64,000 nucleotides of DNA from Pontibacter lucknowensis (lineage in GTDB: Bacteria; Bacteroidota; Bacteroidia; Cytophagales; Hymenobacteraceae). The notes beneath the pieces were generated by a model, which did no database searches, was not told the DNA's origin, and worked only from the letters and a program-made list of their open reading frames with translations. The stretch lies in NCBI RefSeq assembly GCF_900156415.1, contig NZ_FTNM01000003.1:310001-374000 (forward strand). Reading direction: 5' to 3'. Below are positions 1 through 64,000 of this stretch, piece by piece. Position numbers and translations under genes: made by a program. The number at the start of each line of letters is the position of its first letter. Position 1 is the first letter of the stretch.

Positions 1-26
1 GAAGCGGGTATAAGAGTCAATGTCTG

Positions 27-1244
27 TTAAAGTTTGGATATACCAGCCACAAAGTTGGCTTCCACTTCAGCTCCTTTGGTAGCCGAGTTGGTTTCGGTGT
101 CTATTCTGTACACAAAAATGCTGTTGCCTTCCGGAACGCTCATGTACACATACTTGCCGTCCTGCAATGCTGCCAGTCTGCGGCCGCTGCCAGCATGCTC
201 CGGCAGGCCATCGATGTAATTAAGGGTTTTGCTGTTGAGGTCGATGATCGCGGATCGCAGCGGGCCGTCTGTCCAGGCTGCCTGCTGGTTTCTGGCAGCT
301 GTGTTAACCTCAATAAATGCTTTTCCGTTGCCCAGGTACTTCAGGTGCGAGATGGTTTTTCCGCCGGTCAGCTGCTCCACATCGAAGAAGTAAGTCTGGT
401 CAAAGGTAGTCTCGCCATTTTTGATACGCAGGATACCGGGCTTGTTGGTCACCTGGCTGTAGCCGTTTGCCGGGTTAGAGTGCGACAGGGCATACACATC
501 TCCCTTTTCATCTTCCGTCAAACCTGACTTGGTGTTAAAGCCACCGATCGGACCAGTACGGGTATCCTCGATCACTTTCTGGAACTCTAAGCCCGGGTAG
601 GAGAAAACTGCGATCTGCGCTTTGTCAGTATGCGGGGTTGCGTAGGTAGTCGGGTCGCTGATGTAGTAGCTCAGGTATAGGTTGTTGCCACTGATGGCCA
701 TCCCTGAATAAGAAGGTGCCTTGAGGTTGGTAATCGCAGAAACAAGGTGCTGCTTGGTGGCAGTAACCGTTACGGTGTTGGCGCTGAAGGTATGGAACTT
801 GATCACGTCGGAAGTCGATGCCATTTCCACGCCCACCAGGGTATTATCGTCAGCCTTGATAATATCAGACAGGCTGTTGGGGAAGGAAACGTTGCCGATC
901 TGCTTTAGCTCACCAGATTCATTTTTAGAGATACCCACCACATTCACGTCATCCAGACCGCCGATACTGTAGATCGTGTTGTCGATCTGCGTGAAGTCGT
1001 AGTAACCCGGCTGCTCTATGCCTTGTCCTTTGGCAGTAAGTGGGCCTGTCATCAGGTCACTGAAAGGAACGGTGTAATACGTAAAGCCTCCGTCGCTGCC
1101 CTGGATGGCAAGTGACATCACAAATGAGCTGTCAGCATCCGGGGTCGGGTTATCGTCGTTGCTGTCGCAGGAGGTGAACAGTAGGGCAGAGCAGAGGCTC
1201 AGGACTGGTAATGCCAGTTTGCTGGCGTATTTAAATGAAAGCAT
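27..1244 (-). CDS. DUF4374 surface lipoprotein, XusB-like
   Basis: This 405-residue protein opens with a short hydrophobic signal and an SC lipobox near residue 26, followed by an acidic Asp/Asn/Pro stretch of the kind that often marks surface-exported lipoproteins in Bacteroidota. The rest resembles the DUF4374 family, a predicted beta-propeller. DUF4374 lipoproteins are encoded beside TonB receptors; the characterised example, XusB of Bacteroides thetaiotaomicron, binds ferric enterobactin and works with the receptor XusA. Here the gene lies 26 bp downstream of a TonB receptor on the same strand, so the two are almost certainly co-transcribed. A PepSY-type XusC partner would be expected to follow, but it would lie beyond the left edge. 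The family call is from recognition of sequence style and context; the ligand is inference. Confidence 0.75.
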   Translation of the reverse strand: MLSFKYASKLALPVLSLCSALLFTSCDSNDDNPTPDADSSFVMSLAIQGSDGGFTYYTVPFSDLMTGPLTAKGQGIEQPGYYDFTQIDNTIYSIGGLDDVNVVGISKNESGELKQIGNVSFPNSLSDIIKADDNTLVGVEMASTSDVIKFHTFSANTVTVTATKQHLVSAITNLKAPSYSGMAISGNNLYLSYYISDPTTYATPHTDKAQIAVFSYPGLEFQKVIEDTRTGPIGGFNTKSGLTEDEKGDVYALSHSNPANGYSQVTNKPGILRIKNGETTFDQTYFFDVEQLTGGKTISHLKYLGNGKAFIEVNTAARNQQAAWTDGPLRSAIIDLNSKTLNYIDGLPEHAGSGRRLAALQDGKYVYMSVPEGNSIFVYRIDTETNSATKGAEVEANFVAGISKL

Positions 1245-1270
1245 ATGATTTGTTTGAATTTAGATTATAG

Positions 1271-3676
1271 TTAAAGGACATATCTGAATTTCAGGTAAAA
1301 AGCACGGCCGGGTTTCTGCAGATAGTACTTATCGTATAGCAGGGCATCGGTCAGGTTTCGGCATTCAATCGCAACGTTATACCTGCCCTCCCGGAAACTG
1401 CCGGAGAGTTCGAGGTTGTGCGATGACTGTGTCGGGATCACTTTTTTTGTATCTCGGGAGCCTAGTTCTGCCCAGCTCAGGAAGTACTGCTCCACATAGT
1501 TGTAGAAGTAGTTGACATTCCAGACAGACCCCGGCACGAGCACATCCCGGAAGGTAAGGCCCGCATTGGCGTTGCCGAACATATAAGGGGTGTTGGGTAA
1601 ACGGAAGCCTTTTTGAAAGTTCCGCTGCCACCCAGTGTTGGTATAAGACTCGTTAAATACAAAGTCGGCCTGGTCGGTGATGTCCTGGAAGGTGAAGTTG
1701 CCGCCCAATCGTAGCATGTCGCGCCACTGGTAGCGCAGACTGCCTTCCACGCCCAGCGTTCTTGTTTCGCTCAGGTTGTCATAATAGGTCTGTGGGCTGG
1801 CTACTCTTACTACCTGGTAGATCAGGTCTTTAGCTTCACGGTAAACAAAGCTGCTCTCGAGGTTGATCTGATGATCCTGACCTAGCTTAAAGCCATAGGA
1901 GGCTCCGGCGTTAAAGTTGTCGCTCTGCTCCGGGCCCAGGTCAGGGTTTGGCTGCACAAACAGCCCGTCTCCAAAAATTTCGGTGGCCCAGGGCATCCGG
2001 TAGGTATGTTCGTATGAAGCCTTCAGCTGCAGGTCCGGCAGCAGGAAGTAGGTGGTAGCCAGGCCGTAGCCGAAGTTCTGCTTGCTCGATTCCAGGGCTT
2101 CGGTACGCTGGGTTTCAAGGGCAAAGTCATACTGTTTGCTCGTTCTGGCATGGAGGAAGTAGGCTTTACTGAACAGCGTAGTGCTCCACTTTTCATTCAG
2201 GTCAAACTTGTAAGCCAGGCCCAGCACCTGCTTGTTCAGCGATCTCGGAAACTGGTTCTCAATTCTGTCCGGATTCTCAGCGTCGAAAGCCTTGCGGCGG
2301 AAATAGGAGTAGGCGTAGTTGAAGGCCAGTGAATGCTTCGGACTCAAGGTATAGCCTGCATTCAGCTGGCTGTTAAAGTCGTTGTCGTCAAACGTGGTAT
2401 AGGTGCGGGACAGCTCTCCGTTATTGGACCCCGGCGTGTAAGTAGCTTGTCCCAACCAGTTGTAAGTAACGCCGCGCAGGGTGTCGATCACTTCGCTTTG
2501 GGTGATGTTGTAGGCTGTGTAAAGACTCACATTCAATCCGTCTACCAGCAAATTGTCTTTGCTATACCGGAGGGTAGGTACCACCGAACGGCTGTTGCGC
2601 ATGATGCCACCGTACACGCTGTTCATGGTCGCGCCGGTCTGCACCTGCTTGTCATTGCCCGAAGCGATCACGCCAAAGAGGAGGTTGTCAGCGTACTTTT
2701 TATTGACCCAGCCTGTTTCCAGCTTTACAGTGCCGGAGCGGTAGCGGTCATGGAATCGCTCTACCTCAGTCGTGTCGATGATGTTGCTTCCTTCCCTGAT
2801 CGGAACCAGTACCCGGTAGTTATTATCAGAGTAGTTGTAGTTCACATTGCCCCTGAAGGTATAGCCGTTGGTCGGGTTGGTATAGGCACCATTCAGCGAC
2901 AGCCGGTGGGTATTAAAAGAGCCGATGGAATAGGAGGCGTCCAGGAACTTAGCTTTTCGGTTGGTGATGATGTTCACGGCACCGCCTAACGCGTCCGTAC
3001 CCAGCCACACGGGTACCACCCCCTTGTACACCTCGATCCGATCGATGGAATTGACAGGGATGTCACTCATCTGCAGTGAGGAGCCAAAGTTGTCCATCGG
3101 GATGCCGTCGAGGAAGAACTTTACCTGATCCCCTGAAAAGCCATTGAGTGAGAAACTCAGGTTAGAGCCCAGGCCACCTTCTTCCAGCACCCTGACCCCA
3201 GCTACCCGATTCAGTACTTCTTTGGCGTCAGATGTGCTGTTTTGCAGCTCTCTCGTTGAAATGGCGGTGACAGCATAAGGCTGCTCGTTTACCTCTCGGG
3301 TGGCAGATTTACCGATGATCTCCACGCCCTTCATTTCAAAGGATTTCTCGCGGAGGCTGACATTTAGTTCTAAAGTTTGAGAGGGTTTGAGCGAGATGCT
3401 TTTTTCCTGCGTCTCAAAGCCCAGGAAGCTAATCAACAATGTGTAATCGCCCGGGGAAACATTGTTTATTTCGTATCGGCCTGCGGCATCTGTGGTAATG
3501 CCTTTCTGGGCCTCCCTGAGTACTACACTTACACCTGCCAGCGGTTCTCCGGCGGAAGTACTGACGCTACCGGAGATACCTGCTTTGGCCAATTCCTGGC
3601 CCCAGGCTGTGTTGGTGAAGCATACCAGCACCAGAAGGCTAACAATCGAACCGATGATTTTGATAAACTGCCGCAA
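1271..3676 (-). CDS. TonB-dependent outer-membrane receptor, XusA-like
   Basis: This 801-residue protein has a signal peptide (about 1-26), a carboxypeptidase-regulatory-like beta-sandwich (about 31-115), a TonB plug domain (about 120-240, with the EVYKGVVPVWLGTDALGGAVNI-type segment split as EVYKG and GGAVN), and a 22-strand barrel ending in an aromatic residue pattern (KFRYVL). It would import a scarce ligand across the outer membrane using TonB energy. The downstream DUF4374 lipoprotein and the palindromic boxes around its promoter suggest an iron or siderophore substrate, but this is inference. The start is supported by a promoter 35-65 bp upstream. Length is normal for a receptor with one N-terminal extension domain. 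Confidence 0.85.
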   Translation of the reverse strand: MRQFIKIIGSIVSLLVLVCFTNTAWGQELAKAGISGSVSTSAGEPLAGVSVVLREAQKGITTDAAGRYEINNVSPGDYTLLISFLGFETQEKSISLKPSQTLELNVSLREKSFEMKGVEIIGKSATREVNEQPYAVTAISTRELQNSTSDAKEVLNRVAGVRVLEEGGLGSNLSFSLNGFSGDQVKFFLDGIPMDNFGSSLQMSDIPVNSIDRIEVYKGVVPVWLGTDALGGAVNIITNRKAKFLDASYSIGSFNTHRLSLNGAYTNPTNGYTFRGNVNYNYSDNNYRVLVPIREGSNIIDTTEVERFHDRYRSGTVKLETGWVNKKYADNLLFGVIASGNDKQVQTGATMNSVYGGIMRNSRSVVPTLRYSKDNLLVDGLNVSLYTAYNITQSEVIDTLRGVTYNWLGQATYTPGSNNGELSRTYTTFDDNDFNSQLNAGYTLSPKHSLAFNYAYSYFRRKAFDAENPDRIENQFPRSLNKQVLGLAYKFDLNEKWSTTLFSKAYFLHARTSKQYDFALETQRTEALESSKQNFGYGLATTYFLLPDLQLKASYEHTYRMPWATEIFGDGLFVQPNPDLGPEQSDNFNAGASYGFKLGQDHQINLESSFVYREAKDLIYQVVRVASPQTYYDNLSETRTLGVEGSLRYQWRDMLRLGGNFTFQDITDQADFVFNESYTNTGWQRNFQKGFRLPNTPYMFGNANAGLTFRDVLVPGSVWNVNYFYNYVEQYFLSWAELGSRDTKKVIPTQSSHNLELSGSFREGRYNVAIECRNLTDALLYDKYYLQKPGRAFYLKFRYVL

Positions 3677-3687
3677 TGCCTGTATTA

Positions 3688-3704
3688 TTTAGAATCATTT
3701 TAAA
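3688..3704. promoter_or_regulatory. Putative metal-repressor box at the transcription start
   Basis: A 17-bp imperfect palindrome with arms TTTAG and TTAAA lies just downstream of the -7 element of the receptor promoter, where a bound repressor would block initiation. It is related to the box at 3748-3764 and to the one at 56537-56554 before the second TonB receptor. A DtxR/IdeR-type or other metal-responsive regulator is inferred. Confidence 0.4.
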
Positions 3705-3710
3705 TTGAGG

Positions 3711-3741
3711 CAAAGCTATGACAGAAAATTTAAGGTTCAAA
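3711..3741 (-). promoter_or_regulatory. Bacteroidota-type promoter of the TonB receptor operon
   Basis: Reading the minus strand, TTTG at 3741-3738 is followed by 19 bp and then TAGCTTTG at 3718-3711. This matches the Bacteroidota primary sigma consensus TTTG-N19-TAnnTTTG exactly. Transcription would start near 3704, about 30 bases before the receptor start codon. Confidence 0.7.
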
Positions 3742-3747
3742 AAATTA

Positions 3748-3764
3748 TTTAGATTAATTCTAAA
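3748..3764. promoter_or_regulatory. Putative metal-repressor box upstream of the -33 element
   Basis: A 17-bp palindrome, TTTAG ATTAATT CTAAA, lies 7 bp upstream of the -33 element of the TonB receptor promoter. With the box at 3688-3704 it brackets the promoter. The arms are the same TTTAG/CTAAA as at 56537-56554. Confidence 0.45.
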
Positions 3765-4036
3765 CAAATGAAGTGGGTGCTGATCAGCTGCGGTATGCCA
3801 TTCGGTTTTTAGCGGTTTGTCAGTGTCCTGAAGACCGAACGGGAGGACAAAAGTAGAGATAGGGATGAATTGATGCGAACGCAAACTTACCTGGATAATT
3901 AGCCCCGGCGATGAGGTGAATACCTGCTCTGAGGTATAACCCACAGGTATGGCACCACTTCGTGCAAATGCTGCTCCTGTCTGAATGGGAATGAAAGCAC
4001 TTTAAGTTAATAAGGAATACTTGTGTTGTCCAGGGA
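3765..4036. other. Intergenic region between TonB operon promoter and LysR gene
   Basis: No convincing gene is visible. The stretch contains a hairpin at about 3919-3949 made from ATACCTG and CAGGTAT arms, with a further GGTATA inside it. It also holds a perfect minus-strand TAnnTTTG (TACTTTTG, 3855-3848), but no TTG at the right distance. A second, weak promoter or a longer 5' leader for the TonB operon is possible. Confidence 0.3.
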
Positions 4037-4930
4037 CTACATCTGCTCCTGCCTATACTTGTGTGCGGTTTCAGCTACCAGTTTCAGGATGTTTTTCAGG
4101 ACGGGACTGTTGTCATTTCTGCGCCAGGTGACATATAGGTTCATCTGGTAGGGGAGTTTGATAAAGCGCACATTAGGCAGGGCACTGAATGAATAAGAGT
4201 AGGGTAGAATGGTTACGCCGAGCCCCTTGGAAACCAGTCCCAGCACCATGCCCCCGAAATCTGTCTCGATGCGCACATCAGGGGTGAAATGATGGTCCTC
4301 AAAAATCTGACGCAGGCCCGCGGTATAAAACGTCGTCTGGGCCAGGTTTGACAGAATGAATTTTTCGTTTTCCAGGTCGTGCAGTCCTGTAAAGTTCTGC
4401 TCAGTAAGTCGGTGGCCTTGCGGCACGGCCAATGCATAAGACTCCGAATAAAGGCACTCCGACTGCAGCGCAGGGTTCTCGGCAGGGTCACGGCGGAAAG
4501 CCATGTCCATCTGGTAGTTGAGCAGCAGTTGCTCAAAGCTGATGTCAGTAGGCTCCACCAGTTCTACTTTCAGTTCGGGAAGGGCATGGGAGATGCTCGT
4601 GATCAGGTCAGGCATAAAGCCATAAACAATGGAGCCGGGATACCCGATGCGTACTAAGCCAAAGGCACCTTCGTGAATCTTCCGGGCCTGCAGGTGAATG
4701 CGGTTTATCTCATCGAGCAGTGGCAGCCACTGCTCGCGCAGAAAAGCTCCTGCCTCGGTGAGCTTCACACTCCGCTTCGTCCGCTCAAAGAGCTGCACCC
4801 CCAGTTCGTCTTCCAGCGCTTTAATCTGTCGGCTGAGGGCTGACTGCGTGATGAACATGCGCTCGGCTGTGTTCCAAAAGTGCAACTCCTGCGCCAGTGC
4901 CAGAAAGTACCTAATCTGCTGTAGCTCCAT
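4037..4930 (-). CDS. LysR-family transcriptional regulator
   Basis: The N-terminal winged helix-turn-helix is typical of LysR (MELQQIRYF start; SALSRQIKALE recognition region; LFERTKR), followed by a two-lobed periplasmic-binding-type effector domain. The start at 4930 is chosen because MELQQIRYF is the conserved family start; an in-frame ATG at 4960 would add ten unrelated residues. The HFWNTAER variant is common in Bacteroidota. The gene is divergent from the small membrane protein at 5033 (gap about 100 bp), which is the usual arrangement of a LysR gene and its target. The effector is unknown. Confidence 0.85.
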   Translation of the reverse strand: MELQQIRYFLALAQELHFWNTAERMFITQSALSRQIKALEDELGVQLFERTKRSVKLTEAGAFLREQWLPLLDEINRIHLQARKIHEGAFGLVRIGYPGSIVYGFMPDLITSISHALPELKVELVEPTDISFEQLLLNYQMDMAFRRDPAENPALQSECLYSESYALAVPQGHRLTEQNFTGLHDLENEKFILSNLAQTTFYTAGLRQIFEDHHFTPDVRIETDFGGMVLGLVSKGLGVTILPYSYSFSALPNVRFIKLPYQMNLYVTWRRNDNSPVLKNILKLVAETAHKYRQEQM

Positions 4931-5032
4931 CAGCTGTGATTCATTTTTTGCATTAGTCAAGCGAATAAAAGCATTTTTAAGCCCATTTGCACCAGTTTAC
5001 TTTGCAATCATAAATTATTAGTCACTAAAGCT

Positions 5033-5290
5033 ATGCTAACACTACGCAAATACATGGGAGAGGCAGTCGGTTGGACGGGCGCTTTCTTTTCGCTTTCGGC
5101 CTTTAGCCTGAACAGCATGGGGCTTACACACGGACAGTCGCTGGAGTACCTGGGGATGAACATCGTCGGATGCTTTTTTATGATCCTGTATGCTGTCTCC
5201 AAAAAGGCGCATGCAAGCTCGGTGCTGAACACGATCTTCCTGCTTGTTGCCGTCATCGCCTTAGTCAGGGCTTATTTCATGCAACCTTAG
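5033..5290 (+). CDS. Small CBU_0592-like membrane protein
   Basis: This 85-residue protein has three predicted membrane helices (about 11-28, 38-55 and 63-81) and a GWTGAFFSLSAFSLNS segment like that of the CBU_0592 small integral membrane family. The function of the family is unknown. It is divergent from the LysR gene and followed by a strong terminator, so it is probably a single-gene transcript and the likely LysR target. Family assignment is moderate; that it is a membrane protein is clear. Confidence 0.7.
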   Translation: MLTLRKYMGEAVGWTGAFFSLSAFSLNSMGLTHGQSLEYLGMNIVGCFFMILYAVSKKAHASSVLNTIFLLVAVIALVRAYFMQP

Positions 5291-5337
5291 TCAGCATTTC
5301 TGATAAGATAGAACTTACAGGCTCCCCGGAGCAAGCG

Positions 5338-5372
5338 ATCCCTGCAGATGAAAATCTGCAGGGATTTTTTTT
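5338..5372 (+). terminator. Strong intrinsic terminator
   Basis: A perfect 12-bp stem (ATCCCTGCAGAT, 5338-5349) with a GAAA tetraloop and complementary arm (5354-5365) runs into eight T residues. It ends the transcript of the small membrane protein gene. Confidence 0.85.
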
Positions 5373-5556
5373 GCTGACCACACTCGCCGAAGCTGCTTTG
5401 CATTTGATTGGCCATTAGATGCCCGGTGTTCTTATTAATTATTGATTAACAATGGTTTATAAACGTAAAATCCAGGTATGGGCTGCTGTTTTTTTTTATA
5501 TGCCGAGGCAACCCTTTTTGATCAAAGTCCGTGATGGGAGCGCAAATTCTGGAACA

Positions 5557-6123
5557 GTGAGCAAGACAGAAAGCAAAGTGTTGGACGCGCTGCTCCGTCA
5601 GTGTCTGAAACAGGACCGTGGGGCGCAGAAAGAGCTGTACCGGCTCTTTTTCGGCTATGCCATGAGTATCTGCGTCCGCTACTCCACGACTGCAGAAGAA
5701 GCCAAGGATGTGCTGAACGATGGTTTTATGAAAGTGTTCACCAGGCTGAAGCAGTATGAGCCGCACAAGCCATTCAAGGGCTGGGTACGGCGGATTATGA
5801 TCAATACAGCTTTAGACAACTACCGGCATAACCTGAAAAACTATTATCTGCAGGACATTGAGACAGCGGAGCCGGCGTCTGATCCTTTTAATGTAGAGCA
5901 GCAGCTCAACTATGAGTACCTGATCTCACTGGTGCAGCAGTTATCGCCTGCCTACCGGGCCGTGTTTAACCTCTATGCGATTGATGGCTATACACATGAA
6001 GAGATAGCGGAAACGCTGGGGATAGCAGTAGGCACGTCGAAGTCAAACCTGGCCAAGGCCAGGGCAAATTTGCGGGAGGCATTACAAAGAAGCAAAATCG
6101 ATGAGCACAAACAATATGTCTGA
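5557..6123 (+). CDS. RNA polymerase sigma-70 factor, ECF type
   Basis: Sigma region 2 (about residues 25-85, with KPFKGWVRRIMINTALDN) and region 4 (helix-turn-helix YTHEEIAETLGIAVGTSKSN near the C-terminus) are both present, giving an ECF sigma factor of about 188 residues. The start is uncertain. GTG at 5557 gives the usual short N-terminus (VSKTESKV); ATG at 5500 or 5452 would add 19 or 35 residues with no family resemblance. It is followed by an overlapping anti-sigma-like gene, so it should be held inactive until released. Confidence 0.85.
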   Translation: MSKTESKVLDALLRQCLKQDRGAQKELYRLFFGYAMSICVRYSTTAEEAKDVLNDGFMKVFTRLKQYEPHKPFKGWVRRIMINTALDNYRHNLKNYYLQDIETAEPASDPFNVEQQLNYEYLISLVQQLSPAYRAVFNLYAIDGYTHEEIAETLGIAVGTSKSNLAKARANLREALQRSKIDEHKQYV

Positions 6124-7336
6124 CGAGGAGCTGGACAACCTGTTCAGGAAATCAGCCGAGCGCTACGATCCTCCCTTTGATGAAGAGGCATGGAAGGCGA
6201 TGGACCGGAAACTGGACCATGCCCAGGGCGGACTGGCCGGTCTCTACCGACTGTGGCCCCTCGTGTTGTTGGTGCTGCTGGTAACGGTAGGCACTGTTTG
6301 GAAATTGATGGAAAGAGACGCACCACTTCAGGAAAGCACGTCTGTCGCGGTAAAACAAGAGCCCGGACTAGGGTCAGAAATCGCGGCTATACCTGACCAT
6401 GCCAAAGGAGTAGAGCACGCCACTGTACCAGCACCTGAATCACCCGCTGCGCTATACCCTGCTGTGCAGCCAGGTGCCGGTACAGTGGCCCAATCTGAGC
6501 AGAAGCCTGTGCAAAGAAGCAGCGGCCGTGCCCTATCTGAGAGCCAGGCTATACCTGTCAGTCGGGGCGCCATCATGGAGGAGCCTTTGCCAACTGCAAC
6601 GAGCAGGATGCAGCTAGCCCGAGTGGATATGCCGCAACTTGCTACAGGTATAGCACCGCAAAAAGTTGCGCTGCCTATACCTGCTGAAGATTCTATACCT
6701 GCAGACAGCAGCCAGTCTGATAATAGGGGAGAGCGGGTATTCCTGCGCAGTGTGCGGGTGATGCTGGTTGCAGCGCCAGACATGACCACCGTGCGCTTCA
6801 AGGATCCGGATGCGGTGAGTGCCAATGCCGGGATGCTGTTCAGTGTGCCCATCACCAGAAGGCTGAGCCTGGTGTCGGGGGCTGTATGGGCCAACAAACG
6901 CTACAACGCCACACCCGCCGACTATGCACCCTCCCCAGATTATTGGGACGGCAAAAGGCTGCCTGATCTGATTGCGGCACAATGCAGGGTGCTCGATATA
7001 CCTATCAACTTGCAGTACCAGCTGCTGGGCTGGGGCAAGAACGTGCTGACGGTGCAGGCCGGGCTTTCCAGTTATCTGATGCTCCATGAATCATATACCT
7101 ATACCTACCACTACAATGGAAGAGAACCTTACAGCAAAACCCGGGAGTTCTCGAACGAGAACAGGCACTGGTTCGGAGTCCAGAACTTATCGGTAGGGTA
7201 TACGCGCCAACTGTCTCCTGCCTTCTCGATCGGGGCAGAGCCTTTCGTTAAGATTCCGCTAGCAAGTATAGGCGAAGGGCGAGTGAAGCTCACCAGTGCA
7301 GGAGTGTTTTTTACAGCCGGCTTTACATTTAGGTAG
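6116..7336 (+). CDS. Anti-sigma-like protein with C-terminal outer-membrane barrel
   Basis: From the ATG at 6116, which overlaps the sigma stop codon by 8 bp, the product has a 45-residue N-terminus (MSDEELDNLFRKSAE and PPFDEEAWKAMDRKLD, a motif seen in proteins paired with Bacteroidota ECF sigmas). One membrane helix follows (about 46-63), then a Pro/Ala/Gln-rich linker of about 140 residues, and a C-terminal segment of about 195 residues with alternating hydrophobic strands ending in FTAGFTFR, the look of an 8-strand outer-membrane barrel. If folded as it reads, one chain would span both membranes. An alternative upstream ATG at 6101 adds five residues. Sigma binding is inferred from motif and gene order. 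Confidence 0.7.
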   Translation: MSDEELDNLFRKSAERYDPPFDEEAWKAMDRKLDHAQGGLAGLYRLWPLVLLVLLVTVGTVWKLMERDAPLQESTSVAVKQEPGLGSEIAAIPDHAKGVEHATVPAPESPAALYPAVQPGAGTVAQSEQKPVQRSSGRALSESQAIPVSRGAIMEEPLPTATSRMQLARVDMPQLATGIAPQKVALPIPAEDSIPADSSQSDNRGERVFLRSVRVMLVAAPDMTTVRFKDPDAVSANAGMLFSVPITRRLSLVSGAVWANKRYNATPADYAPSPDYWDGKRLPDLIAAQCRVLDIPINLQYQLLGWGKNVLTVQAGLSSYLMLHESYTYTYHYNGREPYSKTREFSNENRHWFGVQNLSVGYTRQLSPAFSIGAEPFVKIPLASIGEGRVKLTSAGVFFTAGFTFR

Positions 7337-7444
7337 AAAGATCAACTGTTTAGGGGGACTTAAACGCACCACGATATGACACAGCTGCGGCTGCGTCAGG
7401 AAGAATCTCTTTGCTTACATTTTTGAACCACATCAATTAATTTA

Positions 7445-7942
7445 ATGAAGATGAAAACGTATCGAATCAATTTTGGAATACTACTTGGCGCACTGCTGAG
7501 TATGACATTTATGTTTAGCGCTTGTGACGACGATGATGACACCACTGTTATACCTGACGCTGAGATTGTGACCCTGAACGAAGTGGCGCTAACCGGAGCT
7601 AACGAGGTGCCACCTGTCAATACACAGGCGACGGGTACCTTCAGGGGCACTTATAACATGGATACTAAAGTGATAAACTACACCATCACTTTTCAGGGCA
7701 TCACACCTACTGCCATGCACTTTCACAGGGGGGCAGTAGGCGTGGCCGGACCAATCACTATACCAATCAACCCCGGCACTGACCCATACTCCAGCAATAA
7801 CCCTTATTTGAGCCCGTTGGTTGGCGCAACGCCGCCGCTCACAGCTACGCAGGAGGCAGAACTGCTGGCAGGTGAGTGGTACATCAACATTCACAGCAGC
7901 CAGTATCCTGATGGCGAATTGAGAGGCCAGATTACCAGATAA
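7445..7942 (+). CDS. CHRD-domain lipoprotein
   Basis: This 165-residue lipoprotein has a signal peptide with an SAC lipobox near residue 27, an Asp-rich spacer and one CHRD domain (about 45-165). Family marks are TGANEVPPV near the start, MHFHRGAVGVAGP in the middle and GEWYINIHSSQYPDGELRGQI at the end, read in parts. CHRD domains were named from chordin; bacterial forms are secreted or surface proteins of unclear role, possibly metal binding through the His-rich centre. It stands alone between the sigma operon and a histidine kinase. Confidence 0.85.
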   Translation: MKMKTYRINFGILLGALLSMTFMFSACDDDDDTTVIPDAEIVTLNEVALTGANEVPPVNTQATGTFRGTYNMDTKVINYTITFQGITPTAMHFHRGAVGVAGPITIPINPGTDPYSSNNPYLSPLVGATPPLTATQEAELLAGEWYINIHSSQYPDGELRGQITR

Positions 7943-8136
7943 GAAACAGTATAGGTGCCCGGCTGTTCTGCTCACTGGCAGCCTGGTGCCTGTACCGCCT
8001 CACCCTGTAACATAGGGACGACTTATTTCTGCCCGGCTTTAATTCTGTTTTAACTATTTTTTTTTAATTTTAAAGAATTAAGGAACAGCGGTTTCAGCAT
8101 TTAGAAAATCCGCTAATCAGAAAAAGGCTTTTCTAT

Positions 8137-9351
8137 ATGATTGAAATCCAAGACAACCTCCTGAAAGACTTGGAAGCCGTAAGGCAAATCCCCATCGTCC
8201 CGAGCATGCTTGAAACGGTCTGTCAGCTTACGGGAATGGGCTTTTCGGCAGTCGCACGTGTAACAGAGGACAGATGGCTGGCCTGTAGTGTGCGTGATCA
8301 GGTGCATTTCGGGTTAAAAGAGGGTGATGAACTGGAGATTGCCACAACCCTCTGCAACGAGATCAGGGATCACCGGCAGCCCATCGTTATTGACAATGTT
8401 TCAGAAGACCCGGCATACAAAGATCACCATACCCCCAGGATCTATGGCCTCCAAAGTTACATTTCGGTTCCCATCATTCTGAAAGACGGTACTTTTTTCG
8501 GGACGCTCTGCGCAATCGATGCTAATCCGGCCAAAGTCAACAACCCCAAGGTGATAAATACTTTTAGGATGTTCGCCGACCTGCTGGCCTTCCACTTGCA
8601 GAGCCGTAGCGTGCTGGAGCGCAGCTATGTTGTTAACCTGGAACTGCAGCGTAAAAACAGCATGCTGCGGGATGCCAACTTTGACCTGGATAGTTTTGTG
8701 TTCACCGCCTCACACGATCTCAAGTCGCCGGTAGCCAACATCGAAGGCCTGCTCTCGATCCTCTCTGATGCTGTTTCAAAAGAAGAAATGGACCGGGAGG
8801 AGATCAAACAAATCACTGCCATGATGAAGACCTCCCTCAAGCGTTTCTCCGCCACAATAAGGGACCTTACCACCATTGTAGAGCTTGACAAAGCAGGTGC
8901 AGACGAAAAGGCAGCGGCTCTTGATCTCTATGATATCATGGAATCTGTGAAGCAGGACCTGCAAAGTCTCATTGTCGAGTCTGGTGCGGAGATTGAGGTT
9001 ATCGCTACGGATAGTCGATTAACGGGCTTTTCACTAAGGAATTTTAAGAGTATCCTCACCAACCTTGTCAGTAACGCTATCAAGTACCGCTCTCCTGACA
9101 GAACGCCAGAGGTAATTGTAAAACTCGAAAAGTCTGATGGCAAATCCTATTTGTCGGTGCAGGACAATGGACTAGGTATACCAGCCAAAAAACAGCACAA
9201 TGTCTTTACGATGTTCAAGCGCTTGCATAACCATGTGGAGGGCAGTGGCATCGGTCTGTACATTGTAAAAAGAATGGTGGATAGAGTGCAGGGAGAGATA
9301 AAGGTTGAAAGTGAATTAGACAAAGGCACGACCTTTACGATCGTATTTTAA
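8137..9351 (+). CDS. GAF-domain sensor histidine kinase
   Basis: This 404-residue cytosolic kinase has an N-terminal GAF domain (about 20-155), a HisKA dimerisation domain with the phospho-accepting His at 193 (SHDLKSP), and an HATPase domain (N-box residues N309 and N313, G1 box DNGLGIPA at 343-350, G2 box GSGIGLYIV from 369). There are no membrane segments, so the signal is intracellular. No response regulator gene is adjacent; it is an orphan kinase. The inverted repeat just after the stop may end its transcript. Confidence 0.85.
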   Translation: MIEIQDNLLKDLEAVRQIPIVPSMLETVCQLTGMGFSAVARVTEDRWLACSVRDQVHFGLKEGDELEIATTLCNEIRDHRQPIVIDNVSEDPAYKDHHTPRIYGLQSYISVPIILKDGTFFGTLCAIDANPAKVNNPKVINTFRMFADLLAFHLQSRSVLERSYVVNLELQRKNSMLRDANFDLDSFVFTASHDLKSPVANIEGLLSILSDAVSKEEMDREEIKQITAMMKTSLKRFSATIRDLTTIVELDKAGADEKAAALDLYDIMESVKQDLQSLIVESGAEIEVIATDSRLTGFSLRNFKSILTNLVSNAIKYRSPDRTPEVIVKLEKSDGKSYLSVQDNGLGIPAKKQHNVFTMFKRLHNHVEGSGIGLYIVKRMVDRVQGEIKVESELDKGTTFTIVF

Positions 9352-9391
9352 GAGGTGAATTTAAAGCTTTCCCTTTCGGGGCTTCCATATT

Positions 9392-9433
9392 ACAAGACAG
9401 GGGCCCGGCTGAAAAGAGGTGCCCCTGTCTTGT
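9392..9433. terminator. 13-bp inverted repeat after the histidine kinase gene
   Basis: ACAAGACAGGGGC (9392-9404) and GCCCCTGTCTTGT (9421-9433) are perfectly complementary around a 16-base loop. The stem is strong but no T-run follows on either side, so termination is plausible rather than certain. It lies between convergent genes and inside the degraded fasciclin sequence. Confidence 0.5.
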
Positions 9434-9439
9434 AAGGTT

Positions 9440-9595
9440 GGCAACTCTGCCCTGGGTATCAGTGATGGTCAGATCGGCGGTATTTACATTAAAAGAATCT
9501 CCGTTGACGGTACCCACATCACCTGAGCTCAGGTCGGTTGAGTATACACGGCCTTCCACCACATGGTATAGCAGAATCTGTCTGAGGGCGTATTT
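9440..9595 (-). pseudogene. Remnant of a fasciclin-domain gene
   Basis: Directly after the stop codon of the ACR3 gene, and in the same frame, the minus strand reads LRQILLYHVVEGRVYSTDL and then a run ending TQGRVANL. This is the typical C-terminal part of a fasciclin (FAS1) domain. There is no N-terminal half, no start codon and no complete domain, and the frame degenerates into the inverted repeat at 9392-9433. It is therefore a decayed fragment, probably left by a deletion that placed ACR3 next to it. Confidence 0.6.
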
Positions 9596-10681
9596 TCACG
9601 AGTTGACAGGCTTTTTCTCCCGGCTGTACCATTTCCGCTTAAACCAGAAGGCCACATTCACCAGTAGAATCAGCGCCGGCACCTCTACCAGCGGACCAAT
9701 CACACCGGCAAAAGCCTGTCCGCTGTTGATGCCGTATATGCCAATGGCAACTGCTATGGCCAGTTCAAAATTGTTGCCGGTGGCTGTGAAAGAAATGGCC
9801 GCGTTTTGGGAATAGTCGGCACCCAGCAACTTGCCCAATATAAAGCTGATCACAAACATAAGCGCGAAGTAGAGCACCAGCGGCACGGCTAGATGCAGCA
9901 CATCAAACGGGATCTCCACCATCAACTCGCCCTTCAGGCTGAACATGAGCACAATGGTGAAGAGCAAAGCGATAAGTGTGATAGGTGAGATAAACGGGAT
10001 GTATGTGTTGTTAAACCAGTCAAGTCCTTTTAGCCTGATAAGTCCGTAACGGCTGATGATGCCGGCAAAGAAAGGTATGCCGAGGTAGATGAGTACACTC
10101 TCGGCAATTTGCCCGATAGTAATATTGATTTCGGCACTTTGTATTCCAAACAGCGGAGGCAGTACCGAGATGAACAAGTAGGCATAAAGGCTGTAGAAGA
10201 AGATCTGGAAAATACTGTTAAGCGCCACCAGTCCGGCTGCATACTCCCGGTTACCTTCTGCCAGTTCGTTCCATACCATCACCATGGCGATGCAGCGGGC
10301 TATACCAATCAGGATCAGACCGATCATATACTCGGGCTGGTCATGGAAAAAGAGAATGGCCAGAAAGAACATCAGAAAAGGGCCGATCACCCAGTTCAGC
10401 AGCAGCGACATGCTCAGGATTTTTACATTCTTGAACACTTCGCCCATTTTCTCATACCTGACCTTGGCCAGTGGCGGATACATCATCAGGATCAGGCCGA
10501 TGGCAAGCGGAATATTGGTGGTGCCGCTCGACAGTGAGTTGATATACCCGGATGAGGCAGGTATAAAGTAGCCGATGCCTATGCCTAGAAACATGGCCAA
10601 AAATATCCACAGTGTGAGGTAGCGGTCGAAAAACCTGAGTTTTTTGCGCTGGTAGGTTGGGGTACAGTTGTTAGCACTCAT
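9596..10681 (-). CDS. acr3: ACR3-family arsenite efflux transporter
   Basis: This 361-residue protein has ten predicted membrane helices and the ACR3 (bile acid:sodium symporter fold) signature, including the conserved Cys in the fourth helix region ([10 protein letters not shown]130) and NEL-AEGN following it. It exports arsenite, and possibly antimonite, using the proton gradient. It is transcribed after the metallophosphoesterase gene with a 12-bp gap. No arsR, arsC or arsM is visible near it, so regulation would come from elsewhere or from the shared upstream promoter. Confidence 0.9.
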
Positions 10682-10693
10682 ATCATTATTGTA

Positions 10694-11470
10694 TTAGCAG
10701 CCCTTTCGCAGGTTCTCAGCATAGACATTAGGCAGCACCGATTCCTCTACAGCTCTTGCCGCTTTCTCAAAGTCATAGGCAAAGCGGATAAACTCTACTT
10801 CTATAGTGTCCTTGTTCAGCACTGAGCTGTGCTCGTCTATGGTCAGCATCACGTAGCCACCCCGGTTATCGGCATTCTTAGGCTTGCCTACCGAGCCGAT
10901 GTTGATGGCATGGCGGAAGTGCGGCTGTCCCGCTTCGTCAGAACTAAGTATGCGGTGGTAAGGCTTATGGGTATGGCCGAAGCACATGATGTCGGCGTCA
11001 GCGTCTTTCATGATGCGCAGCAGGCTTTTTTCATCGCGGTCTTCAAACAGATACTCGTTTATCTTGCGTGGGCTCCCGTGCACGAGCAGCAGATTCAGAT
11101 TGTCGTTGTTCAGCTGAAACTCCAGTTTTATGTGGGCAGGCAAAGTGCGCAGATAGCGACGCTGCTCCGGTTTGATGATCTCGTTGGTGAATGAGATGGA
11201 GACTGCCCCATTGGCTTTCTCTACTTCCGTTTTGTAGGCGCAACCGCAGTCGTTGCTCTCTCTGCCGATGCCAAAATCGTAGTTGCCGGCAATGGTTGGG
11301 ATGTTGCGCTTCCGGATCGCGTCGATCACCTCATTTGGCCAGACGTTGTACCCGACCAGGTCACCGAGACAGTAGATAAAATCAGGTTTACGGGCGTCAA
11401 CGTCTGCAAAAAAAGCCTCCAGGGCTGGCAGGTTGGCATGTATGTCGCTGAAGAGTGCTATTCTAGTCAT
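10694..11470 (-). CDS. Calcineurin-like metallophosphoesterase linked to ACR3
   Basis: The metallophosphoesterase metal ligands are all visible: D9 and H11 (FSDIHAN), GDLVG at 36-40, GNYD near 62-65 in place of GNHD, VHGSPR and GHTHKP. The protein (258 residues) is close to the YfcE / diadenosine tetraphosphatase group. Unusually it carries a Cys-Gly-Cys pair (C75, C77, in NDCGCAYK) and ends in Cys258. It is the first gene of an apparent two-gene operon with the arsenite exporter. The substrate is unknown; a link to arsenic handling is inference from context and the cysteines. Confidence 0.85.
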   Translation of the reverse strand: MTRIALFSDIHANLPALEAFFADVDARKPDFIYCLGDLVGYNVWPNEVIDAIRKRNIPTIAGNYDFGIGRESNDCGCAYKTEVEKANGAVSISFTNEIIKPEQRRYLRTLPAHIKLEFQLNNDNLNLLLVHGSPRKINEYLFEDRDEKSLLRIMKDADADIMCFGHTHKPYHRILSSDEAGQPHFRHAINIGSVGKPKNADNRGGYVMLTIDEHSSVLNKDTIEVEFIRFAYDFEKAARAVEESVLPNVYAENLRKGC

Positions 11471-11563
11471 GACAGTCAGGATATGTGCAGGTATAATTCA
11501 TTGCAATATTACGATTAATTCAGAGCCAAGGCAAGCTCAGTAAGTTATCGTTTTGTAATGAGC

Positions 11564-11866
11564 TTAGCCCCGCTCCACTACGACATACCTGGCCGAGAAT
11601 CCATTCTGTTTATAGAGCAGCTGCAGGGCGGTAATAAGGGAGGCTATACCTGTGGATTTGGTTTGCTGACCACCAAGCGGGCGAAGGTAGTTTTGAAAAC
11701 CGCTTCCCGGCAGACGCATCACGATACGCCGGGCGTCTGACTCCTGTACTTCGGTAAGGGCCTTGGCAAGCACTACCTGGCGCATGTAGGGGAGAGCCGA
11801 CTTCATGCTGCGGTAATCAGAGAAGGCGTAGAGGCGGCAGTAGGAGCTAAGCTTGACTGAGTTCAC
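11564..11866 (-). CDS. Hypothetical protein, first-degree unknown
   Basis: This is a 100-residue reading frame with a GTG start and no domain I recognise. It is basic, without signal peptide or membrane helix. It is the last of three small same-strand genes (12177-12416, 11891-12142, this one) spaced by 34 and 24 bp, which argues that it is real. The gene contains the GGTATA-type word several times. Confidence rests on operon context and normal base composition only. Confidence 0.45.
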   Translation of the reverse strand: MNSVKLSSYCRLYAFSDYRSMKSALPYMRQVVLAKALTEVQESDARRIVMRLPGSGFQNYLRPLGGQQTKSTGIASLITALQLLYKQNGFSARYVVVERG

Positions 11867-11890
11867 GCCTCAAAAATAGGGGATAAATCT

Positions 11891-12142
11891 TTACCAGCAC
11901 ATCATATCAACCAGGTTGATATGATTGGTGTAGGGCTCAAGTGCCCGCTTCGTGGCAAGTCCTCTGATCAATCCGATGATATTGGTTTCGGGATTGCTCC
12001 ATACTTCAGCAAAGAACTCGCCCATGTCATAGAGCTGTATCCGATAGCCCCGGCGACCCCGCTCAGCCAGATAAGTCCCGTGTGCCCATATCATCTCCAA
12101 TCTGCCAGCCAGTGTGTGGGTGTTAAAAAAACTGAGACTCAT
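11891..12142 (-). CDS. Small hypothetical protein, Hymenobacteraceae-type
   Basis: This 83-residue protein contains HTLAGRLEMIWAHGTYLAER, then FFAEVWSNPETN and LEPYTNHINL. I recognise this layout from many short uncharacterised proteins in Hymenobacter and relatives, but no function is known. There is no signal peptide or membrane helix. It is the middle member of a three-gene cluster, with small gaps to both neighbours. Confidence 0.6.
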   Translation of the reverse strand: MSLSFFNTHTLAGRLEMIWAHGTYLAERGRRGYRIQLYDMGEFFAEVWSNPETNIIGLIRGLATKRALEPYTNHINLVDMMCW

Positions 12143-12176
12143 GCTGTGCTAAAAGTATTCGGGTGAAAAAGCAGGT

Positions 12177-12416
12177 TTAATCGTTGCTGGGCTCGTCAGG
12201 GTTGTCATAATCCCAATAAACTTCGATAGTAGCAGGCTTATCCAGGTAAGCAGGTATAGGCGTGTAGATGATCAGTTCCCATCCAATCTTCTGCATGTCT
12301 TCGCGGTGCAGGCGCCTGGCCTGCCACATCAGCCGCTCATGTATTTCCTGACCTACAGGACGACGGCTCCCAATATAGGGGCTCCCCTCTTCGAATTTAA
12401 ATGTGGTAGTATGCAT
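12177..12416 (-). CDS. Small hypothetical protein
   Basis: This 79-residue, soluble, acid-tailed protein (ending WDYDNPDEPSND) has no recognised domain. It probably starts the three-gene small-protein cluster read leftwards from about 12.45 kb. The region upstream is AT-rich and contains GCTATACCTTATAC, but no clear promoter boxes. Confidence 0.5.
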   Translation of the reverse strand: MHTTTFKFEEGSPYIGSRRPVGQEIHERLMWQARRLHREDMQKIGWELIIYTPIPAYLDKPATIEVYWDYDNPDEPSND

Positions 12417-12642
12417 AAACTACAATTTTTACAGCTATACCTTATACTACGTAAGTTGTTATGATTTGAGGTTCAGTTTATTGAGAATTATCTGAGGGGG
12501 AGATAAATAGGGCTAATTAGTTAATATTATAAGGGATGCGCAAAATTGAATATAGTGCTTTCTTTAATTAGAACAATTAAATATATAAAACGTAATAGGG
12601 TGCTAGCGACTTATTTTCTGCACTGCGAAATCCTCTAAAATC

Positions 12643-12663
12643 ATGAAGGAGATCACCCTATGA
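12643..12663 (+). promoter_or_regulatory. Strong Shine-Dalgarno inside a six-codon leader frame
   Basis: AAGGAG at 12646-12651 lies 8 bases before the ATG at 12660. Such optimal Shine-Dalgarno sequences are rare in Bacteroidota. A tiny frame (ATG at 12643, product MKEITL, TGA at 12661-12663) overlaps the start codon of the downstream gene as ATGA, which could couple translation. Confidence 0.45.
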
Positions 12664-14447
12664 TTAGAACCTTAACTCTATTTGTATTGCTGATAAGCGC
12701 CTACCCCTCTTTTGCCCAGTTTAATTCTGTAACTACCTTAAGCCAAATCCCTATTACTACGAATACAGGCGAAAAGCCTCAATCGAAAGTGTGGGTACAT
12801 GCAAATAAATTTTGGACGGTGCTGCCGGATAGTGAAGGTACCCATGTTTGGCGACTTGATGGTACAGTCTGGGTTAAGGATTTGAAGATTTCAGATAAGA
12901 CTACATCAAAAGTAGATTGTAAGGTAGTAGGGGATGTGACGCATGTGCTGTTGTTTCAAGGTGTAAATTCTGAATTAGTATCAATAGAATATGTACCTAA
13001 TAGAGAGACCTATGGTTTGTGGAGTGAAAGAAACGAAGCAACAACCATTACTTTAGGGCAGCATGTTGAAATAGCTACATTGGAGGTTGATAGTCGCGGT
13101 AGAATGTGGATAGCATCAGCATCGGAGAGTAGCACTTCTGAAGAAGACAATGATATTTTTGTGCAGTGGAGTGATTCGCCTTACTATGTCTGGAGTGACC
13201 CAATCACTCTTGCCACCCGTGTTAATTGGGATGACATATGTGTTGTCATTGCCTTACCTGGAAAAGTAGGTGTATTTTGGTCAAATCAGAATACAACAAA
13301 ATTTGGGTTCAGGACGCATGACGATAGAGACACTCCTGATGCTTGGTCTGAAATAGAGGATGTTGTGCACAACACAAATGGTAATACGAGCGGAGGTTTG
13401 GCCGATGACCATATGAATATGGCTATAGCAAGTGACGGAACATTATACTGCGCCATTAAAACAAGTTACAAGAACAGTAACCAACCATTATTAGGGCTTT
13501 TTGTGCGACGGCCAACTGGTACATGGGATAATTTATATAGTATAACTAAAGCGGGTTCAAGAACAAGGCCAATTGTAATTCTGAATGAAGTTGAAAAGAT
13601 AATAAGAGTTATTTATACAGATAATGAAAGTGGTGGAAATATAGTATATAAAGAGTCACCCCTTGATGTGATCAATTTTCCAGAGGATTTTAACGAGACT
13701 ATAAATAGATCTAATGGGCAAGCATCTAACAGAGAGCACATCTTAATAGAAGGATTCTACAACAATGTAACCAGTACCAAGGACAATTTTACCGACAAGA
13801 TTGTTGTCATGGCCTCTACCTCAAGAAATGCTCCAGCCCCATACTATGCCGTCAGTGTCTTAGCAACCTCGGAAATCATCCCGCTCCCGGTTGAACTTGT
13901 AAGCTTTACTGCCAGGCTGTCTGCTGACGATGCGGTGTTGGAATGGAGAACAGCCTCTGAGCAGGACAATGACCATTTCAGTGTGGAGTCGAGCACAGAT
14001 GGCCGAACATTTACTCCGGTCGGTAAGGTGACTGGCAATGGAACTACTCAATTGCAAAGACACTATTCCTTCACAGACAAGAATATTTCGAGGTACAGAG
14101 CGGAGGGCGTTTACTACAGGCTCCGGCAAGTCGACTATTCGGGTGAGTTTGAGTTCAGCCCGATCAGGTATGTGCGTGCGCCGGGACTTCCTGATGCCAT
14201 CACCCTCAGGGCATTCCCGAGTCCCTTTGATAGCTACCTGCAGGTACAGGTTGCTTCAAATGAAGAACAGGGTAGTACCATTATCCTTTACAATGCACAG
14301 GGGCGGGTTATCCAATCGCAGGCAATCACTTTGAAGAGAGGAATTAACACTATCTCATTGACGGAGCTTGATCTGGCGAGCGGTATTTACCTTCTGAAGG
14401 TCACTACGGGTGATCAGCAGCAAGTACTGAAACTTGTAAGTGAGTGA
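12660..14447 (+). CDS. Secreted beta-propeller-like protein with T9SS sorting domain
   Basis: This 595-residue protein has a signal peptide cleaved after AYPSFAQ (about residue 20). A long N-terminal region (to about 395) has repeated W/D motifs such as GTHVWRLDG and GRMWIAS, suggesting a BNR or sialidase-like propeller. A linker with LPVELVSFTAR and LEWRTASE follows, common before T9SS tails, and then a C-terminal type A sorting domain (about 510-595; AFPSPFDS, GIYLLKV). It should be secreted by the type IX system and anchored at the surface. Bases 12660-13830 are AT-rich and lack the GGTATA word, while the 3' end has the composition of the host, suggesting a foreign passenger joined to a native sorting tail. 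Confidence 0.75.
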   Translation: MIRTLTLFVLLISAYPSFAQFNSVTTLSQIPITTNTGEKPQSKVWVHANKFWTVLPDSEGTHVWRLDGTVWVKDLKISDKTTSKVDCKVVGDVTHVLLFQGVNSELVSIEYVPNRETYGLWSERNEATTITLGQHVEIATLEVDSRGRMWIASASESSTSEEDNDIFVQWSDSPYYVWSDPITLATRVNWDDICVVIALPGKVGVFWSNQNTTKFGFRTHDDRDTPDAWSEIEDVVHNTNGNTSGGLADDHMNMAIASDGTLYCAIKTSYKNSNQPLLGLFVRRPTGTWDNLYSITKAGSRTRPIVILNEVEKIIRVIYTDNESGGNIVYKESPLDVINFPEDFNETINRSNGQASNREHILIEGFYNNVTSTKDNFTDKIVVMASTSRNAPAPYYAVSVLATSEIIPLPVELVSFTARLSADDAVLEWRTASEQDNDHFSVESSTDGRTFTPVGKVTGNGTTQLQRHYSFTDKNISRYRAEGVYYRLRQVDYSGEFEFSPIRYVRAPGLPDAITLRAFPSPFDSYLQVQVASNEEQGSTIILYNAQGRVIQSQAITLKRGINTISLTELDLASGIYLLKVTTGDQQQVLKLVSE

Positions 14448-14482
14448 TTGCTGTGAACCTGCCTTTGTGGCAAAGTAAAGGT

Positions 14483-15253
14483 CTAATTGCCTTCAGTCTT
14501 TTCGACCTTCTCAAACAGCATAAAATGTTGAATCGGCAGGAAATCCTCCTGACGCTGCAAACGGAATCCGTTAGCCTCCAGCTCTTTTTTGATCTGTTCG
14601 GCCGTCATCTTGTGCAGTGCCCTGATGCGTACATCCGGATCTTCGGCTTTGTATTCCAGCAACAGCAGTTTACCGTCAGACTTCAGAGCACGATGGATGG
14701 CCTGTAGTATTTCTTTTGGGTAGGAGAGTTCATGGTAGACATCCACCATCAGGGCAATGTCAATAGCACCTGCAGGCAGGTTTACTTGCTGGCTGTCGCC
14801 CTTTACAACGATCACGTTGTCAGCGCCTTCTTTACTCCGGCGGGATTCTAACGACTTTACAAACCGGTCTTGTACTTCGACGGCGTATACCTTGCCCGCA
14901 GGTACTTTAGGCGCTATCTGAAAGGTATAGAAACCAGTGCCAGCCCCAATGTCGGCCACCACAGTATTGGGCGCCAGGTTCATGTTTTCGATGGTACGCG
15001 GTGAGTTCTCTTCTTCCTGCCGTGAGTCGCGGTCGAGCCAGTTGCCACCTGTGGCTGTCATAATAGCAGCAATCTCCCGGCCCATGTATACCTTGCCAGT
15101 ACCTCCTGACGATGGCCTTTTGTAGGTATAGCCATCGGTTTGCGTGCTGCTGTCAGGTTGCTGTGCCTGGCAGGCGTGGCAGCTGCTCAGGCACAGGGCG
15201 ATCAGGAAGGTATACAGAAAGGTGAAGCCTGGAAATTTGGTGCGTTCGATCAT
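14483..15253 (-). CDS. Exported class I SAM-dependent methyltransferase lipoprotein
   Basis: The ATG at 15253 overlaps the stop of the upstream gene (ATGA), and gives a 256-residue protein starting with a signal peptide and an SSC lipobox (LIALCLSSC). A complete Rossmann methyltransferase follows: motif I VADIGAGTGFYTF, then VYAVEVQD, and the post-motif region LMVDVYHEL and LLLLEYK. An in-frame start at 15307 would bury the signal peptide and is unlikely. A methyltransferase that needs cytosolic SAM but carries a lipoprotein signal is odd, although homologues of this kind occur in other Gram-negative bacteria. The substrate is unknown. Confidence 0.75.
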   Translation of the reverse strand: MIERTKFPGFTFLYTFLIALCLSSCHACQAQQPDSSTQTDGYTYKRPSSGGTGKVYMGREIAAIMTATGGNWLDRDSRQEEENSPRTIENMNLAPNTVVADIGAGTGFYTFQIAPKVPAGKVYAVEVQDRFVKSLESRRSKEGADNVIVVKGDSQQVNLPAGAIDIALMVDVYHELSYPKEILQAIHRALKSDGKLLLLEYKAEDPDVRIRALHKMTAEQIKKELEANGFRLQRQEDFLPIQHFMLFEKVEKTEGN

Positions 15254-15708
15254 ACGGTATATTTCTCTAGTCGCTGGGTCAGGTCGTCTATCAACTGCTC
15301 TGTCCATTTCTCAGCCACCAGTTCATAGTCTGCTTCATCCCAGTTTTGCAAATAGTCCTTCTCCAACCAAACGTTGTCCTGATTCGGGCCGATGGTGTAA
15401 AAGTTACGGTCGAGTTTAAACAGCAAATCCTTGGTTAGGTCAAAATTGTCGGCGCCCACCCGCTGAAATCCCTCCAGCCGCAGTCGCAGCCCCATCTGGC
15501 TCACGTTCCCCTTATCTAGGCTGATCTCAGTCGTGGCATCAGAGCCTGGTTCGCGCGTCCAGGTGTCAACTAATTTCTCTAGTTTGAAATCATGAAAAAG
15601 CGGAATAACATCCGCCAGGTGCTGGTGAATGTGCTGCGCCAGTTCGGGCAGAACAGTGTCATAAAGCTTACGTAAAGCCTGCTTGTCTTTGATTGGGGAT
15701 TCTTGCAT
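15250..15708 (-). CDS. Hypothetical soluble protein
   Basis: This 152-residue, mostly helical, charged protein has no recognised domain, signal or membrane helix. Its TGA overlaps the ATG of the methyltransferase gene by 4 bp, so the two are translationally coupled and probably work in one pathway. Nothing else supports a function. Confidence 0.65.
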   Translation of the reverse strand: MQESPIKDKQALRKLYDTVLPELAQHIHQHLADVIPLFHDFKLEKLVDTWTREPGSDATTEISLDKGNVSQMGLRLRLEGFQRVGADNFDLTKDLLFKLDRNFYTIGPNQDNVWLEKDYLQNWDEADYELVAEKWTEQLIDDLTQRLEKYTV

Positions 15709-15896
15709 GGTAAAGGGGTATTCAGTCCTTCTTATACGAGCAGGCTGCAGTTTTTGCCACCCCGTGAGAGGGATACTTTACAAACGTATGCGGATGGCAT
15801 AACAGGTATAGCGGTGAGGCCAAATAATTGCTGAGTGGGGCATGTGGCCAATTTTTTGTATCTTGGGCTGAAATTTTCTCATTCATATAAAACTCT

Positions 15897-18095
15897 ATGA
15901 AAGACCAAATCATATTAGCCGGTAAGGCATCCGGTGTCGCGGTCCTGTTAGCGTTGGCAAGTTGTACTTCGTCGCAGACGCCTCAGACTCAGGATACCCA
16001 GGTGACAACCCAACAGCAACAGGCCGTTGAAACCAACCCATTGCTGCAGGAGTGGACAGGCCCTTATGGCGGTGTGCCTGCCTTCGACAAAATGAACCTG
16101 GCCGACCTGAAGCCAGCCATGGAGAAGGCAATGGCCCTAAACCTGGCCGAAATTGAAAAGATTGCTAACAACACACAGCCCGCCACTTTCGAGAACACCA
16201 TCGAGGAGATGGAGCGTGCCGGCAAGGAGTTGAACCGCGTGTTCACGTACTATGGCATCTGGAGCAGCAACGTGTCTACGCCTGAGTTCCGCACCATCCA
16301 GCAGGAAATGGCACCGAAGATCTCTGAGTTCAATTCCAAGATCTCACAGAACGAGAAGCTGTTCCAGCGCATCAAGGTGGTGTATGACAATGCCCAGAAA
16401 AACCCGCTGCCAGCCGATCAGCAGCGTGTGGTGGAACTGGTGTACAAAGGCTTTGAGATGGAAGGTGCTAACCTGAGTCCTGAGCAGAAGCAGCGCTATG
16501 CCGCTATCAACAAAGAGCTTTCGACTCTTTATACCAAGTTCTCTAACAACATCCTGGCTGACGAGGAGAAGTATGTAGTGTACTTCACCAAAGACCAGCT
16601 GAGCGGATTGCCGGAGTCGTTTGTGAAAGCTGCTGCCAAAGCTGCCGCTGACCGTGGCAAGGAAGGCCAGTATGCCGTAACCAACACCCGTTCGAGCATG
16701 GACCAGTTCCTGACTTACTCTGACGAGCGTGCGCTTCGTGAGAAGGTATGGAAGAACTACTACTCCCGTGCCGACAACAACGACGAGAACGATAACAAGC
16801 AGAACATCGTGGACATCCTGAAACTGCGTCGCGAGCGCGTGCAGCTGATGGGCTACGACAACTATGCACAGTGGAGACTGCAGGACCGCATGGCCAAAAC
16901 GCCTGAGGCTGCGATGGACCTGATGATGGCGGTATGGCCATCCGCCATTGCCCGTGCTAAGGAAGAGGTGGCTGACATGCAGCAGCTGGCAAACAAAACC
17001 AGCAAAACCAAGATCACGATCGAGCCCTGGGACTACCGCTACTACGCCGAGAAAGTGCGTCAGCAGAAGTATGACCTGAACTCTGACGAGGTGAAGCAAT
17101 ACCTGGAGCTGGGCAACCTGACGCAGGCGATCTTCTTCACAGCTGGTGAGCTGTTCAATTTCAACTTCACGCCAGTGCCGGAAGGTTCTGTGCCAGTATT
17201 CCATGAAGACGTGAAGGTATGGGAAGTGACCGACAAGACGACCGGCGATCACATCGGTCTGTGGTACCTCGATCCGTTTGCACGTCAGGGCAAGCGCTCT
17301 GGTGCCTGGGCGACGACTTACCGCGCCCACACCACATTTGATGGTAAGAAGACGGTATTATCTTCGAACAACTCCAACTTCGTGAAGCCAGCTCCGGGTG
17401 AGCCTGTGCTGGTATCATGGGACGATGCGGAAACCTTCTTCCACGAGTTCGGCCACGCGCTGCACTTCCTGGCGTCTAACGTAAAATACCCGACCCTGAA
17501 CAGCGGCGTGCGTGACTATACCGAGTTCCAGTCGCAGTTGCTGGAGCGCTGGTTGTCTACTGACAAGGTGATCAACCAGTTCCTGAAGCACTACAAGACT
17601 GGTGAGCCGATGCCGAAAGAGTTGGTGGCCAAGATTGAGAAAGCCTCTACCTTCAACCAGGGCTTTGCAACAACTGAATTCCTGGCATCAGCCTTAATGG
17701 ACATGCACTTCCACCTGGCCGATCCGAACAACCTGGACCCGGATAAATTTGAGAAAGAAACTTTATCTAAATTAGGTATGCCGAAGGAAATCGTGATGCG
17801 TCACCGTTCACCGCACTTCGGTCACGTATTCTCTGGCGAAGGTTATGCCACCGGTTACTATGGTTACCTGTGGGCCGACGTGCTGACATCTGATGCCTCT
17901 GAAGCCTTTGCGGAAGCACCAGGCGGGTTCTATGATGCTGAGGTTGCTGCCAGACTGGTGAAGTACCTTTTTGCACCACGCAACTCCATGGACCCGGCTG
18001 ACGCTTACCGTCAGTTCCGTGGCCGCGATGCCAAGATCGATGCGCTGATGCGCGACCGTGGCTTCCCGGTACCAGGCCAGCAAGGCAAGAAGTAA
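15897..18095 (+). CDS. dcp: M3-family peptidyl-dipeptidase Dcp, lipoprotein
   Basis: This 732-residue zinc peptidase carries the HExxH motif as HEFGH (H516 to H520) followed by ALHF, with the third ligand expected in the downstream E-F-x-S-Q region (YTEFQSQLLERW). It begins with a signal peptide and an ASC lipobox (LALASCTSS), so it is a periplasmic lipoprotein that removes dipeptides from the C-termini of peptides. Length is normal for the Dcp subfamily. Codon use is strongly biased to C/G-ending codons, which suggests high expression; the GGTATA word is sparse here. A terminator follows. Confidence 0.93.
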   Translation: MKDQIILAGKASGVAVLLALASCTSSQTPQTQDTQVTTQQQQAVETNPLLQEWTGPYGGVPAFDKMNLADLKPAMEKAMALNLAEIEKIANNTQPATFENTIEEMERAGKELNRVFTYYGIWSSNVSTPEFRTIQQEMAPKISEFNSKISQNEKLFQRIKVVYDNAQKNPLPADQQRVVELVYKGFEMEGANLSPEQKQRYAAINKELSTLYTKFSNNILADEEKYVVYFTKDQLSGLPESFVKAAAKAAADRGKEGQYAVTNTRSSMDQFLTYSDERALREKVWKNYYSRADNNDENDNKQNIVDILKLRRERVQLMGYDNYAQWRLQDRMAKTPEAAMDLMMAVWPSAIARAKEEVADMQQLANKTSKTKITIEPWDYRYYAEKVRQQKYDLNSDEVKQYLELGNLTQAIFFTAGELFNFNFTPVPEGSVPVFHEDVKVWEVTDKTTGDHIGLWYLDPFARQGKRSGAWATTYRAHTTFDGKKTVLSSNNSNFVKPAPGEPVLVSWDDAETFFHEFGHALHFLASNVKYPTLNSGVRDYTEFQSQLLERWLSTDKVINQFLKHYKTGEPMPKELVAKIEKASTFNQGFATTEFLASALMDMHFHLADPNNLDPDKFEKETLSKLGMPKEIVMRHRSPHFGHVFSGEGYATGYYGYLWADVLTSDASEAFAEAPGGFYDAEVAARLVKYLFAPRNSMDPADAYRQFRGRDAKIDALMRDRGFPVPGQQGKK

Positions 18096-18136
18096 ATTAG
18101 TCGGTAAGGCCTACCTGCGCCTCACCAGACGGCATA

Positions 18137-18181
18137 AAAACAGCCGGGGTCATTGCATAGCAGTGGCCTCGGCTGTTTTGT
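18137..18181 (+). terminator. Intrinsic terminator after dcp
   Basis: AAAACAGCCG (18137-18146) pairs with CGGCTGTTTT (18170-18179), with further partial pairing inside. The T-rich right arm continues into GTTTTAC. Confidence 0.7.
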
Positions 18182-18276
18182 TTTACAGAGGTAAAGCTCG
18201 CCTTATGCTCCCCGGGCAACCTTTAATTACCCGCACCGTCATAAATGTATCGTACGTTAACTGACCGCTGATCCTA

Positions 18277-19443
18277 TTGAGAAAAAAGCTACAATACTGC
18301 ATATTTCTGTTGCTGCCGTTACTGCTTGTTTTCAGCAAAGTGAGTCTGGCGCAGGCGCCTGAAGAGAAGCCGGAGGACAAACCCATGCTCAAACTGGGAG
18401 GGGCACTGCGTTTTAACTACAATCTCTCTACCTGGAAAAAAGATCAGCTGGAGCGGGGCGGTGACTTTGGTTTTGATCTCTTTCGCATCAATGCAGAAGC
18501 CGCTTATAAGGGCATTAAACTTAATGCCGAGTTTCGTCACTACTCCCAGGCATTCGGTGGCGCTTTTCTAAAGCAAGGCTGGTTCCAGTACGATTTCGAC
18601 GAAGGCTCCCAGCTGCAGGTCGGCCTCAACCAGGTTCCTTTCGGCATCCAGCAATACAACTCCAACAACTGGTTTTTCAACATGACCTATTATGTTGGTT
18701 TTGAGGACGACCATGACATGGGCGTAAAATACATCCGCGACAGCGGCCGCTGGCAATGGCAGGCGGCTTATTATAAGAGTGCCGAAGAGTTTGTGTTTGG
18801 GTTGGCAGAACCGAGCCCCAACCGCTACTCTTATGATGTGACGGGCCGCAACAAAGAGAACAACCAGCTTGACTTCAAACTGGTGCGCCGGCTCGGCGAC
18901 AGCCTGGCACACGAAATCGGCTATTCCCTGCAGGGCGGGCTACTCTACAACATCGATACCGAGCGTAACGGTACACGTTACGCAGGTGCGGTGCACTACG
19001 AATACAAGTCATCCCACAGCCCCTGGAACATCAAACTGCAGGCCATGCTCTACCGCTTTCAACCAGCCTACGCAGATGGTGCCGACCTCGACTTTGTGGA
19101 GATGGGAGCCTATGGCGCCAACTACAATGTGGCAAACCGGGGGGAGATCTACACGGCAGGTATAGCCTATCACATACCGGTAGAAACAAAGCTTTTGCAA
19201 GGCATAGACCTATACAATAATTATGGGTACTACAATAAGCGGGAAAGCGACTATGAAAACGCCCACATGAACGTGTTGGGTGCGCTGTTTACCGCAGGGC
19301 CCATGTACATCTACACCGATGCGGCATTTGGCTACAACCATCCCTGGCTGGGGCCGGAGTGGACAAATGCCTTCACCACAGGAACCCCAGGTGACACAAA
19401 GTGGCATATGCGCTTCAATATCAACATGGGGTATTACTTCTGA
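18277..19443 (+). CDS. Outer-membrane porin-like beta-barrel protein
   Basis: The frame opens at a TTG codon that gives a clean signal peptide (MRKKLQYCIFLLLPLLLVF, cleavage after SLAQ). The mature part (about 360 residues) shows barrel strands throughout and ends in an aromatic residue (NMGYYF). It resembles phosphate-selective porin O/P-type barrels, though its solute is unknown. It is followed after 17 bp by a BCCT transporter and then a universal stress protein, so it probably supplies the transporter with substrate through the outer membrane. The TTG start is the only start that keeps the signal peptide. Confidence 0.75.
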   Translation: MRKKLQYCIFLLLPLLLVFSKVSLAQAPEEKPEDKPMLKLGGALRFNYNLSTWKKDQLERGGDFGFDLFRINAEAAYKGIKLNAEFRHYSQAFGGAFLKQGWFQYDFDEGSQLQVGLNQVPFGIQQYNSNNWFFNMTYYVGFEDDHDMGVKYIRDSGRWQWQAAYYKSAEEFVFGLAEPSPNRYSYDVTGRNKENNQLDFKLVRRLGDSLAHEIGYSLQGGLLYNIDTERNGTRYAGAVHYEYKSSHSPWNIKLQAMLYRFQPAYADGADLDFVEMGAYGANYNVANRGEIYTAGIAYHIPVETKLLQGIDLYNNYGYYNKRESDYENAHMNVLGALFTAGPMYIYTDAAFGYNHPWLGPEWTNAFTTGTPGDTKWHMRFNINMGYYF

Positions 19444-19460
19444 GACTTAAACCGAACAGC

Positions 19461-21116
19461 ATGAGTAAAGTTAAGAGCCATATTAGGAAATCATTTGGAC
19501 TGGAGGTAAATGGCCCTGTTTTCTGGTCATCTATCGTGATCCTGATCATCATTATTGCGCTTGTACTTATTTTCAGGAAAGGGGCAGAGACCTTTTTTGC
19601 CGCTGCCCAGACGGCGGTGACGGCTAATGCCGGTTGGTTGTTTATATTGAGTGTCAACCTGTTTGTGGCTTTTTGCTTTTTTATCGCCTTCGGTAGGTTT
19701 GGGAGCATCAGGTTAGGCGGCAAAGATGCCAAGCCGGAGTTTTCGACCTCTGCCTGGTTTGCCATGCTATTCAGTGCAGGTATGGGCATAGGGCTTTTGT
19801 TCTGGAGTATAGCTGAGCCCATTAACCACTTTCAGACACCACCGATGGGTGAGCCCGGCACACCGGCTGCGGCGCGGCAGGCGATGAACTTTACCTTTCT
19901 ACACTGGGGGCTCCATGCCTGGGCGATCTATGCGCTGGTTGCCCTGGCCCTGGCTTTCTTTACGTATAACCGGCAACTGCCCCTTACGGTGCGGTCTGCC
20001 TTCTACCCCTTCCTGGGGGAGCGCATCCACGGCATCATCGGGCACGTGATCGACATCCTGGCAGTAATTGCGACTTTGTTCGGTCTGGCCACATCTCTTG
20101 GGCTTGGCGTGAAGCAGGTGGCTGCCGGTCTCAACCACGTGTTCCCGGTCATCGCAAACGATATCACAACCCAGATCATCCTGATCGCGGTCATCACAGG
20201 TATAGCCACTGTTTCGGTGGTAACGGGTGTAGACAAAGGCGTACGCATCCTCAGTGAGTGGAATATCCGCATTGCGCTCCTGATCCTGATCGCGGTGCTA
20301 GTGCTTGGTCCTACGGTCTTTATTCTGAGTTCCTATGTGCAAAACACCGGTTACTACCTGGGCAATTTCCTGCAGCTCTCTTTCTGGAACGAAGCCTTCT
20401 CAACGAATAACTGGCAAGGCTCCTGGACGGTGTTTTACTGGGCCTGGTGGATTTCCTGGGCTCCTTTCGTGGGCATCTTCATCGCCCGCGTCTCGAAAGG
20501 GCGTACGATCAAAGAATTTGTGCTTGGGGTGCTCATTGCCCCATCGCTGCTGTCGTTCCTGTGGATGACTGCTTTCGGAAGTACCGCGCTGCGCGATATA
20601 CTGGCCGGAAACAACGCCATAGCCGATGCCGTTGCAGCCGATATTTCAACAGCTCTCTTCGTGTTCTTTGAGCAGCTTCCTTTTTCAACCGTACTCTCCG
20701 TGATCGGCATTCTACTCATTGCAGGTTTTTTCGTCACCTCTTCAGACTCCGGCTCTTTAGTGGTTGTGAGTCTTACCTCAGGAGGTATTCCTAACCCGCC
20801 GGTAGGTACGCGCGTCTTCTGGGCGCTTTCAGGAGGGGCTATTGCGGCGGTGCTGTTGCTGGGAGGCGGCTTGCAAGCCCTGCAGACTGCCGTTATTATA
20901 ACAGGGCTGCCCTTCGCTATTATTCTGCTGCTGATGTGCTATAGTCTGTATCGGGGGTTAAGCGAAGAACTGGAGGAAGAGCTGAAACTGGGGCAGGCGA
21001 GTGAGCGGAAGGCTTATCAGCAATTAGTGGCCGAAATGCTGGCCAAAAGAGCCCAGAAACAACATGCGCCAAAAACAGCAGGAGGGGAGAGTAATCCAAA
21101 TAAACCATTAGAATAG
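19461..21116 (+). CDS. BCCT-family betaine/choline/carnitine transporter
   Basis: The ATG at 19461 gives 551 residues with twelve predicted membrane helices. The BCCT signature is clear in FYWAWWISWAPFVGIF and the preceding AMLFSAGMGIGLLFWSI region. Members import glycine betaine, choline, carnitine or related compounds with Na+ or H+. An extended frame starts at 19401 inside the porin gene but is not credible. The cytosolic C-terminus is charged (ERKAYQQLVAEMLAKRAQK), as in osmosensing members. Neighbours (porin and universal stress protein) suggest osmotic stress or osmolyte uptake; that role is inference. Confidence 0.92.
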   Translation: MSKVKSHIRKSFGLEVNGPVFWSSIVILIIIIALVLIFRKGAETFFAAAQTAVTANAGWLFILSVNLFVAFCFFIAFGRFGSIRLGGKDAKPEFSTSAWFAMLFSAGMGIGLLFWSIAEPINHFQTPPMGEPGTPAAARQAMNFTFLHWGLHAWAIYALVALALAFFTYNRQLPLTVRSAFYPFLGERIHGIIGHVIDILAVIATLFGLATSLGLGVKQVAAGLNHVFPVIANDITTQIILIAVITGIATVSVVTGVDKGVRILSEWNIRIALLILIAVLVLGPTVFILSSYVQNTGYYLGNFLQLSFWNEAFSTNNWQGSWTVFYWAWWISWAPFVGIFIARVSKGRTIKEFVLGVLIAPSLLSFLWMTAFGSTALRDILAGNNAIADAVAADISTALFVFFEQLPFSTVLSVIGILLIAGFFVTSSDSGSLVVVSLTSGGIPNPPVGTRVFWALSGGAIAAVLLLGGGLQALQTAVIITGLPFAIILLLMCYSLYRGLSEELEEELKLGQASERKAYQQLVAEMLAKRAQKQHAPKTAGGESNPNKPLE

Positions 21117-21125
21117 AAAAGCGCT

Positions 21126-22001
21126 ATGATTGCAATTAATGCTATGATGGTCTGCCTGGACCTTAGTGATATAGATGAAAAGCTGGTCGCTTTTGCACGC
21201 GCGATCTGTGAGCGACTACCTGTTGACAAGGTGTACTTTGTGCACAATATCAAAACTTCCGAGCTAAGCGAAGACTTCAGAGAGTGGTTTGGCGAGGTGG
21301 ACCTGGCAAGTGAGATCGAGGGAAACATAACCGATATCGTGTCTGAGCATTTCGCCAATGCCGCCCCACATGAGATACTGGTCAGCGAAGAGCCCAACAC
21401 AGAGGTTATTCTGGCCGATCTGGTCAAACGCTATAAAGTGAAGCTGACGCTGTTAGGCAAGAAGTCGAAAGGGAAGAGTACAAATGCATTAGGCACCAAA
21501 TTGTTGCGCATCCTGCCGTGCAGTATACTGGTGTTCCCGGAGACTGGTGCGTTTAACATTGAAAAGGTGCTGATCCCCATCGATTTCTCCAATACCTCAG
21601 TGCACGCATTAAGGCTCAGCAAAAATCTGTCAGACCAGTTAGGCTTGCAGCTCGAGATCATGCATGTGTACCGCCTGCCAAGTCAGTTCTTTCCTCTGAT
21701 CTCGGAAGAAAAAGCTGTGAAAAAGGCGGAAGAAGTGGTCAAGGAGAAGTTCACTGCCCTGCAGAAGCAGCACCCGGAGATAGTCGGTATACCTTATACC
21801 CTGGTCAGAGCGGCTAATAAGAGTGTAGCTGAGCGTATTAGCCTTCATCTCGAAAAAGGTAGGCATGGCATGCTGGTGCTGGGCCTGAAAGGTAATAATC
21901 CGATCCCGTCCCTAAGCCTTGGGAGTGTGCCTACCGAGATCTACAACTCAGATATCAACGTGCCGCTTTGGCTGGTTTACTCTGAGGAGGTGATAAAATA
22001 A
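21126..22001 (+). CDS. Universal stress protein with two Usp domains
   Basis: This 291-residue protein consists of two tandem UspA domains (about 1-140 and 147-287). The second begins IEKVLIPIDFSNTS and ends VPLWLV. The ATP-binding G-2x-G-9x-G(S/T) element is changed in the first domain (LGKKSKGKSTNALG) and partly recognisable in the second (LGLKGNNPIPSLSLGS). It is the third gene of the porin-BCCT-Usp operon, 9 bp after the transporter. Usp proteins often accompany ion or osmolyte transporters and may regulate them. Confidence 0.88.
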   Translation: MIAINAMMVCLDLSDIDEKLVAFARAICERLPVDKVYFVHNIKTSELSEDFREWFGEVDLASEIEGNITDIVSEHFANAAPHEILVSEEPNTEVILADLVKRYKVKLTLLGKKSKGKSTNALGTKLLRILPCSILVFPETGAFNIEKVLIPIDFSNTSVHALRLSKNLSDQLGLQLEIMHVYRLPSQFFPLISEEKAVKKAEEVVKEKFTALQKQHPEIVGIPYTLVRAANKSVAERISLHLEKGRHGMLVLGLKGNNPIPSLSLGSVPTEIYNSDINVPLWLVYSEEVIK

Positions 22002-22124
22002 ATTCGATGCGGGATTGCCTTTAAATGGCTGTAACAGCTTTTTTCAAAAATAATTTCAGCAATTATGATCTGTTTCGCAACCTTTCGGTAACATGGTCGT
22101 AATTTCTGAGATTAATAAGCACCA

Positions 22125-22475
22125 ATGACATTAACAGAGCAGGATATGTTATCCGGTTTACATGGTGTGCTCCCAGATTACCGATTGCCAATTATGGACG
22201 AATTTTCTCTTTTTACCAGCAAGCTGCAAACTTGCGATCTGATTGTACTGACAGAAGCGGACGAAACCCGAACATATTGTCGTTTCTATGCGAATGGCCT
22301 TTATCAGGACAGAATGTTTATATCAGATGTCTCTGTAAAAGAAAACCTGACGCTACTCAGCAGTGAGGAAGATGTGATTGATTGGAATGGCGTGCAAAAC
22401 CTTCGTAAAAAATACTGTGAAGCGTTGCATTCAAGCGAAGGTATAAAGCCGGAGAGTTCAAGAGAACCGGTCTAG
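22125..22475 (+). CDS. Hypothetical protein
   Basis: This 116-residue acidic, soluble protein has no recognised domain. It lies alone after the Usp gene with a 123-bp gap. Codon use is normal, but I cannot tie it to a family. A minus-strand candidate small RNA ends about 70 bp downstream of its stop. Confidence 0.5.
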   Translation: MTLTEQDMLSGLHGVLPDYRLPIMDEFSLFTSKLQTCDLIVLTEADETRTYCRFYANGLYQDRMFISDVSVKENLTLLSSEEDVIDWNGVQNLRKKYCEALHSSEGIKPESSREPV

Positions 22476-22547
22476 CGACCGGACATCCAGGCGTTTTTAT
22501 TGCGCTCAGAAAACAGTCCCCAGGCGTATTTTCTGGATAGTTATAGC

Positions 22548-22626
22548 TTATAAAAAAGCAAAGGCTCCTTTGTGGGGAGCCCTGCCTCTTCAAAGGATTG
22601 CCACATAGGCAACCTTCAACTTTTAG
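22548..22626 (-). ncRNA. Candidate small RNA with own promoter box and terminator
   Basis: On the minus strand a perfect TATATTTG box (22640-22633) is followed by about 79 bases without any reading frame. These contain a bulged hairpin (AAGG-A-TTGCC against GGCAA-CCTT, loop ACATA, 22593-22616 on the plus strand) and a second hairpin (GGCTCC / GGAGCC, 22563-22581) running into a T-rich tract (TTTGCTTTTTTA). This is the layout of a stand-alone bacterial small RNA. I could not match it to a named family. Confidence 0.5.
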
Positions 22627-22632
22627 CCGCTG

Positions 22633-22640
22633 CAAATATA
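22633..22640 (-). promoter_or_regulatory. TAnnTTTG -7 element before the candidate small RNA
   Basis: The minus strand reads TATATTTG, a perfect match to the Bacteroidota -7 consensus. No TTG is found exactly 19-20 bp further upstream, so the promoter is incomplete by consensus. Confidence 0.4.
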
Positions 22641-22780
22641 GAGATAATTATACCTATATCCGGTGCTATTGGTGAAAAAAAATAATATTTTTGAACTTTC
22701 CTGTTGTAATGTTATTTAATCTGATTTGCGTGATGCTTGGGGTTTGATATTGAATCAGGTAAAGGGCAGGAAAACATAAC

Positions 22781-22810
22781 AAAAAGAGGGAGCCTTGGCT
22801 CCCTCTTTTT
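22781..22810. terminator. Bidirectional terminator
   Basis: AAAAAGAGGGAG (22781-22792) and CTCCCTCTTTTT (22799-22810) form a perfect 12-bp stem with A- and T-runs on either side. It can stop transcription in both directions, chiefly that of the membrane protein gene on the minus strand. Confidence 0.85.
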
Positions 22811-22842
22811 GTTTCTCATATAGAGATTATAGTAGACGCTTC

Positions 22843-23136
22843 TTACTTGTCGTTTTGATAGCCAACCAGCTTGATCATCTTATTGTAGTTACCCAACAGT
22901 AAGAAGGAAGGAGCCCACTGCCCTACGAATAATGCTTCTTCGTCTTTCTTCATAATTTTCAGTGTCGCTGAAACGGCCATAGAGCCCAATGCTGCCCATA
23001 GGAATACATCTGATGGGATACGGGAAGTATAGTCTTCGATGGCTGCAGCCACTGGTCCTTCTTTATGCTGTGGATTAGTTCTGTCAGCTTTGTTTTTCAA
23101 ATCCTGTGCGTCTCTTTTAAGATCTTGTGTGTCCAT
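22843..23136 (-). CDS. Small membrane protein of unknown function
   Basis: The ATG at 23136 gives 97 residues (MDTQDLKRDAQDLKNK start). A charged helical N-terminus of about 40 residues is followed by two hydrophobic segments (about 42-58 and 70-84). I recognise similar proteins in related genomes only as uncharacterised. It has its own terminator at 22781-22810. A longer frame from 23169 is less likely because the MDTQDLK start is typical. Confidence 0.65.
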   Translation of the reverse strand: MDTQDLKRDAQDLKNKADRTNPQHKEGPVAAAIEDYTSRIPSDVFLWAALGSMAVSATLKIMKKDEEALFVGQWAPSFLLLGNYNKMIKLVGYQNDK

Positions 23137-23348
23137 AGTTCTTATTTTGTTTAGATGGTACAATACCATACAGAACGAAATAGAACCATGATTGTTTGCA
23201 AAAATTGAAAAATATGGGGTATACGCAGCCAGGGAGGGCCATCAGACACTATATTATTGCAACAATATATGTAAATTGGCAGCCTGAAACAGGGGAAGGC
23301 CACAGGTTGCCCTTTTCCCGAGATCGAACCCAATAGATAGCCTATATT

Positions 23349-25532
23349 TTGGAGCTTTCCGCACTTCTTGAACCGCTGGCCGGCACGCCCCAAACCTATC
23401 TAGCATTGGCAGTGCTCCTGCTGCCGCTGCTCGCCTTTGCGGTGCTATACCTGGCGGGCAGTAAGCTGCCCCGTCAGGGTGACTGGTTGGGGATCGGTGC
23501 CACTGGATTAGCCTTCACATTTTCGATTTACCTCTATACCCAAACCTGGAACACAGAAGTTTACCATAGCCGGACCACCTGGTTTAGTCTGCCGGGCAGT
23601 TTTATAGCAGACTTCACAGCAGGTATACTACTTGATAACCTGACGGTACTGATGCTGGTCATCGTTACCTTCATCTCCATGCTGGTGCAGCTCTTCTCGG
23701 TGGGTTATATGCACGGCGACAAAGGGTATAGCCGCTACTTCGCCTACCTGGGCCTCTTCACCTTCAGTATGCTGGGTATTGTGTTGGTCGATAACCTGCT
23801 GCTGCTCTTTATGTTCTGGGAGCTGGTCGGTCTGTCGTCTTACCTGCTCATCGGCTTCTGGTATGAACGGCCTGCTGCCATCGCGGCCAACAAAAAAGCA
23901 TTTTTAGTGAACAGAGTTGGTGACATCGGCTTGCTGCTTGGTTTGTTTGCCTTCTATACCTATTTCCGCACCTTTGACCTGGAAGCCTTGCGCACCATGG
24001 TGGGAGCAGGAGAGTGGCTGAACGGCACTTTTGTGACAGGCTATACCTTGCAGGGCATGGCCTGGTCTGTTGAATTGAGTCCTTTGTTTCTGACATTGGC
24101 CGGGCTTGGCCTGTTTATGGGCTGCGTGGGCAAGTCGGCCCAGTTCCCTCTGCAGGTATGGCTACCTGATGCCATGCAGGGCCCAACGCCGGTATCCTCG
24201 CTCATACACGCTGCGACCATGGTAGCGGCTGGCGTATACCTGGTGGCACGCTGCTACGCTTTCTTTACAGTGGATGCGCTTACGATCATCGCTATCGTAG
24301 GTGCTATCACGGCTCTACTGGGAGCTATCGCTGCTCTTACCCAATACGACATCAAGGCCATGCTTGCCTTCTCCACGATCTCACAGCTGGGCTACATGGT
24401 GATGGGCATGGGCACGGGAGCACACGATGCTTCGCTCTTTCACCTGACCACGCATGCTTTCTTTAAAGCGGCCCTTTTCCTCAATGCCGGTATTATCATC
24501 CATGCCATGCACCGGGGGCTGCACCATGCGCACTTGCCAGTTGGAGTCGATCCGCAGGATATCCGGAACATGGGTGGCCTGCGCAAGGCCATGCCGCTCA
24601 CTTTCTATACCTACCTGCTGGCAGCTGCCGCGCTGGTTGGTTTGCCGCTATTTTCAGGTTTCCTTTCGAAAGATGCCATCCTTTCAGGCAGCTGGGCCTG
24701 GGCACAAACGATGAGTCAGACCAACGGGAACAGCCTCTACTTTATAGTGCCTGTGATTGGGTTTGCAGTAGTGCTGCTCACGGCCTATTACATGGGGCGG
24801 CACCTGTGGTTTATGTTCTTCGGTACTTTCCGTCTGCCGTTCGATGTGCAGGCGCTTCGCCTGTCGGCGAGTCAGGAGATAGAGCGGGTAATGCTGCTAC
24901 CTGTGCTGCTGCTGGCAGTGCTCTCGCTGGGTATCTTCTTTTCGCTCAACCCGCTGTCCTTTGCCGGAAGCTGGGTAATGCAGGGCATTGGTCTGAACCA
25001 GCTTTCACAGGAAGGCGCTTTGCTGGCCGGTAGTCTGGTAGAGGCCGTGACGGTGCAGGATGCCGCCAACGGAACGGCTCATCTAGTGATCGGGGCGCTT
25101 TCCGCTTTGCTGGGTATAGCAGGTATAGCCCTTGCCTTTGGCAGGTACAAAGGCAAGAGCAGCGAAGCATTGCAGCAGGAGCAGCCTCAGGGTGCGCTGG
25201 CACACCTGTCATACAATCACTTTTACCTGGATGCGGTGTACGACAGGGTGCTGGTGCAGCCAGTGCTTTGGCTATCGCGCATGCTCTATCGTTTTGATAA
25301 ACGGGTAATCGACTACACGCTGGAGTATGCCAGCAAGTGGCTGGTAGTGTTCTCCAAGATTGTGAAGTGGTTTGACAAATGGATCGTGGACGGCAGTGTG
25401 TGGCTGATCGGAGCGATGGCAAAAGTGCTGGGCCGCTTCGGTCGCGGACTCCAAAACGGCAAGGTGCAGTCCTACTACGCTTACTCCCTTTTCGGATTTA
25501 TTCTGATAATACTATACATCATGCTGAATTGA
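23349..25532 (+). CDS. nuoL: NADH-quinone oxidoreductase subunit L
   Basis: This 727-residue protein has about sixteen membrane helices and the antiporter-like core of NuoL: KSAQFPLQVWLPDAMQGPTPVSSLIHAATMV in parts, and FKAALFLNAG further on. It forms the distal proton channel and lateral helix of complex I. The frame has only a TTG start (23349) just after an in-frame stop, with no ATG nearby. It is the first of nuoL-nuoM-nuoN; nuoA-K are not upstream, where an unrelated gene lies on the other strand. The C-terminal region ends with the amphipathic segment and a last helix (YSLFGFILIILYIML). Confidence 0.93.
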   Translation: MELSALLEPLAGTPQTYLALAVLLLPLLAFAVLYLAGSKLPRQGDWLGIGATGLAFTFSIYLYTQTWNTEVYHSRTTWFSLPGSFIADFTAGILLDNLTVLMLVIVTFISMLVQLFSVGYMHGDKGYSRYFAYLGLFTFSMLGIVLVDNLLLLFMFWELVGLSSYLLIGFWYERPAAIAANKKAFLVNRVGDIGLLLGLFAFYTYFRTFDLEALRTMVGAGEWLNGTFVTGYTLQGMAWSVELSPLFLTLAGLGLFMGCVGKSAQFPLQVWLPDAMQGPTPVSSLIHAATMVAAGVYLVARCYAFFTVDALTIIAIVGAITALLGAIAALTQYDIKAMLAFSTISQLGYMVMGMGTGAHDASLFHLTTHAFFKAALFLNAGIIIHAMHRGLHHAHLPVGVDPQDIRNMGGLRKAMPLTFYTYLLAAAALVGLPLFSGFLSKDAILSGSWAWAQTMSQTNGNSLYFIVPVIGFAVVLLTAYYMGRHLWFMFFGTFRLPFDVQALRLSASQEIERVMLLPVLLLAVLSLGIFFSLNPLSFAGSWVMQGIGLNQLSQEGALLAGSLVEAVTVQDAANGTAHLVIGALSALLGIAGIALAFGRYKGKSSEALQQEQPQGALAHLSYNHFYLDAVYDRVLVQPVLWLSRMLYRFDKRVIDYTLEYASKWLVVFSKIVKWFDKWIVDGSVWLIGAMAKVLGRFGRGLQNGKVQSYYAYSLFGFILIILYIMLN

Positions 25533-25620
25533 TGTTAATTTCGCGAATTAAAAAGATTTGAGAATTTGGAGATTTGAAGGTTTGGAGATTGGAGAATGTG
25601 CTAATGGGTGAATAGGAAGG
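25533..25620 (+). repeat. Short imperfect GAGATTTG tandem repeats
   Basis: After nuoL the sequence runs through several copies of a unit like GAGAATTTG / GAGATTTGAAG / GTTTGGAGATTG (about 25553-25600). This low-complexity repeat flanks the palindromic element that follows. Its role is unknown. Confidence 0.45.
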
Positions 25621-25627
25621 CTTTTCT

Positions 25628-25743
25628 TGTCATCTCGACGATAGGAGAGATCTGGAGCTTCTCAAAACCTTCGCAGTATTCCAGATTTCTCTGAGCTGTA
25701 CTCGCCCCTTCGACTCATGTCTGGAGCATATTCGAAATGACAG
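25628..25743. repeat. REP/MITE-like palindromic repeat between nuoL and nuoM
   Basis: Outer arms TGTCATCTCGA (25628 on) and TCGAAATGACA (to about 25742) are inverted, and inside lie GGAGAGATCTGG and CCAGATTTCTCT arms. This 'GTCATCTCGACG...GGAGAGATCT' type is, as I recall, a recurrent intergenic repeat in many Bacteroidota genomes. It has no coding capacity and sits in the 376-bp gap between nuoL and nuoM. Confidence 0.65.
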
Positions 25744-25908
25744 CGAAGCATTGCAATCGATAAGATGCATGATTTACTAAGGTATAGCCGAAATCTAAAA
25801 GGAGGACTGACGATTGCGCAAGCGACTTTGGACCAAACAGGTTTCAACTCTTATCTTTTAACTCTTAACTAAAGAGTTTGCTTTTAACTAAAATAGAAAG
25901 CGTTTAGC
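25744..25908. other. Remaining leader region before nuoM
   Basis: About 165 bp with no gene. It contains one GGTATAGCC word, the run TCTTATCTTTTAACTCTTAAC, and TTTG at about 25878, but no complete TTTG-N19-TAnnTTTG promoter. Whether nuoM has its own promoter or depends on read-through from nuoL is not decided by the sequence. Confidence 0.3.
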
Positions 25909-27657
25909 TTGATGAATTATACTCTTTCCAGCCTTATTTTTCTCCCTCTGCTGGCAGCACTTGTGGTGTTGCTGTTGCCGACACGCATGCAGCAAGGTAT
26001 AAAAGCTGTGACGCTGGGTGGCACGCTGCTGCAGCTGGCCGTTGCCGTGTGGCTATACCTGGGCTTCGACGGCGCCTCAGTAGCAAATGGACAAACAGGC
26101 TATCAATTTGTGGAGAAGCTCAACTGGATCGGCTTTTCGCTGGGCAATCTGGGGCGCTTCCAGATCGAGTATTTTGTGGGAGTGGACGGTGTAAGCATCG
26201 GCATGGTGCTGCTCACGGGCATTGTGGGGGTGATCGGGGTGATCTCGTCCTGGAACATCAATAAAAACGTGAAGGGCTACTTCCTGCTATACCTACTGCT
26301 CATGACCAGCGTGATGGGCTGTTTTCTGGCCCTCGACTTCTTCCTCTTTTACCTCTTCTTCGAATTCATGCTCCTGCCGATGTACTTCCTCATTGGCATC
26401 TGGGGTGGCCCAAAACGGGAGTATGCTGCACTTAAGTTCTTCATCTATACCCTGATCGGTTCGCTTTTTATCCTGGTCGTGATGATCGGGCTCTATACCT
26501 CTGTGATAGATCCGGAGGCGACGGCGCAGCAAATGGGGCTGGTAGGGCAGAATGTCCCGGCTAGTCTGGACCTGATCCGTCAGATGCAGCAGATGCTGCA
26601 GCAGGGCACGATTGCGGAGGCCGACATGGTGCGCACTTTCAGCATACCGGCCATGATGGAGCCGGCCAACTTTATACCGGGTAGTCTGCTGCACGTGTTT
26701 TCGGGTGTTACGTTGTTTGACCTTCCACTTCGTTTTGTGGCCTTCCTGCTGGTGCTGGCTGGCTTCCTGATCAAGGTGCCGTCGGTGCCGGTGCATACCT
26801 GGTTGCCCGATGCGCACGTAGAAGCACCTACGCCAATCTCAGTACTGCTGGCTGCTATCCTGCTGAAGGTGGGCGGCTACGGACTGATTCGGATTGTGTA
26901 CCCTGTTTTCCCGGATGCCGGGGCTTACTTCTCGACCTTTGTTGGCGGACTGGGAGTGCTCTCTATTATCTATGGAGCGCTCTGTGCACTGGCCATGAAC
27001 GATCTTAAAAAGCTGATCGCTTACTCTTCGGTGTCACACATGGGCTTTGTACTGCTGGGGCTGGCTTCGCTCACCAACGAAGGCGTGAACGGTGCCATCT
27101 ACATGATGTTCAGCCACGGTCTTATCTCAGCCATGCTCTTCCTGGTGGTGGGCGTTATCTACGACCGGGCACACGACCGCATGATCCTCAATTTCCGGGG
27201 ACTTGCCAGGCGCATGCCGGCTTATACCGCTTTTGTCGTGGTGGCCTTTTTTGCCTCGCTTGGTTTGCCTGGTTTCTCAGGTTTTATCGCCGAGCTGTTG
27301 GTGCTGCTGGGTAGCTTCAGTGCACCGGAGGCGACGGGTATGTTGCCGCGCTGGATGGCAGTGGTCGCGGTGATCGGCTTGCTGCTGTCGGCGGCCTATT
27401 ACCTGTGGGCACTGCAGCGCATGTTCTTCGGTAAGTACTGGATCTTCCCGGAACTGCGCGAGAAGGCCATTATCTCAGATCTGACTAAACGCGAGTACCT
27501 GATGCTGGTGCCGTTGGCGATACTAGCACTGCTCTTCGGCATCTTCCCGCACCTGCTGCTCGACAAGACAGGCATGTCCGTGACGGGCTTTACGGAGCTG
27601 GTGCTGCGAAACGGACAGGAGCAACTGAACATCTTGCAAGCGATTTTACACAAATAA
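25909..27657 (+). CDS. nuoM: NADH-quinone oxidoreductase subunit M
   Basis: This 582-residue membrane protein has about fourteen helices and the NuoM family core: the glutamate-bearing FLFYLFFEFMLLPMYFLIGIWGG region, KVPSVPVHTWLPDAHVEAPTPISV, and KKLIAYSSVSHMGFV. It is the middle antiporter-like subunit of complex I. The start ATG at 25909 is typical (MNYTLSSLIFLP after one extra Met). It is followed after 34 bp by nuoN, with a hairpin between them. Confidence 0.94.
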   Translation: MMNYTLSSLIFLPLLAALVVLLLPTRMQQGIKAVTLGGTLLQLAVAVWLYLGFDGASVANGQTGYQFVEKLNWIGFSLGNLGRFQIEYFVGVDGVSIGMVLLTGIVGVIGVISSWNINKNVKGYFLLYLLLMTSVMGCFLALDFFLFYLFFEFMLLPMYFLIGIWGGPKREYAALKFFIYTLIGSLFILVVMIGLYTSVIDPEATAQQMGLVGQNVPASLDLIRQMQQMLQQGTIAEADMVRTFSIPAMMEPANFIPGSLLHVFSGVTLFDLPLRFVAFLLVLAGFLIKVPSVPVHTWLPDAHVEAPTPISVLLAAILLKVGGYGLIRIVYPVFPDAGAYFSTFVGGLGVLSIIYGALCALAMNDLKKLIAYSSVSHMGFVLLGLASLTNEGVNGAIYMMFSHGLISAMLFLVVGVIYDRAHDRMILNFRGLARRMPAYTAFVVVAFFASLGLPGFSGFIAELLVLLGSFSAPEATGMLPRWMAVVAVIGLLLSAAYYLWALQRMFFGKYWIFPELREKAIISDLTKREYLMLVPLAILALLFGIFPHLLLDKTGMSVTGFTELVLRNGQEQLNILQAILHK

Positions 27658-27662
27658 CAGAT

Positions 27663-27690
27663 GCGCCTGACGGGATGTCCCTTCAGGCGC
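27663..27690 (+). other. Hairpin between nuoM and nuoN
   Basis: GCGCCTGA and TCAGGCGC form an 8-bp stem, extended inward by GGG/CCC. No T-run follows, so it looks like an mRNA stability or processing structure rather than a terminator. Confidence 0.45.
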
Positions 27691-27691
27691 C

Positions 27692-29224
27692 TTGACTTAT
27701 ACCTTATACCGACACGTGGAAGAACAGGCAGCATACCTCACCCAGGCCATCGACAGCATTTTAGCTGGAGCAGGCTCGCTGCTGCCCGAACTGCTGCTGG
27801 CCATCTTTTTCCTGCTGCTGGTTACGCTCGACCTGTTTAAGTCTAAAACAGTAAAGCGACTACTACCCTGGGTGGCACTGACCGGTCTGTTCTCGGTACT
27901 GGTGCTGCTGGTGCTGGACAGACACGTGGCTGAGGTGCAGTTCCTGAACCTGTTGCGCTCCGACGGCATTGCACGCTACGCAGGTATACTCTTCAGCCTG
28001 ACGGGGATCTTCACCATCCTGCTCTCGCTGCAGAACCCGAAAATAGAAAAGCGCAAGCAGGGTGAAGGCCGTGGTGAGTACTATGCCCTGATCCTGATGC
28101 TCGTGCTGGGACTCAACCTGATGGCCAAGTCCGTGAACCTGCTGATGGTTTTCCTGGCGATCGAGGTCGTTTCCATTGCCTCCTATATTCTGACGCTTAC
28201 GCTCAAAGAAGAGAAAAGAGCCGTGGAGGCAGGCCTGAAGTATGTGCTATACGGGACGTTGTCGGCCGGGGTGATGCTCTACGGCATGTCCTTTTTCTAT
28301 GGCCTCACCGGTTCGCTGGATTATACCTTGGTTTCGTTCTGGCGCAGTCTGCTCGAAGCCAGTCCGCTGATGGTGACGGTGGCGGCCATACTGGTGTTTG
28401 CTGGCTTTCTGTTCAAAATATCGGCTGCGCCTTTTCACTTCTGGACGCCGGATGTTTACCAGGGAGCGCCCATGCCGATTGTGGCACTTTTCTCCACTGG
28501 TCCTAAAATGGCGGGCATCATCGTCATCTTGCGCTTTGTGGCCGCCTTTGCCGACCCAACCATTGCCAATGCTTTTTCCGATGTGCAGCTGTTCTTAGGT
28601 ATAGCCGCCCTGGCAACACTGGCGGTCGGTAACTTCACGGCGCTCTGGCAGCGCACGCCACGTCGCCTGATGGCTTTCTCTTCGGTATCGCATGCCGGTT
28701 TTCTGCTGATGGCGCTGTTGGCTTTTGGCAGTGACTATACCGTGAGCGTGCTGTTTTACATGACCGTGCTGCTCTTTATGAACTTCGGCATGTTCCTGTT
28801 CCTGCAGATGGCCGAGGATAACTGGCAGGTACGTACACTCGAGGATTTTCAGGGGATGGGTCCCCGCATGCCGTTTGCCGGCATCATGGCGTTGCTATAC
28901 CTGCTTTCGCTCACAGGACTTCCGCCTCTGGCCGGTTTCATGGGCAAGCTGCTTGTCTTTAGCAATGTGTGGGAAGCTTATACCTCAACCAGTCAGCCGA
29001 TGCTACTGGTGCTGCTCGTGGCTGGCATCCTGCTAACAGGGGCGGCTTTGTTCTACTATATCAAAATACCATATTACCTTTTCCTGAAAAGGAATCAAAC
29101 TAACGAAAATTTAGTTATTTCACTGTCAAATAAGCTGCTGCTGGTTTTATTTGCTTTGCCGCTGCTGGTCTTCTTTTTTAAGCCTGACCTGTTGCTGCAC
29201 TGGATAGAAAAACTGCTGGCCTAG
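27692..29224 (+). CDS. nuoN: NADH-quinone oxidoreductase subunit N
   Basis: This protein of about 510 residues has fourteen membrane helices and NuoN hallmarks: MVFLAIEVVSIASYILT, FKISAAPFHFWTPDVYQGAP in parts, and LMAFSSVSHAGF. It is the proximal antiporter-like subunit of complex I. The start is uncertain: TTG at 27692 (MTYTLYRHV) or GTG at 27716 (start at VEEQAAYLTQ); no ATG fits. It is the last nuo gene here and is followed after 16 bp by purF. Confidence 0.93.
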   Translation: MTYTLYRHVEEQAAYLTQAIDSILAGAGSLLPELLLAIFFLLLVTLDLFKSKTVKRLLPWVALTGLFSVLVLLVLDRHVAEVQFLNLLRSDGIARYAGILFSLTGIFTILLSLQNPKIEKRKQGEGRGEYYALILMLVLGLNLMAKSVNLLMVFLAIEVVSIASYILTLTLKEEKRAVEAGLKYVLYGTLSAGVMLYGMSFFYGLTGSLDYTLVSFWRSLLEASPLMVTVAAILVFAGFLFKISAAPFHFWTPDVYQGAPMPIVALFSTGPKMAGIIVILRFVAAFADPTIANAFSDVQLFLGIAALATLAVGNFTALWQRTPRRLMAFSSVSHAGFLLMALLAFGSDYTVSVLFYMTVLLFMNFGMFLFLQMAEDNWQVRTLEDFQGMGPRMPFAGIMALLYLLSLTGLPPLAGFMGKLLVFSNVWEAYTSTSQPMLLVLLVAGILLTGAALFYYIKIPYYLFLKRNQTNENLVISLSNKLLLVLFALPLLVFFFKPDLLLHWIEKLLA

Positions 29225-29240
29225 ATACTTTTACAACCCT

Positions 29241-31133
29241 ATGAGCGATTCTATTAAGCACGAGTGTGGTATAGCCCTGATCAGGCTCCGAAAACCAATC
29301 GAATATTACGTTGAAAAGTATGGCACTCCGATGTACGGTGTCAACAAGCTATACCTGCTGATGCAAAAACAGCACAACCGCGGACAGGACGGTGCAGGGG
29401 TAGCCAGTATTAAAATAGACGCGGGACCGGGTATGGAGTACATCAGCCGCTTCCGCTCTGTGAAGACCCGCGCCATCGACAGTATTTTTGGCAAGATCGG
29501 CAAGGAGTTCAAAAAACTAAAAGAAGATCAGCCTGAGAAAGCACTGAATACGGATTGGGTATGGCAGAACCTGCCTTTCCTAGGTGATGTATACCTGGGC
29601 CACCTGCGCTATGGTACCCATGGCATCAACAGCGTGGACAACTGCCATCCGATGGTGCGCGAAAACAACTGGCGCAGCCGCAGTCTGGCCGTGGCTGGCA
29701 ACTTCAACATGACCAACGTGGACGAGCAGTTCCACAAACTCATCGAACTGGGTCAGCATCCGAAGCAAAAATCTGACACCATCACGGTGCTTGAAAAGAT
29801 CGGCCACTTCCTGGACGAGGAAAACCAGATGCTGTTCGAGTCTTACAAGGACGAATACTCCAACAAAGAGATCACTTCGCTGATCGAAGATAACCTGAGC
29901 CTACAGCGCGTGCTGAAGCGTGCCTGTAAGGACTTTGACGGAGGCTACGCGATGGCAGGCCTTACGGGCTACGGCGCCTCTTTTGTGGTGCGTGACCCGA
30001 ACGGCATACGCCCGGCCTATTATTACATGGACGACGAGGTGATCGTGGTGGCATCTGAGAAACCGGCCATCAAGACCGCTTTTGACATAGAATACAGTGA
30101 AATCCGGGAGATCACGCCTGGTCATGCCCTGATCGTGGATAAGGCTGGTAATGCGGACCTGAAAGAGATACTGCCGCAGCTCGAGAAAAAATCCTGTAGT
30201 TTTGAGCGCATCTACTTCTCCCGTGGCAACGACCCGGAGATCTATGAAGAGCGCAAGAACATGGGCCGTCGCCTGTGCCCGCAAATTCTGGAAGCGATCA
30301 ACTACGACCTGAAAAATACGGTGTTCTCTTACATTCCGAACACGGCCGAAACCTCGTGGTTGGGCATGATGAAAGGGATAGAAGATCACCTGCGAGCCTA
30401 CCGGAAGCAGGCCATCCTGAACCAGGAGCTGAGCGAAGAGCAGCTTGATGAGATCCTGCAATTTAAACCGCGAGCCGAGAAACTCGTGATCAAAGACGTG
30501 AAGCTGCGTACCTTCATCACGGACAACGACAGCCGCGACGATCTGGTAACGCACGTGTACGACACGACTTACGAGGTGGTGAAGAAAGGCATCGACACGC
30601 TGGTGGTGCTCGACGACTCCATCGTGCGCGGCACGACGCTGGAGAAAAGTATCATCAAGATGCTCGACAAACTGGAGCCGAAGAAGATCATCATCGTATC
30701 GTGCGCTCCGCAGATCCGCTACCCGGACTGCTACGGCATTGATATGTCGCGTGTGAAAGAGTTTGTGGCCTTCCGTGCTATGCTGGCTCTGCTGAAAGAC
30801 CGTGACATGTACTACAAAGTGGACGAGATATACGACAAAATACAGGCCGTGCAGGGTACGCCAGCCATCATGGAGACCAACTATGTGAAGGAGCTGTTTG
30901 ACCTGTTCACGCACGATGAACTGTCAGCCAAAGTATCGGAGATCGTGAAAGCGCCAGAAGTGAACGCCGAAGTACAGGTGATCTACCAGCGTATTGAAGA
31001 CCTGCACCTGGCCTGCCCGAACCACAAAGGCGACTGGTACTTCACTGGCAACTATCCGACTCCGGGAGGAACCCGTGTAGTAAACCGTGCCTTCATGAAT
31101 TTTGTGGAGAACAAGGCCGTACGTGCTTACTAA
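29241..31133 (+). CDS. purF: Amidophosphoribosyltransferase, long Bacteroidota form
   Basis: This 630-residue protein has an N-terminal glutamine amidotransferase domain with the nucleophile at Cys9 (HECGIA) and a phosphoribosyltransferase domain with the PRPP-binding loop VVLDDSIVRGTTLEKS near residues 454-470. It makes phosphoribosylamine, the first step of purine synthesis. It is longer than the approximately 500-residue classical PurF, with insertions in the amidotransferase half (KPIEYYVEKYGTPMYGVNK). Bacteroidota often have a second, longer paralogue of this kind, so whether this is the main enzyme is open. It may be co-transcribed with nuoN. Confidence 0.85.
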   Translation: MSDSIKHECGIALIRLRKPIEYYVEKYGTPMYGVNKLYLLMQKQHNRGQDGAGVASIKIDAGPGMEYISRFRSVKTRAIDSIFGKIGKEFKKLKEDQPEKALNTDWVWQNLPFLGDVYLGHLRYGTHGINSVDNCHPMVRENNWRSRSLAVAGNFNMTNVDEQFHKLIELGQHPKQKSDTITVLEKIGHFLDEENQMLFESYKDEYSNKEITSLIEDNLSLQRVLKRACKDFDGGYAMAGLTGYGASFVVRDPNGIRPAYYYMDDEVIVVASEKPAIKTAFDIEYSEIREITPGHALIVDKAGNADLKEILPQLEKKSCSFERIYFSRGNDPEIYEERKNMGRRLCPQILEAINYDLKNTVFSYIPNTAETSWLGMMKGIEDHLRAYRKQAILNQELSEEQLDEILQFKPRAEKLVIKDVKLRTFITDNDSRDDLVTHVYDTTYEVVKKGIDTLVVLDDSIVRGTTLEKSIIKMLDKLEPKKIIIVSCAPQIRYPDCYGIDMSRVKEFVAFRAMLALLKDRDMYYKVDEIYDKIQAVQGTPAIMETNYVKELFDLFTHDELSAKVSEIVKAPEVNAEVQVIYQRIEDLHLACPNHKGDWYFTGNYPTPGGTRVVNRAFMNFVENKAVRAY

Positions 31134-31153
31134 CCAGTGTTAAATTTTGTATC

Positions 31154-31188
31154 AAAAGCCTGTTCTACAAAGGACAGGCTTTTTTTTG
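31154..31188 (+). terminator. Intrinsic terminator after purF
   Basis: AAAAGCCTGT (31154-31163) pairs with ACAGGCTTTT (31174-31183) and is followed by further T residues to 31187. Confidence 0.85.
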
Positions 31189-31319
31189 CCTGTTGATTCA
31201 TAAGAGGTATCAAAAAGGCTGTATGATCGTTGTGTTCTGAACAATTCTGCCGTTACCGCCTTTTAACCAAAGCGAGGCCTGGTCGTTAACTTAAAACAGG
31301 CCAGGCGCTATCACTAAAC

Positions 31320-32234
31320 ATGGAGCACAAACAAAGCTTTTGGGTAAAGATAAAAGAGATACTGAAGGACTCATACAAGAACTTTCAGCGGGGCGAGCCT
31401 ATTGTGTATAGTGCAGCCATCGCCTTTTTCACAATCTTCTCCCTACCTGCTATTTTGATAGTGCTGACGCTGGCTGGCTCCATCTTCTTCTCTGAAGAGA
31501 CTGTTCAGGCAGAGATCGTCAAGCAAATGGAGGATCTGATGAGTGAGGAGGTTGGCAAGCAGGTAAGTGACTTGTTGGATAATGTGACACAGATACCAAT
31601 TGGGTTTTGGAGCGTCCTGATCGGGGTGGCCGTGGTGGTGAAAAGCGCTACTATTATTTTCTTCATTATGCAGAAAGCCCTGAACTCAGTCTGGCAAATT
31701 AGGGTGAAGCATGATGTCAACTACCTGAAGCTGCTTCGCCATCGCCTTGTGACATTAGGCATCGTAGCAGGGCTGGGGTTCCTGCTGATGACGAGTCTGA
31801 TACTGGATGCAGCGCTGATGGTGTTCAACGAGGAGCTTTACGACTTGCTGGAGGAGCACCTGACCTCAGCCATAAAACTGATCAAGACTGCTTTTTCAAT
31901 ACTGGTTGTGCTCACTTTTTTTACGGCCATCCACAAGATACTCCCCGATGCCAAAGTGCAGTGGCGGGACGCACTGGCCGGAGGCATCATCACCTCCATT
32001 CTGTTTCTGATCGGCAAAGAGGTGATTGACTATATTCTGAGCAGTGTAAAAGTGGTCGGCTTCTATGCTGCGGCAGGATCGTTTGTTGTGGTGTTGCTCT
32101 GGGTATTCTACTCCTCTGTTATCCTGATGCTTGGTGCTGAAGTAACCAGAGCTTACGCCAACAACCACGGACGTAAAGTGGAACCTTCCGAAATTGCAGA
32201 GAAGTACGAGAAGGTGAATGGGGATAAAAGCTAA
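31320..32234 (+). CDS. YihY/BrkB-family inner-membrane protein
   Basis: This 304-residue protein has about six membrane helices and the YihY family marks: YSAAIAFFTIFSLPA near the N-terminus, WQIRVKHDVNYLKLLRHR after the second helix, and AAAGSFVVVLLWVFYSS near the end. These proteins were once misnamed ribonuclease BN; the present view is an envelope or transport role. It is a single gene flanked by terminators. Confidence 0.88.
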   Translation: MEHKQSFWVKIKEILKDSYKNFQRGEPIVYSAAIAFFTIFSLPAILIVLTLAGSIFFSEETVQAEIVKQMEDLMSEEVGKQVSDLLDNVTQIPIGFWSVLIGVAVVVKSATIIFFIMQKALNSVWQIRVKHDVNYLKLLRHRLVTLGIVAGLGFLLMTSLILDAALMVFNEELYDLLEEHLTSAIKLIKTAFSILVVLTFFTAIHKILPDAKVQWRDALAGGIITSILFLIGKEVIDYILSSVKVVGFYAAAGSFVVVLLWVFYSSVILMLGAEVTRAYANNHGRKVEPSEIAEKYEKVNGDKS

Positions 32235-32266
32235 AAAGGTGCCTCTGTATGGAAGAGACACCTTTT
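32235..32266 (+). terminator. Intrinsic terminator after the yihY-like gene
   Basis: AAAGGTG and CACCTTT arms, with one mismatch further in, form a hairpin ending in TTTT at 32263-32266. It also faces the convergent lipoprotein gene. Confidence 0.65.
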
Positions 32267-32287
32267 AGAGAGTGTATTATTGATTAA

Positions 32288-33115
32288 TCAATTACCTCGT
32301 TGAGCCACTCTTGGGCCAGAATTTCCTGTATCGAATCTTGGAGCACCATCCGGTTTTGCAGTACGTATCGGGCCCATCTTATTTGAGATGATGACTGGTA
32401 CAGCGCCCGTCACGATTTTACCGTCCTGCACATCCGACTTTTTATACAGGGCAACAGTAAACCAATCATCAACATAGGCCTCATCCTCAAAGGTAAAGCA
32501 ATCCATGTAAGAAATGGTATTATTGGCTGCATCTAAGATGCCCTGCTTAAAGTATGATGTTGTCTCTGTTTCGCTAGCGTATTGGAACTCCCCTTTCACA
32601 TCGATGTAGTACTGGCTGAGATCAATATTGGATGAGTACTTGATAATGTAGTCATACTCATAGCAGCTGCCATTAGAACGTAGCCTTTTAGGCACTACAC
32701 TGGATCCGGTTTGTGACAGGCTCAGTTGAGGAGCACTCGCTGCAAAGTCCACCGAGTTCGCAGTGCAGTCACCGTGATTGTTAACAGTTGCCCGGACTTT
32801 GCCGTTTTCCTGTCCATATACCCAGTTTACTTCGGCTATTCCCTGAGCATTTGTGCTAGTTGTGTTCGTGCTTAAAGTGCCACCACCTTCTACTACTTCC
32901 CAACTAACCTGGGCATTCGAAACCGGATTACCTGAGGGGTCTGTGACCTTTACCTGTAATGGAGAAGTCATGGCCTGGCCTGGCATGCCGAGTTGGTCGT
33001 TGCCGTCATGCACCGCAATAGCGTTACATACAATGGGGTCGTCATCATCACAGCTTGTGAGGGTAGCACATAAAATTAGGATGAAGGTGAATCTTATGCT
33101 GTTTAAGAGCTTCAT
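32288..33115 (-). CDS. Lipoprotein with Big-1-like immunoglobulin domain
   Basis: The ATG at 33115 (MKLLNSIRF) gives 275 residues with a signal peptide and a TSC lipobox, then Asp residues. Residues about 30-125 read as a Big-1 type Ig-like domain (VKVTDPSGNPVSNAQVSWEV and GIAEVNWVYG). The C-terminal 140 residues are beta-rich with no family I recognise. It is a predicted envelope-surface lipoprotein of unknown role. A longer frame from 33166 would hide the signal peptide. Confidence 0.75.
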   Translation of the reverse strand: MKLLNSIRFTFILILCATLTSCDDDDPIVCNAIAVHDGNDQLGMPGQAMTSPLQVKVTDPSGNPVSNAQVSWEVVEGGGTLSTNTTSTNAQGIAEVNWVYGQENGKVRATVNNHGDCTANSVDFAASAPQLSLSQTGSSVVPKRLRSNGSCYEYDYIIKYSSNIDLSQYYIDVKGEFQYASETETTSYFKQGILDAANNTISYMDCFTFEDEAYVDDWFTVALYKKSDVQDGKIVTGAVPVIISNKMGPIRTAKPDGAPRFDTGNSGPRVAQRGN

Positions 33116-33284
33116 GAAAGAATAAATTGGAGATGTAAAATGGGATAGGACTTCAAATAAGCGCAATGCTACATAAAAGAAGCATTGAGTGGTGAGTGCC
33201 TATAAATACGGTTTTATCTTTTTATTGTTATATACAACTACCTTATTTATTCTTTAACTGCGATTTTTTAGGATAAGGGAGGGT

Positions 33285-33485
33285 TTATTTTGTCAGGTCA
33301 ACTATCGCCATGATGGCGAAGGCAACGGTGCCGCCATACACGGCAAATTTAGTGATAGGGGAGGCGTTGGAGAGAAAGGCAGTATGCTGGTTGTACTTGA
33401 TAACGCCCATAAGCGTTAGGGACAGGTATAGAAACAAAGCCAATGGAATGATATTGAAAAGGATCTCGAGGATGTCATTAGCCAT
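33285..33485 (-). CDS. Small two-helix membrane protein
   Basis: This 66-residue protein has two strong membrane helices (about 7-27 and 43-62) joined by a short polar loop. No family is recognised. A minus-strand TATATTTG box (33523-33516) lies about 31 bases before its start, supporting its own promoter; a TTG occurs at only 15 bp spacing. Confidence 0.6.
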   Translation of the reverse strand: MANDILEILFNIIPLALFLYLSLTLMGVIKYNQHTAFLSNASPITKFAVYGGTVAFAIMAIVDLTK

Positions 33486-33590
33486 AGGTACTGCTGTATT
33501 TTGTTAGTGATGTTGCAAATATAGGTATAAATGACAGGCAACAGTATCTTTGACCCAAGCAATACGAATAACTTAAGACTTCCCTGCTTT

Positions 33591-34046
33591 ATGACCCTAA
33601 ACAAAATCTGCAAAGCCTTCCACGAACTAACTCCCACTGAAATGTATGACATGCTGCGGCTACGCAGCGAAGTGTTTGTGGTGGAGCAGACCTGTGTGTT
33701 CCTTGATATGGATGACAAGGATCAGCTGTGCTATCATGTGCTGTTTTACAATGAAGAGAAGGTGTTGATAGCCACCTCCCGCTTAGTGCCAGCCGGAGTT
33801 TCTTATCCTGATATGATGTCGATCGGCCGCATCGTGACGAGCCAGTTGGTGCGTGGCACAGGGGTTGGCAAAGAGCTAGTTGAGATGTCGATTGAGGAGT
33901 GCTACCGCTTGTTTGGAAAAGGCCCGATCCGGATCGGGGCACAGCTTTATGCCAGAAAGTTTTACGAACGCTTCGGATTCGAACAGTCGAGCGAGGTATA
34001 CGACGAGGACGGTATCGACCATATCAAAATGGTGAAGCAGGTATAG
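33591..34046 (+). CDS. elaA: ElaA-type GNAT acetyltransferase
   Basis: The ATG at 33591 gives 151 residues of ElaA type: LRLRSEVFVVEQTCVFLDMDDKD in parts, HVLFYNEEKVLIATSRLVPAG, the acetyl-CoA-binding region RGTGVGKELVE, and the closing YERFGFEQSSEVYDEDGIDH. It should transfer an acetyl group from acetyl-CoA to an unknown amine. An upstream ATG at 33531 adds twenty unrelated residues and is less likely. Confidence 0.88.
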   Translation: MTLNKICKAFHELTPTEMYDMLRLRSEVFVVEQTCVFLDMDDKDQLCYHVLFYNEEKVLIATSRLVPAGVSYPDMMSIGRIVTSQLVRGTGVGKELVEMSIEECYRLFGKGPIRIGAQLYARKFYERFGFEQSSEVYDEDGIDHIKMVKQV

Positions 34047-34053
34047 CAAGTAG

Positions 34054-34083
34054 TTGAAGTATAGTGGTTTTTTATTATCTTGA
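34054..34083 (+). promoter_or_regulatory. Likely promoter of the 34103 lipoprotein gene
   Basis: TTG at 34054-34056, a 19-bp spacer and TATCTTGA at 34076-34083 fit the Bacteroidota promoter with mismatches at the end of the -7 element. The start codon follows 19 bases later. Confidence 0.4.
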
Positions 34084-34102
34084 TGTATAATCCCGCCACA
34101 AT

Positions 34103-34531
34103 ATGAAAACAAAGATATACCCGTATGCTTTGCTGTTGGCTCTCGTCTGCTTGCTAAGCAGCTGCACCAAAGAAGAGGATGACTACATCAGTAAATACTG
34201 TCCCGGTTCTTGCACCGAAGTAAGTGGGCAGGTGCTGCGGGGCAGTGGGCAGCCCATCAAAAACATGCAATTGCTCGTAACCTGGCAAAACCTGCGGACA
34301 TTCAAAGGAGACGGTGGCGGCATTATTCGGAAAAAGGCCGTGACCTACACCGACGATAACGGAAACTATACCTTGCGTTTTCTGCTCCGCGATGATGAAA
34401 TGGAGGAGGGGCACATTGAGGTAGCACCTCAGGGAAGAGGTTGCAGCCAGGTGAATTGTCAAAGCTATACCTTGTATTGGGATGTGCTGAAGCGCGATAC
34501 CACCTTCACGCACAATTTTCTGATCGACTAA
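34103..34531 (+). CDS. Lipoprotein with carboxypeptidase-regulatory-like fold
   Basis: This 142-residue protein has a signal peptide and an SSC lipobox near residue 21, then a beta-sandwich with GQVLRGSGQPIKNMQLLVTW and YTDDNGNYTLRF, in the style of carboxypeptidase-regulatory domains. Four further cysteines (CPGSC, GCSQVNC) may form disulphides. It probably forms a pair with the barrel protein 33 bp downstream. Confidence 0.7.
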   Translation: MKTKIYPYALLLALVCLLSSCTKEEDDYISKYCPGSCTEVSGQVLRGSGQPIKNMQLLVTWQNLRTFKGDGGGIIRKKAVTYTDDNGNYTLRFLLRDDEMEEGHIEVAPQGRGCSQVNCQSYTLYWDVLKRDTTFTHNFLID

Positions 34532-34563
34532 AGCACCTGCTCAGGCGGCAATACCTCTCTAAA

Positions 34564-35244
34564 ATGCCAAGCTATATGCCTTATCCGCTATACCGTATTT
34601 TTTTCTTTCTTGCCTTTCTGTTGGGGCTTTCAACTGTGACACAGGCGCAGCTGGTGCAACGTGTAGGCTTGCATGTGGGAGCCGCTACCCCAATTGGCGA
34701 TTTTAAGCACGACCGTTTCGAAGACGAGTACCCGCCCATGGCCAGGAGAGGGCTGAACGTGCAGGCAGCTTATCGGGTGGAGGTGAAGCCTTATCTGGCA
34801 GTAGGCGCAACAGCGGGCTTCCGTTTCAACAGCTTTGACTTGAACGCCTTTGCATCTCCAGACGATGTGCTGGTATTACGCCGGGAGGCAAGCGACTGGA
34901 AGAGTACCTATGCGCTGGCTGATCTATACCTGCAAAGCCCTTCCTCTTCTTTGTTTGGCTTCCTGAAAGGCTCTTTGGGTGCAGCCTATAATAAATCTCC
35001 CGAGGTACATGTTGATACCTCCTTTGGCCCGATCCGCCGTACCTCTGATTCGGCTGCAGCACTGGCTTATGGCCTGGCAAGCGGATTCGCTATACAGCAG
35101 GGCCGGTTCCTCCTCACTGTGGAGGTTGGCTTGCTCGGCACCCGGCCTACTTTCGAAGTTATGGATGCGCAAGGAGGAAAAAGCACTTTGAAGCAGCCGA
35201 TGCACACGGTTACCTCTATGCTGGGCCTGAGCTATACCTTATAG
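34564..35244 (+). CDS. Outer-membrane beta-barrel protein
   Basis: The ATG at 34564 gives 226 residues: signal peptide (cleavage after TVTQAQ), then strands with GLHVGAATPIGDF and a C-terminus ending MLGLSYTL. It looks like an 8-strand PorT-like barrel of unknown function. It follows the small lipoprotein gene closely and is ended by a terminator. A longer frame that begins inside the lipoprotein gene is rejected. Confidence 0.7.
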   Translation: MPSYMPYPLYRIFFFLAFLLGLSTVTQAQLVQRVGLHVGAATPIGDFKHDRFEDEYPPMARRGLNVQAAYRVEVKPYLAVGATAGFRFNSFDLNAFASPDDVLVLRREASDWKSTYALADLYLQSPSSSLFGFLKGSLGAAYNKSPEVHVDTSFGPIRRTSDSAAALAYGLASGFAIQQGRFLLTVEVGLLGTRPTFEVMDAQGGKSTLKQPMHTVTSMLGLSYTL

Positions 35245-35262
35245 TTAGCTACAAAAACAAAA

Positions 35263-35284
35263 GGCCTGGTTGTAAGACCAGGCC
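35263..35284. terminator. Hairpin between convergent genes
   Basis: GGCCTGGT and ACCAGGCC form an 8-bp perfect stem with a TGTAAG loop, preceded by an A-run (35252-35262). The A-run makes it a better terminator for the minus strand. Confidence 0.55.
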
Positions 35285-35305
35285 GTTGCTCAAAAAAATA
35301 GCTTC

Positions 35306-35587
35306 TTAAATTACCATCACCAGTTTCCCGAAAGCGTCTATCAGTTGCAGCAACCTGTTTGTGATCGCCACTCTTTGTTCTTCTACTTGCTCCGGCATCG
35401 TAGTTTCTGGAAGTGCCGCTTGCACAGGTAGGTTAGGCTGACGCAAGGCTTCTGAGGCTAGACACACGCCATCATCAACATGACTGGCTTCAGTGCATGT
35501 AGCCTGCAAGGTGGCCTTGCTGTTGCTGCCATGCGACAGGCCTATCAGCAGAAGCCCGACTATCAAGATCAATCCTGTTTTCTTCAT
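35306..35587 (-). CDS. Small exported protein, last gene of the ABC/GntR operon
   Basis: This 93-residue protein has a signal-like hydrophobic N-terminus (MKKTGLILIVGLLLIGL) and a polar remainder with two cysteines. No family is recognised. It lies 12 bp after the preceding gene on the same strand, so it belongs to the operon running from 38.4 kb. Confidence 0.55.
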   Translation of the reverse strand: MKKTGLILIVGLLLIGLSHGSNSKATLQATCTEASHVDDGVCLASEALRQPNLPVQAALPETTMPEQVEEQRVAITNRLLQLIDAFGKLVMVI

Positions 35588-35599
35588 AGCGGTCGGAAA

Positions 35600-36343
35600 T
35601 TATTTGCGCAATACTGCCAGTGCATTACCAGAAAGCTCTACCTGTGCCTGCTCCGATAGATTATACTGTAGCTCAGGGATAGCAATGCCCTGAAGCGCCA
35701 AGTGGCTACGGTTGCGGATATCCAGGTTCGCCTGCTGTATGTTGTTGCCTTCTAAGATACGGAGCTTTGATTCACTTTCAGGGCTGGTGCCAGCCACTGC
35801 GGATAAGCGCTTTAGCGTGTTGTTATTCAGTTGCACGATCACACCGTTGTCCAGTTCTAGTCTGAGACTGTCCTGTTTAAAACCTTTGATTGTTGTATTT
35901 AAGTGATTAAATGGGGTCAGGCGCTTGGGGTTGGTTACCGATTTACCATTCAGAGCATGTGTGGCATTTGCACGCACTGTCTTTAGGCTCGGAGTTTTAA
36001 TGATCAGGTGTGGGGAGCCCCAGCCTCGTACGCCTTTCTGCTTCTCATCAATTGATACATTAACCTGCAGTATCTTGTTTTCCTGACCGATTTGCACCAC
36101 ATCATCATTGCCTTTATAGAGGTATACCGCATGCTCGTCACCTGGCTCAATCAGCACGTTGAGCATATCCCCCGCATTCACCTCGATCTCCTCAAAACCA
36201 CTAAAGTCCATAGCAATGTAGTTTCGGTAAGGGTCGCGGTACTTCTCCGTTTTGTACTCAGCCTTCAAAGCGATGTTGTAGGTAGCCAGTGCGCTCAAAA
36301 GCACCACCAGTGCAGTTAGTAAAAGTATGTTGCTGGTTTTCAT
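35600..36343 (-). CDS. Membrane-anchored GIN/DUF2807-like protein
   Basis: This 247-residue protein has an N-terminal membrane anchor (about 5-24) and a beta-rich exterior part with FSGFEEIEVNAGDMLNVLIEPG and later right-handed-helix-like repeats (VQLNNNTLKRLSAVAG, LDIRNRSHLALQG). It resembles the putative auto-transporter head-GIN domain (DUF2807) family, common next to GntR/ABC genes in Bacteroidota. The start overlaps the gntR stop by 4 bp, so translation is coupled. Function unknown. Confidence 0.6.
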   Translation of the reverse strand: MKTSNILLLTALVVLLSALATYNIALKAEYKTEKYRDPYRNYIAMDFSGFEEIEVNAGDMLNVLIEPGDEHAVYLYKGNDDVVQIGQENKILQVNVSIDEKQKGVRGWGSPHLIIKTPSLKTVRANATHALNGKSVTNPKRLTPFNHLNTTIKGFKQDSLRLELDNGVIVQLNNNTLKRLSAVAGTSPESESKLRILEGNNIQQANLDIRNRSHLALQGIAIPELQYNLSEQAQVELSGNALAVLRK

Positions 36344-36732
36344 GGTTTCTGCTCGATTTCTGATTCGTAATTTTCTGTTTTAAAAGCTTCGTAGCGCTGC
36401 TGGATCTCTTCCAGGTCTATTTCCAGCAAAAAGAGGTTGTGGAAAAACTCAGGCAGGTCCTGCTGCAGAAAGCGCTCCTTACGTTGTGCCTTCACTTTCC
36501 TGACAGCATCGGGCGTCACAAAAAAACCGATGCCACGCTTGTTGTAGATCACCTCCTGGTTCTGCAGTTGCTCGTAAGTGCGCATCACCGTGTTGGGGTT
36601 TACCTGAAAGCTCACCGCCAGGTCGCGCACCGAAGGTATTTTGTCTTCTGCTGCCCACTTGCCCAGCAGGATCTGGTCGCACACGTGCGCCGCGATCTGC
36701 AGGTAGATGGGTTCGTTTTCTTTAAATTCCAT
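36340..36732 (-). CDS. GntR-family regulator, YtrA type
   Basis: This 130-residue protein has a GntR winged helix (EPIYLQIAAHVCDQILLGKW, IPSVRDLAVSFQVNPNTVMRTYEQL read in parts) followed by only a short helical tail, as in the YtrA subfamily that controls ABC transporter operons. It is the third gene of the operon and probably represses it through the inverted repeat at 38374-38399. The start is typical of the family (MEFKENEPIYLQI). Confidence 0.9.
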   Translation of the reverse strand: MEFKENEPIYLQIAAHVCDQILLGKWAAEDKIPSVRDLAVSFQVNPNTVMRTYEQLQNQEVIYNKRGIGFFVTPDAVRKVKAQRKERFLQQDLPEFFHNLFLLEIDLEEIQQRYEAFKTENYESEIEQKP

Positions 36733-36746
36733 ACATTATCCTCCCG

Positions 36747-37523
36747 CTATACTTGCTTCTCTTTGATTTTAAAATAAGCTACTACCCAGCCTATGCAGGC
36801 CAGCATAACAACCAGCGCTAAAATAAGCGGTTCGTTCCCTTCATAAGCCCCCACCTCGAAGCGCTGGTCATTTTCCACAAACATGGCTGCTGAAAATGGT
36901 CCTGCTGATACCAGGTCACGCCCGAGCATGAACTGGACCCATAGCTTGTTCAGATTATAAAAGAGAAGGATACCCAGCAAACCTGCAAAAGCTGTTTTGA
37001 TAAAGTGATTTTTATTGAAGTAGACAGAGCCTGTCAGCATCACTGCATTAAACAAGGCATAGAAGATAAGGAGTAGCTGAAGTGAGGGTTCAGATGTCAA
37101 AACGTTGAGCATCTCCGGTTCGCCACTTACCCGCGGATCGATGCTGAGCAGGGTGTACAGAACCAGGTAAAACGACGGCACGAACAGTAGCAGGTAGATA
37201 GGAAAGGAGAACAGCCAGCCGACCAGGTACTTCTCTAACTGCGATGCCGGCAGTGTCAGAAAAGCGATTGCCTTTTTCTTGTCGCCTAGTTGCGCGAACA
37301 CAGTGCTCGTAAATACCATGCCTGCCCCAATCAGGAAGAAAAAGAAGAAAATAGACTGTTCAGGCAGGCCTATGGTTCTGGCTGAAAGGTAGTTGATGGT
37401 ACCCATGGTCACAAACATACCCCCGAGCAATACACCCAGCGCCATCAGGTAAGTTTTATAATGCTCCACCGTGTGTTTGCGGAACAGCAGACCGAAGCGA
37501 CTCAGATTAAAGTGATTTTTCAT
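36747..37523 (-). CDS. ABC transporter permease-like membrane protein
   Basis: This 258-residue protein has about six membrane helices and no obvious sequence motif. It overlaps the ATP-binding gene by 17 bp, so it is the membrane partner of that ATPase (ABC-2 type exporter, by context). The first helix is preceded by a short basic stretch. Substrate unknown; YtrA-controlled ABC systems are often linked to envelope stress. Confidence 0.7.
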   Translation of the reverse strand: MKNHFNLSRFGLLFRKHTVEHYKTYLMALGVLLGGMFVTMGTINYLSARTIGLPEQSIFFFFFLIGAGMVFTSTVFAQLGDKKKAIAFLTLPASQLEKYLVGWLFSFPIYLLLFVPSFYLVLYTLLSIDPRVSGEPEMLNVLTSEPSLQLLLIFYALFNAVMLTGSVYFNKNHFIKTAFAGLLGILLFYNLNKLWVQFMLGRDLVSAGPFSAAMFVENDQRFEVGAYEGNEPLILALVVMLACIGWVVAYFKIKEKQV

Positions 37524-38361
37524 ATTGAGGTCTTTGAAGAATTTCGGTTACAGATGTGTTGCCACTGGTGATGGCGTTGAAAAGCAGCTCCATGTCTACT
37601 TTGCTGTAGTTGCCCAGCAGGTTAGGCAATATGGCTTGTTTACCACGTAGCGCATCTTCGGTATAAAGGGCATTGCTTGATTCCGATTCAGGTATGGTTG
37701 TAAAAGTGAGACGCTCACTGATCGCATCAAGCGATTCGTTCAGCACAATCTCCCGGTCATGTACGACCACCAGTGTGTCGATAAGGCTGTCGAGGTCACG
37801 TACCTGGTGCGTGGAAATGATGATACAGCGATTCTCGGTCAGCGCAGAAGCGATGATGCGGCGAAACTGCACCTTGGAGGGAATATCCAGGCCATTGGTT
37901 GGCTCGTCCATGATCAGTACACTGGCGTTGGTCGCCAGACCGAAAGCGATGATGGCTTTCTTTTGTTGCCCGAATGACAGCTTGTTAAACACAGCATGCT
38001 GTGGCACATCAAACTCGGAGAGATAGCTGTAAAAAACATCTTCATCGAAAAACGGATAGAAAGGTGCCGTGTTCGCTACAAACTGCCTGGCTGTTAGCGC
38101 CGGCATGTAAATCTCCTCCGGAATAAAATACAGATCCTGCAGCATGGCGGGGTAGCGCTTGCTGGCATCAAAGCCATTCACCTGGCAGCTACCCTCCAGC
38201 GGAAAAACGAGTCCCGCCATGTTTTTGAGTAGCGTAGACTTGCCTGCCCCATTCTTGCCCAGCAGTCCATAAATGTGGCCCTCCTGTAGCCTGAGGTTCA
38301 GGTTCCGGAACAGCAGCGACTTGCGGCTATACCCAAAGCTGAGGTTATTGATCTGTATCAT
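37507..38361 (-). CDS. ABC transporter ATP-binding protein
   Basis: The ATG at 38361 (MIQINNLSFGYS) gives 284 residues with Walker A GKNGAGKST (35-43), signature LSFGQ (128-132) and Walker B LIMDEP (149-154) followed by TNGLD. It energises the permease encoded next. A longer frame from 38397 would run across the operator and is unlikely. It is the first gene of the five-gene operon. Confidence 0.92.
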   Translation of the reverse strand: MIQINNLSFGYSRKSLLFRNLNLRLQEGHIYGLLGKNGAGKSTLLKNMAGLVFPLEGSCQVNGFDASKRYPAMLQDLYFIPEEIYMPALTARQFVANTAPFYPFFDEDVFYSYLSEFDVPQHAVFNKLSFGQQKKAIIAFGLATNASVLIMDEPTNGLDIPSKVQFRRIIASALTENRCIIISTHQVRDLDSLIDTLVVVHDREIVLNESLDAISERLTFTTIPESESSNALYTEDALRGKQAILPNLLGNYSKVDMELLFNAITSGNTSVTEILQRPQYEKSL

Positions 38362-38373
38362 ATCCGTTTGTTT

Positions 38374-38399
38374 TAGTGTATTAGTTACATAGTACACTA
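38374..38399. promoter_or_regulatory. GntR/YtrA-type operator
   Basis: The inverted repeat TAGTGTA (38374-38380) / TACACTA (38393-38399) with a 12-bp spacer lies immediately downstream of the -7 element, across the expected transcription start. The position fits repression by the GntR-type protein of the same operon. Confidence 0.65.
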
Positions 38400-38430
38400 C
38401 AAATGTAAATATTGTTTTATCAATACCAAA
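38400..38430 (-). promoter_or_regulatory. Promoter of the ABC/GntR operon
   Basis: On the minus strand TTTG (38430-38427), exactly 19 bp, then TACATTTG (38407-38400) is a perfect Bacteroidota promoter. It abuts the operator and lies about 40 bp before the ATPase start codon. Confidence 0.8.
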
Positions 38431-38581
38431 TTATTTTAAAAAAATATTTAGTGAAGTATATATAAGCTTAAAACCAGATGTTTGAGTAATTCGCATACCT
38501 TAGTGAGGAGGAGCTTAAGTGGGTATAAGCGAAATAGGAAGAGATGAAATTGCTTACTCTGCAGCAAAGCTGTAGGTATAC

Positions 38582-38818
38582 CTATACCCATACCTTGAAA
38601 GAGGGATGATGGGAAAGTGCCAGGTATACCTGCTCTGCGTCCTGTTTTTCGAATATTTTCTGGGAGGCTCCAAAGTCAAGCACAAGTTTAGCGGTCTGCT
38701 GCTCAGTCTCTGGTTTGAAGTAGGCAAAGCAAATTTTGCTGACATCCACTAGAAAGACAGCACGCGTTTTGTCGCTGCCAAGCTGTATGGTCAAAAAGTC
38801 GCTGTTCACGTGCTGCAT
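38582..38818 (-). CDS. Small hypothetical protein
   Basis: This 78-residue soluble protein (MQHVNSDFLTIQLG start, AVFLVDVSKICFAYF) appears to be a short beta-alpha domain. No family is recognised. It lies 29 bp downstream of the CvpA-CAP gene on the same strand and may be co-transcribed. A different overlapping frame at 38554-38745 has a poorer composition and is not preferred. Confidence 0.5.
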   Translation of the reverse strand: MQHVNSDFLTIQLGSDKTRAVFLVDVSKICFAYFKPETEQQTAKLVLDFGASQKIFEKQDAEQVYLALSHHPSFKVWV

Positions 38819-38847
38819 GGCTATACCTTTATCTGCTCAGGTATACG

Positions 38848-39804
38848 TTAGTTTCTAAACTTCTGTGTGATCATCAGGCCATGCCTCCTGCTTTGCAGTA
38901 CGCCTATACCTACCCGCCCGAAGCGCACATGCAGGATGTTAGCCCGGTGACCCGGGGACTCCATCAATCCTTTGTGGGCAATGTTCAGGGTAGGAGCCAG
39001 GGCCAGGTTTTCGCCAGCAGCCCGGAATGGGATGTTGGCAGCCCGGATCCTGTCAGCAGCACTGGCTCCCTCGGGTGTTATGTGTGAAAAATAGCCACGC
39101 GTGAACATATCAGCTGCATGGCGACGGGCGACGGTTGTAAGCGCTGTGTCTGCCTGCAGGGGTTGCAAGCCCATGGCAATACGCTCCTGGTTCAAAAGCT
39201 CTAGCATGCGGGCCTCCAGGGCTGGCTTCGGCTGGTAGTCATCAGCCGTGAAAGGCAGCTCAATGTACTGCCCCGACTCCGGCGCAATGGTCAGTTTGTT
39301 GAGGGTGCGCTTCACCACCCGGTCAAACACAGGGGCCAGTTCATCTTCTGCCAGGTGGGTGTAGGTTCCGAATCTGCCTGCAATACTGCTTTCCTGCACA
39401 TAGGTCTGAAAACGCTCCGGAAAGGGAAAAGACAGCAGCAGAATCGAAATGATGGCGATGGTAATGATGCCGCTCATCAGTCCTGGCATGGTGCCAAGCG
39501 CTTTGTTCACATGGTGCTCATGCAATTCGTCCGAGAACTGATCCAGTATAAGCGACCCGACAAACTGGATCAGCATACTTGATAACACGGCGATGATAAA
39601 GAAGGAGATGGGCGGGATCCAGTAGACGCTCCAATCAGTGGCGCGGCTAAGCCAGTCGGCGAGTGAGGGGTATAGCCGGAAGCTCAGAATCAGGGTGCCC
39701 ACCCAGCGCACCAGGTCGAGCAGGCTGAAAGCAAAGCCACGGCGCCAGCCCATGTAGGCGCTGAACAGCACGATAAGGGTGAGAAGAAGATCAAGGGCGT
39801 TCAT
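38848..39804 (-). CDS. CvpA-family membrane domain fused to a CAP (SCP-like) domain
   Basis: The ATG at 39804 (MNALDLLLTLIVLFSAYMGWRRG) gives 318 residues. Residues about 1-155 are a CvpA-type domain with four membrane helices; about 195-318 form a CAP/SCP domain with MLELLNQERIAMGLQPL, VARRHAADMFTRGYFSHITPEG and ESPGHRANILHVRFGRVGIG, containing the conserved His and Glu residues. CvpA is linked to colicin V export, envelope stress and purine effects; CAP proteins are extracellular. The fusion places the CAP domain outside the membrane. It is divergent from glgX. Exact role unknown. Confidence 0.88.
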   Translation of the reverse strand: MNALDLLLTLIVLFSAYMGWRRGFAFSLLDLVRWVGTLILSFRLYPSLADWLSRATDWSVYWIPPISFFIIAVLSSMLIQFVGSLILDQFSDELHEHHVNKALGTMPGLMSGIITIAIISILLLSFPFPERFQTYVQESSIAGRFGTYTHLAEDELAPVFDRVVKRTLNKLTIAPESGQYIELPFTADDYQPKPALEARMLELLNQERIAMGLQPLQADTALTTVARRHAADMFTRGYFSHITPEGASAADRIRAANIPFRAAGENLALAPTLNIAHKGLMESPGHRANILHVRFGRVGIGVLQSRRHGLMITQKFRN

Positions 39805-39979
39805 CCAGGTCTTTTTAGAGGTAGTACGGACAGGTGCCATGCAAAGATGACGGGGTCACCGACCCGGCCTGACCAGCGGTTGACAATAAATAAGGTATGG
39901 CGTGACTCTTTGTAAGCTTTCTGCGTAGATGAAGAAGTCCTTAAAAGGACATATCAGATACCTAAGTTACAAAATCCTT

Positions 39980-42124
39980 ATGAATATTACCGTATACCCT
40001 GGCAATCCCTACCCGTTGGGCGCCACATGGGATGGTGAAGGCGTAAATTTCGCCCTGTACGCCGACAATGCGACTGGCGTAGAGCTATGCCTTTTTAACA
40101 CGACCGAAGATGAGAGCGAATCGGTCAAGATAAAGATGACTGAGCGTACCCACCAGGTATGGCACGCCTACCTGCCCGAGATCAGGCCGGGGCAGCTGTA
40201 CGGCTATCGGGTGTACGGGCCGTATGAACCATCCAACGGCCATCGTTTCAATCCGAATAAGCTCCTGATTGATCCCTATGCCAAAGCTATTTCAGGCACG
40301 ATAAACTGGCACGACTCTCTGTTCGGCTACGAAATAGGCAGCCCTGAAGAAGATCTGAAGATGAGCACACTCGACAGTGCTCCTTTTATACCTTGCAGCG
40401 TGGTGGTGGATCCGAACTATGATTGGGAAGGGGTGAAGCAACCCAAGATCCCATACCACAAGTCGGTCATTTACGAAGCGCACGTCAAAGGTCTAACCAA
40501 ACTGCACCCGGACATACCAGAGGAAATACGCGGAACCTATGCAGCCATCGGCCATCCGGTTACCATCAAGTACCTGCAGGAACTGGGCATTACCGCTATT
40601 GAGCTCATGCCGGTACATCACTTCATTACCGACCGGCACCTGGCCGACCAGGGCCTGACAAACTACTGGGGCTACAACTCCATCGGCTTCTTTGCGCCTG
40701 ATGTGCGCTACTCGAGCAGTGGCACGCTGGGAGAGCAGGTGGTGGAGTTTAAAAACATGGTGAAGGCGCTGCATCGCGCAGGTATAGAAGTGATTCTGGA
40801 TGTGGTGTATAACCATACCGGCGAAGGCAACCACATGGGCCCGACACTGTCATTCCGCGGTGTGGACAATTCGTCTTACTACCGCATGGTGGAGGAAGAC
40901 AAGCGCTTTTACATGGACTATACCGGCACAGGTAACACCCTCAATGCCATGATGCCACCTGTGCTGCGCCTGATCATGGACAGCCTGCGCTACTGGATTT
41001 TGGAGATGCACGTCGACGGTTTCCGCTTCGACTTGGCGGCCACCCTTGCCCGTGAGTTGCACGAGGTGGACCGGCTTGGCTCTTTCTTCGACATCATTCA
41101 CCAGGACCCCGTTATCTCGCAAGTGAAGCTAATTGCCGAACCATGGGACATTGGGGAAGGTGGTTACCTGGTAGGCAAGTTTCCGCCGGGTTGGGCAGAG
41201 TGGAACGGCAAGTACCGGGATTGCATACGCGATTACTGGCGCGGTGCCGAAAGTATGCTGGGTGAGTTTGCGGAACGCTTTACAGGTAGCTCCGATCTCT
41301 ATCGCGACGATTGGCGTCGCCCTACTGCCAGTATCAATTTCATCACAGCGCACGATGGCTTCACGCTGAACGACCTGGTGTCTTATAACGAAAAGCACAA
41401 CGAAGCCAATGGCGAAGACAACAACGACGGCGAAAGTCACAACCGCTCCTGGAACTGCGGGGCAGAAGGTCTCACGGAAGACAAAAAGGTAATTGAGCTG
41501 CGCGAAAGGCAGAAGCGCAACTTTCTTACCACGCTTTTTCTGTCGCAGGGAGTGCCCATGCTGGTAGCCGGCGACGAAATAAGCAGAACGCAGCAGGGCA
41601 ATAACAACGCCTACTGCCAGGATAACGAAATTTCCTGGATCAACTGGATCAACGCTGACAAATCACTGCTGGCTTTTACCCAAAAACTGATTGAACTGCG
41701 TCGCAACCACCCGGTGTTCTGTCGCCGCCGCTGGTTCCAGGGGCAGCCGATCAAAGGAGTAGGCGTAGAGGATATTGCCTGGTTTCAGCCGGATGGCTCG
41801 GAGATGACGGAAGAGCATTGGAACCACGACTTTGCCAAGTCACTGGGGGTATTCCTGAACGGACGCGGCCTTCACTCCGTCGGCCCGAAAGGGGAGCAGA
41901 TCATTGACGATAGTTTCTACCTGATCTTCAACGCTCACCACGAAGACATGGACTATACCTTGCCGGAGGCTAAGTACGGCACCCAGTGGACCAAAATACT
42001 GGATACTCACAATACAAAGATCAAGGATGAAGGACCTACCGTGGAGGCTGGCGAAACTATACGCATCGGAAGTCGCTCAGTTGTGCTGTTGCATCACCCG
42101 GCAGGACAAGTAGTGAGTGGATAA
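39980..42124 (+). CDS. glgX: Glycogen debranching enzyme GlgX (GH13)
   Basis: The ATG at 39980 (MNITVYPGNPYPLGATWDG) gives 714 residues: an N-terminal CBM48 domain (about 8-110) and a GH13 catalytic barrel with VVYNHTGEGNH, DGFRFDLAAT (nucleophile Asp), LIAEPWD (acid/base Glu) and NFITAHDGFTLNDLV read in parts. It hydrolyses alpha-1,6 branches of glycogen or limit dextrins. An upstream ATG at 39929 adds seventeen unlikely residues. No other glycogen gene is adjacent; the next gene is a small acetyltransferase. Confidence 0.94.
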   Translation: MNITVYPGNPYPLGATWDGEGVNFALYADNATGVELCLFNTTEDESESVKIKMTERTHQVWHAYLPEIRPGQLYGYRVYGPYEPSNGHRFNPNKLLIDPYAKAISGTINWHDSLFGYEIGSPEEDLKMSTLDSAPFIPCSVVVDPNYDWEGVKQPKIPYHKSVIYEAHVKGLTKLHPDIPEEIRGTYAAIGHPVTIKYLQELGITAIELMPVHHFITDRHLADQGLTNYWGYNSIGFFAPDVRYSSSGTLGEQVVEFKNMVKALHRAGIEVILDVVYNHTGEGNHMGPTLSFRGVDNSSYYRMVEEDKRFYMDYTGTGNTLNAMMPPVLRLIMDSLRYWILEMHVDGFRFDLAATLARELHEVDRLGSFFDIIHQDPVISQVKLIAEPWDIGEGGYLVGKFPPGWAEWNGKYRDCIRDYWRGAESMLGEFAERFTGSSDLYRDDWRRPTASINFITAHDGFTLNDLVSYNEKHNEANGEDNNDGESHNRSWNCGAEGLTEDKKVIELRERQKRNFLTTLFLSQGVPMLVAGDEISRTQQGNNNAYCQDNEISWINWINADKSLLAFTQKLIELRRNHPVFCRRRWFQGQPIKGVGVEDIAWFQPDGSEMTEEHWNHDFAKSLGVFLNGRGLHSVGPKGEQIIDDSFYLIFNAHHEDMDYTLPEAKYGTQWTKILDTHNTKIKDEGPTVEAGETIRIGSRSVVLLHHPAGQVVSG

Positions 42125-42146
42125 TGTCAACTTAAACCAAAAAACA

Positions 42147-42425
42147 ATGGAACTGAACATAAAGCACGATAAAAAATACCAGCAATTTACCGCCAACATG
42201 GGTAATGAAGATGCTGAACTGGCCTATGCCACACCTTCTGAGGAAGTAATCGATTTTACGCATACGTTTGTACCTGAGTCGGCACGGGGCAAAGGAGTGG
42301 CCAACAAACTGATAGAAGAAGGCCTTTGCTACGCAGAGGAAAACGGGAAGAAAGTGATCGCTACCTGTCCGGTCGTGAAAAAGTTTATTCACAAAAATCC
42401 GGACTATCAAAAGCTGTTGAAGTAA
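42147..42425 (+). CDS. Small GNAT-fold acetyltransferase, YjdJ type
   Basis: This 92-residue protein (MELNIKHDKKYQQF) is the short N-acetyltransferase type, with EEVIDFTHTFVPESARGKGVANKLIEEGL read in parts and ending in VIATCPVVKKFIHKNPDY. The acetyl-CoA loop RGKGVANKL is present. It starts 22 bp after the glgX stop and could be co-transcribed. The substrate is unknown. Confidence 0.85.
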   Translation: MELNIKHDKKYQQFTANMGNEDAELAYATPSEEVIDFTHTFVPESARGKGVANKLIEEGLCYAEENGKKVIATCPVVKKFIHKNPDYQKLLK

Positions 42426-42449
42426 TAGACTTCCTGCATAAAAGAAGAG

Positions 42450-42492
42450 AAGGTATGGCCTGCCAACACAACGGTAAGCTATACCTTTTTTT
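42450..42492 (+). terminator. Terminator built from GGTATG/CTATACC arms
   Basis: AAGGTATGGC (42450-42459) and GCTATACCTT (42478-42487) pair over 10 bp with one wobble, followed by TTTTTTT. One arm is the overrepresented GCTATACCT word. Confidence 0.75.
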
Positions 42493-42495
42493 GTG

Positions 42496-42777
42496 TCAGG
42501 ACTTGTAGCGTGCGATGTAGGTAATGGCGGAGAGGACCAGTGGGTGCTTGGCTTGCATCTGTTCTATGAGTTGCTCCATGACCAGATAGTCACTTACAGC
42601 CGTACTGATCTCATCGCACAGCAGCAGGTACTTATACCTGATGACGCTGATGTAGCACTTGTCATCGTTGTGAAGCAGAAAGTTGCAGATGTTCAGGTAT
42701 AACTCCTGAGCCGCCTTGTCGCTCAGCTCAATATTTAAGGTGTCTTTTATTGCTTTTCTGGCGCTTTTCTTTTGCAT
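42496..42777 (-). CDS. Hypothetical helical protein
   Basis: The ATG at 42777 (MQKKSARKAIKDTLN) gives 93 residues, probably all helical and soluble, ending ARYKS. No family is recognised. It is a single gene in convergent orientation with the acetyltransferase gene; the terminator at 42450-42492 separates them. Confidence 0.5.
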   Translation of the reverse strand: MQKKSARKAIKDTLNIELSDKAAQELYLNICNFLLHNDDKCYISVIRYKYLLLCDEISTAVSDYLVMEQLIEQMQAKHPLVLSAITYIARYKS

Positions 42778-42990
42778 AATAATAGGAGGTTCATGCAAAC
42801 AGGCATGCCTGATGTCTGGAACGGCCGTACAGCCGGTTGAAGCAGAAGCAAGGTTACCGGAAAGGAAATACCGGTAGAGGCGCTTGCCCGTGGTGAGGGG
42901 GGCTAAGCGAACGGGAGTATTCTGTTAAGGAGTTAAGGGAAGTAAAATAGCTGCGCTGGCCAGGTGTCGCAGGCCAGCACAGCTACTTTA

Positions 42991-43524
42991 TTATTGTTTC
43001 ACGAGTTGTATCTCACAGTGCAGGCGTATCTCATCGCTCACAACTACACTGCCGGCCTCCGTTACTGCGTCCCACATCAATCCGAATTCTTTACGGTTGA
43101 TCTTGCCTTCGACACTGAAACCTGCCTTTGTCTGTCCATAAGGGTCCACCACGGTGCCGTGATATTCCACATTGAGTGTAATGGGCCGTGTGGTGCCACG
43201 AATAGTGAGTTCTCCATTCAGCTTTTCAAAACCGGGTTTCAGCTCTTCGTAGTCTTTGCCTTCAAATCTGATTTGCTCATGGTTATCGGCATCAAAAAAG
43301 TCAGCTGACTTCAGGTGCGTGTCGCGCTGCTCGTTGTTGGTGCTGATGGAGTTAACATCGGCCGTGAACACAATGCTTTTGGTGTTGTGAAAATCTTCAC
43401 CTTCTGTTTCCACTTCTACATTGAATTTTTCGAAATAGCCGGTCACGGTTGTAATCATCAGGTGGCGTACTTTGAACTGCACCTCACTGTGTGCCGGGTC
43501 TACGATCCATTTAGTTGTTGCCAT
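42991..43524 (-). CDS. YceI-family protein
   Basis: This 177-residue protein has the YceI lipocalin-like barrel: WIVDPAHSEVQFKVRHLMIT at the start, HLKSADFFDADNHEQIRFEG in the middle and GTTRPITLNVEYHG later. YceI proteins bind isoprenoid-like lipids. This one has no signal peptide, so it belongs to the cytosolic form found in Bacteroidota. A hairpin with arms AGCTGTGCTGGCC-like at 42950-42990 may end its transcript. Confidence 0.92.
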   Translation of the reverse strand: MATTKWIVDPAHSEVQFKVRHLMITTVTGYFEKFNVEVETEGEDFHNTKSIVFTADVNSISTNNEQRDTHLKSADFFDADNHEQIRFEGKDYEELKPGFEKLNGELTIRGTTRPITLNVEYHGTVVDPYGQTKAGFSVEGKINRKEFGLMWDAVTEAGSVVVSDEIRLHCEIQLVKQ

Positions 43525-43624
43525 AGGTATAAGTGGTTTTTAACTTGTTTAATTATATATGGTTGCCAGTGCCTTTAGCATACTGCATCACAGGTAATAG
43601 GGTTATAATCTGGTAGTTATTTGC

Positions 43625-44089
43625 TCAGGGATTGGGAGGCATATTGGGTTCTGCGCCTGCTCTGAATGTAGCGATGGCCCTGTTCTGGTAAAAAAGGGTG
43701 AGGATTTCGCCGGCAATGCGGTAAGAGTCTGCTTTTTCGAGTACGGCCATCAGGAGGTTCTCCTGCTCAATGATGGGGCACATGGCCCGTGTGGTGCCAA
43801 GGTTAGTCAGCTTAAGAGAGCCATTATCAACGCTATACCTGCCCATCAACCGGTTGCAGCCTGTGTACCCTTTTAGCTCATTTTCACCAGCTTCGAAGCG
43901 GATATAAGCGGTGCGGTTTTCAGGATTATCCTGGAACTGCTGATCCTGCAAAGAGAGCAGAATCCAGTAAGAGCTTTTCAGCTCTGTGTCTCCTTCAACG
44001 CCGTACTGTCTGTTCTTCTCGCTAAGGTTACAGGCGTTCAGGCACAGGAGGAGTAGTAAGAGCCAACTGGTGCGTACCATATTTTTCAT
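43625..44089 (-). CDS. META-domain lipoprotein
   Basis: The ATG at 44089 (MKNMVRTS) gives 154 residues with a signal peptide and NAC lipobox. The META domain (about 40-145) is marked by SSYWILLSL, GYTGCNRLMGRY and the TRAMCPI / EQENLLMAVLEKADSYRI segment. META domains (HslJ type) are linked to heat or antibiotic stress resistance at the envelope. The upstream ATG at 44110 adds seven residues before the signal. Confidence 0.88.
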   Translation of the reverse strand: MKNMVRTSWLLLLLLCLNACNLSEKNRQYGVEGDTELKSSYWILLSLQDQQFQDNPENRTAYIRFEAGENELKGYTGCNRLMGRYSVDNGSLKLTNLGTTRAMCPIIEQENLLMAVLEKADSYRIAGEILTLFYQNRAIATFRAGAEPNMPPNP

Positions 44090-44190
44090 AGTGTCTTTCG
44101 TTAAGGGCATAAGTTTATCGGAAGCTTTGTCCAGGTATGGAATTGCATACGCATAAGACCGGAATTAGGTAGCATGGCACCCTAAAGCAG

Positions 44191-44215
44191 GAAGTCCACC
44201 CGGGAGGTGGACTTC
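44191..44215 (-). terminator. Hairpin after the RGY-rich protein gene
   Basis: GAAGTCCACC (44191-44200) and GGTGGACTTC (44206-44215) form a perfect 10-bp stem just downstream of the stop codon at 44226. The following minus-strand bases are only moderately T-rich. Confidence 0.6.
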
Positions 44216-44225
44216 ACTTTTGGCT

Positions 44226-45116
44226 TTATTTCTGATAACCCCGTACGCTTCGGCCGTAACTCGAAATAGGAGAGTCGGCCGAATAATCCGGACCCGATCG
44301 GTAACCATAGCCACGTGGGCTGCGACTTGGAGAGTCATCATAGTCACGGTCACGGAAGCGACGTGTTTCATAGTTGTCATTACGGCCTTCACGATCCTGA
44401 TTGCGGTGATCGTAGTTGCTGCCATACTGGCGACCATAGTCATTGTCGCTGCTGCTGCGGCTGTGCTCACCACGGTCGTAGTAGCGGTCGTCCAGGCTTT
44501 CAGAATCTTCTATGCTTCGGCGTCCGTCCTGCCGGCCATGCGCATAATTATAGCGCTCGTCCTGGCCGTACTGGTCAAAGCGGCGTCCATGGCCGGTATG
44601 GCGGTAGCTGTTCTCCTGACGGTCATAGCGGCGGTTGGCATGGTCCACATCACTTTCTCTTCGCCAGCCGGTTCCACGTGTTTTCTCGTAGCCGCCCTGC
44701 CGCTCGTAGTTCATGTATGGGTTCGGGTCGCCGTAGCGGTAGTGGTCGCCCTGTGAACTGCCGCTGCCAGAGCCATAGTTATAATTGTCTCTGTCGCGAT
44801 TGCTGTACTGGTTGCTGCCACTGCCACCCCATTCGTTCTGGTGCATCTGCCCCTGGGTATGGCGGTCATCCTGATCGCGGTTGCTGCGCCAGCTGCTGGC
44901 TCCATAGCCACCCACCGGGCCACTACTGCCATAGCTTGTGCTGCCCTGGCTGCTTACGTTTCGGTACTCGTGGTGCTGGTCCGGCATACCGTAGTAGTTG
45001 CCGCGGTTTTCGTAACGCGACTGGTAATTAGATAGATTGCTTGATTGGTTATACCTGTCTCCGGATCGTCTCCCTTGCTCACGGTAGCTTCTACCAAAAT
45101 CTTCGTTATGTCTCAT
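44226..45116 (-). CDS. Arg/Tyr/Gly/Asp/Ser-rich disordered protein
   Basis: This 296-residue product has almost no hydrophobic residues. It consists of R, Y, G, D, S, N, Q and H in short motifs such as RDRDNYNYGSG, YRSGPDY and RGYGYRSG, so it is predicted to be fully disordered. There is no signal peptide. The composition resembles prion-like RNA-binding tails and the Arg/Tyr 'sticker' proteins that phase-separate, and also short stress-associated disordered proteins seen in Hymenobacteraceae. Because of the repetitive codons, the opposite strand also has long open frames; the minus frame is preferred for its start at ATG 45116 and the hairpin behind it. Function unknown. Confidence 0.7.
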   Translation of the reverse strand: MRHNEDFGRSYREQGRRSGDRYNQSSNLSNYQSRYENRGNYYGMPDQHHEYRNVSSQGSTSYGSSGPVGGYGASSWRSNRDQDDRHTQGQMHQNEWGGSGSNQYSNRDRDNYNYGSGSGSSQGDHYRYGDPNPYMNYERQGGYEKTRGTGWRRESDVDHANRRYDRQENSYRHTGHGRRFDQYGQDERYNYAHGRQDGRRSIEDSESLDDRYYDRGEHSRSSSDNDYGRQYGSNYDHRNQDREGRNDNYETRRFRDRDYDDSPSRSPRGYGYRSGPDYSADSPISSYGRSVRGYQK

Positions 45117-45261
45117 AGGTTTATGTTTTATAGATTCATGTTCAATTATGCTTTTTAAACGAGCATCAAGCCGCAGTGTTTGGTTAAGGCATCATTTGCA
45201 TACGCTCCAGCAGTGATTCAACTCGGTTACAGTATGGAAAGCACGAAGTTAAAAAGTCAGG

Positions 45262-45948
45262 CTATACCTGAGGAGTCGCTGCTGCTGGGCTGATTTCGAA
45301 AAGAGAGTGCTCAATGCGGCCTTTGCCTGGTGCCTGTACGGACAGGCGCAGCGGCAGTGCCTGGGCGGGGTTTTGGGTAGGGAACCAAGGCCTTTGCTCC
45401 TGCACCACAATCAACATACCTTCCGGGCCTCCCGCAGCTTCAAACAGCGCATTGGCCGATTTCCAGCGAGGCAGTTGCAGCTTCTCACGCAGCTCCTGCG
45501 CAAAGGATGCCACATCACGCACAGGCAAGCCTACTTCTGCCACACCTATAAGCTGCTCGGGCCCAAAAGGTGCCAGGCTGGCTGAGGCTGTGCGGTGTGA
45601 AATAAACTCCAGCAGGTTGAGCTCCGGATCATAAAAATAAAGTGCCTGGGCTTGCCATGCTTCGTGGTATACGACAGGCGAAGTGGAACCGGGCGCATAC
45701 AGAAACGCTACACGATCCTGCAACCATTCGCCTGCTTCCCCAATCCGGTTGCCTGGTAAATTAAAAGCAAGATGGTAGCCACCTACTGGCCGCTCCAGGT
45801 TTGTGCGGAAAGTCAGGGTGCTGTGTCCCACCTGCACACTGAAGGCCTGCTGCTCTTCTGACAGCAGTGGTAGCCCCAGTGTTTCGGTATAAAATGCCTT
45901 CAGCTCCTCAGGCTGGCGTGTATGCAGTTCAACAGAAATTATTTTCAT
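45262..45948 (-). CDS. VOC-superfamily glyoxalase-like protein
   Basis: This 228-residue protein has two glyoxalase/VOC half-domains. The first is MKIISVELHTRQPEELKAFYTETLGLPLL with YFYDPELNLLEFI; the second starts near GVAEVGLPVRDVASFAQEL. Metal ligands of the classic type (His, Glu) are at least partly present in the first half (H9, E-x-I pattern LLEFI). The reaction is unknown; VOC proteins include dioxygenases, isomerases and drug-binding proteins. Confidence 0.85.
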   Translation of the reverse strand: MKIISVELHTRQPEELKAFYTETLGLPLLSEEQQAFSVQVGHSTLTFRTNLERPVGGYHLAFNLPGNRIGEAGEWLQDRVAFLYAPGSTSPVVYHEAWQAQALYFYDPELNLLEFISHRTASASLAPFGPEQLIGVAEVGLPVRDVASFAQELREKLQLPRWKSANALFEAAGGPEGMLIVVQEQRPWFPTQNPAQALPLRLSVQAPGKGRIEHSLFEISPAAATPQV

Positions 45949-46105
45949 CAGATTGTCACTAGGAATGGTGCTTACTTAAGAGATATACGAGAATAAATAA
46001 CAGAGGACATTTAGAGGGGAGATACCTATTTAAAGGAATTTAAACCAACTCTTCATTATTGGTTTCGTTAAATACTATCTGTAAATCTATCAAAATCAGC
46101 AGGTC

Positions 46106-47773
46106 ATGAAAGAAAAAGAAAGTATGAAAGGCAATGGACAGGATAAGTCAAAGTACTCCAAAGCCGAAAAATCCCGTAACGCCAGCAAAGGCACAACCCT
46201 CACCACCCGCCAGGGGCACCCTGTCACTGACAATCAGAACATTAGAACAGTAGGCAACCGTGGCCCGGCTACCATGGAGAACTACCACTTCATAGAAAAG
46301 ATATCGCATTTTGATCGTGAGCGCGTACCGGAGCGCGTAGTGCATGCCCGTGGCGCCGGAGCACACGGTGTGTTCCAATCGTATGGTACAGTGGGCAATG
46401 ATCCTATTGAAAAATTTACCCGCGCCAAGGTATTTAAGAAAGGAAAAGAAACACCAGTGTTTGTGCGCTTCTCTACCGTAGGCCATGGTACGCACTCGCC
46501 TGAGACGCTGCGTGACCCACGCGGCTTTGCCGTGAAGTTTTATACCGAAGACGGTAACTGGGACCTGGTAGGCAACAACCTCAAGATATTCTTCATTCGC
46601 GACGCCATGAAGTTTCCGGACCTGATCCACTCCCAGAAGCCAGATCCGGTAACCAATATACAAAGTGCCGAGCGCATCTTCGATTTCTTCTCCGGTACAC
46701 CGGAGGCAACTCATATGGTTACCTTCCTGTATTCGCCCTGGGGTATACCTGCCAATTACCGTCAGATGCAGGGCTCGGGCGTGAACACCTACAAGTGGGT
46801 AAACGAAGATGGTGAAGCGGTGCTGGTAAAATACCACTGGGAGCCAATGAAACAGGGTATCCGCAACCTGACTCAGAAAGAAGCGCAGGAGATACAGGGC
46901 AAGAACTTCAACCACGCCACGCAGGACCTGTACGAGGCCATCGAGCGCGGGGACTTTCCGGAGTGGGAACTGAACGTGCAGATCATGAGCGACGACGATC
47001 ATCCGGAGCTGGATTTCGATCCGCTGGACGATACCAAACTGTGGCCGAAGGAGCAGTTTCCATGGCACCCAGTGGGTAAGATGACCCTGAACCGCAACCC
47101 GGTGGACTACTTCAACGAAGTGGAGCTTTCGGCTTTCGGTACAGGTGTGCTGGTCGACGGGTTGGACTTCTCGGACGATAAAATGCTGCAGGGGCGTACC
47201 TTCTCTTACTCCGATACGCAGCGTTACCGGGTAGGCGCCAACTATCTGCAGCTACCGATCAATGCACCGAAGACCCATGTGGCCACGAACCAGCGCGGCG
47301 GACAAATGGCCTTTGACACGGACTTTGCAGAAGGGCAGAACATCCACGTAAACTATGAGCCGTCTATACTGGGCGGCCTGCAGCAGGCTGAAAAGCCGAA
47401 GGAGTATTCGCCGCGTTACGAAGCGAACCTGGTGCGTCAGCCAATCGACCGACCGAACCCGTTCGGTCAGGCTGGGGAGACTTACCGCAATTTCGAGGAC
47501 TGGGAACGTGACGAACTGATCAACAACCTGGGCAATGACCTGGCCAAATGCGATAGCCGCATACAGGGCAAGATGCTGGAGTACTTCACCCAGGCCGACG
47601 AAGACTATGGCCGCAGAGTGCGAGAAAGCATTGACCGTGCTACGAAGGAGATGAAGAAGATGATGATGGAGCACAAGAAGATCGAAGGCATGGATGGCCC
47701 GTCAGGTAATGTAACCGGCGAAGAAGGTGTGCAGGATGCGCAAGGCAAGTCACACGAGGCCAAGCCGTATTAA
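46106..47773 (+). CDS. katA: Monofunctional heme catalase
   Basis: This 555-residue catalase has the catalytic His at residue 80 (RVVHARG), the Asn region [15 protein letters not shown] and the proximal heme Tyr in the [14 protein letters not shown] segment. It breaks hydrogen peroxide to water and oxygen in the cytosol. An N-terminal Lys/Ser-rich extension of about 25 residues and a C-terminal tail (GMDGPSGNV to HEAKPY) make it somewhat longer than the usual small-subunit catalase of about 490-510. It is a single gene with its own terminator. No OxyR site could be confirmed. Confidence 0.95.
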
Positions 47774-47797
47774 CAGAAGAATTGTTTAGGTATAGAG

Positions 47798-47829
47798 AGG
47801 CCGCTCCCAGGAAGGAGCGGCCTTTTTTT
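47798..47829 (+). terminator. Intrinsic terminator after katA
   Basis: AGGCCGCTCC (47798-47807) pairs with GGAGCGGCCT (47814-47823), followed by seven T residues. Confidence 0.9.
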
Positions 47830-47858
47830 GTTCATTCCCACATCTCCCGAATTTTAGC

Positions 47859-47866
47859 TAATTTTG
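47859..47866 (+). promoter_or_regulatory. TAnnTTTG -7 element just before rlmD
   Basis: TAATTTTG is a perfect -7 match that ends 7 bases before the GTG start codon at 47874, so transcription would begin at or next to the start codon (leaderless). No TTG is found at the standard spacing, so the call is tentative. Confidence 0.4.
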
Positions 47867-47873
47867 CAGTATT

Positions 47874-49286
47874 GTGAGAAAGCATAAGAAGAAGACTAAT
47901 TTCGAAATACTCGAGAACATTCGAATCGAGGAGATGGTAGCGGAGGGCAAGTGCCTGGCGCGCCACGAGAATATGGTAGTGTTTGTGGGCGGTGTGGCTC
48001 CCGGCGACGTGGTAGACCTGCGCGTGACACGCAAGAAGAAGAGCTTCATGGAGGCGGAGGCCATTAACTTCCACAGCTACTCCGAGGTACGTGTGCAGCC
48101 ATTCTGTGAGCACTTCGGTACCTGCGGCGGTTGCAAGTGGCAGCACATCGGCTACGACACGCAGCTGTTCTACAAGCAGAAGCAGGTGCAGGATAACCTG
48201 GAGCGCATCGGCAAGGTGGCGCTACCGCCTTTCGACCCGATCCTGGGTTCTGCCAAAGACAAGTTCTACCGCAACAAACTGGAGTTCACCTTTTCCAACT
48301 ACGGCTGGCTGACAAACGAGCAGATCAAGTCAGGGGAGGAGCATGAGCGCCGGGCACTGGGTTTCCACATGCCGGGCCGTTTTGATAAGATACTTGACAT
48401 TCAGAACTGCTATCTGCAGCCGGAGCCTTCCAACAGCATCCGACTGGCCGTGCGCGACTATGCCCGGGCTAACAATCTGGTGTTTTTTGATAAGCTGCGT
48501 ATGAACGGCTGGTTGCGCAACCTGATCATCCGCACGGCTAATACCGGCGAACTGATGGTGATCGTGCAGGTATACCATGAGGACGAGGAGGCTTTGACAG
48601 GCTTACTGGATCATTTGGCTACAACTTTCCCTGAGATCACTTCGCTGCAGTATGTGGTGAATGGAAAAGGCAACGAGACTTTCCACGACCTGGAAGTAGT
48701 TTGCTACAAAGGCCTGCCTTACATTCATGAGGAGATGGAAGGTATACGCTTCCGGGTAGGACCGAAATCCTTTTACCAGACCAATGGCGATCAGGCTTAC
48801 GAGCTCTATAAACTTACCCGCGAGTTTGCCGGTCTGACCGGGAATGAACTGGTGTATGACCTCTATACCGGAGCCGGTACCATTGCCAACTTTGTAGCGC
48901 GTCAGTCACGTGAGGTCATCGGTATAGAATATGTGCCAAGCGCCATTGAAGACGCCAAGATCAACTCGCAGATCAATGACATTACCAACACGACCTTCTA
49001 TGCCGGCGACATGAAAGACATCCTTTCGGATGAGCTGATCGAGCGCCATGGCAGACCGGATGTGGTGATCACCGATCCACCGCGTGCAGGTATGGACGAG
49101 AAGGTGGTGGCGAAGCTTCTGCAGGTACACGCAGACCGCATCGTGTATGTGAGCTGCAACCCGGCCACGCAGGCACGTGATTTGGAGCTGCTCTCTGAGA
49201 AGTATGATGTAGCACGGGTGCAGCCGGTGGATATGTTCCCACAGACGCACCACGTAGAAAATATTGTTCTGTTAACAGCTAAATAA
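47874..49286 (+). CDS. rlmD: 23S rRNA (uracil-5-)-methyltransferase RlmD
   Basis: This 470-residue protein starts at GTG. It has an N-terminal TRAM domain (about 8-68), the four [4Fe-4S] cysteines C78, C84, C87 and C179 (CEHFGTCGGC and QNCYLQ), a SAM-binding motif (YDLYTGAGTIANF), the motif DPPRAGMD and the catalytic Cys in YVSCNPATQARD. It methylates U1939 (or a related uridine) of 23S rRNA. It is followed after 6 bp by a conserved small gene. Confidence 0.92.
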   Translation: MRKHKKKTNFEILENIRIEEMVAEGKCLARHENMVVFVGGVAPGDVVDLRVTRKKKSFMEAEAINFHSYSEVRVQPFCEHFGTCGGCKWQHIGYDTQLFYKQKQVQDNLERIGKVALPPFDPILGSAKDKFYRNKLEFTFSNYGWLTNEQIKSGEEHERRALGFHMPGRFDKILDIQNCYLQPEPSNSIRLAVRDYARANNLVFFDKLRMNGWLRNLIIRTANTGELMVIVQVYHEDEEALTGLLDHLATTFPEITSLQYVVNGKGNETFHDLEVVCYKGLPYIHEEMEGIRFRVGPKSFYQTNGDQAYELYKLTREFAGLTGNELVYDLYTGAGTIANFVARQSREVIGIEYVPSAIEDAKINSQINDITNTTFYAGDMKDILSDELIERHGRPDVVITDPPRAGMDEKVVAKLLQVHADRIVYVSCNPATQARDLELLSEKYDVARVQPVDMFPQTHHVENIVLLTAK

Positions 49287-49292
49287 AAGCGA

Positions 49293-49664
49293 ATGCAAAA
49301 CGATCCTGAATTAAACGGTAAATACCTCGGTACCATCTCCAAAGACTTTGTGGTGGTGGCTGAGACCCTGCGTGAGGCATCGTACCAGGTGCGCAAACGC
49401 CATATTTCAAAGTACCCGATCTTTGTTTTTGCCCGGACGGAGGTGCCCATTGGCTCACTCTTTCTGGCCAAAGAGGAACTGGCGCTGGAGTGGAATATTA
49501 ACGCTTCTTATTTAGAAGACTTCATCAAACACCGCCTGGTAGATGCAGAGAGAATAGAGGATTTCGTGGCGGCCTACAAAGACCCGGATGAGTTCTGCTG
49601 CCTCTTTGTGGTGGATGGAGAGAACTTCACCAACTTCGTGTTTATACCTTATCCAGAGGATTAA
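49293..49664 (+). CDS. Conserved hypothetical protein downstream of rlmD
   Basis: This 123-residue soluble protein (LNGKYLGTISKDFVVVAETL) ends FVFIPYPED and contains VVDGENFTNFV. No domain is recognised. It is 6 bp from rlmD and shares a bidirectional terminator with thiL, so it is the second gene of an rlmD operon. Confidence 0.6.
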   Translation: MQNDPELNGKYLGTISKDFVVVAETLREASYQVRKRHISKYPIFVFARTEVPIGSLFLAKEELALEWNINASYLEDFIKHRLVDAERIEDFVAAYKDPDEFCCLFVVDGENFTNFVFIPYPED

Positions 49665-49720
49665 TTTTTGGCAAAGGAATTTGTGACAATTGACAAAGTT
49701 CTTTTCAACTTGAGTTAAAC

Positions 49721-49753
49721 AAAAAAGAGAAGCCTCAACAGCTTCTCTTTTTT
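49721..49753. terminator. Bidirectional terminator
   Basis: AAAAAAGAGAAGC (49721-49733) and GCTTCTCTTTTTT (49741-49753) form a perfect 13-bp stem with a 7-base loop and A/T runs on both sides, between convergent genes. Confidence 0.9.
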
Positions 49754-49761
49754 TGTTTGTC

Positions 49762-50787
49762 TTAAAAATGCTGCCATCCCTGCGCCTGTAGCGGGAACGA
49801 CTGACCGTGCTTGTTGGCCAGGTTAATGCCCTCGCTCTTGTCAGTGATCTTACCGATGATACTGATGTCGGGGTGGTTCTTCACTTTGTCGTAGTCCGAA
49901 ATTGGCACCGTGAACAGCAGTTCATAGTCTTCGCCGCCGTTGAGGATGCAGGTGATCGGGTCGAGTTTGAATTCCATGGCTGCCTCCAGCGTCTGCTCAT
50001 CTACGGGCAGGTTGTCTTTGTAGATAGTGGCACCCACACCGGACTGCGCACAGATATGGAACAACTCCGAAGCCAGTCCGTCTGACACGTCGATCATGGA
50101 AGTCGGTTTGATGTCGCGCTCCTTCATGTCGTGAATCACGTCCATGCGTGCCTCGGGACGAAGCTGGCGACCCACGATGTATTGTCTGTCTTCGAGTTGC
50201 GGCTGCATCTCCGGGTCAGCCATAAAGGCCTGCTTCTCGCGCTCCAGTATCTGGAGGCCAAGATAGGCTGCGCCCAGGTCGCCGGTCACGCAGATCAGGT
50301 CATTTTCTTTAGCACCGCTGCGTAGCACCGCATTGCCTTTGGCCACCTCACCAATAGCCGTGATGCTGATCACCAGACCGGTGCGGGAAGAGGTCGTGTC
50401 GCCACCCACAAGGTCCACACCGTAGTTCTCGCAGGCTAGGCGCATCCCTTCATAGAGTTCCTCTACGGCCTCCACTGTATACTTGGCTCCCAAAGCAATG
50501 TTTACCGTGATCTGTGTCGGCTTGGCATACATGGCCGCAATATCCGACACATTCACAGCCACTGCTTTGTAGCCCAGGTGCTTCAGCGGACAAAAGGTGA
50601 GGTCAAAATGCACACCCTCCAGCAGCATGTCGCTTGTTACCACAATCTGTTTTTCACCTGGTTCCAGAATGGCTGCATCATCACCAATTCCTTTGATGGT
50701 GGAAGGTTGTGTGAGCTCAATTTTTTCATTCAGGCGCTTGATCAGGCCAAACTCGCCTAATTCACTAAGTGGGGTATAGTTACTCAT
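49762..50787 (-). CDS. thiL: Thiamine-monophosphate kinase
   Basis: This 341-residue protein is of the AIRS/PurM-like kinase fold. Visible motifs are GIGDDAAILEPG near residue 36, DMLLEGVHFDL, VAVNVSDIAAM and DLVGGDTTSSRTGL, and the C-terminal SMIDVSDGLASELFHI with NGGEDYELLFT. It phosphorylates thiamine monophosphate to thiamine pyrophosphate. It is a single gene. A minus-strand TACCTTTG (50816-50809) lies 21 bp before the start and could be its -7 element. Confidence 0.94.
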   Translation of the reverse strand: MSNYTPLSELGEFGLIKRLNEKIELTQPSTIKGIGDDAAILEPGEKQIVVTSDMLLEGVHFDLTFCPLKHLGYKAVAVNVSDIAAMYAKPTQITVNIALGAKYTVEAVEELYEGMRLACENYGVDLVGGDTTSSRTGLVISITAIGEVAKGNAVLRSGAKENDLICVTGDLGAAYLGLQILEREKQAFMADPEMQPQLEDRQYIVGRQLRPEARMDVIHDMKERDIKPTSMIDVSDGLASELFHICAQSGVGATIYKDNLPVDEQTLEAAMEFKLDPITCILNGGEDYELLFTVPISDYDKVKNHPDISIIGKITDKSEGINLANKHGQSFPLQAQGWQHF

Positions 50788-50978
50788 CTTGTTTCTGCTT
50801 TATACCTGCAAAGGTACGCAATTTATAAGGTATAGGAGTAATCCACCCATCACGGAATTCCTGCGCGATAATTAACCTAGAAATAGTAGTTTTGTGCCTG
50901 ATCCCTGCAATGAGTGGGAAGGAATGTAATAGGTTGTCTGCTAAGCAAAGCGGACAAGGTATAAGCTGATTTGACAAA

Positions 50979-51788
50979 ATGAAAAATAAAGTGGTACTCG
51001 TAACGGGCGGCACATCAGGTATAGGCAAGGCGCTGGTGTTTGCGTTTGGTAAGGCGGGAGCAAAGGTGGCCTACTCTGGTCGTAACCAACAGAACCTCGA
51101 CCATACCGCACAAGAACTGTCGGCGGCAGGTATAGATAACCTGGCTATAAATGCCGATGTGAGTGTGGAAGCCGATTGCGAGCGCATGGTGGCTGAAACA
51201 GTAGCGAGGTATGGTAAGCTGGATGTGTTGATTAATAATGCCGGTATCTCGATGCGTGCACTTTTTGAAGACCTGGACCTGGATGTGCTGCGCAAGGTTA
51301 TGGACATCAACTTCTGGGGAACGGTGTATAGCACCAAGTTTGCGCTGCCTTACATAAAAGCGGCAAAGGGTTCTATCATCGGTATTTCGTCTATTGCCGG
51401 CTACCGCGGGCTGCCAGCCCGTACCGGTTATTCGGCTTCTAAGTTTGCGATGCATGGTTTCCTGGAGACGCTCCGCACCGAGCTGCTGCATTCCGGTGTG
51501 CATGTGCTGATCGCCTGCCCGGGCTTTACGGCCTCCAACATCCGCAACACAGCGCTTGCAGCTGACGGACAACAGCAAGGCGAGACACCGCGAGACGAAC
51601 AGAAAATGATGAGTGCCGAAGAAGTGGCCGATCGTATCCTGCAGGCGACCATCAAACGCAAACGCGACCTCGTGATGACCACCCAGGGCAAGATGGCGGT
51701 ATGGGTAAACAAGCTCTTTCCAAGCCTGGCCGATAAGCTGGTGTACAATGTGATGGCGAAGGAAAAAGACTCACCGTTGAAGAAGTAA
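50979..51788 (+). CDS. SDR-family oxidoreductase
   Basis: This 269-residue classical short-chain dehydrogenase has TGGTSGIG (9-16) for NAD(P) binding, NNAG (86-89), and the catalytic Ser138, Tyr151 and Lys155 (YSASK). The C-terminal region continues to a helix ending LVYNVMAKEKDSPLKK, in the style of DHRS7-like reductases. The substrate is unknown. It is a single gene. Confidence 0.9.
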   Translation: MKNKVVLVTGGTSGIGKALVFAFGKAGAKVAYSGRNQQNLDHTAQELSAAGIDNLAINADVSVEADCERMVAETVARYGKLDVLINNAGISMRALFEDLDLDVLRKVMDINFWGTVYSTKFALPYIKAAKGSIIGISSIAGYRGLPARTGYSASKFAMHGFLETLRTELLHSGVHVLIACPGFTASNIRNTALAADGQQQGETPRDEQKMMSAEEVADRILQATIKRKRDLVMTTQGKMAVWVNKLFPSLADKLVYNVMAKEKDSPLKK

Positions 51789-51805
51789 ACTACTGTGTCA
51801 TAAAA

Positions 51806-52543
51806 TTACGGCAGCTCCAGCAGATTGTGCTTGCGCACGTAAGCCTTTTCGCCTTTCCAGCGGATCTCGTACCAAATGTCCTGCTCTCCTGTAATAGGTA
51901 CTTTGTGCCCCTGCGAAACAGTAGCCAGCCAGGTAGCCCCAGCTGAGGGTGCTGACATGATTGCCACCTGATCGTTGCGGATAATGCCTTCGTCACCCAG
52001 GTCGAGGAAGTTGATGTAGTAGAGGATGAAGAGTAGGTATAGCACAAAGCCTACTTTGAAAGTCTGGCTGAAGCGGTGCCCTTTGCGCCAGCTCACAAAC
52101 ATCACCGTCACGGTTACCACAGCCACGAGCAGCAGCAGCTCCAGAATGCGCATGTAGTGCTTGCTGAACTGGGTTTTGAAGAACTGCAGGTCATTGTACT
52201 CATAACCGCTCAGCCGGTGCGTCTGTCCGAGCTCCTCCATCTTTTTGAGGACCGATCGGCTGGGCTGTTTCTTGTAGAAGAGATGCAGGTAATACATGGC
52301 TCCGGTATAGTCACGCACACTTTCCTTGATGTAGGCCATCTTGAGGAGCATTTGCGGGGTGTATACCTGCTGGTGCTGCAGCAACGAATCATAAAGCGTG
52401 AAAGCCTCAGTGTACTGCAGGCTGTTAAAGAGAGAATCAGCTTGGGATAGGGCTTTATTATCTGTCTGACTATAAACTGGTTCGGTGTTTAGCGCCAAAA
52501 AAAGGAGCAAAAAACCAGAGATTTTGAACCAAAGATTTTGCAT
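51806..52543 (-). CDS. BatE-like protein: signal peptide, TPR, two TM helices, SH3
   Basis: This 245-residue protein has a signal peptide (to about VYSQ, residue 26), a TPR-like region (about 30-100; ALSQADSLFNSLQYTEAFTLYDSLL read in parts), two membrane helices (about 135-152 and 164-182) and a C-terminal SH3-like domain (about 190-245; ATWLATVSQGHKVPIT, WYEIRWKGEKAYVRKHNL). This layout is that of BatE of the Bacteroides aerotolerance operon, but no other bat gene is near, so this is an orphan relative. It probably binds a periplasmic partner or cell wall. Confidence 0.7.
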   Translation of the reverse strand: MQNLWFKISGFLLLFLALNTEPVYSQTDNKALSQADSLFNSLQYTEAFTLYDSLLQHQQVYTPQMLLKMAYIKESVRDYTGAMYYLHLFYKKQPSRSVLKKMEELGQTHRLSGYEYNDLQFFKTQFSKHYMRILELLLLVAVVTVTVMFVSWRKGHRFSQTFKVGFVLYLLFILYYINFLDLGDEGIIRNDQVAIMSAPSAGATWLATVSQGHKVPITGEQDIWYEIRWKGEKAYVRKHNLLELP

Positions 52544-52567
52544 TTAAACAGATAGATATTACTTTTG
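52537..52567 (+). promoter_or_regulatory. Promoter of the first tRNA-Lys pair
   Basis: TTTG (52537-52540), a 19-bp spacer and TACTTTTG (52560-52567) match the Bacteroidota consensus exactly. It lies about 46 bp upstream of the tRNA and partly within the 5' end of the divergent BatE-like gene. Confidence 0.8.
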
Positions 52568-52613
52568 CAACGCAATTAAGGGAATCGCCCTTGAGAATGC
52601 AAGTTAGTAAAAA

Positions 52614-52686
52614 GATTCTGTAGCTCAGCTGGTAGAGCAATACACTTTTAATGTATGGGTCCTGGGTTCGAATCCCAGCGGGATCA
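52614..52686 (+). tRNA. tRNA-Lys (anticodon TTT), copy 1
   Basis: The 73-base gene folds as a full cloverleaf: acceptor GATTCTG / CGGGATC with two G-T pairs, D arm GCTC/GAGC, anticodon arm ATACA-CTTTTAA-TGTAT (anticodon TTT), and T arm CTGGG-TTCGAAT-CCCAG. CCA is not encoded. It is identical to the copies at 52744 and 53779. Confidence 0.97.
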
Positions 52687-52743
52687 CAAATAGCGCCTCC
52701 TTTATCTAAGTAAGGAGGTGCTTCATTTCACTAACTTATTACT

Positions 52744-52816
52744 GATTCTGTAGCTCAGCTGGTAGAGCAATACACTTTTAATGTATGGGTCCTGGGTTCG
52801 AATCCCAGCGGGATCA
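52744..52816 (+). tRNA. tRNA-Lys (anticodon TTT), copy 2
   Basis: Identical in all 73 bases to copy 1. It follows 57 bp later without a promoter of its own, so the two are processed from one transcript. A strong terminator lies directly behind it. Confidence 0.97.
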
Positions 52817-52822
52817 CTTCAA

Positions 52823-52855
52823 AAGCCTCAAACCTGTGTTTGGGGCTTTTTTTAT
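52823..52855 (+). terminator. Terminator of the tRNA-Lys pair
   Basis: AAGCCTCAAAC (52823-52833) pairs with GTTTGGGGCTT (52838-52848), with one wobble and a CTGT loop, followed by TTTTTT. Confidence 0.88.
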
Positions 52856-52928
52856 TTCCCTTGTTGCCTAATCCAAACCCTTTCGGCAGTTTCGAGTTTA
52901 AAAGCCATAGTTTATCTAAAGTCTATCA

Positions 52929-53543
52929 ATGGAAAACTTTGTCAAGATTCAGGTACCGGTAACAATCTCTTACCCCGCTTTGGAAAGCGTACTCCAAAAG
53001 CAGCTGGTGGGCGAATACATACCGAAGCCCTCCGAGGATGCGGATGCAAACCCCTACGCTCAGATTCTGGATGTTGGCCTGGCAGGCAGCAGCGCCGGTG
53101 CCGGTGACATCATCTTAAAAGTCAGGATCCGGGTTTTAAGGACCATACTCAAGCGCGATAATGTGGACCTGTACGTGCAGGCAACGCCAGGCTACGACAA
53201 CGACCGGCAGCAGGTATACATCCGCCGGTTTAACATGCAAGCGCAGACCTCCAGCCGCTTTTATAATTCCTCGCTCGAAGTACTGGTCAACAAGGTGGCC
53301 TATAACCAGATCATTCAGAAGGCAAGAGTAAACCTGTCCGAAATCATCGCGGGCGAACTGACTAAGGCTAACGGGATGCTGGAAGCAGGTATGGATTTGA
53401 AGGGGCTGAAACTCACGGGTGCCGTAGAAGAGGTGCGTGTGCAAGACATCACGCCAAAGTCAAACCGTTTGTTCCTGAACCTGGAGTTGCAGGCAAAAGT
53501 GGAAGTAGATGTGTTTGACCTGAGCGAACTGCTGCCCGCCTAA
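52929..53543 (+). CDS. DUF4403-like protein
   Basis: This 204-residue protein starts MENFVKIQVPVTISYPALESVLQ. It has a beta-rich pattern with repeated strands and a helix pair (LEVLVNKVAYNQIIQKARVNLSEIIAGEL read in parts), in the style of the DUF4403 lipid-binding-like (BPI/TULIP) fold, although shorter than most members and with no signal peptide. It stands between tRNA-Lys copies 2 and 3. Function unknown. Confidence 0.6.
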   Translation: MENFVKIQVPVTISYPALESVLQKQLVGEYIPKPSEDADANPYAQILDVGLAGSSAGAGDIILKVRIRVLRTILKRDNVDLYVQATPGYDNDRQQVYIRRFNMQAQTSSRFYNSSLEVLVNKVAYNQIIQKARVNLSEIIAGELTKANGMLEAGMDLKGLKLTGAVEEVRVQDITPKSNRLFLNLELQAKVEVDVFDLSELLPA

Positions 53544-53717
53544 CCTGAGCCGAACTACCCAGAAAGAGATGAATATAGGTATAGCAGCTATATTTTTTCA
53601 TTGCAAAAGATTTTTTTTTTTGATCTGTTAAAGCTTTGATGCTTAGGATGATTAAACCAAAATTGTGTTGGGTCGTTTTATACGGATACCTTTGAGATCG
53701 CGAATAGTAGTACCAGG

Positions 53718-53749
53718 TTTTGGCAATTAAGGAAAAAGCCCTACTTTTG
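53718..53749 (+). promoter_or_regulatory. Promoter of the third tRNA-Lys gene
   Basis: TTTTG (53718-53722), a 19-bp spacer and TACTTTTG (53742-53749) are an exact consensus. The -7 element is the same as that of the first tRNA-Lys promoter, followed by GCA. Confidence 0.8.
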
Positions 53750-53778
53750 CACTCCCAACACGGGAAACACATAGTACT

Positions 53779-53851
53779 GATTCTGTAGCTCAGCTGGTAG
53801 AGCAATACACTTTTAATGTATGGGTCCTGGGTTCGAATCCCAGCGGGATCA
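53779..53851 (+). tRNA. tRNA-Lys (anticodon TTT), copy 3
   Basis: Identical over all 73 bases to the copies at 52614 and 52744. It has its own promoter (53718-53749) and terminator (53861-53899). The few bases before it (ACT) are shared with copy 2, suggesting recent duplication. Confidence 0.97.
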
Positions 53852-53860
53852 CCGAAAAGA

Positions 53861-53899
53861 AAGAGGCTGTTTACGCAAGTAAGCAGCCTCTTTTGTTTT
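53861..53899 (+). terminator. Terminator of tRNA-Lys copy 3
   Basis: AAGAGGCTGTTTA (53861-53873) pairs with TAAGCAGCCTCTT (53880-53892), one wobble, loop CGCAAG, followed by a T-rich tail. Confidence 0.85.
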
Positions 53900-53994
53900 G
53901 GCCCTCTCTTTGTCCTGATCTCATGTTTTTCGCCTGCAGCATACCTTTACCGCAAAGGTATAGCATGCCACAAAAGCAGCAAGTCAACAAACAA

Positions 53995-54028
53995 AAATCC
54001 CTTGGCTACTGCGGTAGTCAGGGGATTT
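53995..54028 (-). terminator. Terminator of the ABC permease gene
   Basis: A 15-bp stem with two wobble pairs (53995-54009 with 54014-54028, loop TGCG) is followed on the minus strand by TTTTTGTTTGTTG. It ends the transcript of the 54050-55408 gene. Confidence 0.75.
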
Positions 54029-54049
54029 CAGGTATAGGGTATAAGCATT

Positions 54050-55408
54050 TTACTCAGTTTTGTAGAGCGTCTCAAACAGCTTGTATTTAAACTGCTTGTA
54101 CTCCTGCAGCACCGCTACCATGGCAAACAAGGTCAGGGCAATCACGATCGGGTACACCATGTAAAGCATCGGGTGCAGGAGCGGCAAAAACAGCAGACCT
54201 AACAGCAACATGGACAAGAAACTGTACAGGTATGAAGTCTTGGCACTAAAGCTCAGGATGCCACCCTTTACCATTTTAGGACTGGTGAACGAAGCTATGA
54301 TCCCGATTGGTGTCAGGACCATAACGGCTGCAGCATACATCAGCAGAATGAAAGTTGCCTGCTCGTGGTTAAAGAAGGCCACATACAGCACCACAAGGGC
54401 TGCGTCTATCAGGATAGGCATGCGCAGCGGCAACAGGCTGGCCTTCAGAAATTCCTTGTAGCTTCCTGTAGCACGCTCTGTCGTCAGCCACAGGTTTTTG
54501 TAAAAGCCCCACACGTTGTTGAACACATAGGTATAGATCACGAGCGGACCCACAAAAAACCAGAGTGTTGCGTTCTTGTCCAGCATATGGATGCCCTTGG
54601 CCGTGTACACCGTTGCGTCGATGCCCAGCATCAGCACCTTGAAACCCAGACCGAACAGAAGCAGTTGCTTGGCCATTTTGTGATTCTTGAATAGGCGCCA
54701 GCCCAGGCTACGTCGGGCATTATGACTGTAATTCACGGTACGGCGTTTTGGTTCGAAGGCTGCCTGCTCCAGCAGGAAATTCGCAAGCAGAAAAGAGGCC
54801 AGCGAAGCCAGATGCACCACCAGCATCATCACCGAATTCACAGGCTCAAACATAGGCGCGCGGGCTTCCAGGGCTATAAATGCGCCTGCCATGATCACGG
54901 CGCCCCAGAATGCGCTGCTGCGCCAGTTGATGCGGCGCTCAATAAACACCTGCAGTGATCGCCTTGTGATATGGGCTGTCAGGAATACCAGGAAACTCTG
55001 TACCAGGTGCAGCACAGTATAGTCAGACGACATCATAAAGAGCAACAGCAGGAAGTTGAGCAGCACGAAGTAGAACGGCGATACCAATTCCACTACAAGC
55101 TCAGTCCAGAAGCGCTTGAGCGGCTTAACAGGGTATATGCGGTTAATGAAATCAGCTTTCGGAATGTAGGCCGGGAAAAAACCCCGCAGGATCGTGAAGG
55201 CCAGCAACAGCAGGTTGGTATAGCCCAGCATCTGGCTGACATCCATATTCAGTCCGCCTTCACGGGCCTGCTGAAGCAGGTACGTAAACAGCCAGGCATA
55301 AAAAGCCGACAGCACAATGCCAAGCGCAAGCAGGAGCACCCGCTGCATCTTCTTGTGCCGGAAATAGCTATTCAGTCTTGCCTTGCAGGAATATAAAATC
55401 AGATCCAT
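54050..55408 (-). CDS. Membrane component of an ABC exporter (DUF5687-like)
   Basis: This 452-residue protein has about ten to twelve membrane helices and a start MDLILYSCKARLNSYFRHKKMQ. I associate this type with DUF5687 permease-like proteins of Bacteroidota. It lies 82 bp downstream of an ABC ATPase gene on the same strand, so the pair forms an ABC exporter of unknown substrate. An inverted repeat lies in the gap between them. Confidence 0.7.
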   Translation of the reverse strand: MDLILYSCKARLNSYFRHKKMQRVLLLALGIVLSAFYAWLFTYLLQQAREGGLNMDVSQMLGYTNLLLLAFTILRGFFPAYIPKADFINRIYPVKPLKRFWTELVVELVSPFYFVLLNFLLLLFMMSSDYTVLHLVQSFLVFLTAHITRRSLQVFIERRINWRSSAFWGAVIMAGAFIALEARAPMFEPVNSVMMLVVHLASLASFLLANFLLEQAAFEPKRRTVNYSHNARRSLGWRLFKNHKMAKQLLLFGLGFKVLMLGIDATVYTAKGIHMLDKNATLWFFVGPLVIYTYVFNNVWGFYKNLWLTTERATGSYKEFLKASLLPLRMPILIDAALVVLYVAFFNHEQATFILLMYAAAVMVLTPIGIIASFTSPKMVKGGILSFSAKTSYLYSFLSMLLLGLLFLPLLHPMLYMVYPIVIALTLFAMVAVLQEYKQFKYKLFETLYKTE

Positions 55409-55416
55409 GTAATTGA

Positions 55417-55475
55417 GTTTAGGAGTTGGAGAGTCGGGGAATTTAGGAGTGCTCTACAATCTCAAACTCCTAAAC
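55417..55475. repeat. Inverted repeat between ABC permease and ATPase genes
   Basis: GTTTAGGAGTT (55417-55427) and AACTCCTAAAC (55465-55475) are perfectly complementary, with a third related copy (TTTAGGAGT) between them. This 'TTTAGGAGTT' low-complexity type of intergenic repeat resembles that after nuoL. Confidence 0.55.
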
Positions 55476-55490
55476 TTTAAAACGCTCAAA

Positions 55491-56252
55491 CTAATTCAAC
55501 ATCCAGTCGATGTCGGCGTCGGTAGTGGTGTGGTGTGGCTGGAGGAGTTGGAACAGGGCCTGGTCGATCAGGGCTTCGCCGTTCATGGTAAACTCCTGTA
55601 CCGAGCCGTTGTACATCAGCTGTCCGTCATTAAGCACTCCGATGTGCGTGGCTACACGCTCCACATAATTCAGGTCATGTGACGAGATTAGTACTACCCG
55701 GTTTGGCGTGCTGTAGTTGCGGATCAGCTTTACAAGTAGCTGCGCTGCGATCGGATCAAGACCTGTGAAAGGCTCGTCCAGGATAAGCACGCGCGGCTTG
55801 TGAAGAATGGCCGCCACAATGCCGACCTTCTTTTTCATACCCGTAGAGTAGCCCGCAATATTTTTGTGAAGCGACTCCCGCTCTGAGAAAAAGTAATTGG
55901 TCAGGCTGTTGATACGCTGCTGCGCCTCATCTTCAGGTAATTTATAAAGCTTTGCCACAAAGTTGAGGTATTCCAGTCCGGTAAATTCTTCAATCAGGGG
56001 ATTGTCTTCGCAGAGGGCACCTAAATCCTGCTTCACTTCAAGTGCATTGCTCAGGTAGTCCTTGCCAAAAAGCGCTATTGTGCCGCTGTCAGGCTTTATG
56101 AGATCGAGAATACTGTTGAGGAAGGTGCTTTTGCCAACGCCGTTTTTTCCAAGCAGGCAGTAGCACTGGCCCTGTTCTATTGTAATGTCAAGCGATTGCA
56201 GTACATGTTTGTTGCCATACGCTTTGGATAGTCCTTTTATCTCGATGCTCAT
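55491..56252 (-). CDS. ABC transporter ATP-binding protein
   Basis: This 253-residue ATPase has Walker A GKNGVGKST (35-43), a signature of the YSTGMKKK type (135-142) in place of LSGGQ, and Walker B VLILDEP (155-161) with FTGLD. It belongs to the DrrA-like/ABC-2 exporter group. It is the first gene of a two-gene operon with the permease at 54050-55408. Confidence 0.92.
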   Translation of the reverse strand: MSIEIKGLSKAYGNKHVLQSLDITIEQGQCYCLLGKNGVGKSTFLNSILDLIKPDSGTIALFGKDYLSNALEVKQDLGALCEDNPLIEEFTGLEYLNFVAKLYKLPEDEAQQRINSLTNYFFSERESLHKNIAGYSTGMKKKVGIVAAILHKPRVLILDEPFTGLDPIAAQLLVKLIRNYSTPNRVVLISSHDLNYVERVATHIGVLNDGQLMYNGSVQEFTMNGEALIDQALFQLLQPHHTTTDADIDWMLN

Positions 56253-56536
56253 ATTCTTCCCCTGGCTAAATATAGTAATATAACTATTCTTAATACAGGT
56301 ATAAATTTAGTTATACCCCCGAAATAGTCCAAACATTATGCGCGAAACTTAAGCTGAGTGCTGCCAGCATCCCTGAAATCTTATGCGCATTTGTGCTAAA
56401 GCAACATTGGTAGCTATGCATAAGGTTTCGGCGCTTCTCAAATGTTTTGCAATTTTTTGATATCAGTCACGCAAGCCTTTAAGAGCCAAAACTTTGCCAC
56501 ATTGCCATTGCTTTAACAAACAAATTGATTTTATGT
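56253..56536. other. Intergenic region between divergent ABC and TonB genes
   Basis: About 280 bp with no gene visible. It contains GGTATAAAT and TTATACCCC words near 56295-56330, a hairpin-prone stretch around ATGCGCATTTGTGC and ATGCATAAGG, and AT-rich flanks. It should hold the promoter of the ABC operon on the minus strand, but no complete consensus was found. Confidence 0.3.
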
Positions 56537-56554
56537 TTTTAGGTTAGTCTAAAA
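56537..56554. promoter_or_regulatory. DtxR-like palindromic box before the second TonB receptor
   Basis: TTTTAG GTTAGT CTAAAA is an 18-bp palindrome whose left half TTAGGTTAG equals the left half of the DtxR/IdeR consensus. A second palindrome, AAACTT-N6-AAGTTT, lies at 56573-56590 over a TAAGTTTG (56584-56591) that may be the -7 element. The same TTTAG/CTAAA arms occur before the first TonB receptor. Confidence 0.5.
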
Positions 56555-56626
56555 ATAAAAATAAGTAAATCTAAACTTTTATTTAAGTTTGTCTCGTATT
56601 AGTCTTGATAAGCTTAAACTATTGAA

Positions 56627-58885
56627 ATGAAGTACCTATACCTGATTTATGTATTGCTCATGCTCCCTGTCGTAGTTAGTGCGCAAACCGGCAAAATAGA
56701 AGGGCAGGCACTAGCCGGGGGCGCACCAGCAGCTTTTGCCAGCATCGGCCTGGTAGGAAGCAGTGTCGGTGCTACTGCTGATGAAGAGGGGTATTTTGAA
56801 TTAACGCCAGTACTGGCAGGAGAGCACAAGATCAGCGTTTCAGCCATTGGCTTCAGGACGCAGGAAGTGGCAGTGACGGTAAAAGCCGGAGAAACAAGTA
56901 ATGTGAAAGTTACTTTGCAGCCCCAGGATGCCCGACTGCGTGAAGTGGTGGTGTCGGGTACCATGCGCGAAACGTATCTGCTGGAGTCACCGGTGCCGGT
57001 GGAGATCTACACCCCCAAATATTTTCAAAAGAACCCTACCCCGGCCATATTTGAGGCGCTTGAAATTGTGAACGGAGTGCAGCCACAGATCAACTGCAGT
57101 GTGTGTGGCACCGGCGACATCCACATCAACGGCATGGAAGGCGCCTATACCATGGTGCTGATCGATGGCATGCCGATCGTAAGCGCCCTGTCTACAGTCT
57201 ACGGACTGAGTGGCATACCCAACAGTTTGATCGAGCGGGTGGAGGTGGTGAAAGGACCAGCCTCTACCTTGTATGGCTCCGAAGCTGTGGCAGGCCTCCT
57301 TAACATCATCACCAAAAGTCCTGCAACGGCTCCACGCCTCTCAGCTGACCTGTTCTATACCTCTCACCGCGAGCTGAATGCCGACATAGGGTATAGCAAG
57401 CGCTGGAACCGCGCTTCGACCATGCTGAGTACTAATTACTTCCGGTTTGCCGACCGGCGCGATGTGAACCAGGATAATTTTACGGACATCCCGCTGCAGC
57501 ATCGCTTTTCCATCTTTAACAAATGGAGCCTGAATCGTCTGGAAAACCGGGTGGCTAACCTGGCGGCCCGCTACTACTACGAAGATCGCTTTGGTGGGGA
57601 GATGCAGTGGCAACCGGTACACAGGGGAGGCGATCATGTATACGGCGAGTCAGTGTATACGAGTCGCTACGAAGTGCTGGGAAGCTACCAGCTGCCTATA
57701 CCTGAAAATCTGCTGTTCAGCTTCTCTTACAACGATCATCAGCAGAATGCTGCTTACGGGGAGACTAACTACAAAGGGCATCAGCGGGTGGGCTTCGGGC
57801 AGTTGGTATGGGATCGTGACCTGGGCGCAAAACAGAAGCTGCTGCTTGGCACCACCTACCGCTATACCTGGTACGATGACAACACGCCTGCCACCCAAGA
57901 GGGAGATGATGAGGCTACTGAAAACAGTCCGGATCAGACTTCTTTGCCAGGGGCCTTTGCACAGCACGAGTACAAAGCTTCTGATAAGTTCACGCTGCTC
58001 TCCGGTTTGCGCTACGATCACCACTCGGCACACGGAGGCATTTTTTCGCCGCGTCTGAGCATACGCTGGGCTCCGGATGAAGACAATATCTTTCGTCTGA
58101 GTATGGGCAATGGCTACCGTGTAGTCAACCTGTTCACCGAAGATCACGCCGCCCTCACCGGTGCCCGTGAAGTAGTCATCCGAAACGAACTGAAGCCAGA
58201 GCAGTCCTACAACGTCAACCTGAACTACCAGCGCTACATTCCGCTTGGTAGTGGCTTTCTGAATTTGGAGGGGTCGGCCTTCTATACCTATTTCACGAAC
58301 AAGATCGTTGCTGATTTCCTGACGAACAATACGCAGATCATCTACGACAACCTGAGCGGGCATGCCATTTCCAAAGGTATAGCCTTAAATACGGAGCTGG
58401 CCTTTACCTTTCCGCTGCGCCTGCACACCGGCGTTACGCTGATGGATGTGTACCAGGTGCAGGACACAGGTGAGGGACAGCATGAGCGTGTTCCGCAATT
58501 GCACGCACCCCGGTTCTCGGGCACCTTCACCGCATCGTACCAGTTCAGGCAGCTCGGCCTCACACTGGACTACACAGGCAGTGTGAAAGGCCCGATGTAC
58601 CTGCCGGTGCAGGAGAATGATTTCAGACCGGAAATGTCGCCTTGGTTCAGTCTGCAAAACCTGCAGGTCACCAAGACGATGGGAGAAGGGCTGGAGCTAT
58701 ACGGCGGCGTTAAGAACTTGCTGAACTTCATGCCCAAGCACCCGCTGATGCGCCCCTTCGACCCTTTTGACCGGCAGGTGGAAGTGAACAACCCGTATGG
58801 CTACAGCTTCGACACGGAGTATAATTATGCGCCTATGCAAGGCCGACGTTTTTTCCTAGGTGTTCGCTATACCTTGCCGCAGTAA
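56627..58885 (+). CDS. TonB-dependent receptor with Cys-pair plug domain
   Basis: This 752-residue outer-membrane receptor has a signal peptide (to VVSAQ, about 20), a carboxypeptidase-regulatory-like domain (about 23-105), a plug (about 115-235) and a barrel ending in GVRYTLPQ. The plug contains an unusual Cys pair (NCSVCGTGDIHING), followed by LIDGMPIVS and VVKGPASTLYGSEAVAGLLNIIT read in parts. The Cys-x-x-Cys plug occurs in a known-looking but uncharacterised Bacteroidota receptor group, possibly for metal ions or metal chelates. Upstream palindromes suggest metal control. Ligand unknown. Confidence 0.88.
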   Translation: MKYLYLIYVLLMLPVVVSAQTGKIEGQALAGGAPAAFASIGLVGSSVGATADEEGYFELTPVLAGEHKISVSAIGFRTQEVAVTVKAGETSNVKVTLQPQDARLREVVVSGTMRETYLLESPVPVEIYTPKYFQKNPTPAIFEALEIVNGVQPQINCSVCGTGDIHINGMEGAYTMVLIDGMPIVSALSTVYGLSGIPNSLIERVEVVKGPASTLYGSEAVAGLLNIITKSPATAPRLSADLFYTSHRELNADIGYSKRWNRASTMLSTNYFRFADRRDVNQDNFTDIPLQHRFSIFNKWSLNRLENRVANLAARYYYEDRFGGEMQWQPVHRGGDHVYGESVYTSRYEVLGSYQLPIPENLLFSFSYNDHQQNAAYGETNYKGHQRVGFGQLVWDRDLGAKQKLLLGTTYRYTWYDDNTPATQEGDDEATENSPDQTSLPGAFAQHEYKASDKFTLLSGLRYDHHSAHGGIFSPRLSIRWAPDEDNIFRLSMGNGYRVVNLFTEDHAALTGAREVVIRNELKPEQSYNVNLNYQRYIPLGSGFLNLEGSAFYTYFTNKIVADFLTNNTQIIYDNLSGHAISKGIALNTELAFTFPLRLHTGVTLMDVYQVQDTGEGQHERVPQLHAPRFSGTFTASYQFRQLGLTLDYTGSVKGPMYLPVQENDFRPEMSPWFSLQNLQVTKTMGEGLELYGGVKNLLNFMPKHPLMRPFDPFDRQVEVNNPYGYSFDTEYNYAPMQGRRFFLGVRYTLPQ

Positions 58886-58988
58886 GTTAAGTGTTTGACT
58901 GCGTGAACAGTTTGAGTGTACTTCGTGTTAAGTGACAGGATTTGCAGGAAAATAGCCGCAAAAAAACAGTTCTGAGCACAGATGACTG

Positions 58989-59019
58989 TTGCAATTCTCA
59001 ATTATGCAGTATACTTTTG
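58989..59019 (+). promoter_or_regulatory. Promoter of tRNA-Leu
   Basis: TTG (58989-58991), a 20-bp spacer and TACTTTTG (59012-59019) fit the Bacteroidota consensus, 15 bp before the mature tRNA. The -7 element is identical to that of both tRNA-Lys promoters. Confidence 0.75.
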
Positions 59020-59034
59020 CAAACCTAATCAGCT

Positions 59035-59116
59035 GCGCACGTGGTGAAACTGGTAGACACGCCATCTTGAGGGGGTGGTGCCTTCGGGTGTGGGAGTTCG
59101 AATCTCCCCGCGCGCA
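59035..59116 (+). tRNA. tRNA-Leu (anticodon GAG)
   Basis: An 82-base class II tRNA: acceptor GCGCACG / CGCGCGC (one A-C mismatch), anticodon arm CCATC-TTGAGGG-GGTGG giving anticodon GAG, a variable arm (TGCCTTCGGGTGT) and T arm GGGAG-TTCGAAT-CTCCC. CCA is not encoded. It reads CUC and CUU. Confidence 0.95.
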
Positions 59117-59120
59117 CTCT

Positions 59121-59155
59121 AAAAGCTCTGTTCTTAACTGGACGGGGCTTTTTTT
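59121..59155 (+). terminator. Terminator of tRNA-Leu
   Basis: AAAAGCTCTGT (from 59121) pairs with ACGGGGCTTTT with wobble pairs, followed by TTTTT. It also separates the convergent rqcH operon. Confidence 0.8.
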
Positions 59156-59159
59156 ATGG

Positions 59160-60731
59160 CTATACCTTCCGCTCGAACGGATTCTCGGGCTTCACCAGCA
59201 TCACCTGTTCGCGCTCGACTACTACGGCACCGGCCGGGGCGCCTTTGGGTTTGCGCACCCATTTTTTGGGAGTATAGAGTACAGGACAAAGTGAATCGCT
59301 TTTACGCTTGCTATAGTAGGCGGCCAGTTGGGCGGCTTTTTCGAGAACGGTGGCAGGGACGGTTTTTCCTGCCTGATGCTTAATCACCACATGCGAGCCT
59401 GAGACGTCTTTGGCGTGCAGCCAGATGTCTTCCTTGTAGGTATGGCGCTGCGTGAGTAGGTCGTTGTTCTGGGCGCTTTTGCCAACCAGTATCTTATAGC
59501 CTTCGGTTTCAAATAATCGGAAAGGTGCTTCCTGCTGGGCCTGCTGTTTGGTGGTGAGCAGGTGGGCATGCTCTTTCAGGTATAGCTTGAGCGCCTTATA
59601 GGTCTTTGCTTCCTCCAGCGCATGCAAAGCATCATCCAGCACAATGGCTTCTTCTAGTTTGCGCTCCTGCCGCTCCTCCAGTTGGCTGATCTCAACATGC
59701 TGCTTCTTCGCTTTTCGGTACAGACGTTCGGCTTGCTTCTGGGGCGTTTCATTTGCCTTGAGCTTAAACTTGCGCTGGCGGTCGGTATAGAAGTCGTAAA
59801 GCTCTACTTCAGTGGCACGGGGCGGAATATTGGTCAGGTTCGCCATGATGATGTCAGCAATCTGGGAATAGGAGCGACCGTGGCGCAGTTCATGCAGCCG
59901 GGCTTCTGTCTGCTCCAGTATGGCCTGAGTGGCGCGTTGCTTCTTGCGGAGCTGTTGCTGTGTCTGTTCAAAGATGCGCTCAAAGCCGGTTTCGCTCAGG
60001 TAACTGCGGGTAAAGCCGTTCAGCGCCTCTATCGGGTTATCATATACCTGCAGCACTTCCCCCAGCTGGAGCAATGATAGCCGCAGCTTTCCGTCCAATC
60101 TGATCAGGTAATACGCCGCAGGTGCTTCGAGTAGCTCAAGCATAGTCTGCACCAGCTCCCACTTGTCTTCGGGCGTGAGCTGGCTATACCCTTGTTGTTC
60201 CAGGTACAGGGCAGGCAAATCGCCAAAGGTCGGGTATACCTTCTTGATATTACCCTCTGCTGCAGCAAAGGCCTCGAAGTTCTGGCGGATAGGCCTGTCC
60301 ATCTGTAGCGGGTTCAGCTCCAAGTCGGCTCCAAATTTCTTATGAAACAGCTTAAGCGGCTCGTCGCCTTGAAACAGCACGATGTTGGAGCGGTTGCCAA
60401 AAAGCTTGAAGAGCAAGGTATAGCCATCGCTCAGCCTCAGGTAAAAGCTGCGCTCGTTCAGGTGCTGCACCACATCCTGCACGGTTTGCCCCAGCAGCTC
60501 CCCAAAAAGGTTGATCGTATTGGCCTTAGCCCGTTTAAACTCAGACGGGAAAGAAAGCGATGAAAAGTGCGCAGTGAGTGAGGCGCGGACATACAGCTCC
60601 CGCTCCCCCTCAGTAAAGCCTATCACCAGTTCGTCCTTGTTCTGACTGAAGCAAGTGACAACCTCCATCCCTACCAGCCGACTGCGCAGCTGCTCGGATA
60701 GTTGCCTTAAAAAGTAGTAATTCTGGTGCAT
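59160..60731 (-). CDS. rqcH: Rqc2/RqcH-type ribosome quality-control protein (NFACT)
   Basis: This 523-residue protein has an N-terminal NFACT-N domain (MHQNYYFLRQLSEQL), a central HhH/coiled-coil part (about 270-395; LRKKQRATQAILEQTEARLHEL read in parts) and a C-terminal NFACT-R domain with DIWLHAKDVSGSHVVIKHQ split. It binds stalled large ribosomal subunits and directs Ala tailing of nascent chains with tRNA-Ala. It is slightly shorter than Bacillus RqcH (about 570). It follows directly, without a gap, the MBL hydrolase gene, at the end of a five-gene operon. Confidence 0.9.
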   Translation of the reverse strand: MHQNYYFLRQLSEQLRSRLVGMEVVTCFSQNKDELVIGFTEGERELYVRASLTAHFSSLSFPSEFKRAKANTINLFGELLGQTVQDVVQHLNERSFYLRLSDGYTLLFKLFGNRSNIVLFQGDEPLKLFHKKFGADLELNPLQMDRPIRQNFEAFAAAEGNIKKVYPTFGDLPALYLEQQGYSQLTPEDKWELVQTMLELLEAPAAYYLIRLDGKLRLSLLQLGEVLQVYDNPIEALNGFTRSYLSETGFERIFEQTQQQLRKKQRATQAILEQTEARLHELRHGRSYSQIADIIMANLTNIPPRATEVELYDFYTDRQRKFKLKANETPQKQAERLYRKAKKQHVEISQLEERQERKLEEAIVLDDALHALEEAKTYKALKLYLKEHAHLLTTKQQAQQEAPFRLFETEGYKILVGKSAQNNDLLTQRHTYKEDIWLHAKDVSGSHVVIKHQAGKTVPATVLEKAAQLAAYYSKRKSDSLCPVLYTPKKWVRKPKGAPAGAVVVEREQVMLVKPENPFERKV

Positions 60732-61493
60732 TTATACCTCAATCTGCAGGCCGTCGTAGCCTAGTCGGATAAAGTCGGGGAGGGTCAGTTCCACCTCGCG
60801 GTGGAGGCCCAGCAGGTGACTGATGTGGGTCAGGTAGGCACGCTCGGGCTGGAGGTCCTCGAGCAGTTCGATGGCTTCCTGCAGCGAGAAGTGTGATATG
60901 TGCGGCTCCTGGCGCAGGGCGTTCAGCACGATCACTTTAGAACCGCGCACTTTTTCCTTTTCAGATTCCGAGATGTAATTGGCGTCGGTGATATAGGTGA
61001 AATCTCCCACACGGTAGCCCAGCACGGGCAGTTTGTAGTGCTTCACCCGGATAGGTATAAACGGAATACCTTCAATCTCAAAAGGCTCTTCGGTAATAGG
61101 GTGTAGCTCAACCCGCGGAATGCCGGGGTACTGTATACCTGAAAAGATATAGGCGAACTCCCTTTTGAGCTGTTCCAGCACACGTTCCTCACCGTAGAGC
61201 GGCATGTCCTTGTGCTGCGAGAAATTGTAGGCGCGGATATCGTCGAGGCCGGCAGTATGGTCTTTGTGCTCGTGGGTAAACACCAGGGCATCGAGCGTGC
61301 GGATGCGCTCGCGCAGCACTTGCTGGCGGAAATCAGGGCCGGAGTCGATGATGATGCTCTTGCCGCCTACCTGCAAATGTACCGATACACGCAGGCGTTT
61401 GTCCCTGTAATCAACAGAACGACACACTTCGCAGGAGCAACCGATAACCGGTACGCCCTGCGAAGTGCCCGTGCCTAAAAGCGTTACTTTCAA
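60732..61493 (-). CDS. MBL-fold metallohydrolase, PhnP-like
   Basis: This 253-residue enzyme has the metallo-beta-lactamase motif HEHKDH (74-79) and the N-terminal GTGTSQGVPVIGCSCEVC, whose cysteines 19, 21 and 24 correspond to the structural Zn site of PhnP-type phosphodiesterases. Further ligands lie in YITDAN and in HISH. It should hydrolyse a phosphodiester, perhaps cyclic phosphate RNA or a nucleotide; the substrate is unknown. It overlaps the upstream small gene by 4 bp and abuts rqcH. Confidence 0.88.
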   Translation of the reverse strand: MKVTLLGTGTSQGVPVIGCSCEVCRSVDYRDKRLRVSVHLQVGGKSIIIDSGPDFRQQVLRERIRTLDALVFTHEHKDHTAGLDDIRAYNFSQHKDMPLYGEERVLEQLKREFAYIFSGIQYPGIPRVELHPITEEPFEIEGIPFIPIRVKHYKLPVLGYRVGDFTYITDANYISESEKEKVRGSKVIVLNALRQEPHISHFSLQEAIELLEDLQPERAYLTHISHLLGLHREVELTLPDFIRLGYDGLQIEV

Positions 61494-61765
61494 TTGGTTC
61501 TTTCCTGATTGCGGATGTCCTGGTAGAGCTGTCGGTTCTTCTCGCTCAGCAGATTCTCATCCACAGTAATGGTTCTCAGAATGTCGTACAGGCAATTGAT
61601 CTTTCCTTCAAGGCTGAAGTACTTATTCACGACAGCTACTTTCATGTCTTTGAGCACACAGTAGCCTGCTTTAAAATTCCCCTTCTCGTAGCGCAGTACA
61701 AAATCCGACTCCGCAAAAATATCCTCCAGCTTATTTAAAAATGGCCGCGTGTACTTCAGTTCCAT
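61490..61765 (-). CDS. Small conserved protein between CheY and MBL genes
   Basis: This 91-residue protein (MELKYTRPFLNKLEDIFAESDFVLRYE in parts, ending RNQERTN) is soluble with alpha/beta character. I know similar unnamed proteins from other Bacteroidota. It starts one base after the response regulator stop and overlaps the MBL gene by 4 bp, so it is translationally coupled on both sides. Confidence 0.75.
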   Translation of the reverse strand: MELKYTRPFLNKLEDIFAESDFVLRYEKGNFKAGYCVLKDMKVAVVNKYFSLEGKINCLYDILRTITVDENLLSEKNRQLYQDIRNQERTN

Positions 61766-62149
61766 TTACAACTCTCCGGTGTGCTTCTTTACGGTCTGTA
61801 CCAGCATGTCGAAATCAAGCGGTTTTGGCAGGTACTCGTTGATGCCCACTTCCTTGAAGTCTTCCATGGTGTAGTTGTTGGCGTTGCCTGTTACTGCTAT
61901 GATCGGAATGTTGGAGATCTGCTCGTCTTTGTGCGCACGGATTTCCTTAGAGCACTCCATCCCGTTTTTGATCGGAATGTTGAGGTCCATCAGGATGGCG
62001 TCGATCTTATTGTTCTCTACCTGCTTGATTACCTCACTACCGTTCTTGGCGGTCAGGATCTTGTAGTTCTGAAGCTCGAGAATTTTCTTCGTCAGGTTCA
62101 GGATCACAGAGCTGTCTTCTGCAATCAGGATGGTTTTGTTGTCTGCCAT
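61766..62149 (-). CDS. CheY-like response regulator (receiver domain only)
   Basis: This 127-residue single receiver domain has the acidic pair in LIAEDSS, the phospho-acceptor Asp in LMDLNIPIKNG, Thr in AVTGNA and Lys in LPKPLD. It has no output domain, so it acts through protein contacts or as a phosphate shuttle. It lies 12 bp downstream of the hybrid kinase, which carries its own HPt domain and is the likely partner. Confidence 0.93.
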   Translation of the reverse strand: MADNKTILIAEDSSVILNLTKKILELQNYKILTAKNGSEVIKQVENNKIDAILMDLNIPIKNGMECSKEIRAHKDEQISNIPIIAVTGNANNYTMEDFKEVGINEYLPKPLDFDMLVQTVKKHTGEL

Positions 62150-62161
62150 GGGTTTAATAAA

Positions 62162-64000
62162 CTATAAAATGATCTCTTTATAAGTTTTGCGGTAGTTTTC
62201 GTATTGGGCCAGCAGCTTTGCGAAGTTACTTCTTACGTTATCGTACTGGTCATGTTTTATGTCATGCTCCAGGATTTTGGCTAGCTCGGCCACCTGGTTG
62301 ATGCCAAGTGTAAAGCCGGTCCCCTTAAGTTGGTGCAATGTACTTAAAATACTTTTGTATTGTTGTGCCTCCAGCTCTTTTTTGGCCTCTTCGAGCAATT
62401 CACCAGCTTCCTGTTCAAATTCCACATACAACTGGCGCGCAAATTCCGCCCCTCCAATCTCTTTGAGTTGCTCTGTAATGGCCAGGTCGATCACAGGTAT
62501 GGTATCGTCCTCCGAATCATCGTCAATGGCTGCAGTAAGTCCACCGGCTTTGTCGCGCTTCCAGTTCAGCTCATGCCATCTCATGATCACTTTGTACAAG
62601 TCTGAACTTTTCACCGGTTTGGAGATATAATCATCCATGCCCTGGCTCATAAACTTCTCGGCATCTTCGCGCATCGAGTAGGCAGTCATGGCTACTACCG
62701 GCGGACTGTCATTGCCCAGCTTCTCCTGGATAATTGAAGTAGCCGTTACGCCGTCCATTTCAGGCATCTGAATGTCCATGAACACCATGTCGTAGCCGTT
62801 GTTAAGCGCCCTGTCTATGGCTTCGTAGCCGTTGGAAGCAACGTCGGTGCGACATCCCAGTCGCTCCAGCAACTTGAAGGCCACTTTCTGATTGATCTGG
62901 TTGTCATCTACCAGCAGTACATAAGGTGAGAAGTCCAGCACCTCGGCTTCGGCGTTTTGCAATTGCATGCGCTGAAGCTGTGCTTCCACTTCTTCGCTGT
63001 TGGCTTTCTTCACCTTGATCGTGAACCAGAAGGTGCTACCGTCATTCGGTATCGATTCCACCCCGATGTCACCACCAAGCAGGTGGGTGAGCTGCTTCGA
63101 GATGGCCAGACCGAGGCCTGTGCCGCCAAAGGTCTTGGTGGACGAGTTATCAAGCTGGGTGAAGTCAGTGAAGAGCAGTTTCTGGTCTTCGTCGGTTATA
63201 CCTATACCTGAGTCCTTCACCCGCACTTTCAGCATATACTCCTGACCTTTCTTCAGTGGTTCGGCATCTACATGTATGCTCACTTCGCCTTCGTTCGTGA
63301 ACTTAATGGCATTAGAAGTCAGGTTGGAAAGCACCTGCAGGAAGCGCGTTTCGTCGGTGAGCACATAGCGTGGTGTCTCCGGCGTTATCGTGTAGGTAAA
63401 ATGCAGGTCCTTTTGCTGGGCCCGGTTTGCAAAGAGCGAGTGTATCTTGTTGAGCGTGTCATGCAGGTCCATGCCGCTCTCGTGCAGCACCAGCTTACCA
63501 GCCTGCATCTTCGACAGGTCGAGGATATCGTTCAGGATCGCCAGCAGGGCATCCGAAGACTTGCGCAGCGTATCGATGTACTCTTTCTGCTCCTCGTCGT
63601 TGACGATCTGACTCAGCAGATCGATCATACCAATGATACCGTTCATAGGTGTGCGCAGTTCGTGACTCATGTTGGCCAGGAACTGTGTTTTCACCTTGAG
63701 CAGGTTCTCCGCTTCTTCTTTGGCCTTGAGCAGCGCTACCTGTGTGCGTTTTAGTTCTGATACATCGCGCAGCACACCTTCCATACCGGCAGGCTGTCCT
63801 TGCTGGTCGTAGGTGAGGCGTGCATCGAGCAGTACGGTTTTAATAGAGCCGTCTTTGCAGACCATTTCTATCTCGAAGTCACGAATGCTCTCCTGTTCCA
63901 GTACCCGCTCTTTTACCAGCACCCGATCAGCTGCATTGGCATACAGTTGCTCTGACGAAATAAGCTGGACTTCCTGTTCATTATACCCCAGCAAGTTGTA
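62162..64000 (-). CDS. Hybrid sensor histidine kinase (PAS-HisKA-HATPase-REC-HPt), partial
   Basis: The reading frame is open to the right edge, so the N-terminus is missing; the first full motif seen is LLGYNEQEV of a PAS domain. Counting from the Leu at 63994, it has PAS (to about 80), HisKA with the phospho-His at 111 (NMSHELRTP), HATPase (N-box SNAIKF, G1 DSGIGI, G2 GGTGLGLAIS), a receiver domain with Asp at 407 (VFMDIQMPEMDG), and a C-terminal HPt domain with His at 554 (LHQLKGTG). It is a phosphorelay kinase. Its relay may pass from the HPt to the CheY-like protein encoded next. Confidence 0.92.
   Translation of the reverse strand, partial: YNLLGYNEQEVQLISSEQLYANAADRVLVKERVLEQESIRDFEIEMVCKDGSIKTVLLDARLTYDQQGQPAGMEGVLRDVSELKRTQVALLKAKEEAENLLKVKTQFLANMSHELRTPMNGIIGMIDLLSQIVNDEEQKEYIDTLRKSSDALLAILNDILDLSKMQAGKLVLHESGMDLHDTLNKIHSLFANRAQQKDLHFTYTITPETPRYVLTDETRFLQVLSNLTSNAIKFTNEGEVSIHVDAEPLKKGQEYMLKVRVKDSGIGITDEDQKLLFTDFTQLDNSSTKTFGGTGLGLAISKQLTHLLGGDIGVESIPNDGSTFWFTIKVKKANSEEVEAQLQRMQLQNAEAEVLDFSPYVLLVDDNQINQKVAFKLLERLGCRTDVASNGYEAIDRALNNGYDMVFMDIQMPEMDGVTATSIIQEKLGNDSPPVVAMTAYSMREDAEKFMSQGMDDYISKPVKSSDLYKVIMRWHELNWKRDKAGGLTAAIDDDSEDDTIPVIDLAITEQLKEIGGAEFARQLYVEFEQEAGELLEEAKKELEAQQYKSILSTLHQLKGTGFTLGINQVAELAKILEHDIKHDQYDNVRSNFAKLLAQYENYRKTYKEIIL

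Follow-up and report, generated by a model that had tools for sequence, protein, structure and literature searches.

T9SS surface proteins of P. gingivalis diversify by domain rearrangement and allelic exchange (PMC5266723), and Rhs genes are composite, with C-terminal tip displacement and with conserved and exchangeable parts that carry distinct GC signatures (PMC2935791). The locus described here lies in a 64,000-nucleotide stretch of the Pontibacter lucknowensis genome (contig NZ_FTNM01000003.1, positions 310,001 to 374,000; hereafter the window) and resembles both systems. It shares with P. gingivalis T9SS-exported surface proteins, here as predicted, with a conserved C-terminal domain and other modules that vary. 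The P. gingivalis exchange takes place between strains of an oral pathogen, whereas here it would take place between species of another genus, and the contrast from AT-rich to GC-rich sequence inside genes is a feature of the Pontibacter case. As in Rhs genes, conserved and exchangeable parts coincide with distinct GC signatures, but there the C-terminal tip varies on a constant core, whereas here an N-terminal passenger varies in front of a constant C-terminal tail. Since both the P. gingivalis exchange and the Rhs mirror image have been described, the kind of diversification is known and the variant found here is new.

The gene product fits the type A T9SS cargo class (Por secretion tail, TIGR04183/PF18962), with which it shares a passenger, a linker and a C-terminal sorting domain (CTD), in a genome that encodes SprA; its start resembles a signal peptide. 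Nothing in the tail sets it apart from that class; what differs is that the window passenger has no family model. We favor, with a probability of roughly 0.65, the reading that this T9SS surface locus is old, that its tail stays constant and that its passenger evolves independently and can be exchanged. A search of the literature on T9SS in Pontibacter, and on the iterated word described below, found nothing on point.

Domain architecture of the surface-protein gene

The gene and its surroundings are laid out as follows, with positions counted from the first letter of the window.

12417-12659, no strand: AT-rich intergenic spacer separating a small minus-strand ORF from the surface-protein gene; probable promoter region
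12660-14447, plus strand: surface-protein ORF, 595 aa
12660-12716, plus strand: putative Sec-type signal peptide, aa 1-19 (MIRTLTLFVLLISAYPSFA), read from the translation
12717-13859, plus strand: AT-rich passenger, aa 20-400, a conserved, predicted exported beta-propeller domain (from GC3, family and model)
13872-14204, plus strand: linker domain, aa 405-515 (LPVELVSF...), conserved with the CTD, GC3 0.57
14205-14444, plus strand: type A T9SS C-terminal sorting domain, aa 516-595 (TIGR04183, PF18962)
14445-14447, plus strand: stop codon of the surface-protein ORF
14483-15307, minus strand: conserved neighbor, SAM-methyltransferase-like by sequence, a synteny marker
15897-18095, plus strand: conserved neighbor, M3-type peptidase-like by sequence, a synteny marker

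The composition changes near 13.86 kb inside the single reading frame of 12660-14447, as the original prediction had it. The interval given there begins too early: 12417-12659 is non-coding spacer, the ORF has no start before 12660, and a stretch reaching to about 12461-12498 is conserved in relatives with or without the surface-protein gene. The description of the tail as a linker plus T9SS domain was confirmed, with a TIGR04183 match over aa 519-593 (E 9.3e-14, 51.2 bits against a cut-off of 23) and a PF18962 match (E 1.5e-9, 38.4 bits against a cut-off of 27) that place it in type A. The linker, which we infer to be an Ig/FN3-like domain, and the CTD are conserved together, both among six syntenic orthologues and among the other genes with a linker-tail. 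The N-terminus is hydrophobic and ends in SFA-Q, as read from the translation. The host genome (G000) contains a gene for the SprA translocon (TIGR04189, 2441 bits) and encodes 45 proteins with a type A sorting domain. Judged from these sequence features, the product would be a T9SS cargo whose linker and type A sorting domain take the beta-propeller passenger through the T9SS, with export and anchoring at the cell surface as the likely outcome.

A small divergent ORF at 12177-12416 on the minus strand, with an ATG near 12416, adjoins the surface-protein gene. Relatives that carry the gene and relatives that lack it have this 12177-12416 stretch in the same position, at 74-93% identity.

The composition shift is shared by linker-tail genes

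Plotting composition along the gene, as had been suggested, bore out the shift: the passenger (aa 20-400) has a GC content of 0.399 and a GC3 of 0.339, against 0.499 and 0.539 for the linker and CTD (aa 405-595). In our background, a 762-kb genome sample of chosen regions enriched for T9SS genes and for which alone the ranks are valid, only 2.4% of 468 sampled genes have third positions as AT-rich as the passenger, and the split ranks 10 among the 180 sampled ORFs that are 400 aa or longer (z 5.2), behind genes that mostly carry T9SS tails too. Body-to-end GC3 shifts are larger in T9SS genes than in control genes (p 1.2e-4, 762-kb sample). The proposed search for the same tail elsewhere in the genome returned nine genes with this linker-tail, all with AT-richer passengers: at four-fold sites the passenger is the AT-richer part in 9/9 full linker-tail genes, with a mean GC4 of 0.33 against 0.51 for the tail (p 0.004). 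Passengers are likewise AT-richer in 9/9 linker-tail genes of P. indicus (G010); the rule is not significant in P. ruber (G006) or G004. Across Pontibacter, passengers of the propeller family are AT-richer than their neighbors in 43/52 copies, and in other hosts passenger GC3 tracks that of the remainder of its ORF (rho 0.89).

In this Pontibacter subclade, AT-rich passengers characterize linker-tail cargo as a class and are not the fingerprint of a recent donor. Composition shifts within T9SS cargo genes are easily taken for recent gene transfer, and that reading would mislead here because the shift is common to all nine tail-sharing genes and is kept in orthologues. GC-biased gene conversion was considered as the source of the GC-rich tails and rejected, since tail GC does not follow tail similarity.

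The hexamer GGTATA is found 171 times in the window, against 17.6 expected, and at 2.4 per kb in the G000 sample. The iterated word CAGGTATA(G/C)C is massively repeated across the window, in both coding and non-coding DNA. About 240-400 copies of AGGTATACC per strand occur in nine genomes (G000, G003, G005, G009-G011 and G015-G017), where its reversed control occurs 13 times or fewer, and about 30-106 copies occur in other Pontibacter; an uptake-sequence-like role is one guess. The claim that the AT-rich part lacks GGTATA holds only within the ORF. One copy lies at 12436, inside the interval said to be free of it, and the gap from there to 14886 spans the whole gene, GC-richer tail included. 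Genes with a GC3 below 0.45 carry 1.0 GGTATA per kb, so about 1.2 copies would be expected in the passenger, and the absence of the word is uninformative. We rejected this absence as evidence of foreign origin, since it extends to the tail and since the linker-tail passengers of several relatives carry the word at close to gene-average density.

Passenger and tail have different histories at this locus

Orthologues occupy the same site, between the same neighbors, in Pontibacter sp. HSC-36F09 (G017) and HSC-14F20 (G009), and show the same shift (passenger GC3 0.38, tail 0.50-0.51). Three further genomes, P. ruber, G004 and P. mangrovi (G035), hold passenger and linker-tail together beside the same neighbors in altered order, with passengers that are not AT-richer. 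The methyltransferase-like neighbor is 80-91% identical and in the same place in FD36 (G005), HSC-14F20, G015 and HSC-36F09, and the peptidase-like neighbor is 87-98% identical beside the locus in relatives. The site lacks the gene in G015, G016, P. indicus and G011. In the sister species FD36, whose rpoB is 94.3% identical to that of G000, a deletion of 12499-14183 has left a 99-aa CTD remnant without a start codon, which shows that losses contribute to the empty state. At its own site G003 carries 38 bases that match the 3' end of the gene and may be a vestige. These observations fit a locus that is old in Pontibacter and was repeatedly lost, in line with the rpoB tree.

Among 43 linker-tails, the six from this locus, each in a different species, fall into a single clade (support 99/97), while the passengers of the same six genes do not form a single clade (AU p 6.5e-6). 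That of P. ruber clusters with long-type paralogues (100/97), and that of G004 clusters with a paralogue from G004 itself whose C-terminus is of another kind (100/100). In G000, HSC-14F20 and HSC-36F09, passenger topology matches the species tree. The window passenger is 65-66% identical to those of its two closest orthologues (HSC-36F09 and HSC-14F20), and its four-fold excess identity to them is 0.05 and -0.02, which is chance level, against 0.27 and 0.17 for the linker and CTD. Control genes have a median of about 0.31, and none is as low as the passenger in either species. Four-fold sites are saturated in the passenger between close species and unsaturated in the tail and neighbors; taken for the window gene alone, the difference between passenger and tail is modest (Fisher p 0.044 and 0.12). 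No sharp recombination breakpoint was seen at the domain border in a 60-codon scan of the synonymous-codon profile.

The original prediction saw a foreign exported domain acquired as a cassette in front of a resident sorting domain. Read as a recent event in this lineage, this would be the insertion of AT-rich sequence from a distant donor. The composition shift near the domain border is real, members of the passenger family occur in several phyla, and four syntenic sites lack the gene, all of which count in favor of such an insertion. We nevertheless consider it very unlikely, and recent foreign acquisition of the passenger is not supported. Two related species carry the same two parts, with the same shift and at the same site and with the same neighbors; orthologues with both parts and this shift are what the prediction itself had named as its refutation. 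Three more species have passenger and linker-tail together at related sites, and FD36 retains a decayed remnant. The saturation of four-fold sites means that the composition of a donor would have been erased. A distant donor is further contradicted by the nearest relatives of the passenger, which are Bacteroidota proteins, and by passenger composition that follows the host in other phyla. The idea of a mosaic survives in part, in another sense: passenger and tail trees differ, as the proposed separate phylogenies were meant to reveal, with the tails but not the passengers in one clade and passenger synonymous sites saturated, but the relatives of the passenger do not point to a distant donor.

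Other linker-tail genes follow the same pattern

Among 24 reciprocal best linker-tail pairs between G000 and five close relatives, mean identity is 41% for passengers and 87% for tails (p 1e-7); in control genes the last 190 residues differ from the rest by 0.8 points on average (sd 9.3). Two other linker-tail genes of G000 (L083:4681-10686 and L083:1388-3910, in G000:C5) compare with their FD36 counterparts (L209) at passenger identities of 39% and 23%, with tails at 95% and 81%, respectively, against a median of 95% for control proteins of the same two genomes. The remaining linker-tail proteins bear Ig_7, PKD and TIG modules, which are typical of adhesin-like surface proteins.

Plain vertical descent offers a simpler account, in which an exposed passenger evolves fast without exchange, by drift or by being driven apart, relaxed codon selection makes it AT-rich and the tails are constrained. 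The agreement of passenger and species trees in G000, HSC-14F20 and HSC-36F09 is what it would predict, and the AT-richness of 43/52 Pontibacter passengers speaks for it too. We consider it unlikely, as the passenger has saturated four-fold sites whereas the linker of this gene does not, and four-fold identity is uncorrelated with GC4 in control genes, few of which are equally AT-rich. The incongruent passengers of P. ruber and G004, and the two FD36 passengers that lie so far below both their own tails and the control median, speak against it as well.

Two adjacent linker-tail genes of P. indicus (L202, G010:C8:15001-34000) have tails that are 99% identical, with a GC3 of 0.78-0.79, and passengers that are 38% identical, with a GC3 of 0.42-0.45. 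The two passengers belong to two classes, both found in other species: one is 84% identical to a passenger of HSC-36F09, and the other is closer to passengers of G015 and HSC-14F20. The near-identity of these tails would also follow if the passengers had evolved normally since ancient duplications and gene conversion among tails kept the tails alike and GC-richer. Some tails do have between-species four-fold values of 0.50-0.67, against a control median of about 0.3. Homogenization of tails is very unlikely: tails of different loci are mostly distinct within a genome and group by locus across species, the four-fold identity of the window tail is ordinary, and the GC4 of homogenized tails is not uniformly high.

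For the exchangeable-passenger reading, we propose that the linker-tail has been inherited vertically at this site, with several losses, while the passenger diverges and may sometimes give way to homologous passengers that come from a paralogue or another strain. Replacement would proceed by homologous recombination in the flanks, conserved tail included, and its benefit would presumably be surface diversification. More tentatively, and at somewhat less than even odds, the linker and T9SS sorting domain may serve as a constant recombination handle through which loci exchange AT-rich passengers between paralogues and species, giving rapid surface diversification in a mirror image of Rhs tip displacement. 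Conserved sorting tails joined to passengers that evolve independently and are partly exchanged make a testable pattern, one that would account for how T9SS bacteria can change what their surface carries while export stays intact.

Passenger family, fold and likely role

The passenger belongs to a beta-propeller family of about 345 aa that is spread across phyla and strongly conserved, and over which no Pfam or NCBIfam model was found. Relatives occur in 22/59 genomes of a first search, all in the genus Pontibacter; the genus restriction that this suggested was overturned by a scan of 84,980 species, which returned at least 270 loci. The best 79 of these fall in Bacteroidota, Planctomycetota, Actinomycetota, Calditrichota, Hydrogenedentota, Acidobacteriota and others, and the nearest relatives of the window passenger are Pontibacter and other Bacteroidota proteins. 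The propeller domain makes up the entire secreted protein in some hosts and is combined in others with additional modules that look LamG-like by eye. What follows it in Pontibacter is a short CTD, a run of long repeats or the linker-tail described here.

An AlphaFold2 model of the passenger is an all-beta propeller (pLDDT 82.5, pTM 0.85) that matches seven-bladed propellers (7esl, Z 27.0 over 347 residues; 5mvh, Z 26.4; 5mul, Z 24.8). Among solved folds, the PL42 rhamnose-glucuronate lyase FoRham1 comes closest (Z 27), followed by GH145 proteins, PLL lectins and PL25 ulvan lyase (Z 24-26), all at 8-15% identity. The predicted fold is shared with PL42/GH145 proteins, PL25 ulvan lyases and Photorhabdus PLL lectins, in alignments that span 300-350 residues at Z 24-27, while the low identity and the lack of a BNR_4 (PF15892) match set the passenger apart. 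The model has the seven-bladed propeller that characterizes PL42/GH145, a fold common to lectins and so unspecific; PLL-type lectins score a Z of about 26 at 12-15% identity, as a comparison of folds only. FoRham1 is reported to belong to the BNR_4 sequence family (PMC8377490), of which no match was found in the passenger family or anywhere in the genome, and a passenger-profile sequence search of solved structures returned no significant relative.

Eight residues (K43, D86, H95, D144, D192, E233, K267 and R283) do not vary across 143 passenger-family sequences, and a ninth, H220, is 99% conserved; this pattern suggests either an active site or a site for a fixed ligand. H95, H220 and R283, which are 99-100% conserved, are candidates for a base/acid His pair and an Arg neutralizer like those of the anterior pocket in PL42/GH145 enzymes. 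From its modeled fold and setting, the passenger probably acts on an extracellular sugar polymer, by binding or by cleaving it.

The propeller domain also stands alone, as a protein of roughly 400 aa without a sorting tail, in Hydrogenedentota, Bacteroidales and Acidobacteriota (L267, L273, L278, L282, L301 and L303); three of these proteins, when scanned, gave no NCBIfam match. Two more passenger-family genes lie in tandem in G000 (L045:8473-12975, G000:C16), one with a short CTD and one with long repeats, and tandem pairs of this kind recur in many Pontibacter.
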